Shown here: positions 1 through 64,000 of the stretch, piece after piece | How the letters are laid out: each line of letters opens with the position of its first letter | Numbering within the stretch: position 1 is the first letter of the stretch | DNA from: Minwuia thermotolerans | GTDB taxonomy: Bacteria > Pseudomonadota > Alphaproteobacteria > Minwuiales > Minwuiaceae | Reading direction: 5' to 3' | NCBI RefSeq assembly: GCF_002924445.1 | Contig: NZ_PIGG01000031.1 | Location: 248,001 to 312,000, forward strand | DNA length: 64,000 bases | Notes under the pieces: model-generated | Database searches by the model: none | The model's input: the letters and a program-made list of their open reading frames with translations, nothing else | Told to the model about the DNA's origin: nothing | Translations under genes and position numbers: made by a program

Positions 1-1793
1 GACAGCGCCCTGAGAACTTTCCAGTCCTCGCGCGCCTCGCCCGGCGGATGCACGGCGAAATCGGTCCGCTGAACGCGGCCCTCGGTATTGATGTAGATCG
101 CCGATTTCTCGGTATAGGCGGCACCGGGCAGGATCACGTCGGCGGCGTGTGCGCCGGCGTCGCCATGACTGCCCTGGTAGATGACGAAGGCCTTCTCCAG
201 CTTCGAAAAGTCGACCTCGTCGGCGCCGAGCAGATAGACGACTTCGACCTCGCCGACTGCCGCGCCGTCCAGGATCGCGGTCGTGTCGCGGCCGCCCTCG
301 CCCGGCACCAGTCCGAGCTCCAGGCCGGCGACACGGGACGCCGCGTTGTGCAGCATGTTGAAGCCGTTCCAGTCATCGGCGACGGCGCCGGCCATGTCGG
401 CGACGCGCCGGGCGGCGGCGTGGATGGCCAGACCGTCTTCCCGGGCGACCGCGCCTGCGCCCAGGATGATCATCGGCCGCTCGGCGCCCTTCAGCACCTC
501 CGGGAAACCGATCCCGCCGCCGGCGAGCTCGGTCAGGGTCTGCGGGCCCGCGCCGAGATATTCGTACGGGTAGGTCAGATCGGCCTGCTCGCCGATGACG
601 CCGATCTTCAGCGTCCCCGCCGACTGCACCCACGCCTTGCGGATACGGGCATTCAGCACCGCCGCTTCCTTGCGGGGGTTCGTGCCCACCAGCAGGATTG
701 CATCCGCGTCCTCGATGCCGGCGATGGTCGAGTTGAACAGATAGTCGCCGCGCGCGCCGCCGCCGACCCTGCCGCCATCCTGACGGCAGTCGACATTGCC
801 GGAACCCAGCGCGTTCATCAGATCCTTCAGCGCCATCATTTCCTCGGCGCCCGCCAGGTCGCCCGCGATGGCGCCGATGCGGTCGCCCGAAACGCCGTCG
901 AGACGCGCCGCGATCGCCTGGAAGGCCTCCTCCCAGCTCGCCGGCTTCAGCCGTCCGTCGCGGCGCACATAGGGCCGGTCCAGACGCTGGCGGCGGAGGC
1001 CGTCGCAGGCGTAGCGCGTCTTGTCGGAGATCCACTCCTCGTTGACGTCGTCATTGAGGCGCGGCAGCACGCGCATGACCTCGCGGCCGCGCGCATCGAC
1101 CCTGATATTGGAGCCCAGCGCATCCATGACGTCGATCGTTTCGGTCTTGCGCAGTTCCCATGGCCGCGCCTCGAAGGCATAGGGCCGGCTGGTCAGTGCG
1201 CCGACCGGGCAGAGGTCGATGACATTGCCCGACAGCTCCGAATCGACCACCTGCTCCAGCGCGGTGATCTCCATGTCCTCTCCGCGGAAGATGGCGCCGA
1301 TTTCGGGCACGCCGGCGACTTCCTCGACGAAGCGGATGCAGCGCGTGCAGTGGATGCAGCGGGTCATGATCGTCTTGATCAGCGGGCCCATGTACTTCTC
1401 GGAGACCGCGCGCTTGTTCTCCTCGAAGCGGCTGCCGCCCCGGCCATAGGCCATGGCCTGATCCTGCAGATCGCACTCGCCGCCCTGGTCGCAGATCGGA
1501 CAGTCGAGCGGATGGTTGATCAGCAGGAACTCCATCACGCCCTCGCGGGCCTTCTTCACGGTCTCCGTATTGGTGTGGATGACCATGTTGTCGCCCGCCG
1601 GCATGGCGCAGCTCGCAATCGGCTTCGGCGAACGCTCCATCTCGACCAGACACATGCGGCAATTGCCGGCGATCGAGAGCCGCTCATGATAGCAGAAGCG
1701 GGGAATCTCGGCGCCGGCGGCCTCGCAGGCCTGCAGCACCGTGGCGCCCTGGGGCACCTCCACTTCCATTCCGTCGACCGTCAGCTTCGGCAT
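1..1793 (-). CDS. nuoG: NADH-quinone oxidoreductase subunit G (partial, C-terminus off the left edge)
   Basis: This is the large iron-sulfur subunit of respiratory complex I, which carries electrons from the FMN site toward quinone. The frame opens at an ATG (MPKLTVDGMEVEV) and runs off the window after about 597 codons; the family is usually near 690. The N-terminal plant-type ferredoxin domain has Cys34, Cys45, Cys48 and Cys62 for cluster N1b. It is followed by HPLDCPICDQGGECDLQD and CIHCTRCIRF, the ligands of the 4Fe-4S clusters, and then by the molybdopterin-oxidoreductase-like domain (for example LLVGTNPRKEA). It lies 43 bp downstream of nuoF in the nuoA-G operon. The rest of the operon (nuoH onward) is presumably to the left of the window. 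Identification is certain; only the C-terminus is unseen. Confidence 0.97.
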   Translation of the reverse strand, partial: MPKLTVDGMEVEVPQGATVLQACEAAGAEIPRFCYHERLSIAGNCRMCLVEMERSPKPIASCAMPAGDNMVIHTNTETVKKAREGVMEFLLINHPLDCPICDQGGECDLQDQAMAYGRGGSRFEENKRAVSEKYMGPLIKTIMTRCIHCTRCIRFVEEVAGVPEIGAIFRGEDMEITALEQVVDSELSGNVIDLCPVGALTSRPYAFEARPWELRKTETIDVMDALGSNIRVDARGREVMRVLPRLNDDVNEEWISDKTRYACDGLRRQRLDRPYVRRDGRLKPASWEEAFQAIAARLDGVSGDRIGAIAGDLAGAEEMMALKDLMNALGSGNVDCRQDGGRVGGGARGDYLFNSTIAGIEDADAILLVGTNPRKEAAVLNARIRKAWVQSAGTLKIGVIGEQADLTYPYEYLGAGPQTLTELAGGGIGFPEVLKGAERPMIILGAGAVAREDGLAIHAAARRVADMAGAVADDWNGFNMLHNAASRVAGLELGLVPGEGGRDTTAILDGAAVGEVEVVYLLGADEVDFSKLEKAFVIYQGSHGDAGAHAADVILPGAAYTEKSAIYINTEGRVQRTDFAVHPPGEAREDWKVLRAL

Positions 1794-1836
1794 GACTTCG
1801 CGCCGTCCCTCGTTCGTACTTCCAGTCCAGTCGGCC

Positions 1837-3114
1837 TCAGGCCGCCTGTTTGCGATAATCCAGGATCCGCTGCTCCAGCACGGGCCGGAAATGCCGGATC
1901 AGGCCCTGGATCGGCCACGCCGCGGCATCGCCGAGGGCGCAGATCGTATGGCCTTCCACCTGCTTGGTGACGTCGTGCAGCTTGTCGATCTCCGCGATCG
2001 AGGCCTTCCCCTTCACCATCCGCGTCATCACCCGGTACATCCAGCCCGTCCCCTCGCGGCATGGCGTACACTGCCCGCAGCTCTCGTGCATGTAGAAATG
2101 CGAAAGATTGGCGATCGCCTCGACCACGTCCGTGGACTTGTCCATCACGATGACCGCCGCCGTGCCCAGGCCCGACTGCACCTCCTTGAGGCTGTCGAAG
2201 TCCATCAGGACCTCGTCGCAGATCGCCTTCGGGATCAGCGGCACCGAGGAGCCGCCGGGGATGACCGCCAGCAGGTTGTCCCAGCCGCCGCGGACGCCGC
2301 CGCAATGCTTCTCGATGAGCTCCTTCAGCGGGATGCCCATCTCCTCTTCGACATTGCAGGGCGTGTTCACATGGCCGGAAACGCAGAACAGCTTGGTGCC
2401 CGTGTTGTTCGGCCGGCCCAGGCCCGCGAACCAGGTCGCGCCGCGCTTCAGGATTTCCGGCGCGACGGCGATCGATTCGACGTTGTTCACGGTCGACGGA
2501 CAGCCATAGGCGCCGACCGCCGCCGGGAAGGGCGGCTTCAGCCGGGGCTGGCCCTTCTTGCCCTCCAGGCTCTCGATCAGAGCCGTTTCCTCGCCACAGA
2601 TATAGGCGCCGGCGCCGCGGTGCAGGATGATGTCGAAGTCATAGCCCGAACCACAGGCGTTCCTGCCGATCAGGCCGGCGTCATAGGCTTCCTCGATCGC
2701 GGCCTGCAGCACGCGGGCCTCGGCGACGAACTCGCCGCGGATGTAGATGAAGGCGGCCGAGGCGCGCATCGAATAGCCGGCCACCAGGCAGCCTTCCAGC
2801 AGCCGGTGCGGGTCGTTGCGCATGATTTCCCGGTCCTTGCAGGTGCCGGGCTCCGATTCGTCGGCGTTGACCACCAGATAGGACGGCCGGCCGTCGGATT
2901 CCTTGGGCATGAAGGACCATTTCAGGCCGGTCGGGAAGCCGGCGCCGCCGCGGCCGCGCAGACCCGATTCCTTGATCTGGTCGACGATGGCGTCCTGATC
3001 CATCGCCAGCAGATCCTTCGTGCCCTCCCAGACCCCGCGCCGGCGCGAGGCGGCCAGGTCCCAGGATTCGTCACCGTAGAGATTGGTGAAGATGCGGTCC
3101 TTGTCGTCCAGCAT
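1837..3114 (-). CDS. nuoF: NADH-quinone oxidoreductase subunit F (NADH/FMN subunit)
   Basis: This peripheral-arm subunit of complex I oxidises NADH with FMN and passes electrons to cluster N3. The 425-residue protein has the FMN-loop [13 protein letters not shown] (from about residue 54), the nucleotide-binding segment [14 protein letters not shown], and the N3 ligands Cys346, Cys349 and Cys352 ([12 protein letters not shown]) with Cys392 (HTICALG). The length is normal for the family. Its ATG shares one base with the nuoE stop codon (TGATG), so the two are probably translationally coupled. Confidence 0.98.
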
Positions 3115-3731
3115 CAGGAAGCGCCCCCTGCCCGCTCCAGCAACGTCTTCCGGCCCTCCGCCGGCTCCGAGTACTTCCGGCCCGAGACCGGTCCCGGCGT
3201 TACGTCCTCCCCCGCGGCCAGCTTGTCCAGCAGCGCGCAGGTGCTGTCGTAATCCAGGTCCTCGAAATAGTCATCGTTGATCTGCATCATCGGCGCGTTG
3301 CAGCACGCGCCCAGGCACTCGACCTCGACCAGCGAGAACGTGCCGTCGGCCGAGACGCCGGCGTGATCGAGACCCGTCCGGTCCCTGATCGCCCGGCGCA
3401 GGTCGTCGGCGCCGCGCAGCCAGCACGGCGTCGTGCGGCAGAGCTGCAGGTGGAATTTCCCCACCGGCGCCAGATTGTACATGGTGTAGAAGGTTGCGAC
3501 CTCGTAGGCGCGGATATAGGGCATGCCCAGCTTCTCCGCGACGGTGCGGATCGCCGCTTCGGGCAGCCAGCCGTGCTGGCGCTGTGCCAGGTCCAGCAGG
3601 GGCATTACCGCACTCTGCTGGCGGCCCTCCGGGTAGCGGGCAATGATCTTCTCCGCCTCGGCCCAGACTTCCGGCTCGAACTCGAAGCTCTCGGGCTGTT
3701 CGTCCTTGGGTGCGACGGGACGCGCGCTCAT
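3114..3731 (-). CDS. nuoE: NADH-quinone oxidoreductase subunit E (thioredoxin-like 2Fe-2S)
   Basis: This is the 205-residue thioredoxin-fold 2Fe-2S subunit (cluster N1a) that works beside NuoF. The cluster ligands are visible as Cys98 and Cys103 (CRTTPCW) and Cys139 and Cys143 (CLGACC). I chose the ATG at 3731 because it overlaps the nuoD stop codon in an ATGA arrangement and gives the usual N-terminus ([12 protein letters not shown]). A longer open frame extends upstream into nuoD but has no family similarity there. Confidence 0.96.
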
Positions 3732-4903
3732 CGGTCGATCTCCCCGAAAACGATGTCCAGCGAACCGATGATGGCCACGGTGTCGGCCAGCAGATAGCCC
3801 TTCGAGAGGAAGTCGGTCGCCTGCAGATGCCGGAAGCCCGGCGCGGAAATCTTGCACTTGTAGGGCTTGTTGGTGCCGTCCGAGACCAGATAGACGCCGA
3901 ACTCGCCCTTCGGCGCCTCGACGGCCGCATAGGCCTCGCCCTCCGGCACGTGGAAGCCCTCGGTGTAGAGCTTGAAGTGATGGATGAGCGCTTCCATCGA
4001 CGTCTTCATGTCGGCGCGCTTCGGCGGCGTCACCTTCCTGTCGACCGAGGCGTGGGGCCCGTCGGGCAGGTTCTCCAGCACCTGACGGATGATACGCAGC
4101 GACTGGCGCATCTCTTCGACCCGGCAGAGATAGCGGTCGAAGCAATCGCCCGTCTTGCCCACCGGAATGTCGAAATCGTAGTTCTCGTAGCCGTCATAGG
4201 GCTGCGCCTTGCGCAGGTCCCAGGGCACGCCGGACCCGCGCAGCATCACGCCGGTGAAGCCCCAGTCCATGGCGTCCTCGGCGGAAATGATGCCGATGTC
4301 GGCATTGCGCTGGCGGAAGATGCGGTTCTCCGTCAGCAGCTCTTCCATGTCCTCGACGAAATGGGTCTTGTCGCACCAGTCCAGGATCTTTTCCGGCATG
4401 TCGGCGGGAATGTCCTGATGGACGCCGCCAGGGCGGAAATAGGCCGCGTGCAGGCGTGCCCCGGAGGCAGCCTCGTAGAACTCCATCAGCTTCTCGCGCT
4501 CCTCGAAGCCCCAGAGCGTCGGCGTCGTCGCGCCCACGTCCATGGCCTGGGTCGTGCAGTTCAGCAGATGATTCAGCAGCCGCCCGATCTCGCAGAACAG
4601 GACCCTCAGCGCCTGGGCGCGCGGCGGCACCTCCAGACCCAGCAGTTTCTCCGTCGCCAGGACGAAGGCGTGCTCCTGATTCATCGGCGCGACATAGTCC
4701 AGCCGGTCGAAATAGGGCATCGCCTGCAGATAGGTCTTGTACTCGATCAGTTTCTCGGTGCCGCGGTGCAGCAGGCCGATATGCGGATCCGCGCGCTCGA
4801 CGATCTCGCCGTCGAGCTCCAGCACCAGGCGCAGCACACCATGGGCCGCAGGATGCTGCGGTCCGAAGTTCATCATGTAGTTCTTGATCTCGACTTCGGC
4901 CAT
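3728..4903 (-). CDS. nuoD: NADH-quinone oxidoreductase subunit D (49-kDa subunit)
   Basis: NuoD forms much of the quinone-binding cavity of complex I together with NuoB. The 391-residue protein starts [22 protein letters not shown] and keeps the HPAAHG and [10 protein letters not shown] signatures, which descend from the nickel-iron hydrogenase large subunit. The nickel-ligand cysteines are absent, as expected for NuoD. The C-terminus (DIVFGEIDR) is the family ending. The start is two bases below the nuoC stop, and the stop overlaps nuoE by four bases. In this organism nuoC and nuoD are separate genes rather than the fused form found in enterobacteria. Confidence 0.98.
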
Positions 4904-4905
4904 CG

Positions 4906-5514
4906 TCAGGACGCTCCTTCGGCCTTCTCGTCGCCGGGCAGAATGTATTCGGCGCCCTCCCAGGGGCTCATGAAGTCGAACCGGCGGAACTCCTGAACCA
5001 GCTTCACCGGCTCGTAGACCACACGCTTCTGCTCGTCGTCATAGCGGACCTCGACATAGCCGGTCAGCGGAAAATCCTTGCGCAGCGGATGACCCTCGAA
5101 GCCGTAGTCGGAAAGGATCCGCCGCAGGTCGGGATGGCCCGAAAACATCACGCCGTACATGTCCCAGGTTTCGCGTTCGAACCAGTTGGCCGAACTGAAG
5201 ACGCCACAGATGCTGGGGACCGGCGTCTCCTCGCCTGCCTGGATCACCACCCGGACCCTGAGATTGTGGCGCATGGACAGCAGATGGTAGACGACGTCGA
5301 AACGCGGGCTACGCCCCGGCCAGTCCACGGCGGTGATGTCCACCAGCATCTTGAAGAGACAGGACGAGTCGTCGCGCAGGAACGTCATCACCCGCTCGAT
5401 GTGATCGGCCCGCACCCGGATGCGGAGTTCCTCCAGGCGGATCACGCTCTCGACCAGCGAATCGCCCAGGCCGGCCTCGATCGTCTCCCGCAGTTCGTTG
5501 AGCGCTTCATCCAT
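4906..5514 (-). CDS. nuoC: NADH-quinone oxidoreductase subunit C (30-kDa subunit)
   Basis: NuoC is a peripheral-arm structural subunit of complex I that contacts NuoB, NuoD and NuoI. The 202-residue protein contains the family signature around [20 protein letters not shown] and the following [13 protein letters not shown] segment, which identify the 30-kDa subunit. Its stop codon lies two bases before nuoD, with a 26-base gap from nuoB. Confidence 0.97.
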
Positions 5515-5540
5515 GTAAGAGCAGCCGCCTTTCGGTTCGT

Positions 5541-6095
5541 TCAGCGCGCGATGGTGCCGGTCCGGCGGATCTTACGCTGCAGTTGCAGGATGCCGTAGAC
5601 CAGCGCCTCGGCCGTCGGCGGACAGCCCGGCACGTAGATGTCGACGGGCACGATGCGGTCGCAGCCGCGCACGACGGAGTAGGAATAGTGGTAGTAGCCG
5701 CCGCCATTGGCGCAGGAACCCATGGAGATCACGTAGCGCGGCTCGGCCATCTGGTCGTAGACCTTGCGCAGCGCCGGCGCCATCTTGTTGGTCAGCGTGC
5801 CCGCCACGATCATAACGTCGGACTGACGCGGACTGGCGCGCGGCACGACACCGAACCGGTCGAGGTCGTAACGCGGCATGTAGGCGTGGATCATTTCGAC
5901 GCCGCAGCAGGCGAGGCCGAAGGTCATCGGCCAGAGCGAGCCCGTCCGGGCCCAGTTCACCAGCTTGTCGACCTGGCTGACGACAAAGCCCTTTTCGCTG
6001 ATCTCCTCGCCGACGTCGCGATAGAACGCGTCCTGATCGCCGGCGGCGTGCTGCGCGGAGCGTTCGGCGGCGGGAACCTTGTCGCTCATTCCCAT
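5541..6095 (-). CDS. nuoB: NADH-quinone oxidoreductase subunit B (PSST, cluster N2)
   Basis: NuoB holds the terminal 4Fe-4S cluster N2 that reduces quinone. The 184-residue protein has the N2 ligands Cys63 and Cys64 (GLACCGVEM), Cys128 (GSCANGG) and Cys158 (PGCPP). Two starts are possible. The ATG at 6095 has an AAGGGAG ribosome site seven bases upstream and overlaps the nuoA stop by 10 bases. The ATG at 6089 (MSDKVPAAE) makes a classic ATGA overlap but sits farther from that site. I prefer 6095. Either start gives an intact protein. Confidence 0.97.
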
Positions 6096-6460
6096 TCCAG
6101 CGCTCCCTTCTTCCATTCGTAGACGAAACCGATGGTGAGGATGCCGAGGAAGATCATCATCGACCAGAACCCGAAGGTGCCGATCTCGGCCAGCGACACC
6201 GCCCAGGGGAACAGGAATGCCACTTCCAGATCGAAGATGATGAAGAGGATAGCGACGAGATAGAAGCGCACGTCGAACTGCCGCCGCGCATCGCCGAACG
6301 GCTCGAATCCGCACTCATAGGGCGAAAGCTTCTCCGGGTCGGGACGCTGCCGGGCGACGATGAAGGATGCGATCACCATGATGCTGGCCAGACCGACGGC
6401 GACGCCCAGAAAGATCAGGATCGGCAGATATTCCGCGAGCAATGTCTCAAGGCCGGCCAT
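6086..6460 (-). CDS. nuoA: NADH-quinone oxidoreductase subunit A
   Basis: NuoA is a 124-residue membrane-arm subunit with three predicted transmembrane helices, near residues 9-32, 63-85 and 90-112. The loop after the first helix has the family signature [25 protein letters not shown]-like region, including the conserved Cys of the quinone-channel loop. It is the first gene of the nuo operon. Its ATG at 6460 is preceded by GAAAGGGGAT, a good ribosome site, and by a weak sigma-70-like promoter about 45 bp upstream. Confidence 0.97.
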
Positions 6461-6501
6461 TGCGATCCCCTTTCGTCACAGCACCCTGACACCCGCGCCG
6501 G

Positions 6502-6530
6502 AGTATAGGGTCCGGCCACCTGTTCCGAAA
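6502..6530 (-). promoter_or_regulatory. Possible sigma-70-type promoter for the nuo operon
   Basis: On the minus strand a TATACT hexamer (6502-6507) lies 17 bases downstream of TTTCGG (6525-6530), a weak -35. It is about 40 bp upstream of the nuoA ATG. The -10 is good and the -35 poor, so this is a plausible but unproven start site. Confidence 0.35.
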
Positions 6531-6620
6531 GCGCCAAAGGACCGCAGGGGCGCGGGAAGAACCTGAGGTTTCTCAACGATTTCCCGGCGCCGGCTGTGGC
6601 CGGCATCTGGCGCGGAAAAA

Positions 6621-6697
6621 TGGCGGGAGTGACGGGACTCGAACCCGCGGCCTCTGGCGTGACAGGCCAGCGCTCTAACCGACTGAGCTACACCCCC
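6621..6697 (-). tRNA. tRNA-Asp (GTC)
   Basis: The minus strand folds as a 77-base tRNA with encoded CCA. The acceptor stem is GGGGGTG/CACTCCC with discriminator G, the D arm is AGCTCAGTCGGTTAGAGC, the anticodon loop CTGTCAC reads GTC, and the T arm contains GGGTTCGAGTCCC. A run of five T follows the CCA directly. Finding it next to nuoA is common in alphaproteobacteria. Confidence 0.97.
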
Positions 6698-6768
6698 GCT
6701 GGCGGATGAAGCGTCGCGGGGATACGCCGCGGACCGTTTCCTGTCAAGGCCGGAACCGCGCGCCGCCG

Positions 6769-6806
6769 GACCCTGCGAAGGATTTTTTTCAGCCTTCCGC
6801 AGGGTC
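6769..6806. other. Imperfect inverted repeat with T7 loop
   Basis: GACCCTGCG-A-AGG (6769-6781) pairs with CCTTCCGCAGGGTC (6793-6806) around a loop holding seven T residues. It is in the noncoding stretch between tRNA-Asp and the MFS gene's stop codon. It could serve as the transporter's 3' hairpin on the minus strand, but no T-tract follows it. The rest of 6698-6910 shows nothing recognisable. Confidence 0.4.
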
Positions 6807-6910
6807 GGCGCGGCGGCGGACGCGTGACGGACGATGCCGCTCCGGCATCAGCCGATGTCCTGCAGCTTCGGCGTCCCGTATCCCGCCCGGAGGGAAAGCC
6901 TGCCGAAATG

Positions 6911-8221
6911 TCAGTTCTTGGCCGCGCCGACCCCGCTTTCGCGAAGCTGCGGCGGCGTACGCAGAAAGAGCAGGATGAGAACCGCGAAGCACAGCGGCAT
7001 GATCGCGCTGACACGCAGGATGCCGTCATAGGTGCCGAACATGTCGTAGGCGAGGCCGAAGGGCAGCGCTCCGGTAGAGGCGGCGACCAGCCCCAAGGTC
7101 TGGCCCATGCCCTGGATACTGCCGAGATGCTTGCGGCCGAAATAGCGCGGCCAGAGATAGCCGAACAGCGACAGCATCATCGCATTGTTCAGCCCGAAGA
7201 TCATGGCGTAGACGATCGCGGTCGGCAGGTCCCGCACGAAGCTCGCTGCGATCAGGGACAGGCACATCACCACAAGGGTCATGGCAAAGACCCGCTCGGT
7301 ACGCATGGCGTCCAGCATGCGCCCCACCAGCGGCATGGCGAGCGCCATGGTAACCGCCGAGATCGGGAAGGAACGCGCCGCCAGGGCCGGATCGAGCCCG
7401 TGGTTGAGGAAGATCGAGACCTGGAAGACATGCAGCGCGGTGACCAGCATCGAGATCGAGAAAAGCCCTGGCGCGATCAGCCAGAAGGCGCGGGTGCGGA
7501 GCGCCTCGCGGGCCCTGAGACCTTCATCGGCGCGGCCGACCGGTGATGGGCCGAAGCCGCTGCGGGCCTCCGCCTCGCCGCCGTCGGGCTTCAGGCCGAC
7601 ATCCTCCGGCTTGCTCTCGACCAGGAAAAAGACGAGCGGGACCATCGCGATCCAGGTGGCGACCCCGATCCAGATCCAGGCTTCGCGCCAGCCCACCTGG
7701 GAGACCAGCCATTCCGACAGCGGCGGATGGATCGCCATGGATGCGGCGAAGCCCAGCATGATCAGGCTGATGGCGAAGCCGCGCTGGCGCTCGAACCACT
7801 GAGAGACGATGTTCGTGCAGCCAAGCATGGTCGAACCCTGGCCGAGGAGGCGCAGCGCTGCGAAGCCCATCAACAGGGTGGCGACGCCCCCGACCAGGCT
7901 GAACAGCGCGGCGGCGAGGCCGAGCAGCAGGATCACGAGGAGCAGGACGGGCCTGCCGCCGAAGCGGTCGATCTGACGGCCGACCAGCGGCAGCAGGAAG
8001 CCGCCCGCCAGGGTGGCCGCACTGAAGGCCGCCGCCACCTCGGTCACGCTGAGATCGAGATCGGCGGCGATCAGCGGAAAGAAGATGCTGAAGGTGTGCG
8101 ACTGGCCGGCCCCGCTCACCAGCATGCCGACGACGCCGACGAAAACGATGATCCAGCCGTAGAAGAATCGCTGGTTGAGACCGTCGATGAGGCGGCTGCG
8201 GAATGCGGAGGGCGCAGTCAT
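6911..8221 (-). CDS. MFS transporter
   Basis: This is a 436-residue major facilitator with about twelve hydrophobic segments. It starts with a short cytoplasmic N-terminus followed by FFYGWIIVFVGVVGMLVSGAG, which resembles the oxalate/formate and monocarboxylate antiporter-like subgroup. The first-half loop contains the MFS-type GRQIDRFGGRPVLL motif and the second half repeats it as GRMLDAMRTERVF. The substrate cannot be read from sequence. The gene sits alone between tRNA-Val and tRNA-Asp, a pair that often lies directly between hup and nuoA in relatives, so it may be an insertion at a tRNA locus. No strong ribosome site precedes the ATG. Confidence 0.9.
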   Translation of the reverse strand: MTAPSAFRSRLIDGLNQRFFYGWIIVFVGVVGMLVSGAGQSHTFSIFFPLIAADLDLSVTEVAAAFSAATLAGGFLLPLVGRQIDRFGGRPVLLLVILLLGLAAALFSLVGGVATLLMGFAALRLLGQGSTMLGCTNIVSQWFERQRGFAISLIMLGFAASMAIHPPLSEWLVSQVGWREAWIWIGVATWIAMVPLVFFLVESKPEDVGLKPDGGEAEARSGFGPSPVGRADEGLRAREALRTRAFWLIAPGLFSISMLVTALHVFQVSIFLNHGLDPALAARSFPISAVTMALAMPLVGRMLDAMRTERVFAMTLVVMCLSLIAASFVRDLPTAIVYAMIFGLNNAMMLSLFGYLWPRYFGRKHLGSIQGMGQTLGLVAASTGALPFGLAYDMFGTYDGILRVSAIMPLCFAVLILLFLRTPPQLRESGVGAAKN

Positions 8222-8450
8222 GAGGTTCGATCGCTCCGAGAAACTGGACCGGAAAGGTGTGCCCGACGGCCTGCATTACGCCGGATCCCGACCCCGGACC
8301 GCCGGACCGCATGCGCGCATCAACGCAGACGTCAGACATTTGAACCGACGGCTTCGCGTTTGCTACACGACTTGTTGCATGACAGCCCTGAAAGGTGACA
8401 GGGGGCCGGGACGATCGCGGACCCGTCGCCCCCTGTCTGACCTGTTTGAT

Positions 8451-8526
8451 TGGTGGGCGGTGACAGGTTCGAACTGCCGACCCTCTCGGTGTAAACGAGA
8501 TGCTCTTCCAGCTGAGCTAACCGCCC
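8451..8526 (-). tRNA. tRNA-Val (TAC)
   Basis: This is a 76-base minus-strand tRNA with encoded CCA. The acceptor stem is GGGCGGT/ACCGCCC, the anticodon loop TTTACAC reads TAC between TCTCG and CGAGA, and the T arm has CAGTTCGAACCTG. It lies downstream of hup, as in many alphaproteobacteria. Confidence 0.97.
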
Positions 8527-8570
8527 GTGAAACCGGACCGGCCATGTGCGCCGGCCGATCCGCCCGGGCC

Positions 8571-8608
8571 GAAAACGAAGCCGCCGGCCGCTCCTTCGAA
8601 CGGCCGGC
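8571..8608 (-). terminator. Rho-independent terminator of hup
   Basis: On the minus strand GCCGGCCG (8601-8608) pairs with CGGCCGGC (8583-8590) across a 10-base loop. It is followed by GGCTTCGTTTTCG, which is T-rich. It lies 31 bp after the hup stop codon. Confidence 0.65.
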
Positions 8609-8638
8609 GCCCTGATCTTCGACCGACGTAGCCCGTCC

Positions 8639-8911
8639 CTAGTTGACGGAGTCCTTGAGACCCTTGCCGGCCTTGAACTTGGGCTGCTTGGACGCAGGAA
8701 TGGAAATCTCCTCGCCAGTCTGCGGATTGCGGCCCTTGGAGGCCGCGCGCTTCGTCACCGAAAAGGTGCCGAATCCGACCAGACGGACCTCGCCGCCACC
8801 CGCCAGCGCGGAGGTAATGGTGTCGAACACCGCGTCCACGGCGTTGCTCGCATCGCTCTTGGAAATGTCGGCCTTGTCCGAGACCGCAGCCACCAGCTCG
8901 TTCTTGTTCAC
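8639..8911 (-). CDS. hupB: HU family DNA-binding protein
   Basis: This nucleoid-associated protein bends and compacts DNA as a dimer. The 90-residue length is typical. It starts MNKNELVAAVSDKADISKSDA and contains the GFGTFSVTKRAASKGRNPQTGEEI beta-arm region with the conserved Arg-Asn-Pro turn that intercalates DNA. The lon-hup order is classic for alpha- and gammaproteobacteria. The genes have separate terminators, so hup is probably transcribed on its own. Confidence 0.98.
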   Translation of the reverse strand: MNKNELVAAVSDKADISKSDASNAVDAVFDTITSALAGGGEVRLVGFGTFSVTKRAASKGRNPQTGEEISIPASKQPKFKAGKGLKDSVN

Positions 8912-8989
8912 GTGAATTCCCCTTTCTGATTGCCGGTTCGCAACCCTTCAAAACGCAGCAACCTTAGGGTCGGCCCTCGCCTCCGTCAA

Positions 8990-9034
8990 AAGAAAAGCCC
9001 CCGAAAATCGCGGTTTTCCACAGATTCGGGGGCT
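8990..9034 (-). terminator. Rho-independent terminator of lon
   Basis: On the minus strand AGCCCCCGAA (9025-9034) pairs with TTCGGGGGCT (8996-9005) and is followed by TTTTCTTTTG. It starts six bases after the lon stop codon. Confidence 0.85.
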
Positions 9035-9039
9035 GTTTC

Positions 9040-11463
9040 CTAGTGCGTAACCACGTCGCCATGATCGCTGTCACGTCGCGATGCGGCGAGGCGTTCGGCT
9101 TCGTAGGCTTCCTCGTCCCATTCGACGGCGGTGAGCGGCTGGGTCAGGGCGCGCGGCAGGACATCGTCGACCGTCGCCACGGGCACGATCTCGATGTCGC
9201 GCTTGACGTTGTCCGGAATGTCCTGGAGGTCCTTCTCGTTGTCGCGCGGGATCAGCACCGTCTTGATGCCGGCCCGGTGCGCGGCGAGCAGCTTCTCCTT
9301 CAAACCGCCGATCGGCAGCACCCGCCCGCGGAGCGTGACCTCGCCGGTCATGGCGATGTCGCGCCGCACGGGGATCTGCGTCAGCACGGAGACGATGGAG
9401 GTGACCATCGCGATACCGGCGGACGGACCGTCCTTGGGCGTCGCGCCCTCGGGCACGTGGATATGGATGTCGCGCTTGTCGAAGGTCGGCGGAATGACGC
9501 CGATGCTCAGCGAGCGCGAGCGGACATAGGACTTCGCCGCCTGCACCGATTCCTGCATGACATCGCCCAGCTTGCCGGTGATGGTCATGCGGCCCTTGCC
9601 GGGCAGCATCACCGCCTCGATCGACAGCAGTTCGCCGCCCACCTCGGTCCAGGCCAGGCCCGTGGTCACGCCGATCATGTCCTCGTCTTCCATCATGCCA
9701 TAACGGAAGCGCTTCACGCCGGCGTACTTGTCGAGGTTGCGGACGGTGACCTTCACCTGCTTGATCTTGTTGGTGACGATCTCCTTGACCGCCTTGCGGG
9801 CCAGGTTGGCGATCTCGCGCTCCAGATTCCGGACACCGGCCTCCCGGGTGTAGTAGCGGATGAGATCGCGGATCGCATTGTCCGAAATCTCCCACTCCCC
9901 CTTCTTGAGGCCGTGGTCCTTGATCTGCTTCGGCACCAGATGGCGCTTCGCGATCTCGACCTTCTCGTGCTCGGTGTAGCCCGACAGCCGGATGATCTCC
10001 ATGCGGTCCAGCAGGGGCTGCGGCATGCGCAGCGTGTTGGCCGTGCAGACGAACATCACGTCGGAGAGATCGTAGTCGACCTCCAGATAGTGGTCCTGGA
10101 AGGTATGGTTCTGCTCCGGATCCAGAACCTCGAGCAGCGCCGATGACGGATCGCCGCGGAAATCGGCGCCCATCTTGTCGACCTCGTCGAGCAGGAAGAG
10201 CGGATTGGACTTCTTCGCCTTCTTCATCGACTGGATGATCTTGCCGGGCATGGAACCGATATAGGTCCGCCGATGGCCGCGGATCTCGGCTTCGTCGCGA
10301 ACGCCGCCGAGGGAAAGGCGGACGAACTCGCGCCCCGTGGCCGAGGCGATGGACTTGCCGAGCGAGGTCTTGCCGACGCCGGGCGGGCCGACGAGGCAGA
10401 GAATCGGACCCTTCAGCTTCTTCGCGCGCTGCTGCACAGCGAGATATTCGAGGATCCGCTCCTTGACCTTCTCCAGACCGTAGTGGTCGTCATTGAGCAC
10501 GACTTCGGCGGCGTTGATGTCCTTCTTGACGCGGCTCTTCTCGCTCCACGGAATGGACAGCAGCCAGTCGAGGTAGTTTCGCACGACCGTCGCCTCTGCC
10601 GACATCGGGCTCATGTTCTTCAGCTTCTTGAGCTCGGCCTCGGCCTTCTCCCGCGCTTCCTTGGAGAGCTTGGCCTTCTCGATACGCTCCTCCAGCTCGG
10701 CCATCTCGTTGCGTTCTTCGTCGCCATCGCCGAGTTCGCGCTGGATCGCCTTCATCTGCTCGTTGAGGTAGTATTCGCGCTGCGTCTTCTCCATCTGGCG
10801 CTTGACGCGGCCACGGATCTTCTTCTCGACCTGGATCACGTCCAGTTCGCCGTTCATCCGGGCCAGCACCTGCTCCAGGCGCTCCTCGACGCTCAGGATC
10901 TCCAGCAGTTCCTGCTTGTCGGAGAGCTTGAGCTGCAGGTGCTGGGCGACGGTGTCAGCCAGCTTGCTGGCGTCGTCGATCTTTTCGACCGTGGCCAGCA
11001 CCTCGTTCGGGACCTTCCGCGAGACCTTCACATACTGCTCGAACTGCTCCTGGACCGAACGCATCAGCGCCTGGACCGACTGGCCGTCGGGTGCGGCCTC
11101 GTCCAGCACTTCGGCCTCGGCCTCGAAGAACTCGCTGTTGCCGGTGAAGCCGGAAATGCGCGCGCGGCGGCGGCCCTCGACCAGCACCTTCACGGTGTCG
11201 TCGGGCAGCTTCAGAAGCTGCAGCACCGTCGAGACCGCGCCATAGCGGTAGATATCGTCGGCGCCCGGTTCGTCGACGGACGCGTCCTTCTGCGCGACAA
11301 GCAGGATCTCCTTGTCGCCCTGCATCACCGCTTCCAGCGCGCGCACCGACTTTTCGCGCCCGACGAACAGGGGCACGATCATGTTCGGAAATACGACGAT
11401 GTCGCGAAGCGGCAGTACCGGCAGGGTCTTCGTGGTCTTCGGATCAGACAAAGCAGCCTCCAT
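9040..11463 (-). CDS. lon: ATP-dependent protease La
   Basis: Lon degrades misfolded and regulatory proteins in the cytoplasm as an ATP-driven hexamer. The sequence shows the N-terminal substrate domain ([26 protein letters not shown]), a coiled-coil region, a Walker [14 protein letters not shown], a Walker [11 protein letters not shown], and the Ser-Lys protease dyad in [10 protein letters not shown] and [10 protein letters not shown]. The length of about 807 residues is normal. The start is uncertain. ATG 11463 and TTG 11466 lie at the end of the frame, but a TTG at 11451 (MSDPKTTK) has GGAGG five bases upstream and may be the true start. A sigma-32-like promoter lies just upstream. Confidence 0.97.
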
Positions 11464-11513
11464 CAAGCGCGGCCTCTGGACCTCCCATTGAGCATCCGGC
11501 CGCCAGCAATTGA

Positions 11514-11540
11514 TCTATGCGGTCTGGAACAGCGTTCAAG
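11514..11540 (-). promoter_or_regulatory. Sigma-32-like heat-shock promoter of lon
   Basis: On the minus strand CTTGAA (11535-11540) is separated by 13 bases from CGCATAGA (11514-11521), close to the RpoH pattern CTTGAA-N13-14-CNCATNTA. It ends about 50 bp before the lon start. Lon is an RpoH target in many proteobacteria, so the match is credible. Confidence 0.6.
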
Positions 11541-11589
11541 CCGGAATACGCTTTTTGTTCCGGCCCGGCCTGGGTGTTCGCCCGTCGGT

Positions 11590-12855
<1,266 letters not shown>

Positions 12856-13012
12856 ATCCGCTCCGATCTCCTGATCACGCTACGCATTGTAAACAAGTGC
12901 CGTCCGCGCCGTACAGCCCATTGCGCCCGTGATATGGGTCGACGCAAACCTGTCGGTCCCCGGGTATCGGGACAATGCTATCCCGCCGCCATTCAAGGTT
13001 CGGTTAACGCGA

Positions 13013-13672
13013 TCACTCGGAATCGGTCTTGCCACCCCCGGAACCCGTTCCGGACCCAGGCGCTGCGCGCTTCTCGACGACTTCGTCGATCAGGCCGAAC
13101 TCCTTCGCCTTGTCCGGAGTCATGAAATTGTCGCGATCCATCGCACGTTCAACCGTGTCGATGTCCTGGCCGGTGTGATGAACGTAGATTTCGTTCAGCC
13201 GCTTGCGCAGGGCAAGAATCTCGCGGGCGTGAATCTCGATATCCGCCGCCTGACCCTGGAAACCGCCGGAGGGCTGATGAATCATGATGCGGGAGTTGGG
13301 CAGGCTGAACCGCATGCCCTTCTCGCCGGCCGCCAGCAACAGCGATCCCATCGACGCCGCCTGGCCGATACACAGTGTCGCGACCTTGGGGCGGATGTAC
13401 TGCATGGTGTCGTACATCGCCAGTCCCGAGGTGACGATGCCGCCGGGCGAGTTGATGTAGATGGAAATTTCCTTGGAGGGGTTTTCCGCCTCCAGGAAAA
13501 GCAGCTGCGCCGTAACCAGCGACGACATGCCGTCGTGCACCGGCCCGACCACGAAGATGATCCGCTCCTTCAGCAGGCGCGAGTAGATGTCGTAGGCGCG
13601 CTCGCCCCGGTTGGTCTGCTCCACGACCATCGGGACGAGAGTGTTCATGTAAACGTCGCGCGGGTCCTGCAT
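13013..13672 (-). CDS. clpP: ATP-dependent Clp protease proteolytic subunit
   Basis: This is the serine-protease subunit of ClpXP. The catalytic triad is Ser107 (GQAASMGS), His132 (IMIHQPSGG) and Asp181 ([10 protein letters not shown]), offset by ten from the Escherichia coli numbering. The 219-residue protein has a short Gly/Ser-rich tail ([16 protein letters not shown]) not usual in the core enzyme. A good ribosome site (AAGGAG) precedes the ATG at 13672. A possible heat-shock promoter sits between tig and clpP. Confidence 0.98.
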
Positions 13673-13745
13673 GACGGCTCCTTAGACTGTCGGGAAGCGG
13701 CGTTACCGGATGGCGCTCCGGCCGCCGCGAATGGAATCACCCCAC

Positions 13746-13773
13746 AAATATGGCGCGCCCGCGGCGGTTCGAA
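13746..13773 (-). promoter_or_regulatory. Possible heat-shock-type promoter of clpP
   Basis: On the minus strand TTCGAA (13768-13773) is 14 bases from CCATATTT (13746-13753). The -10 matches the RpoH pattern well and the -35 only in part. The position, directly between tig and clpP, fits. Confidence 0.33.
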
Positions 13774-13778
13774 AACCG

Positions 13779-15206
13779 TCAGGCGCTCGCTGCGGCGTTT
13801 TCCTCATCCGCGTCCGGATCCGCCGACAGCTCCTCGGGGCTCACCTTGCGCTCGCTGACCTTCGCCATCTCGACGATGAAGTCGATCACCTTGTCCTCGA
13901 AGACCGGCGCGCGCAGCCGCTGCATGGCGTCGGGATTCTTCTGGTAGAAATCGACCACCATCCGTTCCTGACCGGGGAAGTTGCGCGCCTGCTTCATGAT
14001 TTCCCGGTTCACCTCGTCGGGGGTGACCTCCAGCTTGTTCTCGCGGCCGATCTCGGCCAGCACGAGACCCAGGCGGACGCGCCGCTCCGCGATCTTGCGG
14101 TATTCGTCCTTCTTCTCGTCGTCCAGCCCCTCGTCGACCGGCGGGTGATCGTGCTCATGATCGTGATCATGGTCATGCCCGTGATCATGGTCGTGCTCGT
14201 GATCATGGTCGTGCTCGTGATCATGGTCGTCCTGCTGGCCATCCTCGGCCTTCGCCTGACGGACAATCTGATCGTACTCGGTCTCGACCATACCCGGCGG
14301 AACCTCGAAGTCATGGCGTTCGGCCAGCTTGTCGAGAACCTCGCGCTTCAGGCGCATGCGGCCGATCTCGCCGTACTCCTCGGCGATGCGGCCGCGCATG
14401 GTCTCGCGCAGGGCGGCGAGATCGTCCAGGCCCAGCTGCTTGGCGAAATCGTCGTCGATCGTGGCCGCCCGGGCCGTACGGATTTCGCGCACGGTGACGT
14501 CGAAGTTCGCTTCCTTGCCGGCCAGGTCCTTGGCGCCGTATTCCTCGGGGAAGGTGATGGTGACGACCGTCTCGTCGCCCGCCTTCTTGCCGACAAGCTG
14601 CTCCTCGAAGCCGGGCACGAACTGACCCTGCCCCAGCACGATCTGGACCTCCTCGCCGGCGCCGCCCTCGAAGGGTTCGCCATCGATCTTGCCGACGAAG
14701 TCGATCACGATCGCATCGCCTTCGGCAGCGGGGCGGTCCTCCTCGATCTTCTCGTAGGTCGTCTGATCCTGCGCCAGGCGCTCCAGCGCGCTGTCGACGG
14801 TCTCGTCGGGCACCTCGGCGGTCAGGCGTTCCACCTCCAGCGAGGACAGATCGGCAATCTCGAAATCGGGAAGGATCTCGAGCGACATCTTGTAGGCCAG
14901 ATCCTGGCCCTCGTCGAAGCTCTCGATCTCGATCGACGGCTGCACGGCCGGCCGCACGTCGTTGTCTTCCAGCGCCTTCTGGCTGGATTCGTTCAGCGTC
15001 TCTTCGAGGACCTCGCCGAGGATGGACTTGCCGTACATCTGGCGCAGCAGTTTCGGCGGTACCTTGCCGGGCCGGAAGCCCTTCATCTGGACCTGGCCGC
15101 TGAGCTCCTTCAGCTTCGCCGACATTTTCGCCTCGACGTCCTCGGCGGGCACCACAATCTTGTATTCGCGTTTCAGACCTTCCGCCGAAAGCTGTTCGAT
15201 CTGCAT
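13779..15206 (-). CDS. tig: Trigger factor with a histidine/aspartate-rich insertion
   Basis: Trigger factor is the ribosome-bound chaperone and peptidyl-prolyl isomerase that meets nascent chains. The N-terminal ribosome-binding domain (with GFRPGKVPPKLLRQMYGKS), the FKBP-type PPIase domain (DRPAAEGDAIVIDFVGKIDG onward) and the helical C-terminal arms are all present in 475 residues. The odd part is residues 326-354: 14 histidines alternate with Asp/Glu (HDHEHDHDHEH type). The insertion lies between the helix ending AKAEDGQQ and the one starting PPVDEGLDDEKK in the C-terminal chaperone domain. His-rich tails bind Ni, Zn or Cu in other PPIases such as SlyD, so metal binding is a fair inference. 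The gene heads the tig-clpP-clpX-lon series. Confidence 0.97.
   Translation of the reverse strand: MQIEQLSAEGLKREYKIVVPAEDVEAKMSAKLKELSGQVQMKGFRPGKVPPKLLRQMYGKSILGEVLEETLNESSQKALEDNDVRPAVQPSIEIESFDEGQDLAYKMSLEILPDFEIADLSSLEVERLTAEVPDETVDSALERLAQDQTTYEKIEEDRPAAEGDAIVIDFVGKIDGEPFEGGAGEEVQIVLGQGQFVPGFEEQLVGKKAGDETVVTITFPEEYGAKDLAGKEANFDVTVREIRTARAATIDDDFAKQLGLDDLAALRETMRGRIAEEYGEIGRMRLKREVLDKLAERHDFEVPPGMVETEYDQIVRQAKAEDGQQDDHDHEHDHDHEHDHDHGHDHDHDHEHDHPPVDEGLDDEKKDEYRKIAERRVRLGLVLAEIGRENKLEVTPDEVNREIMKQARNFPGQERMVVDFYQKNPDAMQRLRAPVFEDKVIDFIVEMAKVSERKVSPEELSADPDADEENAAASA
14145..14231. repeat. Short tandem repeat encoding the His/Asp tract of trigger factor
   Basis: The DNA is built from 6-base His-Asp/His-Glu codon pairs, arranged in part as an 18-base unit (TGATCATGGTCGTGCTCG type) that recurs three times. 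Such repeats can gain or lose units in frame by slippage, so tract length may vary between strains. Confidence 0.8.
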
Positions 15207-15341
15207 CGACGCCTCTTTCCTTTTCCACCGGGCCCCGCCGGACAGGGGACCTTCATACTGTCATTGCGGCCGCCCCCGCGGCCCGCTGTTCCGTCCGCGC
15301 GGCCCGGCCGTGTACCGTTCCGCCCCAGCCACGGCTGAACC

Positions 15342-15426
15342 TGGTGCGGGCGGAGGGACTCGAACCCCCACGACTTGCGTCACCAGGACCTAAACCTGGC
15401 GCGTCTACCAATTCCGCCACGCCCGC
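15342..15426 (-). tRNA. tRNA-Leu (TAG)
   Basis: This is an 85-base class II tRNA on the minus strand with encoded CCA. The acceptor stem is GCGGGCG/CGCCCGC, the anticodon loop TTTAGGT between CCAGG and CCTGG reads TAG, it has a long variable arm (TGACGCAAGTCG), and the T loop is GGGTTCGAGTCCC. It lies upstream of tig on the same strand. Confidence 0.96.
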
Positions 15427-15555
15427 CGGAAGCGGCCATGGCCGGGTCGCGCAGATGCGCGCCGGGCCGCCCCTACGCCGCGGCGGAGCCATACGCGCCC
15501 GGCCCCACGGCGTCAAGCGCGGGCAGGTCCCGGCGGCGCGGAAACCGGCGCTGTC

Positions 15556-15801
15556 TCAGAGGAACTGGTCGACCTGGCGAAACTGGTCGAGAAAACAGGA
15601 GAGCGCGAGGACGCGAAGACCGCCGATCGCCTTGCGCTGACCCTGCACGTGGGTCACACGGTAGCGGACATGGGGAATACCCTGACCGTCGGTCATCACC
15701 TCGACGACCTCCGCGCGTTCCATGGCGCGGCCGGCAAGCCGCCGTTCATGAAGCGAACCTGTTTCAGGGCGTGGCGCAGCACGTTTCCGAGCAAAGAACA
15801 T
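15556..15801 (-). CDS. Conserved small protein of unknown function
   Basis: This 81-residue protein starts MFFARKRAAPRPETGSLHER and continues with EVVEVMTDGQGIPHVRYRV and a hydrophobic-aromatic end (ALSCFLDQFRQVDQFL). The ending looks like a folded soluble beta-rich domain rather than a membrane segment. I recall similar small hypothetical proteins in alphaproteobacteria but know no function. The frame is open to 15909, but the ATG at 15801 gives the more natural N-terminus. It has its own gap of about 110 bp from the upstream malonyl-CoA decarboxylase gene. Confidence 0.7.
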   Translation of the reverse strand: MFFARKRAAPRPETGSLHERRLAGRAMERAEVVEVMTDGQGIPHVRYRVTHVQGQRKAIGGLRVLALSCFLDQFRQVDQFL

Positions 15802-15913
15802 GGTCAAAAGATCGCAATCCGAAAGTTGGCTCTTGATTGTGATGCCCGAGCCACAGTGTTCAAAGATTCCTGTGGTTGTAAAGACTTCCTGAACGAAATA
15901 GTTGAACAAAGGG

Positions 15914-17323
15914 TTAAAGGCCCTTGCAAAGACGCGAAATCTGCGGCGAGGCGACCACCTTGCCCTCGCCGCGGAAGGCCTCGTGGTTCTTTTCGATCTC
16001 GTCCAGCTTGTAGAGATAATTGACCATCATGCCGGCCGACTGGCGCAGGCCGGATTCGGATCGGTCGCCCATCCAGTTGATCCGCTCCACCCTTGCACCG
16101 TTGTTGAGGTGGAAGCGCGCCACCGGGTCCAGCGGCCGCCCCCTGGGATCCTTCTCCCGGGCCAGGTAGCGCGCGCCGAGCCGAATCAGCGGCTCGCGGA
16201 CGGCTTCGACCAGATCGCCGTCATCCGCCCAGCCCGGATCGTCCAGGATCGCCTTCAGGCCCTGGTGGCCGCTTTCCTTGCGGGCGGTGGCGCGGATCAG
16301 ACGGTCCTCGGCCTCCGCCAGCAGCGGCTCCTCGCCGTCCAGCGCTCCATCGAGCCAACGCCTGAAGCCGGGAATCGGCGACAGGGTCGCGAACGATTTC
16401 AGGTTCGGAAAACGCTGGCTCAGCCGGTCGACCACGCGCTTGATCAGGAAATCGCCGAAGCCGACGCCCGCCAGGCCCGCCTGGCAGTTGGAGATGGAAT
16501 AGAAGATCGCCGTGTCGGCGGCGTGGGGATCGACCTCCGGCGCGGCCTCGTCGAGCAACGCGTGGACATTGTCGGTCATGCCGTTGACCAGCGCGACCTC
16601 CACGAAGATCAGCGGCTCGCCGGGCATGTTCGGATGCATGAAGGAGAAGCAGCGCCGGTCGGAGTCGAGGCGGTTCTTCAGATCCTTCCAGGACCGGATC
16701 TCGTGGACCGCCTCGTAGTCGATAAGCTTCTCCAGCAGCGAAGCCGGCGAGTTGAAGGTGATCTGCGCCATCTCCAGGAAACCCACGTCGAACCAGCCGC
16801 GCAGGAGTTCCTGCAGATCGCCGTCCAGATCCCTGAGTTCGGGCTGCTCGCGCGCCGCGCGCAGCAGATCGGCGCGCATGTCGACCAGGAACTTCACGCC
16901 CCGGTCGAGGCTGTTGAACTGGGTCAGCAGATGTACGCGCGGCGGCACCAGGCTCCTGCGCAGACGGCGGCGGGCCGTCCGGCGCTCCGCCTCGCCTTCC
17001 GCAGCGCGGAGCGCGGCCGAGGCCTTGTCCACCTCGTCGGGGTCGATGTCGTATTCCCGCGCCAGCAGGGCGAAGAAGCGCGCGCGTCCCTTCCCATTGA
17101 GGCCGAGATAGGCCCGGCCGAGTTCCGCGGCCCTGAGCCGGGCCGAGACGGCGCCGCCCCGATCGGCCAGACAGGCGTCGATCTGACGGCGGATCAGCGG
17201 CAGATCGCTGTCGCGCAATTCCCGGTCGACGGAGACCGGACGGACGTTGATGTCGTCGTCGCCCCGCCAGTTGCGCACGCGGTCCAGCGCCCGCACCCAG
17301 AAGTTACGCTGCTGTCTCGCCAC
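15914..17323 (-). CDS. Malonyl-CoA decarboxylase
   Basis: This enzyme converts malonyl-CoA to acetyl-CoA and CO2, which either disposes of malonate or tunes fatty-acid synthesis. The 469-residue protein matches the MCD family over its length: a helical N-terminal domain, then a GNAT-like catalytic domain. Recognisable family segments are FLEMAQITFNSPASLLEK, IFVEVALVNGM, AIFYSISNCQAGLAGVGFG and the C-terminal GMMVNYLYKLDEIEKNHEA. No malonyl-CoA synthetase or malonate transporter lies next to it here. It is followed 19 bp upstream in coordinates by nnr on the same strand, so the two may be co-transcribed. Confidence 0.9.
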   Translation of the reverse strand: MARQQRNFWVRALDRVRNWRGDDDINVRPVSVDRELRDSDLPLIRRQIDACLADRGGAVSARLRAAELGRAYLGLNGKGRARFFALLAREYDIDPDEVDKASAALRAAEGEAERRTARRRLRRSLVPPRVHLLTQFNSLDRGVKFLVDMRADLLRAAREQPELRDLDGDLQELLRGWFDVGFLEMAQITFNSPASLLEKLIDYEAVHEIRSWKDLKNRLDSDRRCFSFMHPNMPGEPLIFVEVALVNGMTDNVHALLDEAAPEVDPHAADTAIFYSISNCQAGLAGVGFGDFLIKRVVDRLSQRFPNLKSFATLSPIPGFRRWLDGALDGEEPLLAEAEDRLIRATARKESGHQGLKAILDDPGWADDGDLVEAVREPLIRLGARYLAREKDPRGRPLDPVARFHLNNGARVERINWMGDRSESGLRQSAGMMVNYLYKLDEIEKNHEAFRGEGKVVASPQISRLCKGL

Positions 17324-17342
17324 GGTCCGGGCTCCCTCGGGT

Positions 17343-18812
17343 TCAGGTTTCGAGAAGGGCTTTCAGCACGACGGGCAGAGCGGGCGCAAGGTCTTCGGCA
17401 ATCAGCCCCGGTCCGACAATCCGTCCCACCTCGCCGTGCATCCACACCGCCGCGCAGGCCGCTTCGAAGGCCGGCATGCCCTGGGCGAGCAGACCGAGGA
17501 CGATACCGGCCAGCACATCGCCGGCGCCCGCGGTGGCGAGCGTGGGCGGCGCATTGTCGTTGATCGCCGTGCGCCCGTCGGGGGCGGCGATAACCGTGTC
17601 CGGTCCCTTGTGCACGACGACCGCGCCGCTGCGGCGTGCGGCATCTCGGGTGACGGTCAGCTTGTCGGCGCCGCCCTCGAACAGGCGGCCGAACTCGCCC
17701 GAATGCGGCGTCAGCACGCAGGGCCCGGCGATGGCCGCGAACAACGCGGCAGGATCGTCCTGGAAGACCGTGATGGCGTCGGCGTCGAGCACGGTGCGCT
17801 TCCCTGCGTCGAGCGCGGCCAGCACGATGTCGCGGGTGCGCTGGTCGACGCCGTGGCCGGGCCCGATCAGAACGGCGTTCCTGCGATCGTCGGCGAGCAG
17901 CTCCCGCCAGGCGTCGGCGTCCGCGACCGAGGTCAGCATCACGGCCGTCAGGTGCGCGGCGTAGACGATCGCCGCGGATGGCGGCACGGCGCAGGTGACC
18001 AGCCCCGCCCCGGCCCTCAGCGCGCCTTCCGCCGCCATGCGCGCGGCGCCCGAAGCGGTCACGCCGCCCCCGGAAACGAGGGCATGGCCGCGCGCGTACT
18101 TGTGGCCCTCGGGCGTCAGCCGGGGCAGCGCCCCACGCCAGAGCGGCGGCACGTTGCGGAAGCATTCTGGGGCGATCTCGTCCAGGGCGGAAAGCGGCGT
18201 ACCGATATCGATGACCTCGACATGGCCGCACAGGAACCGCCCCGGCGCCAGCAGGTGACCCGGCTTCAGGGTGAAGAACGTCGTCGTCAGGTCGGCGCGG
18301 AAGACCGGACCGTCATGGCCACCATCGTCGCCGCGCACGCCGCTCGGCACGTCCACCGCCACTACCGTGCGCCCCCGGCTGGCCTCGGCAAGTTCGGCGG
18401 GGACGCCTTCCAGCGGACGCGACAGACCGGCGCCGAACAGCGCGTCGACGACCAGCGCCGCCTCGCCCAGGCAGCCGCCGGTGAGCGCCTCGATTTCGCC
18501 TTCCCAGCGCCTGGCCATGGTCGCGGCGTCGCCCCTCAGCCGCGCCGGATCGCCCATCAGCGCCAGCCGCACCGGCCAGCCGGCAGCGCGCAGGTGCCGG
18601 GCGATGACGAAACCGTCGCCACCATTGTTGCCCGGCCCGCAGAGCACCATCACCGGCTGTGGGGCGTAGCGCGAAAGGATGGCGTCCGCCGCGCCGCCGC
18701 CGGCGTTCTCCATCAGCGTCTCGCCATCCACGCCATGGCTTACGGCGTACTCGTCGGCGGCGTACATCTGCCGGACCGTGAGGGCGATATCGGCTGGCGG
18801 CGGCCAGGCCAT
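17343..18812 (-). CDS. nnr: Bifunctional NAD(P)H-hydrate epimerase / ADP-dependent NAD(P)H-hydrate dehydratase
   Basis: This enzyme repairs damaged (hydrated) NADH and NADPH. The N-terminal YjeF_N epimerase domain (about residues 10-215) shows GETLMENAGGGAA and CGPGNNGGDGFVIARHL. The C-terminal ribokinase-like dehydratase domain ends with the nucleotide-site motif ATAGAGDVLAGIVLGLLAQG. The total of 489 residues is usual for the fused form. It is two bases downstream of the amidase stop, and both lie on the minus strand. Confidence 0.95.
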   Translation of the reverse strand: MAWPPPADIALTVRQMYAADEYAVSHGVDGETLMENAGGGAADAILSRYAPQPVMVLCGPGNNGGDGFVIARHLRAAGWPVRLALMGDPARLRGDAATMARRWEGEIEALTGGCLGEAALVVDALFGAGLSRPLEGVPAELAEASRGRTVVAVDVPSGVRGDDGGHDGPVFRADLTTTFFTLKPGHLLAPGRFLCGHVEVIDIGTPLSALDEIAPECFRNVPPLWRGALPRLTPEGHKYARGHALVSGGGVTASGAARMAAEGALRAGAGLVTCAVPPSAAIVYAAHLTAVMLTSVADADAWRELLADDRRNAVLIGPGHGVDQRTRDIVLAALDAGKRTVLDADAITVFQDDPAALFAAIAGPCVLTPHSGEFGRLFEGGADKLTVTRDAARRSGAVVVHKGPDTVIAAPDGRTAINDNAPPTLATAGAGDVLAGIVLGLLAQGMPAFEAACAAVWMHGEVGRIVGPGLIAEDLAPALPVVLKALLET

Positions 18813-18814
18813 GG

Positions 18815-20221
18815 TCAGAGTTCCGGACGGCGCGACGCGGCGACCGGATTCGCGGCCTCGTAGGCGGCGGCGATGCGGAGCACGGTCGGGTCATCGAACA
18901 TGCGGCCGACAATCTGCAGCCCCACGGGCAGGCCGCCATCGGTGAAGCCGCACGGAACCGAGCAGGCCGGCTGCTGCGTCAGGTTGAAGGGATAGCTGAA
19001 CGGCGTCCACGCGACCCAGCCATTGCCGCCCTCCTCCCAGCCTTCCGGCACCAGCCGGTCGACGCCGAAAGCCGGCACGGAAAGGGACGGCGTGATCAGC
19101 GCGTCGTACCCGGCCATGAACAGCTTCATGTTGGAGCCAAGCAGCGCGCGGAGCCGCATTGCGTCCATATACTCGCCGAGCGAGATACCCGACGCGATAC
19201 CGATGATGCCGGCCAGTCCCGGGTCGAGTTCCGCCTTCTTCTCCTCCGGCAGATTGCGGAGCACGCCATAGGCGCCGGACTGCCAGAGCGTGTTGAAGAT
19301 CTCCACGGTGTCGCCGATTCCCGGATCGGTCTCGACGATCTCGGCGCCGAGGTCGGCCAGGGCCTCCGCGGCGGCACGCACCGCGGCCGCAACCTCCGCA
19401 TCGACCCGCGCATGTCCCAGGTCGGGGCTGTAGGCGATGCGCAGCCCCTCGACGCCGCCGGAGAGCACGCGGGCGGGGATCGGATCCGAGGGCACAGAGT
19501 ACCAGTCCTTCGTGTCCTCCCCCATCATCACATTGAGCATCAGCAGCGAGTCCGCCACCGTGCGGGTCAGCGGTCCCGAATGGGCAAGCGTCCCCATCGG
19601 GCTCGCCGGATAGTAGGGCACGCGCCCGAAGCTCGGCTTGTGGCCGAAGACGCCGGCGAAGGCCGCCGGTATGCGAATGGAACCGCCGCCGTCGGTGCCG
19701 AGGTGCAGCGCCCCCATGCCCGCGGCGCAGGCAGCCGAGGCGCCGCCCGAGGAGCCGCCTGGGGTGGTGTCCGTGTTCCAGGGATTGCGCGTCACGCCTG
19801 TGAGCGGACTGTCGGTGACGCCCTTCCAGCCGTATTCCGGCGTGTTGGTCTTCCCCAGCAGCACCGCGCCGGCCGCCCTCAGCCGGGCCGGCGTGGGCGC
19901 GTCTTCCGCCGCGGGTGTCGTATCGGACGTCCTGGAGCCGCGCAGGGTCGACAGGCCGCGCATGTCGAACAGGTCCTTGATCGTGGTCGGCACGCCGTCG
20001 ACCGGCGACAGCGGCGCACCTTCGCGCCAGCGCCGCTCCGATGCCCGTGCGCCGGCCATGGCGCCGTCACGGTCAAGTACGCGGAAGGCGTTAAGCGTCC
20101 CGTCGACCGCGTCGATGCGCCGGAACACGGCTTCCGTCACCTCGACCGGCGAAAAATCGCCGCGCTCGTAGCCGCGCACGAGATCGCCCGCGCTCAAGTA
20201 GATCAGATCCCGATCGCCCAT
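18815..20221 (-). CDS. Amidase (amidase-signature family)
   Basis: This amide hydrolase uses a Ser-Ser-Lys triad. With the start at 20221 the triad is Lys82 (TTIKDLF), Ser157 (PGGSSGG) and Ser181 (GGGSIRIP). The 75- and 24-residue spacings are exactly those of the family. The 468-residue length is normal. I chose the ATG at 20221 because GGAGGG lies five bases upstream. The substrate is unknown; there is no GatB or GatC partner here, so it is not the tRNA amidotransferase subunit. Divergent from it is an FAD oxidoreductase/cyclase pair, which suggests use of a nitrogenous or aromatic catabolite. Confidence 0.92.
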   Translation of the reverse strand: MGDRDLIYLSAGDLVRGYERGDFSPVEVTEAVFRRIDAVDGTLNAFRVLDRDGAMAGARASERRWREGAPLSPVDGVPTTIKDLFDMRGLSTLRGSRTSDTTPAAEDAPTPARLRAAGAVLLGKTNTPEYGWKGVTDSPLTGVTRNPWNTDTTPGGSSGGASAACAAGMGALHLGTDGGGSIRIPAAFAGVFGHKPSFGRVPYYPASPMGTLAHSGPLTRTVADSLLMLNVMMGEDTKDWYSVPSDPIPARVLSGGVEGLRIAYSPDLGHARVDAEVAAAVRAAAEALADLGAEIVETDPGIGDTVEIFNTLWQSGAYGVLRNLPEEKKAELDPGLAGIIGIASGISLGEYMDAMRLRALLGSNMKLFMAGYDALITPSLSVPAFGVDRLVPEGWEEGGNGWVAWTPFSYPFNLTQQPACSVPCGFTDGGLPVGLQIVGRMFDDPTVLRIAAAYEAANPVAASRRPEL

Positions 20222-20434
20222 CCGTCCCTCCGCTGATGCCGGCGGCATTGTTCATACCCCGCATGGCCCCTGCAATGCTTCAAAGGAGATACCGCCGCAG
20301 TACGACAGTGAGACTGCGCCCCTGCCGCAAGCGCTTCCGGCGCCGATGGCGATTGGACATCCGCCCCTCCCCGATTGCAGCGCGGCGCAACCCGCACGAT
20401 GATGCTGCCCGACCGGGCAAGCAGCGAGGGCATC

Positions 20435-21571
20435 ATGATCGAGTGCGAGATCGCCGTGATCGGCGCCGGAATCGCGGGCATGTCGGCGGCCTGCTTCCTT
20501 GCCGAGGCCAGGGGCGACGGCGCGCGGATCGCCGTGCTGGAGCAGGAGACGCAGCCGGGCTACCACACCACCGGGCGCTCGGCGGCGATGTACACCGAGG
20601 TCTATGGCAACGCCACCATCCGCGCGATGGTGAAGGCCAGCCGGCGTTTCATGGAGACGCCCGAGGCGCGCTATGCGGAGCACTCGCTGCTCAGCCCGCG
20701 CGGCGCCCTGATGATCGCCCGCACGGACCAGACCGCCCGCATCGACGACTTCCTGGCGGAGATGAACCGCCCAGACATCCTGGAGACGGCCGACCGCGAG
20801 ACCTGCCTGGAACTCTCGCCGGCCCTCGATCCGGACTATGTCGCCGGCGGCGTCCACGAACGCGCAGCCATGGACATCGACGTCCACGGCCTGCATCAGG
20901 GTTACATCCGCGTCTTCCGCAGCCTGGGCGGCCGCATCGTCACCGACGCCGGCGTCACCGGCATCGTGCGGACGGGACCGGGTTTCGAAATCGAAACCCG
21001 CGGCGGCGAACCGGTGCGGGCCGAGATCGTGATCAACGCCGCGGGCGCCTGGGGCGACATGATCGCGACCATGGCCGGCGCGGTCCCTGTCGGCCTGGTG
21101 CCGAAGCGCCGCACGGCCATCACCTTCGACCTGCCGCCGGGCATGACCAATGGCGACTGGCCGCTGACCTTTGACATCGACGAGGAATGGTATTTCAAGC
21201 CCGACGCCGGCCGTGTGTTGGCCTCGCCGGCGGACGAGACGCCCGCCGCGCCGAACGACGCCCAGCCGGAGGAGCTGGACATCGCCATCTGCATCGACCG
21301 CATCGAACGGGCGACGAGGCTGGAGGTCGGGCGCCCGGCCAGCCGCTGGGCGGGGCTGCGCTCCTTCGTGCACGACCACAGCCCGGTCAACGGCTTCGAC
21401 GACCGCGTCGACGGCTTCTACTGGCTGGTCGGGCAGGGCGGCTACGGCATCAAGACCTCGCCGGCCATGGGCCGCATCGCGGCGGCGCTGATCGGCGGCG
21501 GCGAGGTGCCGGCGGACATCGTCGACTGCGGGCTGGACTATGCCAATCTGGGCGTGGACAGGCTGCGGTAG
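20435..21571 (+). CDS. FAD-dependent oxidoreductase (DAO/DadA type)
   Basis: This is a 378-residue flavoprotein with an N-terminal FAD-binding Rossmann motif (VIGAGIAGMSAACFLAEA) and the DAO-family C-terminal G-G-Y-G-I-K-T-S-P active-site strand (WLVGQGGYGIKTSPAMG). The middle contains the family segment PGYHTTGRSAAMYTEVYGN. Relatives oxidise D-amino acids, sarcosine-like amines or hydroxy acids. The start at 20435 (MIECEIAVIG) is chosen because GAGGG lies just upstream. The cyclase-family gene follows within 35 bp, so they form an operon. Confidence 0.9.
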   Translation: MIECEIAVIGAGIAGMSAACFLAEARGDGARIAVLEQETQPGYHTTGRSAAMYTEVYGNATIRAMVKASRRFMETPEARYAEHSLLSPRGALMIARTDQTARIDDFLAEMNRPDILETADRETCLELSPALDPDYVAGGVHERAAMDIDVHGLHQGYIRVFRSLGGRIVTDAGVTGIVRTGPGFEIETRGGEPVRAEIVINAAGAWGDMIATMAGAVPVGLVPKRRTAITFDLPPGMTNGDWPLTFDIDEEWYFKPDAGRVLASPADETPAAPNDAQPEELDIAICIDRIERATRLEVGRPASRWAGLRSFVHDHSPVNGFDDRVDGFYWLVGQGGYGIKTSPAMGRIAAALIGGGEVPADIVDCGLDYANLGVDRLR

Positions 21572-21605
21572 AACAACCAACCGAACGAAGGGGAGTATCG
21601 AGGGG

Positions 21606-22640
21606 ATGAGCGGACGCTGGAAAAACCGGCCGGAGGGCTCCGAATGGGGCGCGCATGGCGCCGACGACGAACTGGGCCGCGTCAACCTGATCACGCCGGA
21701 GAAGGTGAAACAGGGAATCGCCGAGGTGAAGGAGGGGCTGACCTTCTGTCTCAGCCTGCCGCTGGACTTTCCCGGCGGGAACATCCTGAACGTGCGCCGC
21801 CATCCGCCGCGCCGGCGGCCGACCTTCCTGGAGGACAAGCCCTACATCAACTTCCCGCTGCATCGCCTCGACGCGCAGAACACCGACGTGGTCAGCGACG
21901 ACGAGGTCACCATCTGCCTGCAGTATTCGACGCAGTGGGATGCGCTCTCTCATGTCGGGGCGTTCTTCGACGCCGACGGCGACGGAACCGACGAGAAGGT
22001 CTACTTCAACGGCTTCCGCGCCGGCGAGGACGTGGTCGGCCCCGAATCCTATGACGGCGAGGCGAGCGACGCCGAAGGCTTCGGCGCCAACCGCCTCGGC
22101 ATCCAGAACTTCGCCCGCCACGGCATGCAGGGCCGGGCAGTGATGATCGACCTGGAGGCCCATGTCGGCCGCGAGCGCGTCTATGTCGGCCATGACCGGC
22201 TGATGGAGATCATGGAGGCGGACGGCGTGACCGTGGAGCGCGGCGATATGGTGGTCTTCCGCACCGGTTTCGCCGACGAGATCCTGTCGATGAACCGCAC
22301 GCCGTCCAAGGAGCGGCTGGAGAACTCCTGCGCCGTGCTCGACGGCCGTGACGAGAAGCTGCTGCAGTGGGTCAGCGAGAGTGGCGCGGCGGCCCTTATC
22401 GCCGACAACTACGCCGTCGAGGGCATCCCGGCGCAGCCGAAGGACGGGCGCCGGCCGATGCTGCCGCTGCACCATCACTGCCTGTTCAAGCTCGGCCTGC
22501 CGCTGGCGGAACTGTGGTTTCTGTCGGAACTGGCGGACTGGCTGCGCGCCAACGGCCGCAACCGCTTCCTGCTGACGGCGCCGCCGCTCCGCCTGCCCGG
22601 CGCAGTCGGCAGTCCCGCCACGCCGGTCGCCACCGTCTGA
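21606..22640 (+). CDS. Cyclase family protein (kynurenine-formamidase-like hydrolase)
   Basis: This 344-residue protein belongs to the metal-dependent cyclase family (PF04199). It has the family segment YSTQWDALSHVGAFFDADG in place of the classic HxGTHxD motif, and a C-terminal PLHHHCLFKLGLPLAELWF that marks the long bacterial subgroup. Members hydrolyse formyl-kynurenine or other cyclic or acyl substrates. Here the true substrate is unknown. The start at 21606 has AGGGGAG and GAGGGG upstream. Cotranscription with the upstream FAD oxidoreductase is likely. Confidence 0.88.
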   Translation: MSGRWKNRPEGSEWGAHGADDELGRVNLITPEKVKQGIAEVKEGLTFCLSLPLDFPGGNILNVRRHPPRRRPTFLEDKPYINFPLHRLDAQNTDVVSDDEVTICLQYSTQWDALSHVGAFFDADGDGTDEKVYFNGFRAGEDVVGPESYDGEASDAEGFGANRLGIQNFARHGMQGRAVMIDLEAHVGRERVYVGHDRLMEIMEADGVTVERGDMVVFRTGFADEILSMNRTPSKERLENSCAVLDGRDEKLLQWVSESGAAALIADNYAVEGIPAQPKDGRRPMLPLHHHCLFKLGLPLAELWFLSELADWLRANGRNRFLLTAPPLRLPGAVGSPATPVATV

Positions 22641-22753
22641 GATTCCGGACGACGCCCGACTGAAACACGACCGTCATCCATCCGTCATCGCTCGGCAACA
22701 GGCGGCCGTTAACCCCTCCCCTTGTCTTCAAACCCAGCAAGGGGGCTCTTCCG

Positions 22754-24052
22754 ATGATGAAACGCATAGGCGCCATCGCCGCGGCGGCGATGGTCTTCGC
22801 CGGCACTGCACAGGCCGCGGCCGAGATCGAATGGTGGCACGCCATGGGCGGCAAGCTCGGCGAGAAGGTCGAGGAGATCGCGCAGAAGTTCAACGCTTCG
22901 CAGGACCAGTTCTCGGTCAAGCCCGTCTACAAGGGCAACTACACCGAGACCATGACCGCCGCGATCGCCGCGTTCCGCGCCGGCGAGCAGCCGCACGTCG
23001 TGCAGGTCTTCGAGGTCGGCACCGCCTCCATGATGGCCGCCAAGGGCGCCGTCTATCCCGTCCACGAACTGATGGCGGACGCGGGCGAGGCGTTCGACCA
23101 GGCGGCCTATCTGCCGGCCGTGATCTCCTATTACACCACGCCGGACGGCAAGCTGTTGTCACTGCCGTTCAACAGCTCCACGCCGGTGCTCTGGTACAAC
23201 AAGGATCTGCTCGACAAGGCCGGCGTCGCCGAGGTGCCGTCGACCTGGGGCGGGATCTACCACGCAGCCGGGAAACTGCAGGAGGCCGGCCACAAGTGCG
23301 CGGTCTCCTTCGGCTGGCAGAGCTGGGTGATGATCGAGAACATGTCCGCCTGGCACGACCTGCCCATCGGCACGAAGGCCAACGGCTTCGAGGGCACGGA
23401 CACCGAGTTCACCTTCAATAACCCCACCATCACCGGCCTGCTGCAGCGGCTGCGCGATTCCATGGCCGACGGCACCTTCAAGTACGGCGGCCGCCGCGGC
23501 GAGAGCCTGCCGCTTTTCACCACCGGCGAGTGCGCCATGTGGATGAATTCCTCGGCCTACTACGCTTCGATCAAGGATCAGGCCGAGTTCGCCTTCGGTC
23601 AGGCCATGCTGCCCTACTCCGCCGCGGTCGTGGACAAGCCGCAGAATTCGATCATCGGCGGCGCGACCCTGTGGGTGCTGCGCGGCCACGAGTCGGAGGA
23701 ATACAAGGGCGTCGCGAAGTTCTTCAAGTTCATGTCCTCCGCCGAGATCCAGGCCGACTGGCATCAGTCCACCGGCTACGTGCCGATCACCACGGCAGCC
23801 TACGAGCTCTCCAAGGAACAGGGCTACTACGCGGAGAACCAGGGCACGGACACAGCGATCAAGCAGCTCAGCCTGAACGAGCCGACCGCGAACTCGAAGG
23901 GCCTGCGTTTCGGCAACTTCGTCCAGATCCGTGACGTCATCAACGAGGAGATGGAAGCGATCTGGGCCGGTCAGAAGGACGCGAAGACCGCCCTCGACGA
24001 CGCCAAGCGCCGCGGCGACGAGCTGCTGCGCAAGTTCGAACGCACCAACTGA
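22754..24052 (+). CDS. ugpB: Glycerol-3-phosphate-type ABC transporter substrate-binding protein
   Basis: This periplasmic binding protein of a carbohydrate-type (CUT1) importer has a signal peptide ending AGTAQAAAE near residue 23. The mature domain begins IEWWHAMGGKLGEKVEEIAQ, which is characteristic of UgpB. It also has VQVFEVGTASMMAAKGAVYPV and FTTGECAMWMNSSAYYASI, both UgpB-like. The 432-residue length is normal. An AGGGGG ribosome site precedes ATG 22754; ATG 22757 is also possible. It is followed by ugpA, ugpE and ugpC on the same strand, forming a full sn-glycerol-3-phosphate (or glycerophosphodiester) importer. Confidence 0.93.
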   Translation: MMKRIGAIAAAAMVFAGTAQAAAEIEWWHAMGGKLGEKVEEIAQKFNASQDQFSVKPVYKGNYTETMTAAIAAFRAGEQPHVVQVFEVGTASMMAAKGAVYPVHELMADAGEAFDQAAYLPAVISYYTTPDGKLLSLPFNSSTPVLWYNKDLLDKAGVAEVPSTWGGIYHAAGKLQEAGHKCAVSFGWQSWVMIENMSAWHDLPIGTKANGFEGTDTEFTFNNPTITGLLQRLRDSMADGTFKYGGRRGESLPLFTTGECAMWMNSSAYYASIKDQAEFAFGQAMLPYSAAVVDKPQNSIIGGATLWVLRGHESEEYKGVAKFFKFMSSAEIQADWHQSTGYVPITTAAYELSKEQGYYAENQGTDTAIKQLSLNEPTANSKGLRFGNFVQIRDVINEEMEAIWAGQKDAKTALDDAKRRGDELLRKFERTN

Positions 24053-24158
24053 AGCACGGACGGGTTCCGGCGGCGCCCCAGGGTGCCGCCGGCCTGCCGG
24101 CTGTTGCACCGTTCCCAATCGACCTCAAGACAATTGATCCCCGACGGACGAACTGCAT

Positions 24159-25037
24159 TTGAAACGCGCGATCTTCAAGCACCGCTGGCTGCCCTACGCC
24201 CTGCTCGCGCCGCAGCTCGCCATCACCTTCGTGTTCTTCATCTGGCCAGCCAGCCAGGCGCTGTGGCAGAGCGTGCTGCGCGAGGACGCCTGGGGCCTGC
24301 GGTCAGAGTTCATCGGACTCGCGAACTTCGCCGAGCTTTTCGCCAACCCGCTCTATCTTCATTCCTTCCAGATCACGGTGATCTTCTCGGCGCTCGTCAC
24401 CCTGCTGTCGATGTCGATCTCGCTTCTGCTGGCGGTCAACGCCGACCGGGTGATCCGCGGGGCATCGGCCTACAAGTCGCTGCTGATCTGGCCCTATGCC
24501 GTCGCGCCGGCGGTCGCCGGCGTGCTCTGGTTCTTCATGTTCAATCCCACCATCGGGATCCTGGCCTGGCTGCTGAAGGGCCTCGGCATCGACTGGAACC
24601 ACTACCAGGACGGAACCGACGCCATGGCGCTGATCGTCATCGCCGCCGTCTGGAAGCAGATCAGCTACAATTTCCTGTTCTTCCTGGCCGGCCTGCAGGC
24701 GATCCCGAAAAGTCTGATCGAGGCCGCCGCCATCGATGGCGCGGGGCCGGTCCGGCGCTTCTGGACGATCATCTTCCCGCTGCTCTCGCCGACGACCTTC
24801 TTCCTGCTGGTGGTCAACGTCGTCTACGCCTTCTTCGACACCTTCGGCATCGTCCACGCGACCACCGACGGCGGCCCGGCGGGCGCGACTTCCATCCTGG
24901 TCTACAAGGTTTACAACGACGGCTTCGTCGGTCTCGATCTGGGCGGTTCGGCGGCGCAATCCGTGGTGCTGATGGTCGTGGTCATCGTCCTGACCGTGGT
25001 CCAGTTCCGCTACATCGAACGGCGGGTGCAGTACTGA
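24159..25037 (+). CDS. ugpA: sn-glycerol-3-phosphate ABC transporter permease UgpA
   Basis: This is a 292-residue inner-membrane permease with six hydrophobic segments and the CUT1 EAA loop [21 protein letters not shown]. UgpA similarity is clear in [20 protein letters not shown] and the C-terminal [11 protein letters not shown]. The first possible start is a TTG at 24159. No good ribosome site is visible, so the start is uncertain. The 106-bp gap from ugpB shows no strong terminator hairpin. Confidence 0.93.
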
Positions 25038-25038
25038 C

Positions 25039-25887
25039 ATGGTCGAGAACCGCCCCGTCCTGCGCTTCGTCACGCACCTGATCCTGATCGCGGGCGCCGT
25101 CGTGACCCTGCTGCCGATCTGGATCACCTTCGTCGCCTCCACCCATCCGCCTTCGGAGCTGCAGACCTCGCCCATTCCCATGTGGCCGGGCGACCGCTTC
25201 TTCGAGAACTACGCAGCGGTCCTGGGCGGCGGCATCGCCGACGCGGGCGGCGTGCCGGTCTGGCTGATGATGCTGAACAGCCTGGCGATGGCGCTGCTGA
25301 TCACGGTCGGCAAGATCGCCATCTCGCTGACCGCCGCCTTCGCCATCGTCTATTTCCGCTTTCCCTTCAGGATGGCGTGTTTCTGGATTATCTTCGTGAC
25401 GCTGATGCTGCCGGTCGAAGTGCGCATCCTGCCGACATTCAAGGTCGTCGCCGATCTGGGAATGCTGAATTCCTATGCAGGCCTGTCGGTGCCGCTGATC
25501 GCCTCTGCGACCGCGACCTTCCTGTTCCGGCAGTTCTTCATGACGGTGCCGGACGAACTGGCCGAGGCCGCGCGCATCGACGGGGCCAGTCCGATGCGGT
25601 TCTTCCGGGACATCCTGTTGCCACTGTCGCGGACCAACATCGCGGCGCTGTTCGTGATCCTCTTCATCTACGGCTGGAACCAGTATCTCTGGCCCCTGCT
25701 GATCACCACCGACGAGGATTTCTACACCATCGTCATGGGCATCCAGCGGATGGTGAACGCCGCTGAGCAGCTTCCCGTCTGGCACTACGTGATGGCCACG
25801 GCGATGCTGGCCATGATCCCGCCGGTGGCCATCGTCGTCTTCATGCAACGCCAGTTCGTCAAGGGACTGGTGGAAACGGAGAAATAG
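25039..25887 (+). CDS. ugpE: sn-glycerol-3-phosphate ABC transporter permease UgpE
   Basis: This is the second membrane subunit of the Ugp importer, 282 residues with six hydrophobic segments. The N-terminus ([20 protein letters not shown]) is typical, and the EAA loop reads [21 protein letters not shown]. It ends [11 protein letters not shown], the usual UgpE ending. It starts one base after the ugpA stop, so translation is coupled. Confidence 0.95.
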
Positions 25888-25894
25888 CGCGCCC

Positions 25895-26950
25895 ATGGGT
25901 TCCATCAGTTTCCGAGACGTCCGCAAATCCTACCGCGATCTCCAGGTCGTCCACGGCATCGATCTGGAGGTCGCCGACGGCGAATTCATTGTCATTCTGG
26001 GGCCGTCGGGCTGCGGCAAGTCCACACTGCTGCGCATGGTGGCCGGACTTGAGGAAATCTCGGGCGGCGAGATCGACATCGACGGGCGGGTGGTCAACGG
26101 CCTGGAGCCGGCGCAGCGCGACATCGCCATGGTGTTCCAGAACTACGCCCTCTACCCGCACATGTCGGTCTACCGGAACATGGCCTATGGCCTGACCATC
26201 AAGGGCATGCCGAAAGCGGAGGTCGAGACGCGGGTCCACAAGGCGGCGGAAATCCTGGAGCTGATGCCCTTCCTGGCGCGCAAACCCCGGGAGCTTTCCG
26301 GCGGACAGCGCCAGCGCGTCGCCATGGGCCGCGCCATCGTGCGCGAACCGAGCGTCTTTCTGTTCGACGAGCCCCTGTCCAATCTCGACGCCAAGCTGCG
26401 GGTGCAGATGCGGCTGGAAATCCACAAGCTGCAGGCGGAACTCGGCAAGACGACACTCTATGTCACCCACGATCAGGTGGAGGCGATGACGCTCGGCCAC
26501 CGTATCGTCGTGATGAACGCCGGCCGCGCAGAGCAGATCGGCACGCCCGCCGACGTCTACGAGCGCCCGGCCACGACCTTCGTCGCCGGCTTCATCGGCA
26601 CACCGCCCATGAGCCTGCTGCAAGGCGTCGCCTCGAAGGACGGCCATCATGTCGACCTGCCAGGCGGACTCCGGGTGCCGACGCCGCTCCGGCTCGCATC
26701 GGGCCGGCCGGTGGTCGCCGGCGTCAGGCCCGAGAACGTGGACCTGGATCCCGAGGGTCCGATCGAACTGAAGACGGATCTGGTGGAGGTTCTGGGTGCC
26801 GACCAGATTGCGCATCTCCGCGCCGATGGCGTTGACCTCCCTGCCCGTCTCCCCCGCCACCAGCCGGTGCGCCCCGGCGAATTGGTGCGCGTCAGCATCG
26901 CCGCCCACGATGTCCGGCTGTTCGATCCAGAGACCGGCCAGGCGATCTGA
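25895..26950 (+). CDS. ugpC: sn-glycerol-3-phosphate ABC transporter ATP-binding protein UgpC
   Basis: This is the 351-residue ATPase of the Ugp importer. It has Walker [10 protein letters not shown], the ABC signature [14 protein letters not shown], Walker [16 protein letters not shown] and the switch His in YVTHDQ. The C-terminal regulatory (OB/TOBE) domain, about residues 240-350, is present, as in MalK. It starts seven bases after ugpE. The order B-A-E-C is standard; no ugpQ phosphodiesterase gene lies nearby. Confidence 0.95.
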
Positions 26951-27008
26951 ACGCCACCCGTCGGCTGACCCTTCCCATGCGCCGGCGGCTGGCGTAGAAG
27001 CCGCGGCC

Positions 27009-28325
27009 ATGAACACGCATGTCCCGAAGATCGGCATCGTCAGCCTGGGCTGTCCCAAGGCGCTGGTGGATTCCGAACGGATCATCACCTCGCTCCGCGC
27101 CGAGGGGTATGAGCTCTCGCCGGAATATGCCGGCGCCGACGCGGTGATCGTGAACACCTGCGGTTTCCTCGATTCGGCCAAGGCGGAGAGCCTGGACGCC
27201 ATCGGCGAGGCCATGCGGGAGAACGGGCGCGTCATCGTCACCGGCTGCATGGGCGTCGACGAGGCGGCAATCCGGGCGAATCATCCGGGCGTCCTGGCCG
27301 TCACCGGGCCTCACCAGTACGAGCAGGTTGTCGAGGCGGTTCACGCCCACGCCCCGCCGCCGCCGGAGCCCTTCACGCAGCTGGTGCCGGAAGCCGGACT
27401 GAAACTGACGCCCAGGCACTACGCCTATCTGAAGATCTCGGAAGGCTGCAATCATTCCTGCAGCTTCTGCATCATCCCGTCCATGCGCGGCAAGCTGGCC
27501 AGCCGGCCCGCGGCCAAGGTGCTCTACGAGGCCGAGCGGCTGGTCCAGGCGGGGGTGCAGGAGCTTCTGGTCATCTCCCAGGACACCTCGGCCTATGGTG
27601 TCGACATCAGGCATCAGGCCACACCGTGGCACGGCGAGCCAGTGAAGGCGCACATATTCGACCTGGCGGAGGCGCTGGGCCGGCTGGGGGTCTGGGTCCG
27701 GCTGCACTATGTCTACCCCTACCCCCATGTGGATCGGCTGATCCCGCTGATGGCGGACGAGAAGATCCTTCCCTACATCGACATTCCCTTCCAGCACGCC
27801 AGCCCGACGGTGCTGAAAGCCATGCGCCGGCCGGCCCATCAGGAACGGACCCTGGACCGCATCGCCGACTGGCGGCGCCAGGCGCCGGACCTGACGATCC
27901 GTTCCACCTTCATTGTCGGCTTTCCCGGCGAGACGGAGGAGGATTTCCGCTACCTGCTCGACTGGCTGGAGGAGGCGGAGCTGGATCGCGTCGGCTGCTT
28001 CAAATTCGAGCCGGTTGCCGGCGCCGCCGCCAACGATCTGCCCGGCGCGGTACCGGACGAGATCAAGGAAGAACGCTGGCATCGCTTCATGACCGCCCAG
28101 GCGGCGGTCAGCGAACGGCGCATGAAGCGGAAGATCGGCTGGGAGATCGACGTCCTGATCGACGAGGCCGACGAGGACGGCGCGATCGGGCGCTCGAAAT
28201 CCGATGCGCCGGAGATCGACGGCTGCGTCTTCCTCAACGGCGAGACGGGGCTGCAGCCGGGCGATATGGTCCGGGCCGAGGTGGTCGAGGCCGATCACTA
28301 CGATCTGTGGGCGCGTCTCGCCTGA
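27009..28325 (+). CDS. rimO: Ribosomal protein S12 methylthiotransferase RimO
   Basis: RimO is a radical-SAM enzyme that adds a methylthio group to Asp89 of ribosomal protein S12. The 438-residue protein has the N-terminal cluster cysteines ([26 protein letters not shown]), the radical-SAM motif CNHSCSFC, and a C-terminal TRAM domain (roughly residues 370-438) that binds the substrate. The [10 protein letters not shown] version of the first motif separates RimO from MiaB. The chosen ATG gives [14 protein letters not shown]. It lies 58 bp after ugpC but is functionally unrelated. Confidence 0.95.
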
Positions 28326-28514
28326 GCCGCCGCCGTCCCGCGAGGGACGAACGCGAGGCCGTGTTCGCTGCGCCGTCACAGATCGGTCGCAGGCCGGCCC
28401 CGTCATGGTCCCGACCCCTTTCCCAGATTCCCTGAAGGGCCGGGTTCGCGCGCCGGCAACGGGCGCACGAACCGAACGGCTCGTGAGAAGCAACAACAAC
28501 CAGGGAGTACCGTG

Positions 28515-28883
28515 ATGAAGCCGACCCTGCTGACCGCAGCCCTTGCCCTGCTGGCGACCGCCAGCGGCGCCGCCCTTGCCGAGCCGAAGGACGAGGTTCT
28601 GAATCTGTCCGGGGGCGATGCCCGCGGCATCCTGATCGACCGCGACGGCGACGGCCGCGGGGATGAGCGTGCGACCGTCCTGGGTCAGGTCTCCGAGATC
28701 CGCGGCGACGTCCACTACGCGCGCTACGCGGTCGACCTGGACAATGACGGCGTCGCCGACCGCTGGGTGGTGCGCGCCAAGACGGTGGGGTCCGAACGCG
28801 AGATGGCGCTGAACGCGACGCCGGGCGGCCCGCCGGCCGACACCGACGTCGGCGCCGGCGACCCGATCATCCCGACCGAGTAG
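28515..28883 (+). CDS. Secreted acidic protein with two Asp-rich calcium-loop-like motifs (array member 1)
   Basis: This 122-residue protein of unknown function has a signal peptide (MKPTLLTAALALLATASGAALA) cleaved near residue 22. The mature part holds two EF-loop/TSP3-like motifs, DRDGDGRGD (about 42-50) and DLDNDGVAD (about 74-82). The second is embedded in the module RYAVDLDNDGVADRWVVRA, which recurs in array members at 30.7, 31.6 and 32.4 kb. The ATG at 28515 is preferred over the GTG at 28512 because AGGGAG is seven bases upstream. The leader contains GCAACAACAACC. A strong hairpin terminator follows at 28944. Calcium binding is inferred only from the Asp pattern. Confidence 0.85.
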   Translation: MKPTLLTAALALLATASGAALAEPKDEVLNLSGGDARGILIDRDGDGRGDERATVLGQVSEIRGDVHYARYAVDLDNDGVADRWVVRAKTVGSEREMALNATPGGPPADTDVGAGDPIIPTE

Positions 28884-28943
28884 ATCGCCCGCCGCCTGGC
28901 CCGCCCCGGCGAGGCCGGGGCGACAGGGCGGATGATCGCGTCG

Positions 28944-28978
28944 AAGGGCCGGACGCCGCAGGGCGTCCGGCCTTTCCG
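28944..28978. terminator. Strong bidirectional hairpin terminator
   Basis: A 14-bp stem, AAGGGCCGGACGCC (28944-28957) with GGCGTCCGGCCTTT (28962-28975), closes a four-base loop. It lies between two convergent genes (array member 1 on plus, the broken yihY gene on minus) and would serve both. Confidence 0.85.
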
Positions 28979-29003
28979 TTGCGCGAAGGCCAGGGTGCCG
29001 GAG

Positions 29004-29965
29004 TCAGGCACCCGGGACATTGTCGGCCATGTACGCGCCACGCTCACCGATCGGGCGCGGACTGCCGACGGTCGTGTCCGCCCGCGTCTGATGCTCCATC
29101 TCCGCGCTGAGCAGCGCGCCGAGCAGAACGACAAAGGCGCTGACATAGAGCCACATGAGGAGGGCGATGACCGCGCCGATCGAGCCATAGGTCTCGTTGT
29201 AGCTGGCGAAGTTGGCGACATAGACCGAGAACAGGGCCGAACCGACTGCCCAGAGAACCACCGCAGCCACCACGCCCCAGGCGATCCAGACCAGGCGCGC
29301 CTTCCGCCGGCAAGGGCCGTGGCGATAGAGAATGGCAAGCGCAGCGAACAGCGCGCCGAGCGCGATGGGCCAGCGCAGGATCGCGGCCAGCCATTCCCCG
29401 AGCGCACCGAAGTTGAAGAGATTCAAAACCACCGGCGTCAGAACCACCGCGGCCAGGGCGACAACGCCGACGACGATCAGCAGCGTCGTCAGGGTCAGGG
29501 AAATCAGGATCTCGCGCAGCAGACCACGACGGCCGTTCTCGCGGTAGATCACGCCCAGTCCCGTGACCAGGGCCAGCACGCCCGCGCGTGCGCTCCAGAT
29601 GGCGACGCCGAGCGACAGGATCGCCGCCAGACCGACTGCAGCGCCCTCGCCCCGGGTGAGGCTCCGGACCTGCCCTCGAGGACCGACAGTACCGTCTCGG
29701 GCAGAAAGTTTCCGGCCATCGCCAGAAGGGGCTCCACGTCGGCCGGATCGGCAAAGAAGCCATAGAAGCCGACCAGGGCCGCGATCGCCGGAAACAGCGC
29801 CAGCATCGCGAAGAAGGCGACCCCGGCGGCGATCAGGGAAAGGTTGTCCTGACCGATCCGGTCCTTCACCCGCGAGAGAATTGACGACCAGTCGTCCCGG
29901 CCAAATCCGGCCGGGCTGGCGATATTGTCCGCCCGGCCGGGTCCGCGTCTGGCGTCAAGTGCCAT
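29004..29965 (-). pseudogene. YihY/BrkB family membrane protein, frameshifted
   Basis: This encodes a polytopic inner-membrane protein of the YihY/BrkB family (once called ribonuclease BN), but in two overlapping frames. The first frame starts at ATG 29965 (MALDARRGPGRADN) and has SLIAAGVAFFAMLALFPAIAALVG, then turns to nonsense after SVLEG. The second frame continues as QVRSLTRGEGAAVGLAAILS, then LLREILISLTLTTLL, and ends at 29004 (MADNVPGA). The break is near 29671, where GAGGGCAGGTCC would read through as GAGGGCCAGGTCC. One lost C explains it. Apart from this break the two halves together give a normal protein of about 320 residues, so this is a recent mutation or a sequencing error. Confidence 0.85.
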
Positions 29966-30348
29966 GGTGGGCGGCCTCCCATCCTCGCAGGACGCAGATC
30001 GCTCGTCCCTGGAGGGCAGTTGGCGATCGCCCATGCGGATTCAATCGCCGCGCAACCGCCGGAGCGTCGGCTGACGCTACCACGAACCGAGGCGTCCCCT
30101 CTGATCGCTCCGGCCTCGCGGCGCGTCAAACGGGCGCACAATTCCGGGAACAATTCCCTGCTTTATCAGATAGTTGAAAAGCATATCTGACAATTCAGAC
30201 GATCCTGTGTCGGAATTTGATCGGCGACCCGGTTCAACTCCGGATGTGGATGTCCACCTGTCCGCTCAACGGCGTCGGGTGCTCCGGACAGCCCCATGCC
30301 AGGAAGAGAAACAAGAGCCATCCGTCCACTCCCACAAGGAGCGTCGAC
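29966..30348. other. 383-bp intergenic region between divergent yihY and array member 2
   Basis: No gene is visible on either strand. The right part is AT-rich for this genome (around 30150-30220, with CAGATAGTTGAAAAGCATATCTGAC) and probably holds promoters for both directions. The element CGGTTCAA, shared with other array members, is at 30230-30237. A Shine-Dalgarno AAGGAG is at 30336-30341. Confidence 0.6.
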
Positions 30349-30591
30349 ATGCGCAAGACAATCGTGACCACTGCCACCGCGCTGCTGATGACCGCCGGCG
30401 CAGCGTCGGCCGCCGATGATGGCGGGGAGACCGAGGCCACCGCCGATACCGGCGTCAGCGTGCAGAGCTATGGCATCAGCAACGAAGTCGTGGCCGGCGC
30501 CGATACGGACGCCGGGAAGGACGGTGAAGCCGAAACCACATCGGGCCTCGACGCGTCCGGCGAAGCCTCCGCGTCCAGCGACACGGACTGA
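30349..30591 (+). CDS. Small secreted acidic protein (array member 2)
   Basis: This 80-residue protein of unknown function has a signal peptide beginning MRKTIVTTATALLMTAG and ending near ASAA (residue 22). The mature peptide is short, disordered-looking and almost all Ala, Asp, Glu, Gly, Ser and Thr, with no aromatic core except one Tyr. It has no complete DxDxDG loop. The signal peptide closely resembles those at 34.3 and 31.6 kb, which ties it to the array. AAGGAG lies eight bases before the ATG. The shared element CGGTTCAA is 112 bases upstream of the start. Confidence 0.75.
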   Translation: MRKTIVTTATALLMTAGAASAADDGGETEATADTGVSVQSYGISNEVVAGADTDAGKDGEAETTSGLDASGEASASSDTD

Positions 30592-30620
30592 GGCGCAGGA
30601 CCTCCACGAACGCGGTTTCA

Positions 30621-30654
30621 GGCGTCGGCCGCCAGGCCCGATGGAGCCGACGCC
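30621..30654 (+). other. Hairpin downstream of array member 2
   Basis: GGCGTCGGC (30621-30629) pairs with GCCGACGCC (30646-30654). No T-tract follows, so it may be an attenuator or mRNA 3'-end stabiliser rather than a terminator. The variant element CGGTTTCA lies just before it at 30613. Confidence 0.4.
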
Positions 30655-30722
30655 GCGCGCCGGACGATGCGCCGGCGGAACCGCCCATCCGACATCAAGA
30701 AGAAGAAAGCGAGAGTACAACC

Positions 30723-31415
30723 ATGCGTAGGACAATCATCGGAACATCGACCGCGCTGCTGCTCGCCGGCGTTTCCGCGCAGGCCCTGGCGGCGGATACC
30801 ATCAAGATCGACCGTGACCGCGACGGCACGGCGGAGATGGAAGGCGTGATCATGGCCGGTATCGACCATGACCGCGATGCGGGAACCCCGCAGCTCTATG
30901 CCGTCGATACCGACAATGACGGCGACGCCGAGAGCTGGGTCATGCGCGATGCCTCCGCCGAGGCCGGCGCATACTATCATACCTATACCCACTACCAGAT
31001 GCCGGCCTATGACGGCGAGCGCCGCGCCATGGTGGACATGGACAATGACGGCGTCGCCGAAGCCGACGCCCGCGTCCTGGCGGACTTCGATATCGATGGT
31101 GAGGGCGAGCAGCCGACGCACTATGCCGTCGATGTCGACGGCGACGGCTACGCCGACCGCTGGGTCTACTACAACGCCGACCTCCAGACCGAGGGCTCGG
31201 CCCGCGGCCACCAGGTCGCCAGCGACTATCTGGAGATCACCGAGGCCGAGCAGGTTGCGGCCGATATCTCCGCGGTGAGCGGTGCGAACCAGCTGGATGA
31301 CGAGACGGGCCCCAACCCGCTCGAAAGCACCCGCTCCAATCCGGGGGAGCCCTCGGATCTGGACACCGGCGCTGACGCCTCCTATGGCGACAACACCGGC
31401 GTCGACGATCAGTAG
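30723..31415 (+). CDS. Secreted protein with five Asp-rich calcium-loop-like motifs (array member 3)
   Basis: This 230-residue protein of unknown function has a signal peptide (MRRTIIGTSTALLLAGVSA...) ending near ALAA (residue 24). The mature region carries five nine-residue Asp loops: DRDRDGTAE (30-38), DTDNDGDAE (62-70), DMDNDGVAE (105-113), DFDIDGEGE (121-129) and DVDGDGYAD (137-145). Two of them end modules of the form YAVDxDxDGxxxxWV. The tail has ESTRSNPGEPSD, which recurs near the N-terminus of the member at 32368. There is no anchor or sorting signal at the C-terminus. It looks like a free periplasmic or secreted calcium-binding protein, but no family was recognised. Confidence 0.85.
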   Translation: MRRTIIGTSTALLLAGVSAQALAADTIKIDRDRDGTAEMEGVIMAGIDHDRDAGTPQLYAVDTDNDGDAESWVMRDASAEAGAYYHTYTHYQMPAYDGERRAMVDMDNDGVAEADARVLADFDIDGEGEQPTHYAVDVDGDGYADRWVYYNADLQTEGSARGHQVASDYLEITEAEQVAADISAVSGANQLDDETGPNPLESTRSNPGEPSDLDTGADASYGDNTGVDDQ

Positions 31416-31433
31416 GATCGGTGGACAGGTGTC

Positions 31434-31509
31434 GTGTCGGGCGTCAGCCCGACACCTCCCTCCATGCCTCATGGAAGGCCCCGGCGCGCCGGCCGCGCGC
31501 CGGGGTTTG
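31434..31509 (+). terminator. Tandem hairpins, the second a probable terminator
   Basis: The first hairpin is GTGTCGGGC (31434-31442) with GCCCGACAC (31447-31455). The second is CCCCGGCGCGC (31479-31489) with GCGCGCCGGGG (31495-31505), followed by TTTG. They separate array members 3 and 4. Confidence 0.65.
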
Positions 31510-31623
31510 TCGTCCGCCGGTGCGCGATTCTGACCCGTACGGTACAAATCCGCACACTCGCTCCCACGTGGAAGGGACGGGAGGCGTTCGATGCGCCTGT
31601 CCCGCAGTTGGGAAAGAAGAAGA

Positions 31624-31650
31624 ATGCGTAAGGAGCGAGATTATGCGTAA
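31624..31650 (+). promoter_or_regulatory. Eight-codon leader frame overlapping the start of array member 4
   Basis: An ATG at 31624 opens a frame (MRKERDYA, stop TAA 31648-31650) that runs across the true ATG at 31643. It contains the GGAG ribosome site of the main gene. The first nine bases, ATGCGTAAG, are identical to the first nine of the main gene, so the start region looks duplicated. Translational coupling is possible but not shown. Confidence 0.4.
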
Positions 31651-32182
31651 GGCGCTCATGATGACCCCCATTGCCGTGCTCATGGCGGCAATGCCGCTAT
31701 CCGCCGGCGCCGCCGACGCGGATACCAGCGCGAAGGCGAAGATCAAGACCGGCATGATGGACGAGACGCGGTCGGACCAGAACTATCCGCTCGCCCGGAT
31801 CGACGACAACAACGACGGGACCGTGGATGCCGAGGGCAATATCGTCGCCGGTATCGACCATGACCGCGATCCCGCCACCCCCTATCTCTACGCCGTCGAT
31901 CTGGATGGCGACGGCGTCGGCGATCGCTGGGTCAGCCGGGCCGGAGGCGCGGACTACTACACGACCTACGCCGACTACGAGATGGACCCCCGCACGCCGA
32001 ACCGCAGCGCCTGGCTGGACATGGACCAGGATGGCGTGGCCGAGACCCGCGCGGATGTCGTGGCCGACTACGGCATGGAAGACGATGTGCCCATGCATTA
32101 CGCCGTCGACGTGGACGGCGACGGCTACGCCGACCGCTGGGTCTACCACAATGAAGGGCTGCAGGTTGAAGGCAGCTCCTGA
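31643..32182 (+). CDS. Secreted protein with four Asp-rich calcium-loop-like motifs (array member 4)
   Basis: This 179-residue protein is a close paralogue of member 3. It has a signal peptide (MRKALMMTPIAVLMAAM...) ending near SAGAA, then Asp loops DDNNDGTVD (54-62), DLDGDGVGD (86-94), DMDQDGVAE (126-134) and DVDGDGYAD (156-164). It shares with member 3 the blocks VAGIDHDRDPATPYLYAVD and MHYAVDVDGDGYADRWVYHN, in the same order and spacing. This implies gene duplication. The start is set at 31643 by GGAG eight bases upstream and by the signal peptide; the frame is open further upstream. The element CGGTACAA is 96 bases before the start. Confidence 0.85.
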   Translation: MRKALMMTPIAVLMAAMPLSAGAADADTSAKAKIKTGMMDETRSDQNYPLARIDDNNDGTVDAEGNIVAGIDHDRDPATPYLYAVDLDGDGVGDRWVSRAGGADYYTTYADYEMDPRTPNRSAWLDMDQDGVAETRADVVADYGMEDDVPMHYAVDVDGDGYADRWVYHNEGLQVEGSS

Positions 32183-32367
32183 GGACGCGGCCTGAAACCC
32201 GGGCCAGGCGAGAAGCGCGGCTGCGGCCGGTTTCTCGTCCGGGCCTCGGGCCCCATGTCGCACCCACGGTTCAAATCGGGCGGCGAAGCGCCACCTGCCC
32301 TGCATCGGCGGCGCGCAACGCCGCGTTCCCGATTTGACAACAACAACAACGAACAGGAGCGAGAGTT

Positions 32368-33009
32368 ATGCGTAGAACGCTCATTGTCACCCCCATCGCC
32401 ATGTTGATGGCGAGCACCGCCCTCGCCGCCGACGAGAATGTGGACGCCACCCCGGGCGCTTCCACTCCGATGATGGAATCCACCAGGTCCGATCCGGGCG
32501 TGCCTTCCGACGCGCTCGAGGCAGGGCCGAACATCACCGCCGGCGCCACCCAGTTCAACGAGGTGCTCATCGACGACTATGAAGATGTCGAGATGACCGA
32601 CGGGACTGTCTACCGCGAGCCGCGCACGGTGCGCTTCGACACCGACGCCGACGGCCAGTTCGACACCGAGGGCCAAGTCGTCTCCTACTACAACCGTGCA
32701 GACGACTCGTCGATCCCTGCGCTCTACTATGTCGATATCGACGGCGACCGTGATCCCGAGACCTGGATCATCCGCCGCAGCGAACTCGCCACCGGCACGG
32801 ACGCCGAGTACGCGATGCGCGAGGACGCCCGGTTCGCCATGCGCGACGATGTCGAGGCCGATGACGAGGACCGCTTCTTCTTCGACCCCGAGTTCGACTT
32901 CTGGGATGATGACGACGATCTCGTATATGAAGAGAACGACGAAACGATCACCCTCGTCGGCTCGCAGCGGAGCCCCGGCGCCCCTGCCAGCGCTACCGGG
33001 CAGGAGTGA
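32368..33009 (+). CDS. Secreted acidic protein with two Asp-rich loops and a very acidic tail (array member 5)
   Basis: This 213-residue protein of unknown function has the array-type signal peptide (MRRTLIVTPIAMLMASTALAA). After ESTRSDPGVPSD it has one diverged copy of the shared module: DTDADGQFD (91-99), then ALYYVDIDGDRDPETWIIRR (119 onward). The C-terminal third is extremely acidic (DDVEADDEDRFFFDPEFD, then WDDDDDLVYEENDE). The leader has a perfect CAACAACAACAAC run, and AGGAG is upstream of the ATG. The element CGGTTCAA is 94 bases before the start. A hairpin terminator follows at 33082. Confidence 0.85.
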   Translation: MRRTLIVTPIAMLMASTALAADENVDATPGASTPMMESTRSDPGVPSDALEAGPNITAGATQFNEVLIDDYEDVEMTDGTVYREPRTVRFDTDADGQFDTEGQVVSYYNRADDSSIPALYYVDIDGDRDPETWIIRRSELATGTDAEYAMREDARFAMRDDVEADDEDRFFFDPEFDFWDDDDDLVYEENDETITLVGSQRSPGAPASATGQE

Positions 33010-33081
33010 CCGAAACGGTCTTGCATGAAGGTCCGATCAGCCGCAGATCCTGATCTGCACTGATCGAACACCGTCATGATG

Positions 33082-33118
33082 AAATCCCGGCCGGGCACGT
33101 CCCGGACCGGGATTTCTG
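33082..33118 (+). terminator. Terminator after array member 5
   Basis: AAATCCCGG (33082-33090) pairs with CCGGGATTT (33107-33115) and is followed by CTGCTTTG. The A-stem/T-stem arrangement would work in either direction. Confidence 0.7.
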
Positions 33119-33287
33119 CTTTGCGACGAATTCACGACTGATTTTGTAGTAAAATGATCCGCCGTGACAAAGACGGTCACAATCTTGGCGGGCGGTTCAA
33201 CTGTCTCTCCGACAGCATACATGAGAGTCACGGCAGCCAGATTTACGCTGCCCGAGTACAAGAACAAGAATGCGTAGGAGTTCAGTC

Positions 33288-33584
33288 ATGCGAAACGCGC
33301 TTTTCATCACCCCGATCGCGATACTCATGGCCGGCAGCGCCCTGGCCGCCGAGGCGGGCCCCGAGGCCGCCGCCGAAGCCGAGAACAAGGTCATCATCGA
33401 CGAGGATGCGCCGGAGGATATCTACCCTCGTCCGGAGGGTGAGACCAACACCGTCTTCGCGCCGGAGCCGGGCGTGGTCGAGATGTCGCCCGAGCACCTG
33501 GTGCCGGCCGACGAAGCCGAGGTCGTGACGGTTCCCGAAGCGGAGAACGAAGCCGAGGCCGACACAGCCACCGGCGCCGAGTAA
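33288..33584 (+). CDS. Small secreted acidic protein (array member 6)
   Basis: This 98-residue protein has the array-type signal peptide (MRNALFITPIAILMAGSALAA). The mature part is rich in Glu, Ala and Pro (for example VIIDEDAPEDIYPRPEGE) and has no DxDxDG loop. An in-frame ATG 18 bases upstream (33270, MRRSSV) is possible. The ATG at 33288 is preferred because GGAG lies nine bases before it and the signal peptide then begins normally. The element CGGTTCAA is 88 bases upstream. The 278-bp gap before the gene has no other frame. Confidence 0.75.
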   Translation: MRNALFITPIAILMAGSALAAEAGPEAAAEAENKVIIDEDAPEDIYPRPEGETNTVFAPEPGVVEMSPEHLVPADEAEVVTVPEAENEAEADTATGAE

Positions 33585-33594
33585 CGGACGGGAA

Positions 33595-33615
33595 CGGCCG
33601 GCCCTGCGCCGGCCG
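33595..33615 (+). other. Hairpin after array member 6
   Basis: CGGCCGGC (33595-33602) pairs with GCCGGCCG (33608-33615) around a five-base loop. No T-tract follows. It separates members 6 and 7, which are only 84 bp apart and may be partly co-transcribed. Confidence 0.35.
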
Positions 33616-33668
33616 GACTCCCCGCTAACCCGACCCGACCATTCACAGCCAGAAAGGAGGACAGGCAG

Positions 33669-34040
33669 ATGCGACATGCATTGCTGGCCATTCCCGCCGC
33701 CGTCCTCATCGCCGGCGCCGCAGGCGCCGCGGAGACGACGGACCCGGACGACGGCCTCGACAATATCACCACCTCCGACGTGAAGCAGGACTATGACATC
33801 GCCGGCGACGGCGCGGCGGCCGAACTGGGCCGCGCGGTCTCGACGCCGGGCGCGGTCGAGGAGACCACGGGACCGCTGGGCGACGCTGTCGATCCCGGCG
33901 AGCGCCCGAACGCCCCCACCGAGGAGGGCAGCGTGATCACCCCGGATGAACTCGCCGGCTCGGCCGAGGAGATGAGGGAAATGGATGCCTATTTCGACGG
34001 CGTCGGCGAAGAGAAGGTGCGGACCCAGGGCGCCGAATAG
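33669..34040 (+). CDS. Small secreted acidic protein (array member 7)
   Basis: This 123-residue protein of unknown function has a signal peptide (MRHALLAIPAAVLIAGAAGAA) and an acidic mature region (TTDPDDGLDNITTSDVKQD, then VSTPGAVEETTGPLGDAVD). It has no calcium-loop motif and no other recognised domain. AAAGGAGG lies 11 bases before the ATG, a strong ribosome site. A very clear terminator follows. It lacks the CGGTTCAA element, so it may read from the promoter of member 6. Confidence 0.75.
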   Translation: MRHALLAIPAAVLIAGAAGAAETTDPDDGLDNITTSDVKQDYDIAGDGAAAELGRAVSTPGAVEETTGPLGDAVDPGERPNAPTEEGSVITPDELAGSAEEMREMDAYFDGVGEEKVRTQGAE

Positions 34041-34065
34041 GCCCCGCGCGACAGTCGAACGGCGG

Positions 34066-34094
34066 AAAGCCCCGTCCCCGGGACGGGGCTTTTC
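34066..34094 (+). terminator. Rho-independent terminator after array member 7
   Basis: AAAGCCCCGTCC (34066-34077) pairs perfectly with GGACGGGGCTTT (34081-34092), with a T-run continuing to 34093. This is the clearest terminator in the array. Confidence 0.9.
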
Positions 34095-34327
34095 GTCTGT
34101 CTGGCCCCCTCTCTCCGCCCGGCGGCGCGAAGCCATCGACCGCGGAGCACGGCCGCCTGGGGCCGGGCAGTGACCGGTCTGTGACGCCTCGGAGCGGCGG
34201 TTCAAACGCTCCTGCATCGGCCTATCTGACAGGTATCGGCGGCGCGGATGAACCGGACGACAAGAAGCCGGGCCCGACGTCGTCGAGCCGACTGTACAAC
34301 AACCAGAAACAAGTGGAGGTCTTCGCA

Positions 34328-34975
34328 ATGCGCAAGACTCTGATCATGACTTCGATCGCAGCCCTGTTCGCCGGTTCGGCGATGGCTGCGGACATGAAGG
34401 CGGAAGCCGACGCCGACACCAGGCTGAAGGCCGGTGTCGAGGCCGGAACCGAGAGCGGCGCCAAGGCCGATGCTGACGCCACGGCCGATACGGACGCCAG
34501 GGCGGGCATGAAGGCCGAGGAAGAGACCGGCGCCGAAGCAGACGCCGAGGCGGGCGCCGGCGCTGACGTCGAAGCGGGCGCGGACGCCGATGCGGGGATT
34601 TCGACCGAGGGCGACAGCTCCGCCATCGACGGCGCGGGCGACGCCGCAGGCGGCGTGGTGGATGAAGCCGGCGACATGGCCGACGACACCGCCGTCGGCG
34701 TGGGCGAGACCACCGGCCAGGCCATCACCGTGGCCGAAGCGGTCGGCAAGGACGTACGCGACAGCGCGGGCGAGAAGGTCGGCAAGGTCGTCGGCGTTCT
34801 GCACGATAGCTCGGGCGGTGTGAAGTCGGTGCTGGTCGAGACCGGCGGCATCCTGCTGGGCCTGGGCTCGCGGACCGTCGAGGTTCCGGCCAACCAGGTC
34901 AACGTCGACACCGAGGCGGCCGTGGTCGCCATGAGCGAGGCCGAGATCGAGTCCCTGCCCGAATACCAGGGCTGA
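34328..34975 (+). CDS. Secreted Ala/Asp/Glu-repeat protein with C-terminal PRC-barrel (array member 8)
   Basis: This 215-residue protein has the array-type signal peptide (MRKTLIMTSIAALFAGSAMAA). Residues 22-90 are a low-complexity repeat of Ala, Asp, Glu and Gly (ADADTRLKAGVEAG type). Residues about 135-215 form a PRC-barrel domain (AEAVGKDVRDSAGEKVGKV, then the strand VKSVLVETGG). PRC-barrels occur in photosynthetic reaction centre H subunits, RimM and many envelope proteins, and often bind partner proteins. It may be the array's interaction module. ATG 34328 follows GTGGAGGTC. The element CGGTTCAA is 123 bases upstream and the leader has TACAACAACC. Confidence 0.85.
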   Translation: MRKTLIMTSIAALFAGSAMAADMKAEADADTRLKAGVEAGTESGAKADADATADTDARAGMKAEEETGAEADAEAGAGADVEAGADADAGISTEGDSSAIDGAGDAAGGVVDEAGDMADDTAVGVGETTGQAITVAEAVGKDVRDSAGEKVGKVVGVLHDSSGGVKSVLVETGGILLGLGSRTVEVPANQVNVDTEAAVVAMSEAEIESLPEYQG

Positions 34976-35000
34976 CCCTCGGCGCCACGTGCGAAGACCG

Positions 35001-35033
35001 ACGCCCTCGGAGCCGACGCTCCGGGGGCGTTCC
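35001..35033. terminator. Hairpin between convergent array member 8 and PPK2
   Basis: ACGCCCTCGGAG (35001-35012) pairs with CTCCGGGGGCGT (35019-35030), twelve pairs including one G-T. It is followed by TTCCC. It probably ends transcripts from both sides. Confidence 0.55.
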
Positions 35034-35053
35034 CGGTTGCGCGGCCCGCACGC

Positions 35054-35833
35054 TCAGTCGCCCTTCAGCCGCTCAGCCGCCAGCGTCTCGACATCCGGAT
35101 CGAGCGGCGGCGGCCCGAGATCCACGCCGGCGCCCAGATGCTCGGCTACCTGACTCAACGCGGCGATGCGGCCATGGCGCTTCTGCTCGGCGGAGATCAC
35201 CCGCCACGGCGCATCCGGACTGTCGGTCCGCGCCAGCATTTCATCGATCGCAGCCTCGTAGGCGCGCCGCCTGTCGAGGTTGCGGAAGTCCTCGACCGTC
35301 AGCTTCCAGCGCTTCCAGGGGTCGTCCAGCCGAGCGCGGAACCGCCGTTCCTGCTCCTCGGCGGAGACATGCAGGAACAGCTTCACGACCTGCACGCCAT
35401 CGTCCGTCAGCATCCGCTCGAAATCGTTGATCTCGTCATAGGCGCGGCGCCACTCCGCCTCTTCGGCAAAGCCCTCGACGCGTTCGACGAGCACCCGCCC
35501 ATACCAGGAGCGATCGAAGATCGCGACCATGCCGGGCTCGGGCAACCGCGCCCAGAACCGCTCGAGGTAATGGCGTCCGTGATACTGCGCCTTCGGGGCG
35601 GCGATGGGCCAGACCTGGAAGCCGCGCGGATCCATCCTGGCCGTCATTCGCCGGATCAGGCCGCCCTTGCCGGCCGCGTCCCAGCCCTCCAGGACGATGC
35701 AGGCGCGCAGGTCGAAGCGCCGGTAGGCCAGTTCGATCGTCCGCATCGCGTGCTGGAGGTCGTCGAGCCGGGCCGCATAGTCCTTCCTGCCGATCGTGGC
35801 ATCCAGATCGACGTCGGCGAGACGCGAGGCCAT
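35054..35833 (-). CDS. ppk2: Polyphosphate kinase 2 family protein
   Basis: PPK2 enzymes use polyphosphate to phosphorylate nucleoside mono- or diphosphates. The 259-residue single-domain protein has Walker A in LEGWDAAGKGGLIRR, the lid motif DRSWYGRVLVERVEG, and the conserved DPWKRWKLTVEDF segment. Which subclass (ADP- or AMP-phosphorylating) cannot be settled by eye. It starts six bases after the ferredoxin stop on the same strand, so the two may share a transcript. Confidence 0.92.
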   Translation of the reverse strand: MASRLADVDLDATIGRKDYAARLDDLQHAMRTIELAYRRFDLRACIVLEGWDAAGKGGLIRRMTARMDPRGFQVWPIAAPKAQYHGRHYLERFWARLPEPGMVAIFDRSWYGRVLVERVEGFAEEAEWRRAYDEINDFERMLTDDGVQVVKLFLHVSAEEQERRFRARLDDPWKRWKLTVEDFRNLDRRRAYEAAIDEMLARTDSPDAPWRVISAEQKRHGRIAALSQVAEHLGAGVDLGPPPLDPDVETLAAERLKGD

Positions 35834-35839
35834 CGCGGC

Positions 35840-36154
35840 TCAGGCCTCGGGGGCGATGGTGAGCGTCAGGCCGTCCAGGTCCTCGGTCATCTCGATCTGG
35901 CAGGAAAGGCGCGAGTTCGGCTGGTAGGTCGGCTCATCGCTCACCAGTTCGCGCTCGTCGGCTTCCTGAGCCGGCAGCTTTTCCAGCCAGGCAGGGTCGA
36001 CATACACGTGGCAGGTGGCGCAGGAGCAGGAGCCGCCGCAGATCGCCTCCACCTCGTAGTCGTTGTCGCGCAGGTTCTCCATAACGGAGACGCCGGTTTC
36101 CGCCTCGAAGTCCGAGGGCTCCCCGGCGCGGTTGATGACGTGGATTGTCGGCAT
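35840..36154 (-). CDS. 2Fe-2S ferredoxin (adrenodoxin type)
   Basis: This is a 104-residue electron carrier with the CX5CX2C...C pattern of adrenodoxin/putidaredoxin-type ferredoxins: Cys39, Cys45, Cys48 and Cys85 (ICGGSCSCATCH and RLSCQIE). The ATG at 36154 gives the normal start (MPTIHVINRAG). The adjacent flavin reductase makes this a matched ferredoxin/reductase pair, which usually serves a cytochrome P450 or an iron-sulfur biogenesis step. No P450 is in the window. Confidence 0.93.
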   Translation of the reverse strand: MPTIHVINRAGEPSDFEAETGVSVMENLRDNDYEVEAICGGSCSCATCHVYVDPAWLEKLPAQEADERELVSDEPTYQPNSRLSCQIEMTEDLDGLTLTIAPEA

Positions 36155-36189
36155 GACTTCCCCTTGTTCAGCCGTGACTCGTGTTCGTT

Positions 36190-37401
36190 TCAGACTTCCT
36201 TGACCGGAATGGCCGTGTCGGCAAGACGCGCGGGATCGACATCGCGTCCTTCGGCGATCCACTTGCGGCCGCGGACATAGTCGCCGCCGACATTGACCGC
36301 GTTGACGCCGGTGACCTTGCCGTCGCGGAGATAGAAGACCGAGAAGGCGCCGCTCGCCGGGTCGCCGCGAACGACGACCTGGTCATCAGGTCCGGGAAGC
36401 CCGGCCATCTGCAGCTTCAGATCGAATTGATCGGACCAGAACCAGGGCACCTCGGCATAGTCGGCGCCCTTGCCCTGCCATTCGTTGGCGATGCAGCGGG
36501 CCTGGTCGACGGCGTTCTGCACCGATTCCAGACGGAGTCGCCGCCCCAGCAGGGCGTTGGGGTGGTCGGTGCAGTCGCCGGCGGCCCAGATCGCCGGATC
36601 CGAGGTCCGGGCCCGTTCATCGACGACGATGCCGTCGCCGATCGCGAGGCCCGCCGTCTCGGCCAGTTCGACATTCGGGATGACGCCGATGCCCACCACG
36701 ATCAGGTCGCAGTCATGGCGCTGGCCGGCGGTATCGACCACTGCTTGGACTCGGTCGGTTCCGACGAATTCGGCGACGCCGGTGTTCAGCAGGATCTCGA
36801 CGCCATGCTTGCGGTGCTGGTCCTCGTAGAACCGGGAGACGGGCTCGGCCACCGCACGCCCCATGACACGGTCCATCATCTCGATCACCTTCACGCGGCA
36901 GCCGATGGTCGACAGCGCCGCCGCCGCCTCCAGCCCGATATAGCCGCCGCCGATAACCACGACGCGGCTGCCCTCGCGCGCCTCGGCGCGGATGGCTTCC
37001 GTGTCGGCGATCGCGCGGATGTAATGGACGCCCGGCAAGGCCGAGCCGGGAATGTCGATACGGCGCAGCCGGGCGCCGGTGCAGAGCGCCAGCAGGTCGT
37101 AGTCGAGCGCCGTGCCGTCCGAGAGCATGGCCTTGCGGCCCTCCCGGTCGATCACGTCGCAGCGGACGCCGAGCTTCAGGTCGATGCCCTTCTTCTCGTA
37201 GAAGTCCGCAGGCCGGAGAAAGGTCTTCTCCACCGGGATCTCGCCCGCCAGCAGCTGTTTCGACAACGGCGGCCGTTCGTAGGGGGGCCAGGTCTCCTCG
37301 CCCACCAGTGTGATGTCGAAGGCCTCGCCTGCGCGGGCAAGCTGCGCCGCCAGGATGCCGCCGGCATGGCCGGCGCCGATGATCACTGCTTTCTGGCTCA
37401 T
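36190..37401 (-). CDS. NAD(P)/FAD-dependent ferredoxin reductase
   Basis: This 403-residue flavoprotein transfers electrons from NAD(P)H to the neighbouring ferredoxin. It has the FAD Rossmann motif IIGAGHAGGILAAQL at the N-terminus, the NAD motif VVIGGGYIGLEAAAALS in the middle, and the second FAD motif VWAAGDCTDHPN (around AIWAAGDCTD). The C-terminal reductase domain is of the rhodocoxin/putidaredoxin-reductase type. The ATG at 37401 follows AAGAAGG. It lies 35 bp from the ferredoxin gene on the same strand. Confidence 0.94.
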   Translation of the reverse strand: MSQKAVIIGAGHAGGILAAQLARAGEAFDITLVGEETWPPYERPPLSKQLLAGEIPVEKTFLRPADFYEKKGIDLKLGVRCDVIDREGRKAMLSDGTALDYDLLALCTGARLRRIDIPGSALPGVHYIRAIADTEAIRAEAREGSRVVVIGGGYIGLEAAAALSTIGCRVKVIEMMDRVMGRAVAEPVSRFYEDQHRKHGVEILLNTGVAEFVGTDRVQAVVDTAGQRHDCDLIVVGIGVIPNVELAETAGLAIGDGIVVDERARTSDPAIWAAGDCTDHPNALLGRRLRLESVQNAVDQARCIANEWQGKGADYAEVPWFWSDQFDLKLQMAGLPGPDDQVVVRGDPASGAFSVFYLRDGKVTGVNAVNVGGDYVRGRKWIAEGRDVDPARLADTAIPVKEV

Positions 37402-37457
37402 GCCGACCTTCTTACGCAAAGACGGGAGACGAAGGAAGACGCGACGGGCCCTCGCGA

Positions 37458-38441
37458 TCAGACCCCGAAGGGCGCGCGCGGACCGTCGAGCGAAGCGGCC
37501 AGGAAGATCAGGCCGAAAGCCAGCAGGGCGAGCGCGCCGAGAACCTTCAGCCCCACCTCGATCCGCCCGATCCAGACCATGTCGCGGGCGGCGAGACCGA
37601 GGGCGAGGCGCTTGGACGCCAGGGTGAGAACGGCCAGCGCCGAGACCGTGACCGCCGTTCCCATCGACATGGCGAAGGTCGCGCCGACACCGGCCCAGTA
37701 GAGGCCGTTGGCGATGGCGAAGACGAGGACGATCAGCGCCCCGCCGCAGGGCCGGATTCCGACTGCCAGCACGATGGGGAGGGCGCGCCGGATGGTGAGC
37801 GGCTCCCGCGTCAGAACCGCCATGTCGGGCCCGTGATGATGGTGATCGTGCCCGTGATCCTGCTCATCATGGCTGTGCCGGTGATGTGGATGCCCGCGTC
37901 CCGTCGCCGCCTGCCAGAGCAGCCAGGCGCCGATCGCCGCGATCAGGCCGAAACTCGCCTGCTCCAGCGACCAGGCCGCGCCGAGCAGCCGCTGTCCAAC
38001 GAGGTCGAAGGCCCATGCGCCGCCGAAGACCAGCGCGATCGCGCTCACGCCCTGCGCCACCGAGGACAGCAAGGCCAGCAGGACGCCCTGCCGCACCGCA
38101 CGTTCGTTGGCCAGAAGGTAGGACGTGATCACTGCCTTGCCGTGCCCGGGGCCGACGGCGTGGAAGACCCCGTAGAGCAGGCTGATGGCAATGAGTCCCC
38201 ACGCGGTCGAGAGGCTGTAATCCTGCTTCAGCACCCGGACGGCCCCGGCCAGCTGGCGGTAGAGCTCGCCCTGGATGCGGCGGACCTCCGCCATTGCCTC
38301 GCCGTACCAGGATGGTTTCGCCGCTTCCGCCTGCGGCGCCGGACCGCGCTGAAAGGGCGAGCTCTGCTGGGCCGCGGCTGGGGCGTTCGCAGCGATCAGG
38401 AACGCCAGCAGCGCGCCGGCAAGAAGAATCAGCGGCCGCAT
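37458..38441 (-). CDS. NicO-family nickel/cobalt exporter with His-rich loop
   Basis: This 327-residue membrane protein has a signal-like N-terminal helix, a soluble linker, and six predicted helices. The family signature HAVGPGHGK lies at residues 94-102. A loop at residues 184-203 is rich in histidine (HPHHRHSHDEQDHGHDHHHH), a likely nickel or cobalt sensor or chelator. A second signature, GIRPCGGALIVLVFAIANGL, follows. Its start overlaps the stop of the upstream DUF1007 gene by 13 bases, so they are cotranslated. The metal is inferred from the family only; urease or hydrogenase genes are not in the window. Confidence 0.9.
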   Translation of the reverse strand: MRPLILLAGALLAFLIAANAPAAAQQSSPFQRGPAPQAEAAKPSWYGEAMAEVRRIQGELYRQLAGAVRVLKQDYSLSTAWGLIAISLLYGVFHAVGPGHGKAVITSYLLANERAVRQGVLLALLSSVAQGVSAIALVFGGAWAFDLVGQRLLGAAWSLEQASFGLIAAIGAWLLWQAATGRGHPHHRHSHDEQDHGHDHHHHGPDMAVLTREPLTIRRALPIVLAVGIRPCGGALIVLVFAIANGLYWAGVGATFAMSMGTAVTVSALAVLTLASKRLALGLAARDMVWIGRIEVGLKVLGALALLAFGLIFLAASLDGPRAPFGV

Positions 38442-39073
38442 CTCAGGCTGACGACCGGTGCGAAAGCCGCGGCCCAGGCGCTGTCCTGTGTGAGGGACGC
38501 GACTTCGGTGTCGGATACGTTCTCGGGTTGCTCGCCTGCCGCCATCCCGACGGCGCTGCAGTTGCCCGGCGCGCCCCCGACCAGGGCCACCTCGGCGGCG
38601 GGATCGGTATCGAAGGCGACATAGTAGCTCGGATCCACGGTGCGCAGGCGGACGGCCACGTCGGCCGGACTGACAGGATATTCCAGCGGCAGGACGAACC
38701 ACATCACCAGAACGCCGTCGTCGTCCTCGGCCCCGAATTCCGTCACCTTCCCCAAGCCGGCCTCAGCCGTGCCGACCAGAACCTCGGTGAAGTAGTTCCA
38801 TTCCGCCAGGTGGCCGACATTGGTGGCGGCGAGTTCGGCGAGTTCAGCCTCCGACGTCTTGCCGTCGCTGTCGGCGTCGGAGCCCTGGATGGCGAAGGCG
38901 GAATACAGTTCGTCGAAACGCCATGTGGTGCGCACGGCGGAGACGCGGCCCTGATCGTCGAAGATGAAGGCGGTTCTGGTGTCGACCCAGACATGCGGGT
39001 GCGCGCTGACCGCCGTCGCCGCCAGCAGCGGCAGCGCCGCCGCCAGAATGGCCGAAACAAACACGCGTCCCAT
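38429..39073 (-). CDS. DUF1007 family periplasmic protein, partner of NicO exporter
   Basis: This 214-residue protein has a signal peptide ([24 protein letters not shown]) and then [14 protein letters not shown], the His-Pro-His start of DUF1007 proteins, which often accompany NicO/RcnA-type exporters. It ends with [24 protein letters not shown]. The ATG at 39073 has GGAGG eleven bases upstream. Its role is probably to deliver or sense metal in the periplasm; this is inferred from gene pairing. Confidence 0.88.
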
Positions 39074-39314
39074 TCCACTGACCTCCGAACCGGTGAACCT
39101 TCCTATCACACGCGCCGTGCGGTGCGCATCGGGGAATCGCTGTGCATCCGCAGAAACGAAGCGTTTCCATCGACGGGGCCTGACTCGGGACGCAGGCAGC
39201 ATATCTCCGGTGCAGCAGCGTCTTCCGAGCGGGCGGACATGTCGCTGTCGTCGCAAACCCGCCCCTCCCCCACATCGGCCACAACGGCCGGGTACAACAA
39301 GAAAGGTATTCCCC

Positions 39315-39953
39315 ATGACCAAGGTACTGGTTCTCTACTACAGCGCGTTCGGCCACGTCGAAACCATGGCCAAGGCCGTGGCCGAAGGCGCGCAGTCCGT
39401 CGCGGGCGCCAAGGTTGACCTGAAGCGTGTCCCGGAAACGGTCCCCGATGACATCGCGCAGGCGAAGGGCTTCAAGCGCGACCGGGACGTCGAGATCGCC
39501 AGCCCGGAAGAGCTGGAAAACTACGACGCCATCATCTTCGGCACGCCCACCCGCTTCGGCATGATGTGCGGACAGATGCGCAATTTCCTCGACCAGACCG
39601 GGGCGCTCTGGGCCACGGGCAAGCTGGTCGGCAAGGTCGGCGGCGTCTTCACCTCGTCGGCCACCCAGCATGGCGGTCAGGAGAGCACGATCCTCTCCTT
39701 CCACACCACGCTGCTGCATCAGGGCATGGTCGTCGCCGGGCTGCCCTACGCCTTCCAGGGCCAGATGGGTCTGGACGAGATCAAGGGCGGTTCGCCCTAC
39801 GGCGCCTCCACCATCGCCGGCGGCGACGGCTCGCGGCAGCCGTCCGAGGTCGAACTGGAGGGCGCCCGCTTCCAGGGCCGCCACATCACCGAGATTGCGA
39901 GCCGCCTGAAGGGTCAGCTCAGTGCGGGCGTGCCGGCGGCGGAGGCGGCGTAA
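39315..39953 (+). CDS. wrbA: NAD(P)H:quinone oxidoreductase WrbA
   Basis: WrbA is an FMN flavoprotein that reduces quinones by two electrons and so limits redox cycling. The 212-residue protein has the flavodoxin-like N-terminus ([20 protein letters not shown]) and the WrbA segments [35 protein letters not shown] and [16 protein letters not shown]. The ATG at 39315 follows AAGAAAGG. Its 3' end overlaps the last 35 bases of the convergent secreted-protein gene. Confidence 0.96.
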
Positions 39954-40335
39954 CCTCCGCCTCCTCGTCGCAGATCACGGCATAGGGCGCGTCGAGGCGC
40001 TGTCCGCGGTAGCGGATGGCGCCCGTGCGCGTGTCCACCGTGACCTCGCCGGCGTTGACCTCGACTTCACCGAGAAATGGCGGCGCAACCGCAAGGAACT
40101 CCGTGATCGGTATGAGGAGCTGGATCGAGACTTCGGACGGCGGCGTGACATTGGAACCGCCGCCGATGTCGGCAGGCGCAACCGGCCGGCCATGGACATC
40201 CACGCCGGGCTGATAGGCGACGTCCGGCGCCGGCTGGTGTAGCTCCGCCAGGCGGCAGCGGCCCTCCTCGATCACCACGGTCTGGGCCACGGCGGCGAAG
40301 GGCAGAAGACACAGCAGGGCGGAAATCCATCGCAT
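39919..40335 (-). CDS. Small secreted protein of unknown function
   Basis: This 138-residue protein has a signal peptide ([18 protein letters not shown]) and a beta-rich mature region with [17 protein letters not shown] and [23 protein letters not shown]. It ends in a Pro-rich tail ([12 protein letters not shown]). It has two cysteines that could pair. It overlaps wrbA tail-to-tail by 35 bases, and the divergent hydroxyacid dehydrogenase starts 60 bases away. I recognise no family. The real gene status is supported by the clean signal peptide and coherent composition. Confidence 0.7.
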
Positions 40336-40394
40336 CCCGGCAGCCTGCCCGACTATCCTCAGCAAAACCTTAAAACGCCCCCTGAGGAACCGCC

Positions 40395-41426
40395 TTGCCG
40401 AAGATCGTCTACCTCGACGCCTTTCCCGCAGACAACGCGCTCGACATCCTCAAGCCCCATGCGCCGGGACTCGAGGTCGTCCGGATCGGCCGCGACCAGC
40501 CGCTCGAGGACAGCTTCGCCGCGCTCGCCGATGCGCATGCCTATCAGTGCGTGCCGGCGCGTGACGAGGTGCCGGAGCCATTGCGCATTCATCGCGAGTT
40601 CCTGGCACGCGCGCCGGAACTGCTCGTCGTCTCCTCGGGCGGCTCGGGGGTCGATACCTTCGACATCGACGCCTGCACGGAGGCCGGGGTGCTGGTGGTC
40701 AACCAGGCCGGCGGCAACGCCGAGGCGGTGGCCGAGCACGCGCTTGGCATGATGCTCATGCTGCTGAAGAAGGCGCCGCAGTCCGACCGTGCGCTGCGAC
40801 GCGGCTGGAACGGCGCGCGCGTCGAGTTCCGCGGCGCCGATCTGCTGGGCAAGACGGTCGGCATCATCGGCCTGGGCCATGTCGGCGCGCGCATGGCCGA
40901 AATCTGCCGCAGCGCGTTCCGCTGCGAGGTTCTGGCCTGCGACCCCTATATCGCCCGCGCCGATTTCGCAGAACGCAATGCGGTTCAGGCCGATTTCGAA
41001 GAAGTGCTGACGCGGGCCGACATCGTCACGGTCCATACGCCGCTGACGCCGGAGACGCGCGGCATGTTGAATGCCGAAGCTTTCGCCCGGATGAAGCCCG
41101 GGGCCCTGTTCGTCACCACGGCGCGCGGTTCGATCCACGACGAGGCGGCGCTGGCCGAAGCGCTGGAAAGCGGCCGTCTGGGCGGCGCGGGCCTTGATGT
41201 CTGGGACACGGAGCCGCCGGCGGCGGATCATCCCCTGCTCGGCTTCGACAACGTCATCGCCACGCCGCACACGGCCGGCGTGACCAGGGACAGCCGGGAA
41301 CGCATGGCCGAGTATGCCGCAACACAGCTGATTGGGCTGATGGCCGGCGGCGACCCTGCCCGGCCCGTGAACCCTGAGGTCCTGCCCCGTTACCGTGCCC
41401 GGTTCCGGGAGATTCTCGGTGGATGA
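40395..41426 (+). CDS. D-2-hydroxyacid dehydrogenase family protein
   Basis: This 343-residue NAD-dependent enzyme has the Rossmann motif GIIGLGHVGARMAEI, the active-site Arg in TTARGSIHDEAAL, an acidic residue in DVWDTEPPAADHPL and the catalytic His in ATPHTAGVT. The N-terminal substrate domain includes SSGGSGVDTFDIDAC. Relatives act on phosphoglycerate, glyoxylate or other 2-oxo acids; the substrate here is unknown. The first start is a TTG at 40395 with GAGG nearby. No ATG lies close, so a TTG start is likely. Confidence 0.9.
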   Translation: MPKIVYLDAFPADNALDILKPHAPGLEVVRIGRDQPLEDSFAALADAHAYQCVPARDEVPEPLRIHREFLARAPELLVVSSGGSGVDTFDIDACTEAGVLVVNQAGGNAEAVAEHALGMMLMLLKKAPQSDRALRRGWNGARVEFRGADLLGKTVGIIGLGHVGARMAEICRSAFRCEVLACDPYIARADFAERNAVQADFEEVLTRADIVTVHTPLTPETRGMLNAEAFARMKPGALFVTTARGSIHDEAALAEALESGRLGGAGLDVWDTEPPAADHPLLGFDNVIATPHTAGVTRDSRERMAEYAATQLIGLMAGGDPARPVNPEVLPRYRARFREILGG

Positions 41427-41432
41427 GGAAGG

Positions 41433-42821
41433 TCAATCCTGCTCCAGCAGTTCCGGGGCGATGGCGTCCTCGATCAGTTCGTCCGGCAGGCGCTTCTTGG
41501 TCTTGGCGCCGAGCTGGCGCAGCGTTTCGGCCTGGTTGACCAGATTCCCGCGGCCGGTCGAGAGCTTGCCCATCGCCTGGTCATGGGCCTGGGTCGCGGA
41601 ATCCAGACCCTTGCGGATCCGCGACATGTCGGAGACGAAGCCCTCGAACTTGTCGTAGAGCAGCCCCGCCCGGCTGGCGATCTCCTCGGCGTTCTTCTGC
41701 TGGCGCTCCACCTGCCAGAGGTTCGCCACCGTACGCAGCAGCGTGATCAGCGTGGTCGGCGTGGCGATGGTGATGTTCTGGCCGATGGCAAAGCCGGTCA
41801 GGTCCGGCGCCGTTTCCAGCGCCGCGGCGAAGGCGCCCTCGATCGGCACGAACATGATGACATAGTCGGGGGTCACACCGGCGATGCGGCTGTAGTCCTT
41901 CGACGACAGATCCCGGATATGGCCGCGCAGCGAATCGACGTGCCGCTTCAGCCCCGCGGCGCGGCCGGCTTCGTCCTCGGCGTTGACGAATTCCTCGAAG
42001 GCGACGAGGGAGACCTTTGAATCGACGATGATCTTGTGATCGTTGGGCAGGTTGACCACGACGTCCGGGCGGAGCCGGCGACCGTCCTCCATCGTCTCGC
42101 TCTGCTGGGTCGCGTATTCCTCGCCCTCGCGCAGACCGGACTTCTCCAGGATGGTGGAGAGGATCATCTCGCCCCAGGCGCCCTGGGTCTGGGTCCGGCC
42201 CTTGAGCGCCCGGGTGAGGTTCAGCGTTTCCCGCGTCATCTCCCCGCTGCGCTCGCTGAGCATGCGGATCTGCTCGGCCAGCGTCGCGCGGCCCGTCGCC
42301 GCCTCCTGCTGGGCGTGGGTCATGCCCTGCTGGAACTCGACGATCTTCTGGCGCAGCGGGTTCAGCAGTCCCTCGATCTGCTCCCGGTTCTGCTGGCGGA
42401 AGGTCTGGCCGTGCTTCGCCATCACCTCCTCGGCCAGCAGGCGGAACTCCTTGGTCATCGCCTCCCGGGCGTCCTTGAGTTCGGCGATCTGCTGCTCGGC
42501 GCGCTCGGCATCCTTCTGCCGTTCGACCCGGAGCGTGGCGAGGTCGCGCTCCAGCGTTCCCGCCCGGTTCCGCTCCGCCTCCAGCCGCGCCTCCAGCTTC
42601 GCCGTCGCCTCGCGGGCCTCCCGCTCGTCGGCTTCGAGACGGCGTACCGCCTCCTCCAGGCGCGCGGCCTGTCCCTCGGCTGCGATGCGGGCGTCGCGTT
42701 CGGCCGCGGCGTCGCCGTTTCCCGAGGCGGCCCGGCGCACGGCGAGATAGGCCGCGACCGCCACGAGAACCGCGGCGGCCAGGGCGACCGCCGCCACGGG
42801 TCCGATTCCGGCCATGTCCAT
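41433..42821 (-). CDS. rmuC: DNA recombination protein RmuC
   Basis: RmuC is a nuclease-fold protein thought to limit DNA inversions at short repeats. The 462-residue protein has an N-terminal membrane helix (residues 8-28), a long coiled coil (about 35-130), and the RmuC catalytic-like domain with QGAWGEMILSTILEKSGL and RPDVVVNLPNDHKIIVDSKVSL. The stop is six bases from the convergent dehydrogenase stop, a tight tail-to-tail arrangement. Confidence 0.94.
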   Translation of the reverse strand: MDMAGIGPVAAVALAAAVLVAVAAYLAVRRAASGNGDAAAERDARIAAEGQAARLEEAVRRLEADEREAREATAKLEARLEAERNRAGTLERDLATLRVERQKDAERAEQQIAELKDAREAMTKEFRLLAEEVMAKHGQTFRQQNREQIEGLLNPLRQKIVEFQQGMTHAQQEAATGRATLAEQIRMLSERSGEMTRETLNLTRALKGRTQTQGAWGEMILSTILEKSGLREGEEYATQQSETMEDGRRLRPDVVVNLPNDHKIIVDSKVSLVAFEEFVNAEDEAGRAAGLKRHVDSLRGHIRDLSSKDYSRIAGVTPDYVIMFVPIEGAFAAALETAPDLTGFAIGQNITIATPTTLITLLRTVANLWQVERQQKNAEEIASRAGLLYDKFEGFVSDMSRIRKGLDSATQAHDQAMGKLSTGRGNLVNQAETLRQLGAKTKKRLPDELIEDAIAPELLEQD

Positions 42822-42898
42822 TCCCCGGTCTCCTTCGGCTGCAAGGGGACCAATCTAACCGAGTCGCGAACGGACTGCGAACGTGCTATGGAGGAAAA

Positions 42899-43075
42899 AT
42901 GAGCGAGGAAGGCTACATCATAGCCCGCGTGGTGTTCCTGCTGGCGGTGCTGATCCTGGTGGTGCCGGCCTTCGTGCGCATGCGGCCCGACATGCGGACG
43001 GCGCTGCGGCACGTGGCGCTGTGGATGGGCCTGACGGCAGCCGCGGCGATCGCCTACCGGCTGCTCTACAGCTGA
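42899..43075 (+). CDS. 58-residue membrane protein
   Basis: This short gene has two hydrophobic segments: MSEEGYIIARVVFLLAVLIL to about residue 25, and HVALWMGLTAAAAIAYRLLY at 38-57. They are joined by RMRPDMRTALR. GGAGG lies six bases upstream of the ATG. The second segment resembles the N-terminal membrane part of TIGR02281-type membrane-anchored aspartyl proteases, but no protease domain follows. Its last ten bases overlap the convergent 129-residue gene. It is divergent from rmuC, with 77 bp between starts. Confidence 0.7.
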   Translation: MSEEGYIIARVVFLLAVLILVVPAFVRMRPDMRTALRHVALWMGLTAAAAIAYRLLYS

Positions 43076-43455
43076 ACCAGTTCCGCGTTTTCCTGCGCCG
43101 CCCTGCGATCTTCCTGATGACGGATTTCGGCTTCACGCGCCGCGGAAAAGGCCGGACGAAGGCGCTGTGCAAGCGACACCCGCCCCTGCTCCAGCGCCTG
43201 CTCCACTGCCGCCGCGATCTTGTCGGTCAGGCGCCGCATGTAGGGCTCCTTCTGGGAGAGCTTGCGCACGCAGCGGCGCATCCGCACGCGCGAGACGATG
43301 CGCTCGATCTCGCCGCTCTCCAGCGCCTCGATCATCTGCGCCGTGGTCACGTTCTCCGCCTCCGGCCCGAAGCGGCGGACCAGATCCTCGGCCTGCCAGC
43401 GTTCCTCGTCGGTGAATTCGTCCAGTTCGCCAATCGCGGCCTTCAGTGCCGTCAT
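43066..43455 (-). CDS. Helical protein of unknown function downstream of glxA-like regulator
   Basis: This is a 129-residue soluble, charged, mostly alpha-helical protein (MTALKAAIGELDEFTDEERW, then DLVRRFGPEAENVTTAQMIEALE). It ends HQEDRRAAQENAELVQL. I recognise no domain. CAGGAG lies upstream of the ATG, inside the end of the regulator gene, and the two genes are only four bases apart, so they are probably co-translated. It might modulate the regulator, but nothing in the sequence proves it. Confidence 0.75.
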   Translation of the reverse strand: MTALKAAIGELDEFTDEERWQAEDLVRRFGPEAENVTTAQMIEALESGEIERIVSRVRMRRCVRKLSQKEPYMRRLTDKIAAAVEQALEQGRVSLAQRLRPAFSAAREAEIRHQEDRRAAQENAELVQL

Positions 43456-43459
43456 CGTC

Positions 43460-44554
43460 TCATCTCCTGATCGGGGCGATGCCAATCGCACCAGCCATTC
43501 GTGAAGATGCAGTAAACGGGCCAGCCGCCGCCGGACGTGGCCAGGAACGGAAGCGCTGGCGATAGCGAGCGGGCGTCACGCCGACCCGCCGCTTGAACAG
43601 CCGGCGGAAGAACGCCGGATCGGCATAGCCCACGGCGAGCGCCACATCCTCGACCGGATCGCCAGTGGTTTCCAGAATCTGCTTCGCCTCCTCGATCCTC
43701 AGGGCCTGGACATAATCGACCGGCGTGTAGCCTGTCGCCGCCTTGAAGCGGCGCTTGAAGGTCCGTTCCGCCAGTCCCGAACGGTTGATCATCCGCTTCA
43801 CTGGTGAGGATTCCGTGTAGTTCGCGGCGATCCAGCTCTGACAGGCGCCGATGACCGCATCGTCATGCGCCCTCGGCCGGCCCATGGCGGAAAAGGGAAG
43901 CTGGCCGTCCGAGCGGTCGCCGAGAACGAAGATTCTGGCGATGCGCTGCGCCTCCTCCTCACCGGCAAAACGGGCGACAAGATAGAGCGCAAGGTCTTCC
44001 CAGGAGCCTGGCCCCCCGCTGGTGACGAGGCGGTGTTCAGGCCCGGCAGGCGAAAGAATGCGCTCGGAACGAAGGCGTACGGCGGAATAGTGCTCCCGGA
44101 ACAGGCTGGCAGCACTCCAGTGGGTGGTCGCCTCAACCCCGTCCAGAAGCCCCGTCTCCGCCAGCAGCACCGCGCCGGTGCAGACCGAGCAGATCACAGC
44201 GCCCCGCTCCCACTCTTCGCGTAGCCATTGAATTTCCGGCCCCCAGCGGCCTGCTGGCGGTATGCCGTCCGTAAGGTCGAGATCCCCGATCACGATCAGG
44301 TCCGAGCACGAGGTTTCGGCAAGATCCGCATGCGGCGCGATGGGCACGCCGAGGGCTGTCGTGAAGACACGCCTTTCGCGCGCGACGATCCGGGCCGCCA
44401 TGCGCCGCGCGTCCGATCGCTCGCCCGTCAAGGCCTCCCAGGCCACGCCGACGCCAGCGAATATCTCCAGGAAGGCGTGCAGCGCCGTCGGCGTGCTCTC
44501 TGGCACAGCAAGCAGGCTCGCTCGTACCGGCGTGAAGTCCGATTCGTTGAACAT
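43460..44554 (-). CDS. GlxA-type AraC-family transcriptional regulator
   Basis: This 364-residue regulator has an N-terminal DJ-1/PfpI-like domain (with AVICSVCTGAVLLAETGLLDG, a nucleophile-elbow Cys) and a C-terminal AraC DNA-binding domain. The two helix-turn-helix units are around GLAERTFKRRFKAATGYTP and DVALAVGYADPAFFRRLFKR. It is divergent from the beta-lactamase-fold gene, with 111 bp between starts, and probably controls it. The natural ligand is unknown. Confidence 0.92.
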   Translation of the reverse strand: MFNESDFTPVRASLLAVPESTPTALHAFLEIFAGVGVAWEALTGERSDARRMAARIVARERRVFTTALGVPIAPHADLAETSCSDLIVIGDLDLTDGIPPAGRWGPEIQWLREEWERGAVICSVCTGAVLLAETGLLDGVEATTHWSAASLFREHYSAVRLRSERILSPAGPEHRLVTSGGPGSWEDLALYLVARFAGEEEAQRIARIFVLGDRSDGQLPFSAMGRPRAHDDAVIGACQSWIAANYTESSPVKRMINRSGLAERTFKRRFKAATGYTPVDYVQALRIEEAKQILETTGDPVEDVALAVGYADPAFFRRLFKRRVGVTPARYRQRFRSWPRPAAAGPFTASSRMAGAIGIAPIRR

Positions 44555-44665
44555 GATCGCGCATTTGGCACAAATGACCCGTTTTTGTCCATTCTCACAC
44601 TGACGTCACCCCCGGATACGGGGCATCACGGCCTCATTAGGCAATCTCGAACGAAGGACGAAACG

Positions 44666-45898
44666 ATGCATCTCGCCAGAACCGGACCATGGAAGCTCCG
44701 CGCCATCGCAGCAGGTATCGCCGCCGCCACACTCTGGCCGGCCGCCACAAATGCCGCCGAGGACCTTGCCGGCGCGGTCGACGCAGTGATCGAGCGGTGG
44801 ATCGCGTCAGAGCGAATCGCCGGTGTGGTGGCGCTGGCCGCCCGCGACGGCGAAACCGTGTATCGCCGCGCCGCCGGCTGGGCCGACCGCGAGGCCGCGA
44901 CGCCGGTGCGCGAGGACACGATCTTTCGCCTCGCCTCCATGTCGAAGCTGATCGTCGCAGTGACGGCGATGGCCATGATCGACCGGGAGAAGCTCGCGCT
45001 CCAGGACACGGTCGCGCAGTGGTTGCCCTGGTTCCGTCCCGCCTTGCCCGACGGACGCCGCCCGGCGATCACGGTCCGGCATCTGCTCACCCACACCTCG
45101 GGCCTCGCCTACGGCTTCCTCGAACCAGGCGGGAACCCCTATGAGCAACTGCAGGTGCCCCAAGGCCTGGAGGTCTGGCAAGGCCATCTGGAATCGGCAC
45201 TGCGGAGATTGGTGGAGGCGCCGCTGCTGCACGAGCCGGGGACTGCGTGGCGCTACTCGCTGTCGACGGACGTGCTCGGCGCGGTCGTCGAGAAGGCTGC
45301 GGGCATGCCGCTGCCGGAAGTGGTAGCGCGCTACGTTACCGGCCCCCTTGGCATGTCAGACACTGCCTTCCATGTCGTCGATCCCGTTCGCCTGGCGGTC
45401 CCCTATCGGGACGGCCCCGGGCGCGCGGAGCGCATGGCGGACGGCGGCGACACCATCCCGCTGGGCGACGGCATCGCGTTTGCGCCGGCGCGGGCTCTGG
45501 ACCCGAACGCCTATCCTTCCGGCGGGGCCAGCATGAACGGGACAGCGGGCGACTACCTGATCCTTCTGGAGACGCTGCGGCGCGGGGGCGGGCCGATCCT
45601 GAGCGAGACCTCGGCGCGGCTGCTGTCAACGCATGCCATCGGTGAGCTCAGGGCGTGGACCGAAGGCGAAGGCTGGGGCCACGGGCTCGGCGCGGCAGTA
45701 TTGCTCGACCCGGAGGCCGCGGAGACGCCGCAGAATCCCGGCACATGGCAGTGGGGTGGCGTGCTCGGCGGCCACTGGTTCGTCGACCCGGTGGCGAAGC
45801 TTTCGGTCGTGGTGCTGACCAACACCTCGACGGCCGGCGTCATCGGCGACTTTCCCGCCGAGATCCGCGAAGCCCTCTACGGGGCGGGTCGCAATTGA
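44666..45898 (+). CDS. Serine hydrolase of the beta-lactamase/esterase fold
   Basis: This 410-residue exported enzyme has a signal peptide (MHLARTGPWKLRAIAAGIAA, to about residue 30). The catalytic SxxK is Ser91-Met-Ser-Lys94 (RLASMSKLI), and the second motif YSL lies in AWRYSLSTDVLG. The KTG-box position is replaced by HWFVDP in GGVLGGHWFVDPVAKLS. Without KTG it resembles esterases and penicillin-binding-like hydrolases (class C family VIII) more than true beta-lactamases. Its neighbour, a divergent GlxA-type regulator, may induce it. Confidence 0.88.
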   Translation: MHLARTGPWKLRAIAAGIAAATLWPAATNAAEDLAGAVDAVIERWIASERIAGVVALAARDGETVYRRAAGWADREAATPVREDTIFRLASMSKLIVAVTAMAMIDREKLALQDTVAQWLPWFRPALPDGRRPAITVRHLLTHTSGLAYGFLEPGGNPYEQLQVPQGLEVWQGHLESALRRLVEAPLLHEPGTAWRYSLSTDVLGAVVEKAAGMPLPEVVARYVTGPLGMSDTAFHVVDPVRLAVPYRDGPGRAERMADGGDTIPLGDGIAFAPARALDPNAYPSGGASMNGTAGDYLILLETLRRGGGPILSETSARLLSTHAIGELRAWTEGEGWGHGLGAAVLLDPEAAETPQNPGTWQWGGVLGGHWFVDPVAKLSVVVLTNTSTAGVIGDFPAEIREALYGAGRN

Positions 45899-45922
45899 TC
45901 CGGAGCCCGAAATCGCCCGGCG

Positions 45923-47470
45923 CTACTCCCACTCAATGGTGCCGGGCGGTTTCGAGGTGACGTCGTAGACGACGCGGTTGACGCCGCGCACCTCGTTGAT
46001 GATCCGCGTGGCCGTCTGGGCCAGGAAGTCGTGGGGGAACTGGAAGAAGTCGGCGGTCATGCCGTCGGTCGACGTCACCGCGCGGAGCGCCAGCACGTGG
46101 TCGTAGGTACGCTCGTCGCCCATCACGCCCACGGTCTGGACCGGCAGCAGCACGGCGAAGGCCTGCCAGATCTCGTCGTAGAAGCCGGCCTTGCGGATCT
46201 CGTCGAGATAGATCGCGTCCGCCTTGCGCAGCGTGTCCGCGCGGTCCTTGCTGACCTCGCCCGGAATGCGGATGGCGAGACCCGGCCCGGGAAAGGGATG
46301 GCGGCCGACGAAGCCTTCGGGCAGGCCGAGTTCGCGGCCCAGGCGGCGCACCTCGTCCTTGAACAGCTCGCGCAGCGGCTCCACCAGCTTCATGTTCATG
46401 CGCTCGGGCAGGCCGCCGACATTGTGGTGCGACTTGATGGTGACGCTGGGGCCGCCGGAGAAGGAGACGCTCTCGATCACGTCCGGATAGAGGGTGCCCT
46501 GGGCCAGGAAATCGGCGCCGCCGACCTTCTTCGCCTCGGCCTCGAAGACATCGATGAACAGCTTGCCGATGGCCTTGCGCTTCTGTTCCGGGTCGGTCAC
46601 GCCGGCCAGCGCTGTCATGAACTGGTCTTCCGCCTCAACGTGGACCAGCGGGATGTTGTAGTGGTCGCGGAACAGGCCGACGACCTCCTCGGCCTCGCCC
46701 TGGCGCATCAGGCCGGTGTCGACGAAGACGCAGGTGAGCTGCTCGCCCACCGCCTCGTGCACCAATACCGCGGTGACCGCCGAATCGACGCCCCCCGACA
46801 GCCCGCAGATCACCCGGCCCTGGCCGACCTGTTCGCGGATGCGCCGGATCTCGGTCTCGCGGAAGGCAGCCATGGTCCAGTCGCCGACGCAGCCGCAGAC
46901 GCGGGCGCAGAAATTGCGTAGCAGCGCCGCCCCGTCGGGGGTGTGCATGACTTCCGGGTGGAACTGCACGCCATAGCGGCGGTTCTCGTCGTCGGCGATG
47001 GCGGCGAAGGGCGCATTGGCGGAGCGGCCGACCACACGGAAGCCGGGCGGCAGGGCGCTGACCGAATCGCCGTGGCTCATCCAGACCTGATAGCTGTTGC
47101 CCGCCGACCAGACGCCATCGAACAGGTCGCAGCCGTCGACGACCTCAAGCCGGGCGCGGCCGAATTCCTTGTGATCGCTCGGATCGACCTTGCCGCCGAG
47201 CTGCGCGGTCATGGTCTGCTGGCCATAGCAGATGCCGAGCAGCGGCAGCCCCGATTCGAGGATCGCCGGCGGCACGCGCGGCGTTTCCTCGAAGGTGACG
47301 CTGGCCGGCCCGCCGGAGAGGATCACCCCCTTCGGCCTCATGCGCTCCAGCGCCTCAGGCGAGCGGTCGAAGGGAACGATTTCGCTGTAGACGCCGGCTT
47401 CCCGGACGCGGCGCGCGATGAGCTGCGTCACCTGCGATCCGAAGTCGACGATCAGAATGCTGTCGGTCAT
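45923..47470 (-). CDS. guaA: GMP synthase (glutamine-hydrolysing)
   Basis: GuaA converts XMP to GMP, the last step of guanylate synthesis. The 515-residue protein has the class I glutamine amidotransferase domain (LGICYGQQ nucleophile Cys, VQFHPEV His), the ATP pyrophosphatase P-loop LSGGVDSA, and the C-terminal dimerisation domain ending [11 protein letters not shown]. guaB lies 2 kb upstream on the same strand, with rsmB and a TPR gene between them. Confidence 0.98.
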
Positions 47471-47543
47471 GGCCGCCCGCCCGTGGAGGAAAGCCCCCGT
47501 CTAGCGGGGCGGCCATGACTTGTCCAGCAGGCGGACTACCGCC

Positions 47544-48044
47544 TCAGCTCGAGCCCTTGGCGCGGGAAACTGCGTCCTTGAGCGAGGTGTATTCGGCGCA
47601 GCCGAAGGTGCAGATCGAATCGAGCGCCGCCAGGTGCTTCTCCGCCTCGGCGACATTGCCCATCTCCAGATGCGCCTGGCCGATATACTCGTGTGCGCCC
47701 TTGTGCTCGGGGTTCAGGTCCAGAGCCACCTTGTAGGCGTCCAGCGCGCCCTGGTAGTCGCCCGACTTGCGGCGGGCGTAGCCCAGGTAGTTGTAGGCGT
47801 CGGCGTTGTCGGGATCGGCGTTGATCGCCTTGCCCATGTAGACGATGGCGTTGCTCCAGTCCTGCGCCTCCACGGCGGCGACGCCGCGCTCGTAGAAGCC
47901 CGGCTCCTTCACCACGCTCTTCTCCGGTTTCGACGAACTGGACGAATCGTCCGAACTCGAGCCCATGGCGCCCGCCGCCACCGGCGCGAAGGCCACCGAA
48001 GCCACCGCGAGGGCCGCGGCCAGGCCACGAATCTGATGCAGCAT
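47544..48044 (-). CDS. Periplasmic TPR-repeat protein
   Basis: This 166-residue exported protein has a signal peptide (MLHQIRGLAAALAVASVAFA...), a Ser-rich linker (SSSDDSSSSSKPEK), then two to three tetratricopeptide repeats (from about residues 55 to 130). GAHEYIGQAHLEMGNVAEAE is the clearest. A Cys pair near the end (SICTFGCAEY) is characteristic of this small alphaproteobacterial family. Its partner is unknown. It sits between rsmB and guaA on the minus strand. Confidence 0.85.
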   Translation of the reverse strand: MLHQIRGLAAALAVASVAFAPVAAGAMGSSSDDSSSSSKPEKSVVKEPGFYERGVAAVEAQDWSNAIVYMGKAINADPDNADAYNYLGYARRKSGDYQGALDAYKVALDLNPEHKGAHEYIGQAHLEMGNVAEAEKHLAALDSICTFGCAEYTSLKDAVSRAKGSS

Positions 48045-48092
48045 TCCGAAACTCCCGATCTGTCTCTGTTGCCGTGCCGAGCCTGCCGAACC

Positions 48093-49382
48093 TTAGCTCA
48101 ATCCCCGCGTCATGACAGCGGCAAAAAAGCCGTCGACACCGTGTTTCAGCGGCGTCAGACGCAGGAAGTCATGCGCTCCGTCCGCGTCCGGCAGGTCCGT
48201 CACTCCGGCGGCCGCGGCGGCTTCCCGCCAGGGCGTGACCGAAAAGTCGGCGTGACGGACAAGAAAATCTGTGACCGGCTTCTCATTCTCGGCGGCCAGG
48301 AACGAACACGTGATGTAGACCAGCCGGCCGCCCGGCTTCACCAGATCGGCCGCGGCGTCGAGCATCGCGCCCTGGCGCACGGCGTTGCGCGCCAGCCCTT
48401 CCGCCGTCATCCGCCAGCGCAGTTCCGGCTGACGCCGCCAGGTGCCGCTGCCGGAACAGGGCGCATCCACCAGCACGGCGTCCATGCGGCCCCGCCAGTC
48501 GTCGGGCCAGCCCGCCTCCGCCGGCTGACGCCGCGTCTGGATGTTGCGCACGCCGGCGCGTTCGGCCCGGGCCGCCAGACGCCTCAGTCGCCCCGCATCG
48601 ACATCGATGGCGAAGATCTGTCCGCGGTTGTCCATGTCGGCGGCCATGGCCAGGGCCTTGCCGCCGGCGCCGGCGCAGATGTCCGCGATCCATTGACCCT
48701 GCCGCGCGCCGGTCAGTTGGGCGACGAACTGGCTGCCGGCGTCCTGGATTTCGAACAGTCCCTGTCCGAACGCCCGGCTCTGGTCCGCCCGGCCATCGGC
48801 GGTCAGGCGCAACGCATGGGGAGCCAGCGCAATGGGCTCCGTGGCGAAGCCCTCCTCGGCCAGCATCCCGGCCAGGCGATCGCGATCGGTCTTCAGCGTG
48901 TTGGCCCTGAGATCGGTCGCAGCCCGGCCCTCGCAGAGCGCGCGCAGTTCGGCTTCATGCGAGGCTCCGAGACTCTCTGCGATCTCCCCTTCCAGCCAGG
49001 CCGGGTAGTTGAGCCGCGCCCAGGCCGGCGCCGTCTCCATGGCGCAGAGGACGGCCGCCGAAAGCGCCTCACGCTCCGCCTCGTCGGGCAACTCGGGACC
49101 ATGGGGGCCTTCGGCAAGGCCCGGACCATGCTCGAGTGTCGTCAGAAAAAAGACCCGCAATCTGTTGTCACAGCGGCATTTCGCCTTCGACAGACGCCAG
49201 TCGAGTTCGCCGCGGCGGCGCAGGACGCCATAAACGGTCGCGCCGATGGCGCGGCGGTCGCCGGACCCGGCGTAGCGCCGCTCCCGGAAATAGCCGCGCA
49301 TCAGGTCCTCGAGAGAACTCTGCGCGGTTTCCAGCCGGTCGAGGATCTCGATCGCGGCCTCGAGACGGGCCTCCGGCCTCAT
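48093..49382 (-). CDS. rsmB: RsmB-type 16S rRNA (cytosine-C5) methyltransferase
   Basis: This m5C rRNA methyltransferase is 429 residues long. The SAM-binding motif is DICAGAGGKALAMAADM, the first cysteine lies in DAPCSGSGTWRRQPE (motif IV), and the catalytic Cys lies in YITCSFLAAENE (motif VI). The N-terminal helical NusB-like part is shortened relative to Escherichia coli RsmB, so it may be the RsmB/NOP family variant common in alphaproteobacteria. The ATG at 49382 gives MRPEARLEAAIEIL. It is 22 bases from the guaB stop. Confidence 0.88.
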   Translation of the reverse strand: MRPEARLEAAIEILDRLETAQSSLEDLMRGYFRERRYAGSGDRRAIGATVYGVLRRRGELDWRLSKAKCRCDNRLRVFFLTTLEHGPGLAEGPHGPELPDEAEREALSAAVLCAMETAPAWARLNYPAWLEGEIAESLGASHEAELRALCEGRAATDLRANTLKTDRDRLAGMLAEEGFATEPIALAPHALRLTADGRADQSRAFGQGLFEIQDAGSQFVAQLTGARQGQWIADICAGAGGKALAMAADMDNRGQIFAIDVDAGRLRRLAARAERAGVRNIQTRRQPAEAGWPDDWRGRMDAVLVDAPCSGSGTWRRQPELRWRMTAEGLARNAVRQGAMLDAAADLVKPGGRLVYITCSFLAAENEKPVTDFLVRHADFSVTPWREAAAAAGVTDLPDADGAHDFLRLTPLKHGVDGFFAAVMTRGLS

Positions 49383-49404
49383 GCCGTCATTCCGGACAAC
49401 GGGC

Positions 49405-51637
<2,233 letters not shown>

Positions 51638-51752
51638 GGTCGGTTCTCCTCGGTAACTCCCGCGGGGCGGATGTTCGTCTCCCGCCGCCGACGGATCAAG
51701 ACCCGCCGCGGCGGGTCGGCTTCCCGCCCTGCGCAGGTCCGCTCGGCGTGGG

Positions 51753-52454
51753 CTATGGCTGCTCCGCGTCATCGCCGCCCCGGAACCCCGTGGCAACCAT
51801 GTAGCTCTCCGCAGACCCCTTGCGGCTGGCATCGGGCTTGGCGAAACGGACCTGCCGGAAGTCGCGCTTGACCCGGTTCAGGAAGTCGTTCTCGCCGCCG
51901 CCCTGCAGCAGCTTGACCGCGAACGCCCCGCCGGGTTTCAGCACCTGCGAGGCGAAATCGAGCGCCAGTTCGGCCATCGCCATGATGCGCAGATGGTCGG
52001 TCTGGCGGTGCCCCGTGGCCGGCTGCGCCATGTCCGACAGGACCACGTCCGCCGGCCCGCCAAGGCGTTCGCGGACCTTCGCATCGGCGTCGGTCTCGGT
52101 GAAGTCGAGCTGCATGACCTCGACGCCGGGGATGGGCTCCATCTCCAGGATGTCGACGGCCAGAACATATCCGCCCTCGCCCGCCGCCGCGGCGGCGACC
52201 TGCGACCAGCCGCCCGGCGCGGCGCCCAGATCGACGATCCGACCGCCCTTCCGCAGCAGGCCGAACTTCTCGTCGATCTGCAACAGCTTGAAGGCCGCGC
52301 GGGAGCGCCAGCCCTGGGCCTTCGCCTCGGCGACATAGGGGTCGTTGAGCTGCCGCTCCAGCCACCGGGTCGACGACAGCTTGCGGCCGCGCGCCGTCTT
52401 CACCTTTTCGGTCAGCCGGCGGGAGCCGCCGCCGGGTCCGGGTTTCCTGGCCAT
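51753..52454 (-). CDS. rlmE: 23S rRNA (uridine-2'-O) methyltransferase RlmE (FtsJ)
   Basis: RlmE methylates U2552 of 23S rRNA. The 233-residue protein has the SAM motif IVDLGAAPGGWSQVAAA, a K-D-K-E catalytic set in the region from SRAAFKLLQIDEKF (first Lys) to LSDMAQPATGHRQTDH (Asp) and FAVKLLQGGGE (second Lys), and a Gly/Arg-rich basic N-terminus (MARKPGPGGGSRRLTEK). It starts nine bases after the ppx stop, so the two are in one operon. Confidence 0.96.
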   Translation of the reverse strand: MARKPGPGGGSRRLTEKVKTARGRKLSSTRWLERQLNDPYVAEAKAQGWRSRAAFKLLQIDEKFGLLRKGGRIVDLGAAPGGWSQVAAAAAGEGGYVLAVDILEMEPIPGVEVMQLDFTETDADAKVRERLGGPADVVLSDMAQPATGHRQTDHLRIMAMAELALDFASQVLKPGGAFAVKLLQGGGENDFLNRVKRDFRQVRFAKPDASRKGSAESYMVATGFRGGDDAEQP

Positions 52455-52463
52455 TCGCCCCTC

Positions 52464-53450
52464 CTAGTCGCCGGCCGCGAGCAGGGGCGCGTCGGCGTTC
52501 ATCAGTTCCAGGAGGATGCCTTCCCTGAGGCCCCGGTCGGCGACGGTGATTTCCTGCACCGGCCAGAGGTTGAGGATCGCCTGCAGGATGGCGCAGCCGC
52601 CGACCACCAGGTCGGCCCGCCCCGCCCCCACACAGGGATGGGCCGCGCGCTCCTTCAAGGTCAGCCTGCGGAGATGGTCGGAGATTTCGGTCATCCGCGC
52701 CGCCGGCATGGTCAGCCCGTCCACTGCCGTGCGGTCATAGCGTACGAGATCGAGGAACACGCCGGCGAGCGTGGTGACCGTGCCGGAGGTCCCGAGCAGC
52801 CGGAACGGCCGGTCCATGGCTGCCCGGGTCTCGATCTGGAAGTCCATGATGGCCTCCTCCGAGGCCGCGACCATGCGCCGGTAGGTGTCGTCATCGACGT
52901 CCACACCGCCGAAGCGCTCGGCGAAATTGACCACGCCGATGGGGAAGGAGGCGTAGCGCACCAGATGATGCTCTCCGCCGCCGAAGGGCTCGGCGAGCGC
53001 CAGTTCCGTGCTGCCGCCGCCGATATCGAAGACCAGGGTTGGCTCGGACTGACCGAGCAGCAGCGACTTGCAGCCCGCCAGCGCCAGCGCCGCCTCCTCG
53101 GCGGCGTCGATGATCTCCAGCCTGAGCCCGGTCTCCCGCTTGACCCGCGCGATGAACTCGCCGGCGTTGTCGGCGCTCCGGCAGGCGGCGGTGGCGACGC
53201 AGCGCACATCCCAGCAATGGTGGCGGGCGATCTTGTCGGCGCAGACCTTCAGCGCCTCGATGGTGCGCGCCATGGCCGGTTCCCCTAGACGGCGGCTCTC
53301 GCCCACGCCCTCGCCGAGACGGACGATCCGCGAATAGGCGTCGGTCACCCGGAAGCCGTCGCCATCCGGCCGCGCAATCAGCAGACGGCAGTTGTTGGTG
53401 CCCAGGTCGATGGCGGCGTAGCTGCGCCGCCGCAGACGATCGTGCACCAC
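52464..53450 (-). CDS. Ppx/GppA phosphatase family protein
   Basis: This is an exopolyphosphatase / guanosine pentaphosphate phosphatase-type ASKHA enzyme of 328 residues. It has the phosphate-1 loop YAAIDLGTNNCRLLI and the phosphate-2 loop FDIGGGSTEL. It lacks the long C-terminal HD-like domain of full-length Ppx, as in the short alphaproteobacterial form. With PPK2 at 35 kb, it may act in polyphosphate or (p)ppGpp turnover; this is a family-level inference. The gene pairs with rlmE, which is conserved in many alphaproteobacteria. Confidence 0.93.
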   Translation of the reverse strand: MVHDRLRRRSYAAIDLGTNNCRLLIARPDGDGFRVTDAYSRIVRLGEGVGESRRLGEPAMARTIEALKVCADKIARHHCWDVRCVATAACRSADNAGEFIARVKRETGLRLEIIDAAEEAALALAGCKSLLLGQSEPTLVFDIGGGSTELALAEPFGGGEHHLVRYASFPIGVVNFAERFGGVDVDDDTYRRMVAASEEAIMDFQIETRAAMDRPFRLLGTSGTVTTLAGVFLDLVRYDRTAVDGLTMPAARMTEISDHLRRLTLKERAAHPCVGAGRADLVVGGCAILQAILNLWPVQEITVADRGLREGILLELMNADAPLLAAGD

Positions 53451-53637
53451 GCTGCCTCCACTCCTGTGTTACGGCGTCCGTTCGCGCCCGCGCAGCGCGA
53501 ACCGGGCGGGCTGGTTCAAGGGGCAGATTAGCAAGCCGGGCCGTGACTTGTTAAGGTGCAACCGGAACTTCCAACGTCCGGTTGACATCCACGGGCCGGC
53601 CCAATAGATAGTCGCCGCGCCCGCCGGGCGTATCCGC

Positions 53638-53711
53638 TGGGGGATCGTCTAATGGTAGGACAGCGGACTCTGACTCCGTCAATCTAGGTTCGAATCCTAG
53701 TCCCCCAGCCA
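53638..53711 (+). tRNA. tRNA-Gln (CTG)
   Basis: This is a 74-base plus-strand tRNA with encoded CCA. The acceptor stem is TGGGGGA/TCCCCCA, the anticodon loop CTCTGAC reads CTG, and the T arm is CTAGGTTCGAATCCTAG. A short mobile-looking and decayed patch follows directly, consistent with a tRNA as an integration site. No att repeat was seen. Confidence 0.95.
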
Positions 53712-53859
53712 GTTTCCTGCGCTTCCCCCATGTGCGACCACCCGGTCATTCAACGGTTTGTTTGCGCGCGATGCTGCAAGACCGGACTGGCGTTCCACTC
53801 GATTTTGTCCGAGCGTATTCCGCTCGCAGCCAGCCCGTTCCACGACGTCAGGCACATGA

Positions 53860-54597
53860 ATGGACACGGTCCTCCTGGAACTGTCCCGACTGCAGCGCGA
53901 GATTCAGGGCGCGCTCGCATCGTCGTTTCGCGAGGCGACCTCAGCTGACGACTGGACGCAGGGCACGCTCGTGCTCCTCCTTTCCATTGTCTTCGGCCTG
54001 GTCCACGCAGTCGGCCCTGGCCACGGCAAATCGATCCTGATGGCCTATTTCATCGCCGGCGACGCCCGCGTCCGGCAGGCATTCACCGGCAGCCTCAAGC
54101 TGATCGCAACTCATGTCGGTTCCGCCGTCATACTGGTACTGGCGGCCCTGACCATCGTCGACATTTCCTTCGGCTTCCGGCCTGCCGATTTTCCGCTCGT
54201 CCGCCAGATCAGCTATGGGGGGGTCGCCCTGGTAGGATTGTTCCTGCTCATTCAAGCCCTCCGCCCGCACCCCGCCCGGGCGCATGTGCACGGAGGACGG
54301 TTCCTGCCCTATCTGGCCGGCCTTTCGCCCTGTCCGCTGACGACCATCATCATGGTGGCGGCGAGCGGCACCGGCGCGGTCGCGTTCGGCGTTCTCGTCT
54401 CGATCGCCATGGCGCTGGGCATGGTTGCGACCGTTGGCGCATTCGCGCTCCTGGCGATCCTGGGGCGACGTTGGTTGATCGCCGCCTCGAGCCGCCACAT
54501 GTCCACCCTCATGAGGGCGGGCAGAGTGCTTCAGGTCCTCGGCGCCGGATGCGTGATGGCGCTGGGGTCGTTCCTGCTGCTGGCGGAGGTGACCTGA
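53860..54597 (+). CDS. Second NicO-family metal exporter (no His loop)
   Basis: This is a 245-residue membrane protein with six hydrophobic segments and the family signature HAVGPGHGKS at residues 49-58. It ends SFLLLAEVT. It lacks the long His-rich loop seen in the exporter at 37.5 kb. The start at 53860 (MDTVLLELSRLQREIQG) follows no strong ribosome site. It is the only clearly intact gene in the patch from 53.7 to 55.9 kb and may act with the His-rich reading frame that follows. Confidence 0.85.
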   Translation: MDTVLLELSRLQREIQGALASSFREATSADDWTQGTLVLLLSIVFGLVHAVGPGHGKSILMAYFIAGDARVRQAFTGSLKLIATHVGSAVILVLAALTIVDISFGFRPADFPLVRQISYGGVALVGLFLLIQALRPHPARAHVHGGRFLPYLAGLSPCPLTTIIMVAASGTGAVAFGVLVSIAMALGMVATVGAFALLAILGRRWLIAASSRHMSTLMRAGRVLQVLGAGCVMALGSFLLLAEVT

Positions 54598-54947
54598 TTG
54601 AGCCCTCCGGAGACCACGCTTTCCCCCTTCGCGCACCCCGTCTACCGGCGGCTCTTCGCCGCTCAGGTGACCGCGCTGCTCGCGCTCCACATGGCCGTGG
54701 CGGCCGCGCTCGGGTTGGGCTGGTTCGCGCCGGGTTACGCGGCCCTGCTATTCCTCTGGATCCGGTCGTACTCCGCCACGAGCACGAAGCGATGCGGCAC
54801 GAACATCTCCACGTGCACGACCAGCATCACCAGCATCCGCACGAAGGTTGGGAAGGTCCGGAGCCGCACCGCCATCCGCACAGGCACGCCGGCGGTCAGC
54901 ACACCCACGCTTTCGTCATCGACATGCATCACGATCGCTGGCCGTAG
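54598..54947 (+). pseudogene. Broken His-rich gene: MFS-like N-terminus and metal-binding C-terminus in different frames
   Basis: The frame starting at TTG 54598 (MSPPETTLSPFAHPVYRRLFAAQ...) begins like the N-terminus of an MFS transporter and is hydrophobic to about residue 55 (YAALLFL). After that its composition becomes Ser/Thr-rich nonsense. In another frame, from about 54760 to 54947, runs a continuous His-rich sequence (VVLRHEHEAMRHEHLHVHDQ, then HHQHPHEG) ending FVIDMHHDRWP. This is typical of C-terminal metal-binding tails. A single frameshift near 54760 would join the two. Deletion of the MFS core is also possible, since the N-terminal part is so short. Confidence 0.6.
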
Positions 54948-54970
54948 GTTCAGGAAGGAAAAGTCCGCCC

Positions 54971-55624
54971 ATGCTGCCCTTCACGACCGACCAGTTCCTC
55001 GAGGTCTTCACCGCATAAAACCAGGCTATCTGGCCCACTCAGATCCTCACGGAAGCGCTTGGCCTGGCGATGACTGGATGCCTGTTCATCGGAAGCGGAA
55101 GGGCGCAACGGGCGGCGTTCGCGTTGCTCGGGGCGATGTGGCTGCTTATGGGCGTCGGCTACCACCTGACGTTCTTTGCGGAGATCAATCCTGCTGCGAA
55201 TCTGTTCGGCGCGCTGTTCATCCTCCAGGCGGTCCTGTTCGCCATCGAAGGCGCCTGGCGAGGCCGTATCAGCATGCGTCTCGAAGGCGGTTTCCGGGCC
55301 TGGCTCGCCGGCGCTCTGATCGCATATGCGCTGATCATCTACCCCTTGATCGGCCTGCTTGGCGCCCAGCCCTATCCGGAAACGCCCCTGTTCGGGGTTG
55401 CGCCCTGCCCGACGGTGATCTTCACCCTGGGACTGCTCATTCTGGCCGATCATCCGCAGCGCTGGATGCTGGCGACGATTCCTCTGGTCTGGAGCCTCAT
55501 AGGCGGGTCCGCGGCAGTGCTCCTTGAAGTGCCCCAAGACTTCGGGCTCGCCGCCGCCGGCATGTTTCTGGTCATCGCGATGCTAAGCGGCCGGCGATGC
55601 CGGCAGGACCACCCCGGCTCCTGA
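54971..55624 (+). pseudogene. DUF6064 family membrane protein with a premature stop at codon 16
   Basis: The full frame from ATG 54971 reads MLPFTTDQFLEVFTA, then TAA (55016-55018), then NQAIWPTQILTEALGLAM and continues intact to 55624 as a DUF6064 protein (seven or so membrane helices, with FGVAPCPTVIFTLGLLILA). Relatives have Tyr where the stop falls (AYN), so a TAY-to-TAA change broke it. An internal ATG at 55070 could give a shortened protein missing the first helix. Function of DUF6064 is unknown. Confidence 0.8.
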
Positions 55625-55671
55625 ACCTGGGCAGCAAGGCGTGCTCCCAGGATTCCGGCTTCGCGGAGGGA

Positions 55672-55815
55672 TCACGCACGGTACCCTAGGGACATCCCGA
55701 CTATCACGGCAACCACGCAGAAGATGATGTAGTACAGCCCCGATCGCGCCTCCGAACTCGCGGGCAGCCACTGGAAGGCAGGCTTGCGGCTCTCCTGCGG
55801 CTCGCGCTCGTACAC
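55672..55815 (-). CDS. Possible 47-residue tail-anchored peptide
   Basis: A minus-strand frame starts at GTG 55815 (MYEREPQESRKPAFQWLPAS) and ends with one membrane segment, LYYIIFCVVAVIVGMSLGYR. The upstream codons are open to the acyl-CoA dehydrogenase stop, so this may be a remnant of a longer protein or a gene with a lost start. No ribosome site is clear. It is 48 bases from the acyl-CoA dehydrogenase stop on the same strand. Confidence 0.35.
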   Translation of the reverse strand: MYEREPQESRKPAFQWLPASSEARSGLYYIIFCVVAVIVGMSLGYRA

Positions 55816-55863
55816 TGCCGTCTCGGCCGGCGTCGGCGAGCGGAACTGATCGTCGAGCGGCCG

Positions 55864-57021
55864 CTACATCTCGTTCCGTGAATAGAGGTCGCGGCCGATG
55901 ATCTGTTTCATCACCTCGATGGCGCCGCCGGCGATCCGCGTCACCCGCGCATCCACATAGGCCCGGGCGATCGGATATTCGTACATGTAGCCATAGCCGC
56001 CGAAGAACTGCAGACACTGGTCGACCACCTTGCAGTGCAGGTCCGTCGACAGCATCTTCGCCTTGGCCGCATCGACCGAGGTCAACTCGCCGGCCATGAA
56101 GCGCTGGATGCACCAGTCGACGAAGACCCGCATCGCCGTGGTCTCGGCGTCGAGCTGGGCCATGACGAACTGCGTGTTCTGGAAGTCGGCGATGGTGCCG
56201 TCGAAGGCCTCGCGGGTCTTCGTGTACTCGACGGTCTGGCGGATCGCCGTCTCGGCGCAGACGACCGAGCGCACGGCCTGGGTCAGACGCTCCTGCGCCA
56301 GCTTGGTCATCAGCATGGCGAAGCCCTTGCCCTCGTCGCCCAGGCGGTTGCCGACGGGCACGCGCACGCCCGAATAGAACAGCTCCGAGGTGTCCTGGCC
56401 CTTCATGCCGATCTTCTTGAGATTGCGGCCGCGCTCGAAGCCCGGCGTGTCGGTCGGCACGGCGATCAGGCTGACGCCGCGGGCGCCGGCCTCCGGGTCC
56501 GTCTTGGCCGCGGTGACCACGACATCGGCGTTCTGGCCGTTGGAGATGTAGACCTTCTGGCCGTCGAGCACGTAGTCGTCGCCGTCGCGGCGGGCGCGGA
56601 GCTGCAGCCGCTTCACGTCGCTGCCGGCGTTCGGCTCGGTCATGGCGATGGCGCCGACGGCCTCGCCGGTGACCATCTTCGGCAGCCATTCCCGCTTCAG
56701 CTCTTCCGAGCCCCAGGCGAGGATGTAGGGCGCGCACATTTCGGAATGGACGACGAAACCGGGGCCCGAGAGCCCGGCGCGGGCCAGTTCCTCGATGACC
56801 ACGACGTCGTAGAGCCAGTCGGCGCCACTGCCGCCATATTCCTCGGGCATGCTGCAGCAGAGCATTCCCATCTCGCCGGCGCGCCGCCAGACCTCCTTCG
56901 GCACGATCCCGTCGTCCTCCCACTTCTCGTTGTGGGGCACCATCTCCGCGTCGATGAAGCGGCGGACACTGTCCCTGAACTGGTCGTGCTCCGGCGAAAA
57001 CAGCGTGCGCTGAACCGACAT
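55864..57021 (-). CDS. Acyl-CoA dehydrogenase
   Basis: This FAD enzyme performs the first dehydrogenation of acyl-CoA. The 385-residue protein has the N-terminal helical domain, the FAD/substrate strand region AIAMTEPNAGSDVKRLQLRA, and the C-terminal CLQFFGGYGYMYEYPIARAYVD. Near the C-terminus the usual EGT base is GGAIEVMKQIIGRDL, so the catalytic Glu must lie elsewhere, as in the long-chain and isovaleryl types. GGAGG lies seven bases before the ATG at 57021. The substrate chain length is unknown. Confidence 0.94.
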   Translation of the reverse strand: MSVQRTLFSPEHDQFRDSVRRFIDAEMVPHNEKWEDDGIVPKEVWRRAGEMGMLCCSMPEEYGGSGADWLYDVVVIEELARAGLSGPGFVVHSEMCAPYILAWGSEELKREWLPKMVTGEAVGAIAMTEPNAGSDVKRLQLRARRDGDDYVLDGQKVYISNGQNADVVVTAAKTDPEAGARGVSLIAVPTDTPGFERGRNLKKIGMKGQDTSELFYSGVRVPVGNRLGDEGKGFAMLMTKLAQERLTQAVRSVVCAETAIRQTVEYTKTREAFDGTIADFQNTQFVMAQLDAETTAMRVFVDWCIQRFMAGELTSVDAAKAKMLSTDLHCKVVDQCLQFFGGYGYMYEYPIARAYVDARVTRIAGGAIEVMKQIIGRDLYSRNEM

Positions 57022-57143
57022 CTCTTTCCTCCCCTTGGTCGTCCGCCCCCAATCTCTTCCAAGGCGCGCCGCGACGCAACGGCGCAGAGGCGCGCGGCGG
57101 CAAACCATGGACAGCGGCGGCGCACCGGGCTCTGGTGTCGCCG

Positions 57144-58373
57144 ATGAACCCGAAAGCAGACAATGGCGGCGAGCACGGCCTGAAACGCGTGCTGGGGCTG
57201 CCGCTGCTGATCCTCTACGGCGTCGGCGTCACTGTCGGCGCCGGCATCTTCGTCCTCATCGGCTCGGTGGTGGGCGTCGCGGGCCCGCGCGCGCCGCTGG
57301 CGTTCCTGTTCGCGGCGGCCATCGCAGGCGTGACGGCGGCCAGCTACGCCATCCTTTCGCGTGGCTTTCCGGCAGCGGCCGGCGCCTCGCTCTACGTGAA
57401 GGCCGCCCTGGGCCGCGGAGCCGGATTTCCGGTCGGCATCGGCGTCGCCCTGGTGGGCATCGTCTCCAGCGCCACGATCATGCTGGGCTTCACGGGCTAT
57501 CTGGCCGAACTGCTTGCGGTGCCGCAGCCGCTGGCGATCGTCGGCGGGCTCGTGCTCACCGGCCTGCTGGTGCAGCGCGGCGTCAGCGAGAGCGTCGGCG
57601 CCGCAGCGGCCCTGACCGTGGTCGAGATCGGCATCCTGCTGGTGGTCATCGCCGCGGGCGCGCCAGTGCTGGCGACGGGCGAGGTCTGGTGGGTGGCGTT
57701 CGGAACGGGAAGCGCCCTGCCGGTCACGGCGATCGTCAGCGCCGCGGTGCTCGCCTTCTTCGCCTTCATCGGCTTCGAGGACATCGTCAACATGGCCGAG
57801 GAGACGGTCGATCCGGCCCGCGTGATGGGCCGCGCCATCATCGGCACCCTGGCGATCTCCACCGCGCTCTATCTGCTGCTGGCGCTGATCGCCGCGGGCG
57901 CCCCCGATCCGGCGGCGCTCGCGGCCAGCGGCGCGCCGCTGGCGACGATGTGGCAGCAACTGACCGGACAGTCGAGCGCCTGGCTCTCCACCCTCGCGCT
58001 GATCGCCGTGGTCAACGGCGTGATCGTGCAGACCATCATGGCCAGCCGGCTGCTCTACGGCATGGCGCGGGAGGAAATGATGCCCGCCCCGCTGGCCCGC
58101 GTCGGGCGACGGCGGACGCCCTATGTGGCAATCTGGCTGATCGTCGTCCTGATCGCCATTCTGGCGCTGACCCTGCCCATCGAGACCCTCGCCCGTGCAA
58201 CGACCACGGTGACGCTGCTGGTCTTCGCCGCCGTCAACCTCGCCCTGCTCGTCCTCGGCTCGCGGGAGAAGGAAGGACCGCTGCGCCGCCGGCGCTGGAT
58301 CGGTGCGCTGGGTCTCGTGCTGACCGCGGGCCTCGCCATTCGGGAGATTTTCTCGCTGCTCGGCGTCATCTGA
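57144..58373 (+). CDS. APC superfamily amino-acid permease
   Basis: This 409-residue transporter has about twelve hydrophobic segments. It has the N-terminal unwound-helix motif VGAGIFVLIGSVVGVAGP (substrate carboxylate site of APC transporters) and AFFAFIGFEDIVNMAEET in the sixth helix. A GTG at 57135 (MSPMNPKADN) is an alternative start. It is divergent from the acyl-CoA dehydrogenase gene. The substrate is probably an amino acid or amine. Confidence 0.9.
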   Translation: MNPKADNGGEHGLKRVLGLPLLILYGVGVTVGAGIFVLIGSVVGVAGPRAPLAFLFAAAIAGVTAASYAILSRGFPAAAGASLYVKAALGRGAGFPVGIGVALVGIVSSATIMLGFTGYLAELLAVPQPLAIVGGLVLTGLLVQRGVSESVGAAAALTVVEIGILLVVIAAGAPVLATGEVWWVAFGTGSALPVTAIVSAAVLAFFAFIGFEDIVNMAEETVDPARVMGRAIIGTLAISTALYLLLALIAAGAPDPAALAASGAPLATMWQQLTGQSSAWLSTLALIAVVNGVIVQTIMASRLLYGMAREEMMPAPLARVGRRRTPYVAIWLIVVLIAILALTLPIETLARATTTVTLLVFAAVNLALLVLGSREKEGPLRRRRWIGALGLVLTAGLAIREIFSLLGVI

Positions 58374-60331
58374 TCAGGATGCCGTCCGGGGCAGTACGTG
58401 AAGGTCGAGCGGTTCGCGACGGCCGCGCACGGTCTGCTCCGGCAGGGCCTCGAAGCCATCGAGCAGGTCCGTTCGGCCTGCCGCGCGCGCCGCGGCGGCC
58501 ACGGTTTCGCTGATCACGACTGTCGCCGCCAGGTCCGCGCCAAGCGCCTGCAGGCGGCTGGCCACATTCACGGTGTCGCCGGTTGCGGTGAGCTCGAATC
58601 GGCGCTGCCCGCCGATCGGGCCGACGACCACCGGCCCATGATGCACGCCGATGCCGAAGCCCCAGCGCCAGTCGGCCGGCGTGTCCGTCCCGCCCGACCA
58701 GGCCTCGAGACGGCCGGCCATTTGGCGTGCGCAGGCGAGCGCACGCACCGGGTCGTCCGGCGCCGATGCGGCCATGCCGAAGACGGCCATGGCCCCGTCG
58801 CCCAGATAGCTGTCGATGGCGCCGGCATGGGCCTCCACCGAAGCTTCGACGGCAGCGTAGAATCCTTCCAGCAGAGCCGCCGACCGTTCCGGTCCGAGCG
58901 CCTCGCTGAGCGTCGTGAAGCCGCGGATGTCCACGAAAAGGATCGTGGCCGGACGGCGGCCCCGGCCAAAACCCGGCTCATCCCGACCCAGCGCCTCGGC
59001 ATGTCCACGAAAAGGATCGTGGCCGGACGGCGGCCCCGGCCAAAACCCGGCTCATCCCGACCCAGCGCCTCGGCAAAGCCGGTGGGCACATATCGCGACA
59101 GCCGGCGCCTGGCGTGATCCGTGCTGATGATGCGCGGCAAGGCGGCTGCTGCTGCGGCTGCCAGCATCGTGGCGGTCGGCAGGGCCGCATCGATCCACCA
59201 TCCGCCCCGCACGAAGACCAGCTGCAGTCCGGCCAGCCACATGACAAGCAGGGCGCCGCACCCGGCCGCAGCCATACCGGGCCGCGCCCGACCGGCGAAC
59301 AGCGCAAAGGCGACGCCGCCGGTCACCAGGGCGGCAAGGCTCGCCATACGCGTCAGCGCATCGTGTCGAAGCGTGCGGCCAGAAATCAGGTTGTCCGCCG
59401 CCGATGCCAGCACTTCGACACCCGGAACGCCGGGTCCGTAGGGCGTCGCGAACCGGTCGCCCAGGCCGGTCGCCACCACGCCGACGAACGCGGCCCGCCC
59501 CTCCACCGCCCCGCCCGGAACCCTGCCCGCCAGCAGATCGTCAAGCGACCAGGACGGCAGGCTGCCGGCGGGACCGGGAAAATCGATCGGCAGGCGCAAG
59601 GCGCCATCCAGTGAAAAGGATACGTCGCCGAGACTCAGTCCATCCCGTGCACTGACAGCAATGCCGGAGCCTGGCGTGCGATGGCGCTGGGCCACGACCA
59701 CCGGCAAGGCGGGATACAGCTGGCCCTAGTGCGGGATCGCCGCGTGCAGAAAACGCAGCCGGTTGTCGGCGTCCACAATCACCTCGGCATGTCCCATCTC
59801 AGCGGCTCGAGCGAGCGCGGGAAAGGGCGGGACCACGCCGCCCCGTCCGCCGCCGGCGCCGATACCCTGCCGGATGTCGACCGCAGCCTCCCGAACCGCG
59901 GGCGGCGCGCGCTCCCCGCCCCCGTCAAAGACGAACGCGAAGGGGACCACCACGTCGTCATCGGCACCGACACGTCGGACAAGCTCCATGTCGCCTTCAC
60001 CCTGGGGATCGGCCAGCAGCAGGTCGAGGGCGATCACGCGCGCGCCGGCGTCACGCAATGCCGTCACGGCATCGGCCAGGACGCGGCGCGGCAACGGCCA
60101 TCCACCCGCGCTGGCGATGCTGCTGTCGTCGATCAGGACAAGCAGCACTTCCGGCCCTGCTGTCGCGGCTCCCCGCGCCTGGAACCGCCAGTCGATGGTG
60201 CGGCCCTCCAGCGCCCGAAGCATTGGCGCATCGTAGGCCAACAGGTAGATCAGCGCGCCGGCAGCGATGGTCGCGAACGGCGGCAGCCAACGCGAACGCC
60301 CGGCGCCGCTGTTGCCGACCGCGTCACTCAA
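58374..60331 (-). pseudogene. CHASE2-adenylate cyclase broken by an amber codon and a 74-bp tandem duplication
   Basis: Reading from TTG 60331, the protein has an N-terminal helix, a CHASE2 sensory domain, two to three membrane helices and a class III cyclase domain (MDIRGFTTLSEALG, GDGAMAVFG, ATGDTVNVASRLQ) to the stop at 58374. Two lesions break it. In CHASE2 a TAG (59726-59728) stops the frame; the same frame continues intact after it (GQLYPALPVVVAQ). In the cyclase start, a perfect 74-bp direct repeat (58927-59000 and 59001-59074) shifts the frame. Removing one copy restores FVDIRGFTTL. Without these the protein would be about 630 residues. The FecR-like gene overlaps its start by eight bases, the usual pair. 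Confidence 0.88.
58927..59074. repeat. Perfect 74-bp tandem duplication
   Basis: Two identical, adjacent 74-base copies (58927-59000 and 59001-59074) begin with ATGTCCACGAAAAGG and end CAGCGCCTCGGC. Because 74 is not a multiple of three, the cyclase frame is shifted. Perfect identity means the event is recent. Confidence 0.95.
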
Positions 60332-60971
60332 TCCGGGTCCGGGCGCGCAACGCCTCGACACGGGCCGGGGGCCAGCGCTTGGCGCGTCCGGGCGGCTCGC
60401 CAAGCGGGATGTCGCTGCCCTGCCCCGCCTGCAGGCCGACCGTCTCGTCATGACCCGGCGCGCTGACCGACACGCGCCCTTCCAGAACGAAGACGCCGGT
60501 CGTCTGCGGATCGGTGGAAACGATCAGCCCCGTCGACCGGACCGAAGCCGTCGCGGTACGGGCACGCACGGAGACATCCCGGCCACCGTCGCTGTCAGTC
60601 AGCAGAACCCGAACCGCGCCATAGATGAGGTCGAACAAGCCCGCCGAACCGGGCGCGAAGCGTTCCACTTCGACGCGAGTTTCCGGGCCCACCGTCATTG
60701 CCGAGCCGTCATCGAAGGCGATGCGCACTTTCGCGCGTATTCCGGTGATCAGCGCATCATCGCGGAAAACCGGCATACCGTGGCGAAGTTCCCGGGCCTC
60801 GGCGGGCCGCTGCGCCAGCACCTCGCCCACCTGCGCGTCGACATGGCCGACCGGCGAGGGTTCCGCCAGGCCCGGTCCGGCCAGCGTCGCCGCCAGCAAC
60901 AGGGCCGCGGCCGCAGCCAGCAACGGCCGCACGCGGTCGTGTGGAAATCGCGCTCGTAATCCGCATCGCAT
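60324..60971 (-). CDS. FecR domain protein, partner of the CHASE2 cyclase
   Basis: This 215-residue exported protein has a hydrophobic N-terminus (VRPLLAAAAALLLAATLAGPG) and a FecR domain with VGHVDAQVGEVLAQRPAEA and RVEVERFAPGSAGLFDLIYG. A second conserved region is ASVRSTGLIVSTDPQTT. FecR/CHASE2-cyclase pairs occur widely in proteobacteria and usually sense envelope signals. The ATG at 60971 has no strong ribosome site. It ends inside the cyclase start. With its partner broken it may no longer signal. Confidence 0.85.
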   Translation of the reverse strand: MRCGLRARFPHDRVRPLLAAAAALLLAATLAGPGLAEPSPVGHVDAQVGEVLAQRPAEARELRHGMPVFRDDALITGIRAKVRIAFDDGSAMTVGPETRVEVERFAPGSAGLFDLIYGAVRVLLTDSDGGRDVSVRARTATASVRSTGLIVSTDPQTTGVFVLEGRVSVSAPGHDETVGLQAGQGSDIPLGEPPGRAKRWPPARVEALRARTRIE

Positions 60972-61036
60972 GAAGGATGAGGTTAACAACGCGCCGCCGC
61001 CGCGTCAGCCTCTCGAAAGGTTTATGCGGTGACCGC

Positions 61037-62599
61037 TCAGACCCAGCGGATGAACAGCCAGACCGTGCCGGCTTCGGCGCCCGGCCGCATCTCGATCAGG
61101 ACCTTCCATGTCCGGCGCAGGGTGAAGACATAGCTGAACAGCTCGCTGACGGAGCGTCCCTGACTGACCTCGCGAAAGCGCCCGTGAAACGCGTCGGTGA
61201 ACGTGCAGGGCGCAACTTCGCGGAAGAAGCTCCGCCCGATCACCCTTTCGGGCCGCATTTCGGAGAAGCCGGATTCGGTGTCGTTGTATTTCAGCACGCG
61301 CCCGCTCTCGTCGAGCAGGACCGCGCCCACCGGCAACTGGTCCAGTTGCGCGTCGTCCATGTGAAGGGCTTCCGCCGGCAGATTGACCCCGTCGATGGTA
61401 AAGAACGCCTTCAGACCCTCTACCGAAGGCGCCGGACGCCGGCCCTCGGGCGCCTGGACCCTCCCCGCCGGCAGAACCAGAAACACCGTCGTGCCGATAC
61501 CGGGCTGACTGTTGACGTAGATATTGCCGCCATGGACCTCGATCAGGGCGCGCGTGATGGGCAGACCGAGCCCCGCGCCCTGGGTCTGACCGTCATAGGC
61601 ATGGTCGATCCGGCCGAACGGCGCCAGCGCCGTGGGCAGATCGTGGGCGGCGATGCCCCTGCCGGTATCGGTGACGAAAAAGGCGATCCGGCCATCGTCC
61701 AGCAGTTCCGCGCCCGCCAGGATCCGACCGCCCGGCTTCATGTACTTGCGCGCGTTCGCGATCAGGTTGACCAGGGCCTGCCGCAACATCCGACGGTCCG
61801 CGAAAACGGTGATGTCGGACGGACAGCGCCCGCGATCGACGGATTCTCCACCCGCCTCCGACCTTTCCGAAGTCAGGCGGATCGCCTCATCGATCAGGTC
61901 GCCGACCGGGCAGTCCTCCTCGACCATTTCCGTCGACCCGCTCTCGATGCGGGCGAGGTCCAGGATGTCGTTGACGACGGCGAGCAGGTGCCGGCCGGCG
62001 AACCGGATATCGTCGACATAGCTCTTGTACTTTTCGTTGCCGAGCGGACCGAACAGTTCCGAGCCGAGCATCTCCGAGAAGCCGATTACGGCGTTGAGCG
62101 GCGTGCGCAGTTCGTGACTCATGTTGGCCATGAAGCTCGACTTGGCGGTGTTCGCGACCTCGGCCCTGTCGCGGGCCGTGGCGAGTTCCAGTTCCAGCCG
62201 CCGGCGGTCCGTCAGATCCAGCGTCGTGCCGATCAGCCGAACGACGCGCCCGCCATGGCGGAGCGGCGTGAGTACGGTGCGGGCAAAGAAGAATCCGCTC
62301 GGCAGCACGATCTCCTCATCGTACCGCTCGACATCCCCGCCCTCGATGCAGCGTCGGTAGTTGCGGGCGACCGCCTCCGCCTGCTGCGGCGAGAGTACCT
62401 CTTCCAGCCGCCGGCCGTTCAGTTCGGCCGCATCGATGCCGAAGGCGTTCTCGTAGAAGGCGTTGACGAACTCGATCTCGTAGCCGTTGTCGCGCACCCC
62501 GATCACGAATACCGGAATGCCGATCGTATTGAGGAGGCTGGAGAGAAAGCCGACCGGAGTGGTTGCGAGTCCCCCCTCGTCCATTGTCTCGAAACGCAC
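61037..62599 (-). CDS. Histidine kinase with N-terminal PAS and C-terminal photoactive-yellow-protein-like domain
   Basis: This 520-residue protein has a PAS domain (about residues 20-130), a HisKA/HATPase kinase (phospho-His162 in MANMSHELRTPLNAV, the N box near 278-282, G boxes DTGRGIA and GAGLGLPI), and a C-terminal PAS of the photoactive yellow protein (PYP) type (residues 413-520). That domain keeps three chromophore residues of PYP: Tyr438 and Glu442 (LKYNDTE) and Cys465 (EVAPCTF). The spacings, 4 and 23, equal Tyr42, Glu46 and Cys69 of PYP. Position 446 is Ser (Thr50 in PYP) and 448 is Met (Arg52). The start is GTG 62599 with GGGAG six bases upstream. No response regulator is adjacent. 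Confidence 0.88.
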   Translation of the reverse strand: MRFETMDEGGLATTPVGFLSSLLNTIGIPVFVIGVRDNGYEIEFVNAFYENAFGIDAAELNGRRLEEVLSPQQAEAVARNYRRCIEGGDVERYDEEIVLPSGFFFARTVLTPLRHGGRVVRLIGTTLDLTDRRRLELELATARDRAEVANTAKSSFMANMSHELRTPLNAVIGFSEMLGSELFGPLGNEKYKSYVDDIRFAGRHLLAVVNDILDLARIESGSTEMVEEDCPVGDLIDEAIRLTSERSEAGGESVDRGRCPSDITVFADRRMLRQALVNLIANARKYMKPGGRILAGAELLDDGRIAFFVTDTGRGIAAHDLPTALAPFGRIDHAYDGQTQGAGLGLPITRALIEVHGGNIYVNSQPGIGTTVFLVLPAGRVQAPEGRRPAPSVEGLKAFFTIDGVNLPAEALHMDDAQLDQLPVGAVLLDESGRVLKYNDTESGFSEMRPERVIGRSFFREVAPCTFTDAFHGRFREVSQGRSVSELFSYVFTLRRTWKVLIEMRPGAEAGTVWLFIRWV

Positions 62600-62717
62600 G
62601 CTTCACTCCCGGATACGCTGGCCGGCCCCATAGCTATGGGATCAAGCTTAACAGTTGCTTTATCCGCCCGGTCAAGCCACTCCCCCGCGCGTCGTCCGAC
62701 CGGAATCACGGTGATGG

Positions 62718-62729
62718 TTCGAATTCGAA
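62718..62729. promoter_or_regulatory. Perfect 12-bp palindrome in a divergent promoter region
   Basis: TTCGAATTCGAA lies between the kinase (minus) and tadG-like (plus) starts in an AT-richer patch. Such palindromes often act as operator sites, but no regulator is known here. Confidence 0.35.
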
Positions 62730-62849
62730 TCAAATAGAAAAAATTGAGTTTTCCGGGGTCTGGGCGAAAAAGAACGCTGTCGGGCGCCGGGCCGTATCAG
62801 TGGCTCCGGCGGATCAGAGTGGGCTTCCGAAGGACAGGCAATCCGGAGC

Positions 62850-64000
62850 ATGACGGGACTGGGGACATGGCGGGAGAATCGGCGAAGCGCTGGCGGCGGT
62901 GCACGCCGCGCGCTGTCGGGCGTCACCCGGCGCCTGCTCCGGGCCCGCGACGGCGGCATGGCCGCTCTGGTGGCGGTCGCGCTGCTGCCCATGACCGCCG
63001 CCGTCGGGGTTGCCGTCGATTCCAGTCTGGCCATGATCACCCAGTCCCGCCTTGCGCGCGCCCTCGACGCGGCCGCGCTGGCGGCAGGGCGTCTGCCGCG
63101 GGGGACCGCCGTCGAGTCCGAGGCACGGCGCTGGTTCGACGCCAATTTTCCGCCCGGTTTCATGGGCGCGACGCTCACCGGGTTCGGCGTGACGACCGAT
63201 GCCCGCGGTGACTTCGTCACGGCACAGGCCAGCCTGGCACTGCCGACTGTCTTCCTTGGCGTAATCGACATCGACAGCATCGACCTGAACCGGCGCACGG
63301 TCGTGGAGCGGATCAACGGCGGCGCAGAGGTCGCGCTGATCATGGACAACACCGGCTCCATGCGCTCGGGCGGCAAGATCGACGCCATGAAGGCGGCGGC
63401 CCGGGGGCTGGTGCAGGATCTCTACGGGGAGAACGAGAGCCTGGACGACCTGTGGGTGTCCGTCGTCCCCTATACGGCGACCGTCAATGTGGGCGCCCAC
63501 CGGCAGGATTGGTTGCGGCTCAACGACCCGGCTCTGTCGGGAGAAAGTCCTTTCCATCCGGGTGCCTGGAAGGGATGCGTCATGGCGCGCGGCGCCGGCG
63601 ACGATCAGACCGACACGCCGCCGTCTGCCGCGCCGTTCGAGAGCTTCCTCTACCCCAGGGCCGACGACAACGACTGGCCGGAGATCGACGAGCGCAACGA
63701 TGCGCAGAACAACGGCCGCGGTCCCAACCTGGGCTGCGGGCCGGCGATCACTTCCCTGACCAACCACCGCGACACGGTTCTGGCCGCCATCGACGAGATG
63801 CTGCCCTGGCACCGCGGCGGCACCACCGGCAATCTGGGCCTCGCATGGGGCTGGCGCACGATCTCGCCCCGCTGGCGCGGCCTGTGGGGTGGCCCGACGC
63901 CGGAGACCATGCCCCTGGCCCGGGGCACGCCGCTCATGGAGAAGGTGGCGATCCTGCTCACCGACGGCCAGAATCAGTTCTATGACTGGCGCGACCACGA
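62850..64000 (+). CDS. TadG-like pilus assembly protein with von Willebrand A domain (partial, C-terminus off the right edge)
   Basis: The frame opens at ATG 62850 (MTGLGTWRENRRSAGGG) and is still open at 64000, after about 383 residues. After a basic N-terminus comes one membrane helix of TadE/TadG type (GGMAALVAVALLPMTAAVGV, then AVDSS), followed by LALPTVFLGVIDIDSIDLNR. The von Willebrand A domain begins VALIMDNTGSMRSGGKIDAM, where Asp166-Asn-Thr-Gly-Ser170 form the metal-ion site; a later strand is AILLTDGQN. TadG proteins belong to tight-adherence (Flp) pilus systems. Other tad genes would be expected to the right of the window. Confidence 0.85.
   Translation, partial: MTGLGTWRENRRSAGGGARRALSGVTRRLLRARDGGMAALVAVALLPMTAAVGVAVDSSLAMITQSRLARALDAAALAAGRLPRGTAVESEARRWFDANFPPGFMGATLTGFGVTTDARGDFVTAQASLALPTVFLGVIDIDSIDLNRRTVVERINGGAEVALIMDNTGSMRSGGKIDAMKAAARGLVQDLYGENESLDDLWVSVVPYTATVNVGAHRQDWLRLNDPALSGESPFHPGAWKGCVMARGAGDDQTDTPPSAAPFESFLYPRADDNDWPEIDERNDAQNNGRGPNLGCGPAITSLTNHRDTVLAAIDEMLPWHRGGTTGNLGLAWGWRTISPRWRGLWGGPTPETMPLARGTPLMEKVAILLTDGQNQFYDWRDH

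Follow-up and report, generated by a model that had tools for sequence, protein, structure and literature searches.

The window analysed, 64,000 nucleotides of the Minwuia thermotolerans genome (contig NZ_PIGG01000031.1, positions 248,001 to 312,000), contains an array of eight plus-strand genes, designated g1 to g8 (Table 1). The gaps between successive genes from g2 to g8 are 131, 227, 185, 278, 84, and 287 bp; the gap between g1 and g2 is 1465 bp and holds a minus-strand BrkB-like gene, and the array is therefore not contiguous. The spaced array of eight described in the first-pass annotation is thus seen for g2 to g8, with g1 split off. Together with the BrkB-like gene and a PPK2 gene, the array is flanked by rimO on one side and a ferredoxin gene on the other; these two flanking genes adjoin each other in three of five other congeners. 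The GC content of the array (0.669) is close to that of its flanks (0.664 and 0.680) and gives no hint that the array was recently acquired from a genome of differing composition.

Table 1. Coordinates within the window of the array genes, the neighbouring genes, the promoter-like elements (pattern GGTWCAA-N16-MYAYNTG) and the terminator-like hairpins.
Feature	Coordinates	Strand	Description
g1	28515..28883	+	acidic, predicted exported, 122 aa; one paired-loop domain copy, two Dx[DN]xDG loops; signal peptide of another type; GGTWCAA element absent
BrkB/YihY-like membrane protein gene (PF03631)	29004..30034	-	frame interrupted here, open in G006
Promoter-like element, g2	30231..30260	+	fits pattern
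g2	30349..30591	+	small, acidic, predicted exported, 80 aa; no known domain
g3	30723..31415	+	acidic, predicted exported, 230 aa; two domain copies, five loops
Hairpin 3' of g3	31489..31503	+	hairpin scan
Promoter-like element, g4	31541..31570	+	fits pattern, GGTACAA form
g4	31643..32182	+	acidic, predicted exported, 179 aa; two domain copies, four loops
Promoter-like element, g5	32268..32297	+	fits pattern
g5	32368..33009	+	acidic, predicted exported, 213 aa; one domain copy, one loop intact and one degenerate
Hairpin 3' of g5	33099..33113	+	hairpin scan
Promoter-like element, g6	33194..33223	+	fits pattern
g6	33288..33584	+	small, acidic, predicted exported, 98 aa; no known domain
g7	33669..34040	+	small, acidic, predicted exported, 123 aa; no known domain
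Hairpin 3' of g7	34076..34088	+	hairpin scan
Promoter-like element, g8	34199..34228	+	fits pattern
g8	34328..34975	+	predicted exported, 215 aa; acidic Ala/Asp/Glu-rich stretch, then PRC barrel (PF05239)
PPK2 gene (PF03976)	35054..35833	-	same insertion as array

The array genes are real, as judged by comparison with a sibling genome (G006). Differences between the two by codon position are 22/19/105 in seven of the genes (g5 is omitted because of indels), and dN/dS is 0.10–0.33 across all eight (0.11 for g1); spurious open reading frames are ruled out by these values, and the array genes are under purifying selection. The fastest-changing member is g5, whose product is 69% identical to its G006 counterpart, with indels.

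All eight proteins are free of cysteine, and each has an AxA-type signal-peptidase site, picked by eye. The mature pI is 4.37 for g1 and 4.05 for g2 to g8, with mature net charges of about -10 to -39. The median pI over 50 open reading frames of the window is 5.35 (under a crude calling rule, with those of the array counted in), and a generally acidic (salt-in) proteome is unsupported. Leave-one-out profiles group g2 to g8 as one signal-peptide family, ranking each member above all non-array frames of the window (E-values of 5e-11 to 8e-3); g7 is the weakest match, with the best non-array frame in that test at 0.056. The g1 leader lies outside this family (best E 0.45 with the leader profiles). 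The proposal of eight genes for acidic exported proteins, seven of them with a common leader pattern, is borne out by these data, with export as a prediction; the array proteins are predicted to be periplasmic or extracellular.

The mature parts had been thought to differ a lot, a view that needs qualifying because g1, g3, g4, and g5 share a homologous, previously undescribed domain of ~58 amino acids in which Dx[DN]xDG loops of calcium type occur in pairs. The array contains 12 such loops against a mean of 0.39 in shuffled sequences, and none of 2000 shuffles reached 12 or more; a motif scan of the eight members finds no calcium-type loop in g2, g6, g7, or g8. In PMC3123361, Dx[DN]xDG loops are described as binding calcium in 16 structural settings, strand-loop-strand among them. 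By motif, the domain proteins may bind cations, of calcium type, and the suggestion of an envelope calcium or ionic-strength buffer gains this motif support for four of the eight members. Both AlphaFold models are of low confidence (mean pLDDT 49.8 and 66.3); the latter is all-beta, with the loops between strands in a strand-loop-strand arrangement. Foldseek gave no significant match to either model (best E 0.75 and 1.8), and the best VIA-align hits (Z 4.3 and 4.5), to Tudor/SAWADEE-type barrels, fall within the range that the tool calls "common".

The charge and acidity of the proteins and their repeated calcium-type loops, as well as member turnover and the fast change of g5, would also fit matrix, coat, or mineral-organising proteins: Asp-rich and calcium-loaded, and building a mineral deposit, the matrix of a biofilm, or a layer on the cell surface rather than buffering ions. 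Against this, no known family of surface-layer or matrix proteins in Pfam or NCBIfam matches the array proteins above cut-off, and an unsystematic inspection revealed neither an anchoring signal nor one for type I secretion; we consider this explanation quite unlikely.

Among the eight proteins, the sole Pfam or NCBIfam match above cut-off is the PRC barrel of g8 (36 bits against a Pfam cut-off of 21.2). The statement that no family can be recognised save PRC in the last gene therefore stands, and a profile search for unrelated known families turned up nothing else above cut-off. The paired-loop domain has no above-cut-off match to any model in the two collections. The best EF-hand score (PF00036, PF13202) is that of EF-hand_5 on g4 (14.7 bits against 25.9), and FG-GAP (PF13517, PF01839) scores 13.7 on g1, 11.6 on g3, and 9.8 on g4 against 26.9, all below cut-off, as is SLT_2 (PF13406), with 9.6 bits on g3 and 12.7 on g4 against 24.3 and a best stretch of 16 residues. 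The remaining NCBIfam rows, among them ClpS on g4 (E 0.0016) and staphylococcal adhesins on the acidic stretch of g8 (E 0.0011), lie far under cut-off and were rejected. PHROGs returned a single row, on g4 (E 0.062).

When the domain profile was compared with PDB sequences, the highest-ranking entries were mitrocomin (E 0.0088), SltB3 (0.015), an EF-hand protein (0.028), and lanmodulin (6mi5; 0.053, non-significant). The lanmodulin row, together with the small size, acidity, and export signals of the proteins, raises the prospect that they bind some non-calcium metal in the periplasm, for example lanthanides, in the manner of lanmodulin; however, the lanmodulin match spans one loop only, the top row of the same search is an unrelated photoprotein, and the predicted setting, in a low-confidence model, is all-beta and not helix-loop-helix. 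This is the least probable of the explanations considered here.

Several known systems resemble the array in part. Proteins with Dx[DN]xDG calcium loops have the same motif and are described as often extracellular, with strand-loop-strand among the settings (PMC3123361), whereas the array has two loops per ~58-aa unit, no Pfam or NCBIfam match above cut-off for that unit, and predicted binding. FG-GAP or integrin-type calcium blades also carry the Dx[DN]xDG motif in loops that connect beta strands; the array proteins hold one or two units each, however, and no propeller is shown. The SltB/MltB-type lytic transglycosylases have an EF-hand-like loop with a stretch nearly identical to one in the array domain (YAVDxDGDGxxDxW), but the likeness spans ~20 residues and the array proteins have no transglycosylase domain; the SltB2 loop is described as binding Ca2+ through four Asp residues and a main-chain oxygen (PMC12547810). 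EF-hand proteins of the EfhP and CasA type are bacterial proteins whose calcium-type loops are predicted to face the periplasm and which are tied to stress at high Ca2+, as described in PMC4053335; EfhP is predicted there to be membrane-anchored and has EF-hands, whereas the array proteins are predicted to be soluble and all-beta.

Two closely related bacteria have the array, as a compact island with eight genes in one and nine in the other. Conservation was sought in related genome neighbourhoods, and the whole set was found in one of them (G006) and in no other among those searched; G006 also has an extra ninth gene, which has no Pfam match. The g3 protein occurs in 2 of 41 genomes (its own and G006), and g5 and g7 were each found in 1 of 385, their own. 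A domain profile (A2) finds matches in 5 of the 385 genomes sampled from the class, including its own; the matches in the four foreign genomes cover 20–25 residues each, in proteins that we take, by their motifs, to be MltB-type transglycosylases. In a sample of the phylum, 1 of 398 genomes has the domain at E 1e-4, again its own. A short-pattern scan of genome contigs gave at least 593 matches, with one confirmed among those listed (transglycosylase-like, in a Crenothrix MAG); none of 24 pattern matches in viral contigs was confirmed, and plasmids have no match to the g3 protein. Full domain matches are thus limited, in the genomes searched, to this genome and one congener. The genome samples overlap and cover part of the species, and because each scan used either a short pattern or a sample, distant relatives may be missed; for g2, g6, g8, and the extra gene of G006, the comparison covered the syntenic loci. 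Literature searches found no description of such an array, which is not proof of its absence in print.

With the distribution and the domain in hand, the array may be set against secreted effectors directed at other cells, in which the leader is conserved and the mature parts vary, as they do in weapon families that diversify. The common leader with diverged mature parts speaks for effectors, as does the fact that two close species differ by one member, either gained or lost; the dN/dS values, in which whole-gene positive selection is not seen, the one domain common to four members, the absence of immunity-type partner genes between members, and the lack of any toxin family above cut-off in Pfam or NCBIfam speak against them. 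We judge effectors very improbable.

The promoter-like element is nearly exclusive to the array. Its exact form occurs at five sites in the 4.9-Mb genome, all five within the array, and at six sites in G006, all within the array there; when sites are held out, only other array sites score higher in the window. Terminator-like hairpins number nine on both strands of the region, compared with 4.1 (sd 1.9) in shuffles, and the hairpins or terminators previously placed between most of the genes are present in the g3/g4, g5/g6, and g7/g8 gaps. The common leader (g2 to g8), the common domain, and the common promoter-like sites uphold the idea of a locally duplicated set, and the sequence points to several transcription units that may be co-regulated. 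The promoter-like signal, which stands before most array genes and is hardly seen elsewhere in the genome, suggests, along with the charged exported proteins and their domain, a set devoted to protecting the envelope. A looser pattern adds one site outside the array in this genome (G000) and one in G006, and with no obvious regulator gene downstream of either, no autoregulated sigma factor was found.

An EcfG-type element (GGAAC-N17-20-GTT, the form given in PMC6599016) lies within 300 bp upstream of none of the eight genes and occurs three times in the whole window, counting both strands. This, and the difference between the array element and the EcfG type, argue against ordinary general-stress envelope proteins, a lineage-specific set of alphaproteobacterial type with no special calcium role. 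That explanation draws on the PRC barrel: g8, like other proteins of this kind, is predicted to be exported, four more exported PRC proteins are encoded elsewhere in the genome, and within the family it is this line alone that shows an expansion of such proteins; PRC-barrel genes are also described in the general-stress regulons of two other bacteria, Sphingomonas and Sinorhizobium, under EcfG/RpoE2 (PMC6599016, PMC6180224). In contrast to other PRC proteins, g8 has the array leader and upstream element, and the element is absent at all nine other PRC gene loci checked (G000 and G006). We regard the general-stress explanation as unlikely.

The reading we favour, tentatively and at somewhat less than an even chance, is of a lineage-specific, co-regulated set of predicted exported acidic proteins that bind cations and water in response to envelope stress. 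These soluble, highly acidic proteins would have their place of action in the periplasm or beyond the cell. The two-box element would be read by a single regulator devoted to it, most likely a sigma factor of the alternative kind; the element has the form GGTTCAA, 16 nt, CYAYNTG, and its regulator would turn on five units together: g2-g3, g4, g5, g6-g7, and g8. Once exported, g1, g3, g4, and probably g5 would use their paired strand-loop-strand loops to bind Ca2+ or another cation like it, while negative charge and bound water would come from the PRC-barrel protein and the small acidic members. When the cell faces drying or ionic or osmotic stress, the set as a whole would serve to buffer divalent cations and water at its envelope, or to organise them. 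This proposal draws on the excess of loops over shuffles and the calcium-binding settings described for them, the all-beta model with loops between strands (low confidence), the near-exclusive element, purifying selection, and the PRC expansion in this line, with PRC genes described in general-stress regulons elsewhere. Weighing against it are the four members without a calcium-type loop, an element unlike the known stress promoter, the failure to find a regulator, with the looser pattern pointing to none, the lack of both leader and element in g1, fold matches to low-confidence models that are no better than noise, and a stress role argued by analogy.

A bolder form of the favoured reading, which we consider doubtful, is that the locus works as a leader cassette, in which a promoter and signal-peptide unit has been copied before largely unrelated acidic mature sequences. 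It would then be a fast-turnover exported family, with a regulator that targets only this array and with the calcium-type beta domain and its polyanionic partners forming an inducible ion and water shield at the envelope. The confinement of the array to its own genome and G006 among those searched speaks against wide importance. If true, the array would be a compact case of a new exported protein family arising, with control region and export signal kept while the cargo changes; a further family of calcium-type domains would be gained, one that no Pfam or NCBIfam model matches above cut-off; and its promoter class, seemingly serving a single locus, would make the regulator findable by a simple reporter screen. 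The sixth exact site of the element in G006 precedes the extra ninth gene.

Eight plus-strand genes between 28515 and 34975 of the window (table below) are real and encode acidic proteins. On visual inspection each protein carries an export signal, with a positively charged start, a hydrophobic core and an AxA site; mature pI is 4.05–4.37 and net charge ranges from about −10 to −39; cysteine is absent from all eight, and hence there is no lipobox. Against G006, a congener that also carries the array, dN/dS is 0.10–0.33 for all eight genes, and differences at codon positions 1, 2 and 3 number 22, 19 and 105 in seven genes (g5 left out). The first-pass annotation of exported acidic proteins is thereby confirmed. 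Its spaced array of eight is present too, but the 1465-bp gap between g1 and g2 is mostly taken by a BrkB/YihY-like gene, so we regard g2–g8 as the array proper and g1 as an outlier. The interruption of the BrkB/YihY-like frame reflects either decay or sequencing error.

Features of the array and its surroundings, with leader scores and counts of shared units and loops
Feature	Position	Strand	Held-out leader E	~58-aa units	Dx[DN]xDG loops	Remark
g1	28515-28883	+		1	2	
BrkB/YihY-like gene	29004-30034	-				PF03631; frame interrupted in window, open in G006
g2	30349-30591	+	5e-5			
g3	30723-31415	+	9e-7	2	5	
g4	31643-32182	+	5e-7	2	4	
g5	32368-33009	+	8e-9	1	1	
g6	33288-33584	+	5e-11			
g7	33669-34040	+	8e-3			
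g8	34328-34975	+	8e-7			PRC-barrel
PPK2-type polyphosphate kinase gene	35054-35833	-				in array's insertion
rimO/ferredoxin interval	28326-35838					compared across the genus at L038-L042

When related genomes were searched, as had been suggested at first reading, the whole set was recovered in G006 (a single 4.70-Mb contig) in the same order, with 92–97% amino acid identity except for g5 (69%, with indels). Between the two species g5 diverges much faster than its neighbours (dS 0.54 versus 0.07–0.21; 23 gap positions), as if by recombination or replacement. G006 has a ninth gene (L037) between g1 and the BrkB-like gene, encoding about 130 aa with an array-type leader and upstream element and no Pfam match; it is missing from the window, and the array therefore gains or loses members.

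In the other five congeners (G001–G005), the 9–12 kb read beside rimO yields nothing better than E 0.5 for any of the eight proteins, and a whole-genome search of these congeners with g3 found no match at E 0.001. A convergent ferredoxin gene follows rimO after 54, 73 and 114 bp in G001, G003 and G005, respectively; in G002 about 1.4 kb containing another gene, which we take from a motif to be lipase-like, lies between, and in G004 no ferredoxin match was found within the stretch read beside rimO. About 7.5 kb separates the two genes in the window, holding g1, the BrkB-like gene, g2–g8 and the PPK2 gene. Gain in the line of G006 and the window's own genome (G000) is a simpler reading than loss elsewhere. 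Across the genus this interval holds the array, another gene, or almost nothing, and may be an insertion hotspot. The PPK2 protein is 95% identical to its G006 copy and 36–38% to the best copy in G001–G005; a copy in G008, from another genus, reaches 56%.

The claim that seven genes share a signal-peptide pattern was borne out with profiles rebuilt without each member in turn and scored against the window's frames: each of g2–g8 outscores every non-array frame (E 5e-11 to 8e-3), and g1 falls outside the family (best E 0.45 with the leader profile in the window). A profile of the seven plus the ninth G006 gene, searched against the whole genome, scores all seven at or below E 1e-8, and its next match has E 0.12. 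At the DNA level, the g4 leader shares 71% identity with the g5 leader and 67% with the g6 leader. That these putatively exported products are effectors we consider very unlikely.

A promoter-like two-box element, GGTWCAA-N16-MYAYNTG, lies 94–129 bp before the start codons of g2, g4, g5, g6, g8 and the ninth G006 gene. Compared pairwise, the six sites have a mean identity of 0.95 for box 1 and 0.70 for box 2; the spacer gives 0.32 and the 40-bp flanks 0.29–0.31; with spacer and flanks at only about 0.3, the boxes are distinct from otherwise unrelated DNA. Because the pattern was derived from these sites, weight is placed on leave-one-out ranks and whole-genome counts, not on fit. Scored on the two boxes together, each held-out site comes 3rd to 5th of about 128,000 window positions, outranked only by other array sites; box 1 alone ranks them first (the g4 site 36th), and box 2 alone is weak (51st–1360th), its conservation at that offset being equalled by 0 of 20,000 random sets from local gaps. 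The exact pattern occurs five times in G000 and six in G006, always inside the array, and 0–2 times in each other congener (read backwards as a control: 1, 0 and 0–4). A looser pattern, the GGTTCAA form only and so omitting the g4 site, gives five matches in G000 (four in the array), six in G006 (five), and none in the control. The outlying match at L101 (G000:C65) is a chance one; nearby frames resemble the ectoine synthesis genes EctB and EctC, from which the source organism may be salt-tolerant.

The box spacing is compatible with a −35/−10 pair, and the sites were not recovered as sigma-70 type (one sigma-70 match, on the opposite strand, versus 0.8 expected). As given in excerpts, the EcfG element (GGAAC-N17-20-GTT; PMC6599016) and the ECF26 element (GGAATA/GT; PMC6180224) differ in sequence from that of the array, and the former precedes none of the eight genes within 300 bp. 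The promoter class seems to serve one locus. Since g3 and g7 lack an upstream element and start 131 bp after g2 and 84 bp after g6, the putative transcription units are g2–g3, g4, g5, g6–g7 and g8. Hairpins had been described between most genes; terminator-like ones are found in gaps g3/g4, g5/g6 and g7/g8, and a further one in g4/g5 by eye only.

Initially no family was recognised beyond the PRC-barrel of g8. This holds in that no other Pfam or NCBIfam model matches above its cut-off, but g1, g3, g4 and g5 share a domain of about 58 aa, itself without such a match. It has two Dx[DN]xDG loops, in most copies spaced by some 32 residues, and the second reads YAVDxDGDGxADRWV. In BLAST against the G006 array, g1 reaches 5e-7 outside its orthologue. 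The eight mature parts hold 12 loops (shuffled mean 0.39; 12 reached in 0 of 2000), and three other window frames (stop-to-stop, at least 80 codons) have one each. Beyond G000 and G006 the domain's cross-matches fall on an EF-hand-like loop in lytic transglycosylases of SltB/MltB type, to which we assign the unnamed proteins from their motifs; PDB rows include SltB3 and SltB (E 0.015 and weaker). The AlphaFold model is an all-beta tandem with loops between strands (mean pLDDT 66.3, pTM 0.62), and fold searches gave no match above noise. Because the SltB2 loop of P. aeruginosa is described, in an excerpt, as binding Ca2+ by means of four Asp residues together with one main-chain oxygen (PMC12547810), and the loop motif in 16 structural settings including strand-loop-strand (PMC3123361, likewise in part), g1, g3 and g4 likely bind calcium; g5 would do so less surely since one loop is degenerate, and calcium binding by g2, g6, g7 and g8 is without support. 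Binding of another metal is very unlikely.

We tentatively read the array as a co-regulated exported set that holds cations and water against envelope stress, a reading we consider quite possible and the likeliest of those weighed. A single regulator would fire the five promoters, the products would leave the cytoplasm through their signal peptides, domain proteins would load calcium into paired loops, and the acidic proteins would retain cations and water, shielding the envelope from ionic, osmotic or drying stress; from transcription onward we infer each step. The stress reading draws on Sphingomonas melonis and Sinorhizobium meliloti, whose general-stress regulons include, in the excerpts available, PRC-barrel genes (#1478, PMC6599016, and SMb20522, PMC6180224, respectively). 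That the products are plain general-stress proteins is unlikely, and a role as matrix or mineral proteins slightly more so; the remaining weight goes to explanations outside this list. Of known kinds are the loop motif, the acidic exported proteins and the exported PRC proteins; within the reach of these searches, the domain family, its confinement to two genomes and the apparently one-locus promoter class are new.

PRC-barrel matches number seven each in G000 and G006 and one each in the seven other genomes of the family, five of them congeners and two from elsewhere in the family; the two singles translated (G003, G007) resemble RimM. The G000 matches are RimM, g8 and four other exported-looking proteins, of which one accounts for two matches. 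With both translated singles RimM-like and five exported-looking proteins in G000, exported PRC proteins generally, not the array alone, therefore mark this line. The four others (L083, L090, L091, L095) lie outside the window, and one has a long acidic repeat-rich part before its barrel.

Follow-up and report, generated by a model that had tools for sequence, protein, structure and literature searches.

The 64,000-nucleotide stretch of Minwuia thermotolerans DNA analysed here (the window) carries, on its minus strand, a histidine kinase gene whose product ends in a domain resembling photoactive yellow protein (PYP), with genes for a FecR-domain protein and a CHASE2/class III nucleotide cyclase downstream (Table 1). 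An earlier, sequence-only reading of this DNA gave the coordinates of the kinase gene correctly, to which the minus strand can now be added, and its placement of PYP at the C-terminus of the kinase core, with a PAS domain in front, agrees with the order of matches to Pfam PAS_4, HisKA and HATPase_c, followed by photo_yellow.

Table 1. Genes, domains and key codons at the kinase-PYP locus, in window positions.
Feature	Position	Strand	Evidence or detail
Histidine kinase with C-terminal PYP domain (PAS-HisKA-HATPase-PYP)	61037..62599	-	ORF 62599..61037, GTG start, 520 aa
N-terminal PAS domain, residues 31-134	62198..62509	-	Pfam PAS_4, E=2.1e-23 for whole protein
HisKA dimerisation/phospho-acceptor domain, residues 152-221, His162 in MSHELRTPLN	61937..62146	-	Pfam HisKA E=6e-20
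HATPase_c domain, residues 268-378; N, G1 and G2 boxes intact	61466..61798	-	Pfam HATPase_c E=1.1e-22, invariant columns
Conserved ATPase-to-PYP linker, residues 383-402, with PAPSVEGLKAFF	61394..61453	-	Motif P-x(1,4)-GL[KR]xFF
PYP domain including N-terminal cap, residues about 398-520	61040..61408	-	TIGR02373, PDB matches, AlphaFold model Z 19.8
Tyr438 codon, equivalent to Tyr42	61286..61288	-	Alignment
Glu442 codon, equivalent to Glu46	61274..61276	-	Alignment
Cys465 codon, equivalent to Cys69 (chromophore thioester)	61205..61207	-	Alignment
FecR-domain protein, signal peptide-like start	60324..60971	-	Pfam FecR E=9.9e-11; about 65 bp downstream of kinase
CHASE2/class III nucleotide cyclase gene, broken	58374..60451	-	In-frame stop near 59726 and frame-shifting 74-bp tandem repeat

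The kinase is an orphan, soluble-looking alphaproteobacterial PAS-HisKA-HATPase protein, and no adjoining response regulator gene was found among the neighbour genes identified. Its His162 is invariant across the 32 kinases of the alignment; a search with the full kinase as query returned relatives without PYP, as the kinase core dominates, and these were used for alignment only. The best NCBIfam kinase matches of the core are PdhS, at 191 bits (cut-off 2000), and DivJ, at 179 bits (cut-off 1000), neither of which reaches its family cut-off, so this is a resemblance of the core and not membership of the PdhS/DivJ type that partners DivK; a link of the kinase to DivK would be only a lead. Divergent from the kinase, a gene for a TadG/TadE-like Flp pilus protein with a weak VWA match occupies 62850-63998 on the plus strand and runs off the window edge. 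On the downstream side, FecR is possibly an operon partner of the kinase, and a kinase-FecR-cyclase operon is plausible. In the sister genome (L102) FecR and then the CHASE2 cyclase likewise lie downstream of the kinase on the same strand, and the cyclase frame there is open, at 675 aa. The damage to the window's cyclase gene, in which the 74-bp tandem duplication spans 58920-59075, is either real decay or an assembly artefact.

The resemblance of the C-terminal domain to PYP is far beyond chance. Residues 413-519 match the NCBIfam PYP model TIGR02373 (photo_yellow) with E=1.6e-29 and 102.5 bits, whereas the generic PAS model (sensory_box) matches the same stretch with E=0.006 only; in a phmmer search against PDB sequences, PYPs alone had meaningful E values (9e-23 and weaker), the next unrelated match lying at E~1. 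It could be argued that the domain is an ordinary PAS resembling PYP by chance, since Pfam labels residues 416-494 merely as PAS-family and the TIGR02373 score (102-106 bits) falls short of the curated cut-off of 143. However, a fusion linked to a PYP-type p-coumaroyl-CoA ligase (pCL), that of G353, is also under this cut-off (122 bits), and TIGR02373 has been reported to capture only 20% of PYP homologs (PMC9664959). An AlphaFold model of residues 392-520 (pLDDT 90), compared by VIA-align, superposes on PYP residues 5-125 with Z 19.8 (rmsd 1.8, 120 residues) and on the PYP of Ppr (1mzu) with Z 18.5, against at most 13.3 for other PAS domains; the sequence alignment for structure prediction leaves out four rows from plasmid records. 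Fold and sequence comparison together refute the ordinary-PAS reading, which, given also a complete pocket and the pCL-linked fusions of relatives, has next to no chance of being right. As the model aligns to PYP from residue 5 onward, the PYP unit includes the N-terminal cap, which puts its beginning near residue 398 (window position ~61408); the span of residues 413-520 first proposed for the domain therefore holds as a PYP match, but its start lies about 15 residues too late.

The chromophore site is as the sequence-only reading described it, with Tyr438, Glu442 and Cys465 aligned to Tyr42, Glu46 and Cys69 at exact PYP spacing in a VAPCT context, and with Ser and Met at positions 50 and 52. 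The equivalents of Phe62, Phe63, Val66, Ala67, Pro68, Thr70, Phe79, Tyr94, Phe96 and Trp119 are also kept, while that of Ile31 is Val. The two characterised PYPs with Ser50 both absorb near 434 nm (PMC12826048), so Ser50 in the window PYP fits a blue shift, and the suggestion that these replacements would alter absorption is a reasonable one.

Although a C-terminal PYP on a kinase was initially presented as unlike known hybrids, this implied novelty is outdated, as the arrangement was reported in 2025 (Dohmen et al., PMC12826048). An ortholog (L010), 96% identical in protein sequence, is present in a sister species of the same genus (G003). The fusion protein was absent from the other genomes of the order that were searched, and a DNA search of seven genomes of the genus found the region in the window genome and its sister only, not in the other five; gain in one branch and loss in the others are not separable from this distribution. 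Horizontal acquisition was considered, and the GC content of the fusion gene, 65%, lies close to the 67% of the window. Among 385 genomes of the class there was one further fusion, in G353, and a search of that bacterium's family added G823, G824 and G825 as carriers, together with G822, where a contig edge leaves only a C-terminal fragment. All five belong to one genus, and its complete fusions that were scanned have two PAS domains, as in the published architecture. When 398 genomes of the phylum were searched for full-length relatives at E<=1e-80, only the window protein itself was found. In these C-terminal fusions a PAS-HisKA-HATPase kinase is followed by a PYP that ends the protein; their PYPs form one clade with 99/99 support, the sampled N-terminal kinase and phytochrome PYP fusions group apart from them in the tree, and among the fetched loci the linker motif GLKxFF occurs in kinase-PYP fusions only. 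From the single clade and the common linker, it is most likely that the kinase-PYP fusion arose once and then spread by descent or transfer.

The relatives also point to what the fusion does. A PYP-type pCL lies in the cluster of the fusion gene in all five genomes of G353's genus that carry the fusion: directly upstream of the fusion in G353, G823 and G824, overlapping it or a few tens of bases away; as part of a pyp-pCL pair divergent from the fusion in G825; and in G822 (L161, G822:C209, 2797-7450) in a compact one-strand cluster whose order is fusion end, single-domain PYP, MCP-like signalling domain, pCL and a TAL-like lyase that scores under the hutH cut-off. The relatives' pCL proteins score 294-316 bits each against TIGR02372, whose curated cut-off is 334.7. 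Because of this linkage, blue-light reception is the most likely role of the fusion family.

The window genus differs in this respect. The first reading had seen neither a tyrosine ammonia-lyase nor a pCL gene in the window, which is borne out, and the search for tal and pcl elsewhere in the genome that it proposed gave the same result: the best TIGR02372 match in the window genome reaches 46.5 bits and covers a C-terminal piece only, that of the sister being alike, and PF00221 (aromatic ammonia-lyase) has no match in either genome (G000 and G003). The window genome is 100% complete in 82 contigs and the sister genome is closed, and a control search, with matches in 5 of 14 known genomes, shows that the method works. 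In each of the five relatives there are one or two PF00221 lyases. Absence of a lyase is by itself weak evidence, because G353, whose only such enzyme is of the histidine-ammonia-lyase type, nevertheless retains pCL beside the fusion; it is in the absence of pCL that the contrast with the relatives is sharper. Of the acyl-CoA ligase matches in the window genome, the best eight were assigned by an NCBIfam scan to acetate, benzoate and fatty-acid types, with no coumarate or ferulate ligase among these eight; the benzoate-CoA ligase (L003, 805 bits) might be a promiscuous substitute for pCL. The unusual point of the locus is thus a bacterium without the usual enzymes for making and attaching the pigment, though relatives carry one near the same gene.

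While the pigment enzymes are missing, the domain appears to be kept. The window protein and its ortholog in the sister species, the one pair available, give dN/dS values of 0.10 (PYP core), 0.15 (kinase core), 0.11 (PAS domain) and 0.13 (whole protein). From the window lineage to the relatives, the distance is 0.64-0.73 for PYP and 0.73-0.81 for the ATPase domain; G353 and G825 differ in the same proportion (0.32 and 0.38). PYP has diverged no further than the ATPase domain has, so it has not been released from constraint; these comparisons show purifying selection on it and indicate that its function is kept in the window lineage. Elsewhere, the N-terminal PYPs of G633 and G510 (L112 and L113, proteins of about 900 aa) have lost Glu46 and Cys69, which are Ala and Ser there, unlike the window PYP, and are likely not light sensing; Cys69 loss has also been reported for PYPs of methylobacteria (PMC9664959).

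Taken together, the window protein carries a bona fide PYP on a kinase, belongs to a fusion family of most likely single origin and is probably a blue-light-controlled histidine kinase, a view we hold with moderate confidence. The main rival is that it descends from a photoreceptor whose pigment enzymes were lost from, or never acquired by, the genus, and that its present role is independent of light: apo-PYP would serve as an interaction module, or the domain would sense a small aromatic acid or thiol chemistry at Cys465. Such a change of role, which we regard as possible if unlikely, would explain why both fusion-bearing genomes of the genus are without PYP-type pCL and aromatic lyase while five of five relatives have a clustered pCL, and drift to non-light roles has been proposed for other PYP lineages (PMC9664959). 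Yet Tyr42, Glu46, Cys69, Phe62, Phe63, Val66, Ala67, Pro68, Thr70 and Phe96 are all unchanged, only Ile31 being Val, PYP has evolved in step with the ATPase domain, and genes for the chromophore often lie away from pyp and encode enzymes that may have broad substrate ranges (PMC12826048). Because the domain is constrained, whereas Cys69 tends to disappear from PYPs that give up light sensing, light sensing with an outside pigment is favoured. A search of the literature on apo-PYP loading yielded nothing useful. The best reading of the window protein is a blue-light kinase that would acquire its pigment from external p-coumarate with the help of a general CoA ligase. A more specific form of this reading, a coincidence detector for blue light and plant-derived aromatics, is rather doubtful: the kinase would signal light only once p-coumarate from plant matter, or another aromatic acid, had entered the cell and been activated by such a ligase. 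If true, it would mean a photoreceptor kinase with none of the known PYP enzymes to produce or activate its pigment.

A further alternative concerns the output, with kinase, FecR and CHASE2 cyclase forming one operon through which light would act mainly on the nucleotide cyclase and so on cAMP signalling. Gene order and strand are the same in both species and only about 65 bp separate kinase from FecR, but the window genome has a broken cyclase, FecR and CHASE2 families usually point to periplasmic signals, and in G353's family neither these genes nor the cyclase were seen next to the fusion; we consider such an output improbable.

For the blue-light kinase, a mechanism can be proposed. p-Coumarate, activated as its CoA thioester, would be attached to Cys465; blue light would isomerise the chromophore, Glu442 would pass a proton to it, and the 25-residue N-terminal PYP cap would then come loose. 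The GLKxFF linker ties this cap covalently to the ATP-binding domain at its last strand, and release of the cap would alter the mobility of that domain, its reach to His162 and hence autophosphorylation. The front PAS domain would provide a second, separate input via a long helix into the phospho-acceptor domain. A full-length model has a long helix at 130-179 leading from PAS into HisKA and a short one at 393-400 that connects PYP with the ATPase domain; its quality is moderate at best (pTM 0.51), and poor over 442-457, and domain contacts are not readable from it. The way in which PYP hands its signal on to a partner has long been an open question, and a light-unfolding cap tied directly to the ATP-binding domain of a kinase would bring it into a testable one-protein system. 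The pCL-linked relatives make a light role plausible, and the window genus lets one ask whether PYP works without dedicated pigment genes.

The closest known systems are the kinase-PYPs of Dohmen et al. (PMC12826048), in which PYP likewise lies at the extreme C-terminus after HisKA/HATPase, with PAS in front and Cys69 kept, and for which the authors left the mechanism of signal relay open. To judge from architecture, these are probably proteins of the G353 type, the text of the paper giving neither accessions nor organisms. They have two PAS domains and the window protein one, which is also unlike them in its FecR and cyclase genes downstream and in a genome without PYP-type pCL or aromatic lyase. 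MCP-PYP fusions (Methylomicrobium, Nitrincola) also have a C-terminal PYP on a signalling protein, but the output is a chemoreceptor and not a kinase; the Nitrincola domain photocycles and absorbs at 447 nm (PMC12826048). In our own set, two proteins (L096 and L097, from G027 and G158) have an MCP-like region, recognised by eye, and a C-terminal PYP-like domain with Tyr42 and Cys69 kept, Gln at position 46 and Ile for Pro68; their genomes are only 1.3-1.6 Mb, and no aromatic lyase was found in them. Ppr of Rhodospirillum centenum (PYP-phytochrome-HisKA; PDB 1mzu) resembles the window protein in linking PYP to a histidine kinase, in Ser50 and in the fold of its PYP, but its PYP is N-terminal, with a phytochrome module in between. 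The PYP of Halorhodospira halophila shares the fold with its N-terminal cap, Tyr42, Glu46 and Cys69, and about 37% identity over 107 columns; it is, however, a stand-alone protein with its own pigment genes (the pyp-pCL-TAL operon), and has Thr50 and Arg52 where the window PYP has Ser and Met.
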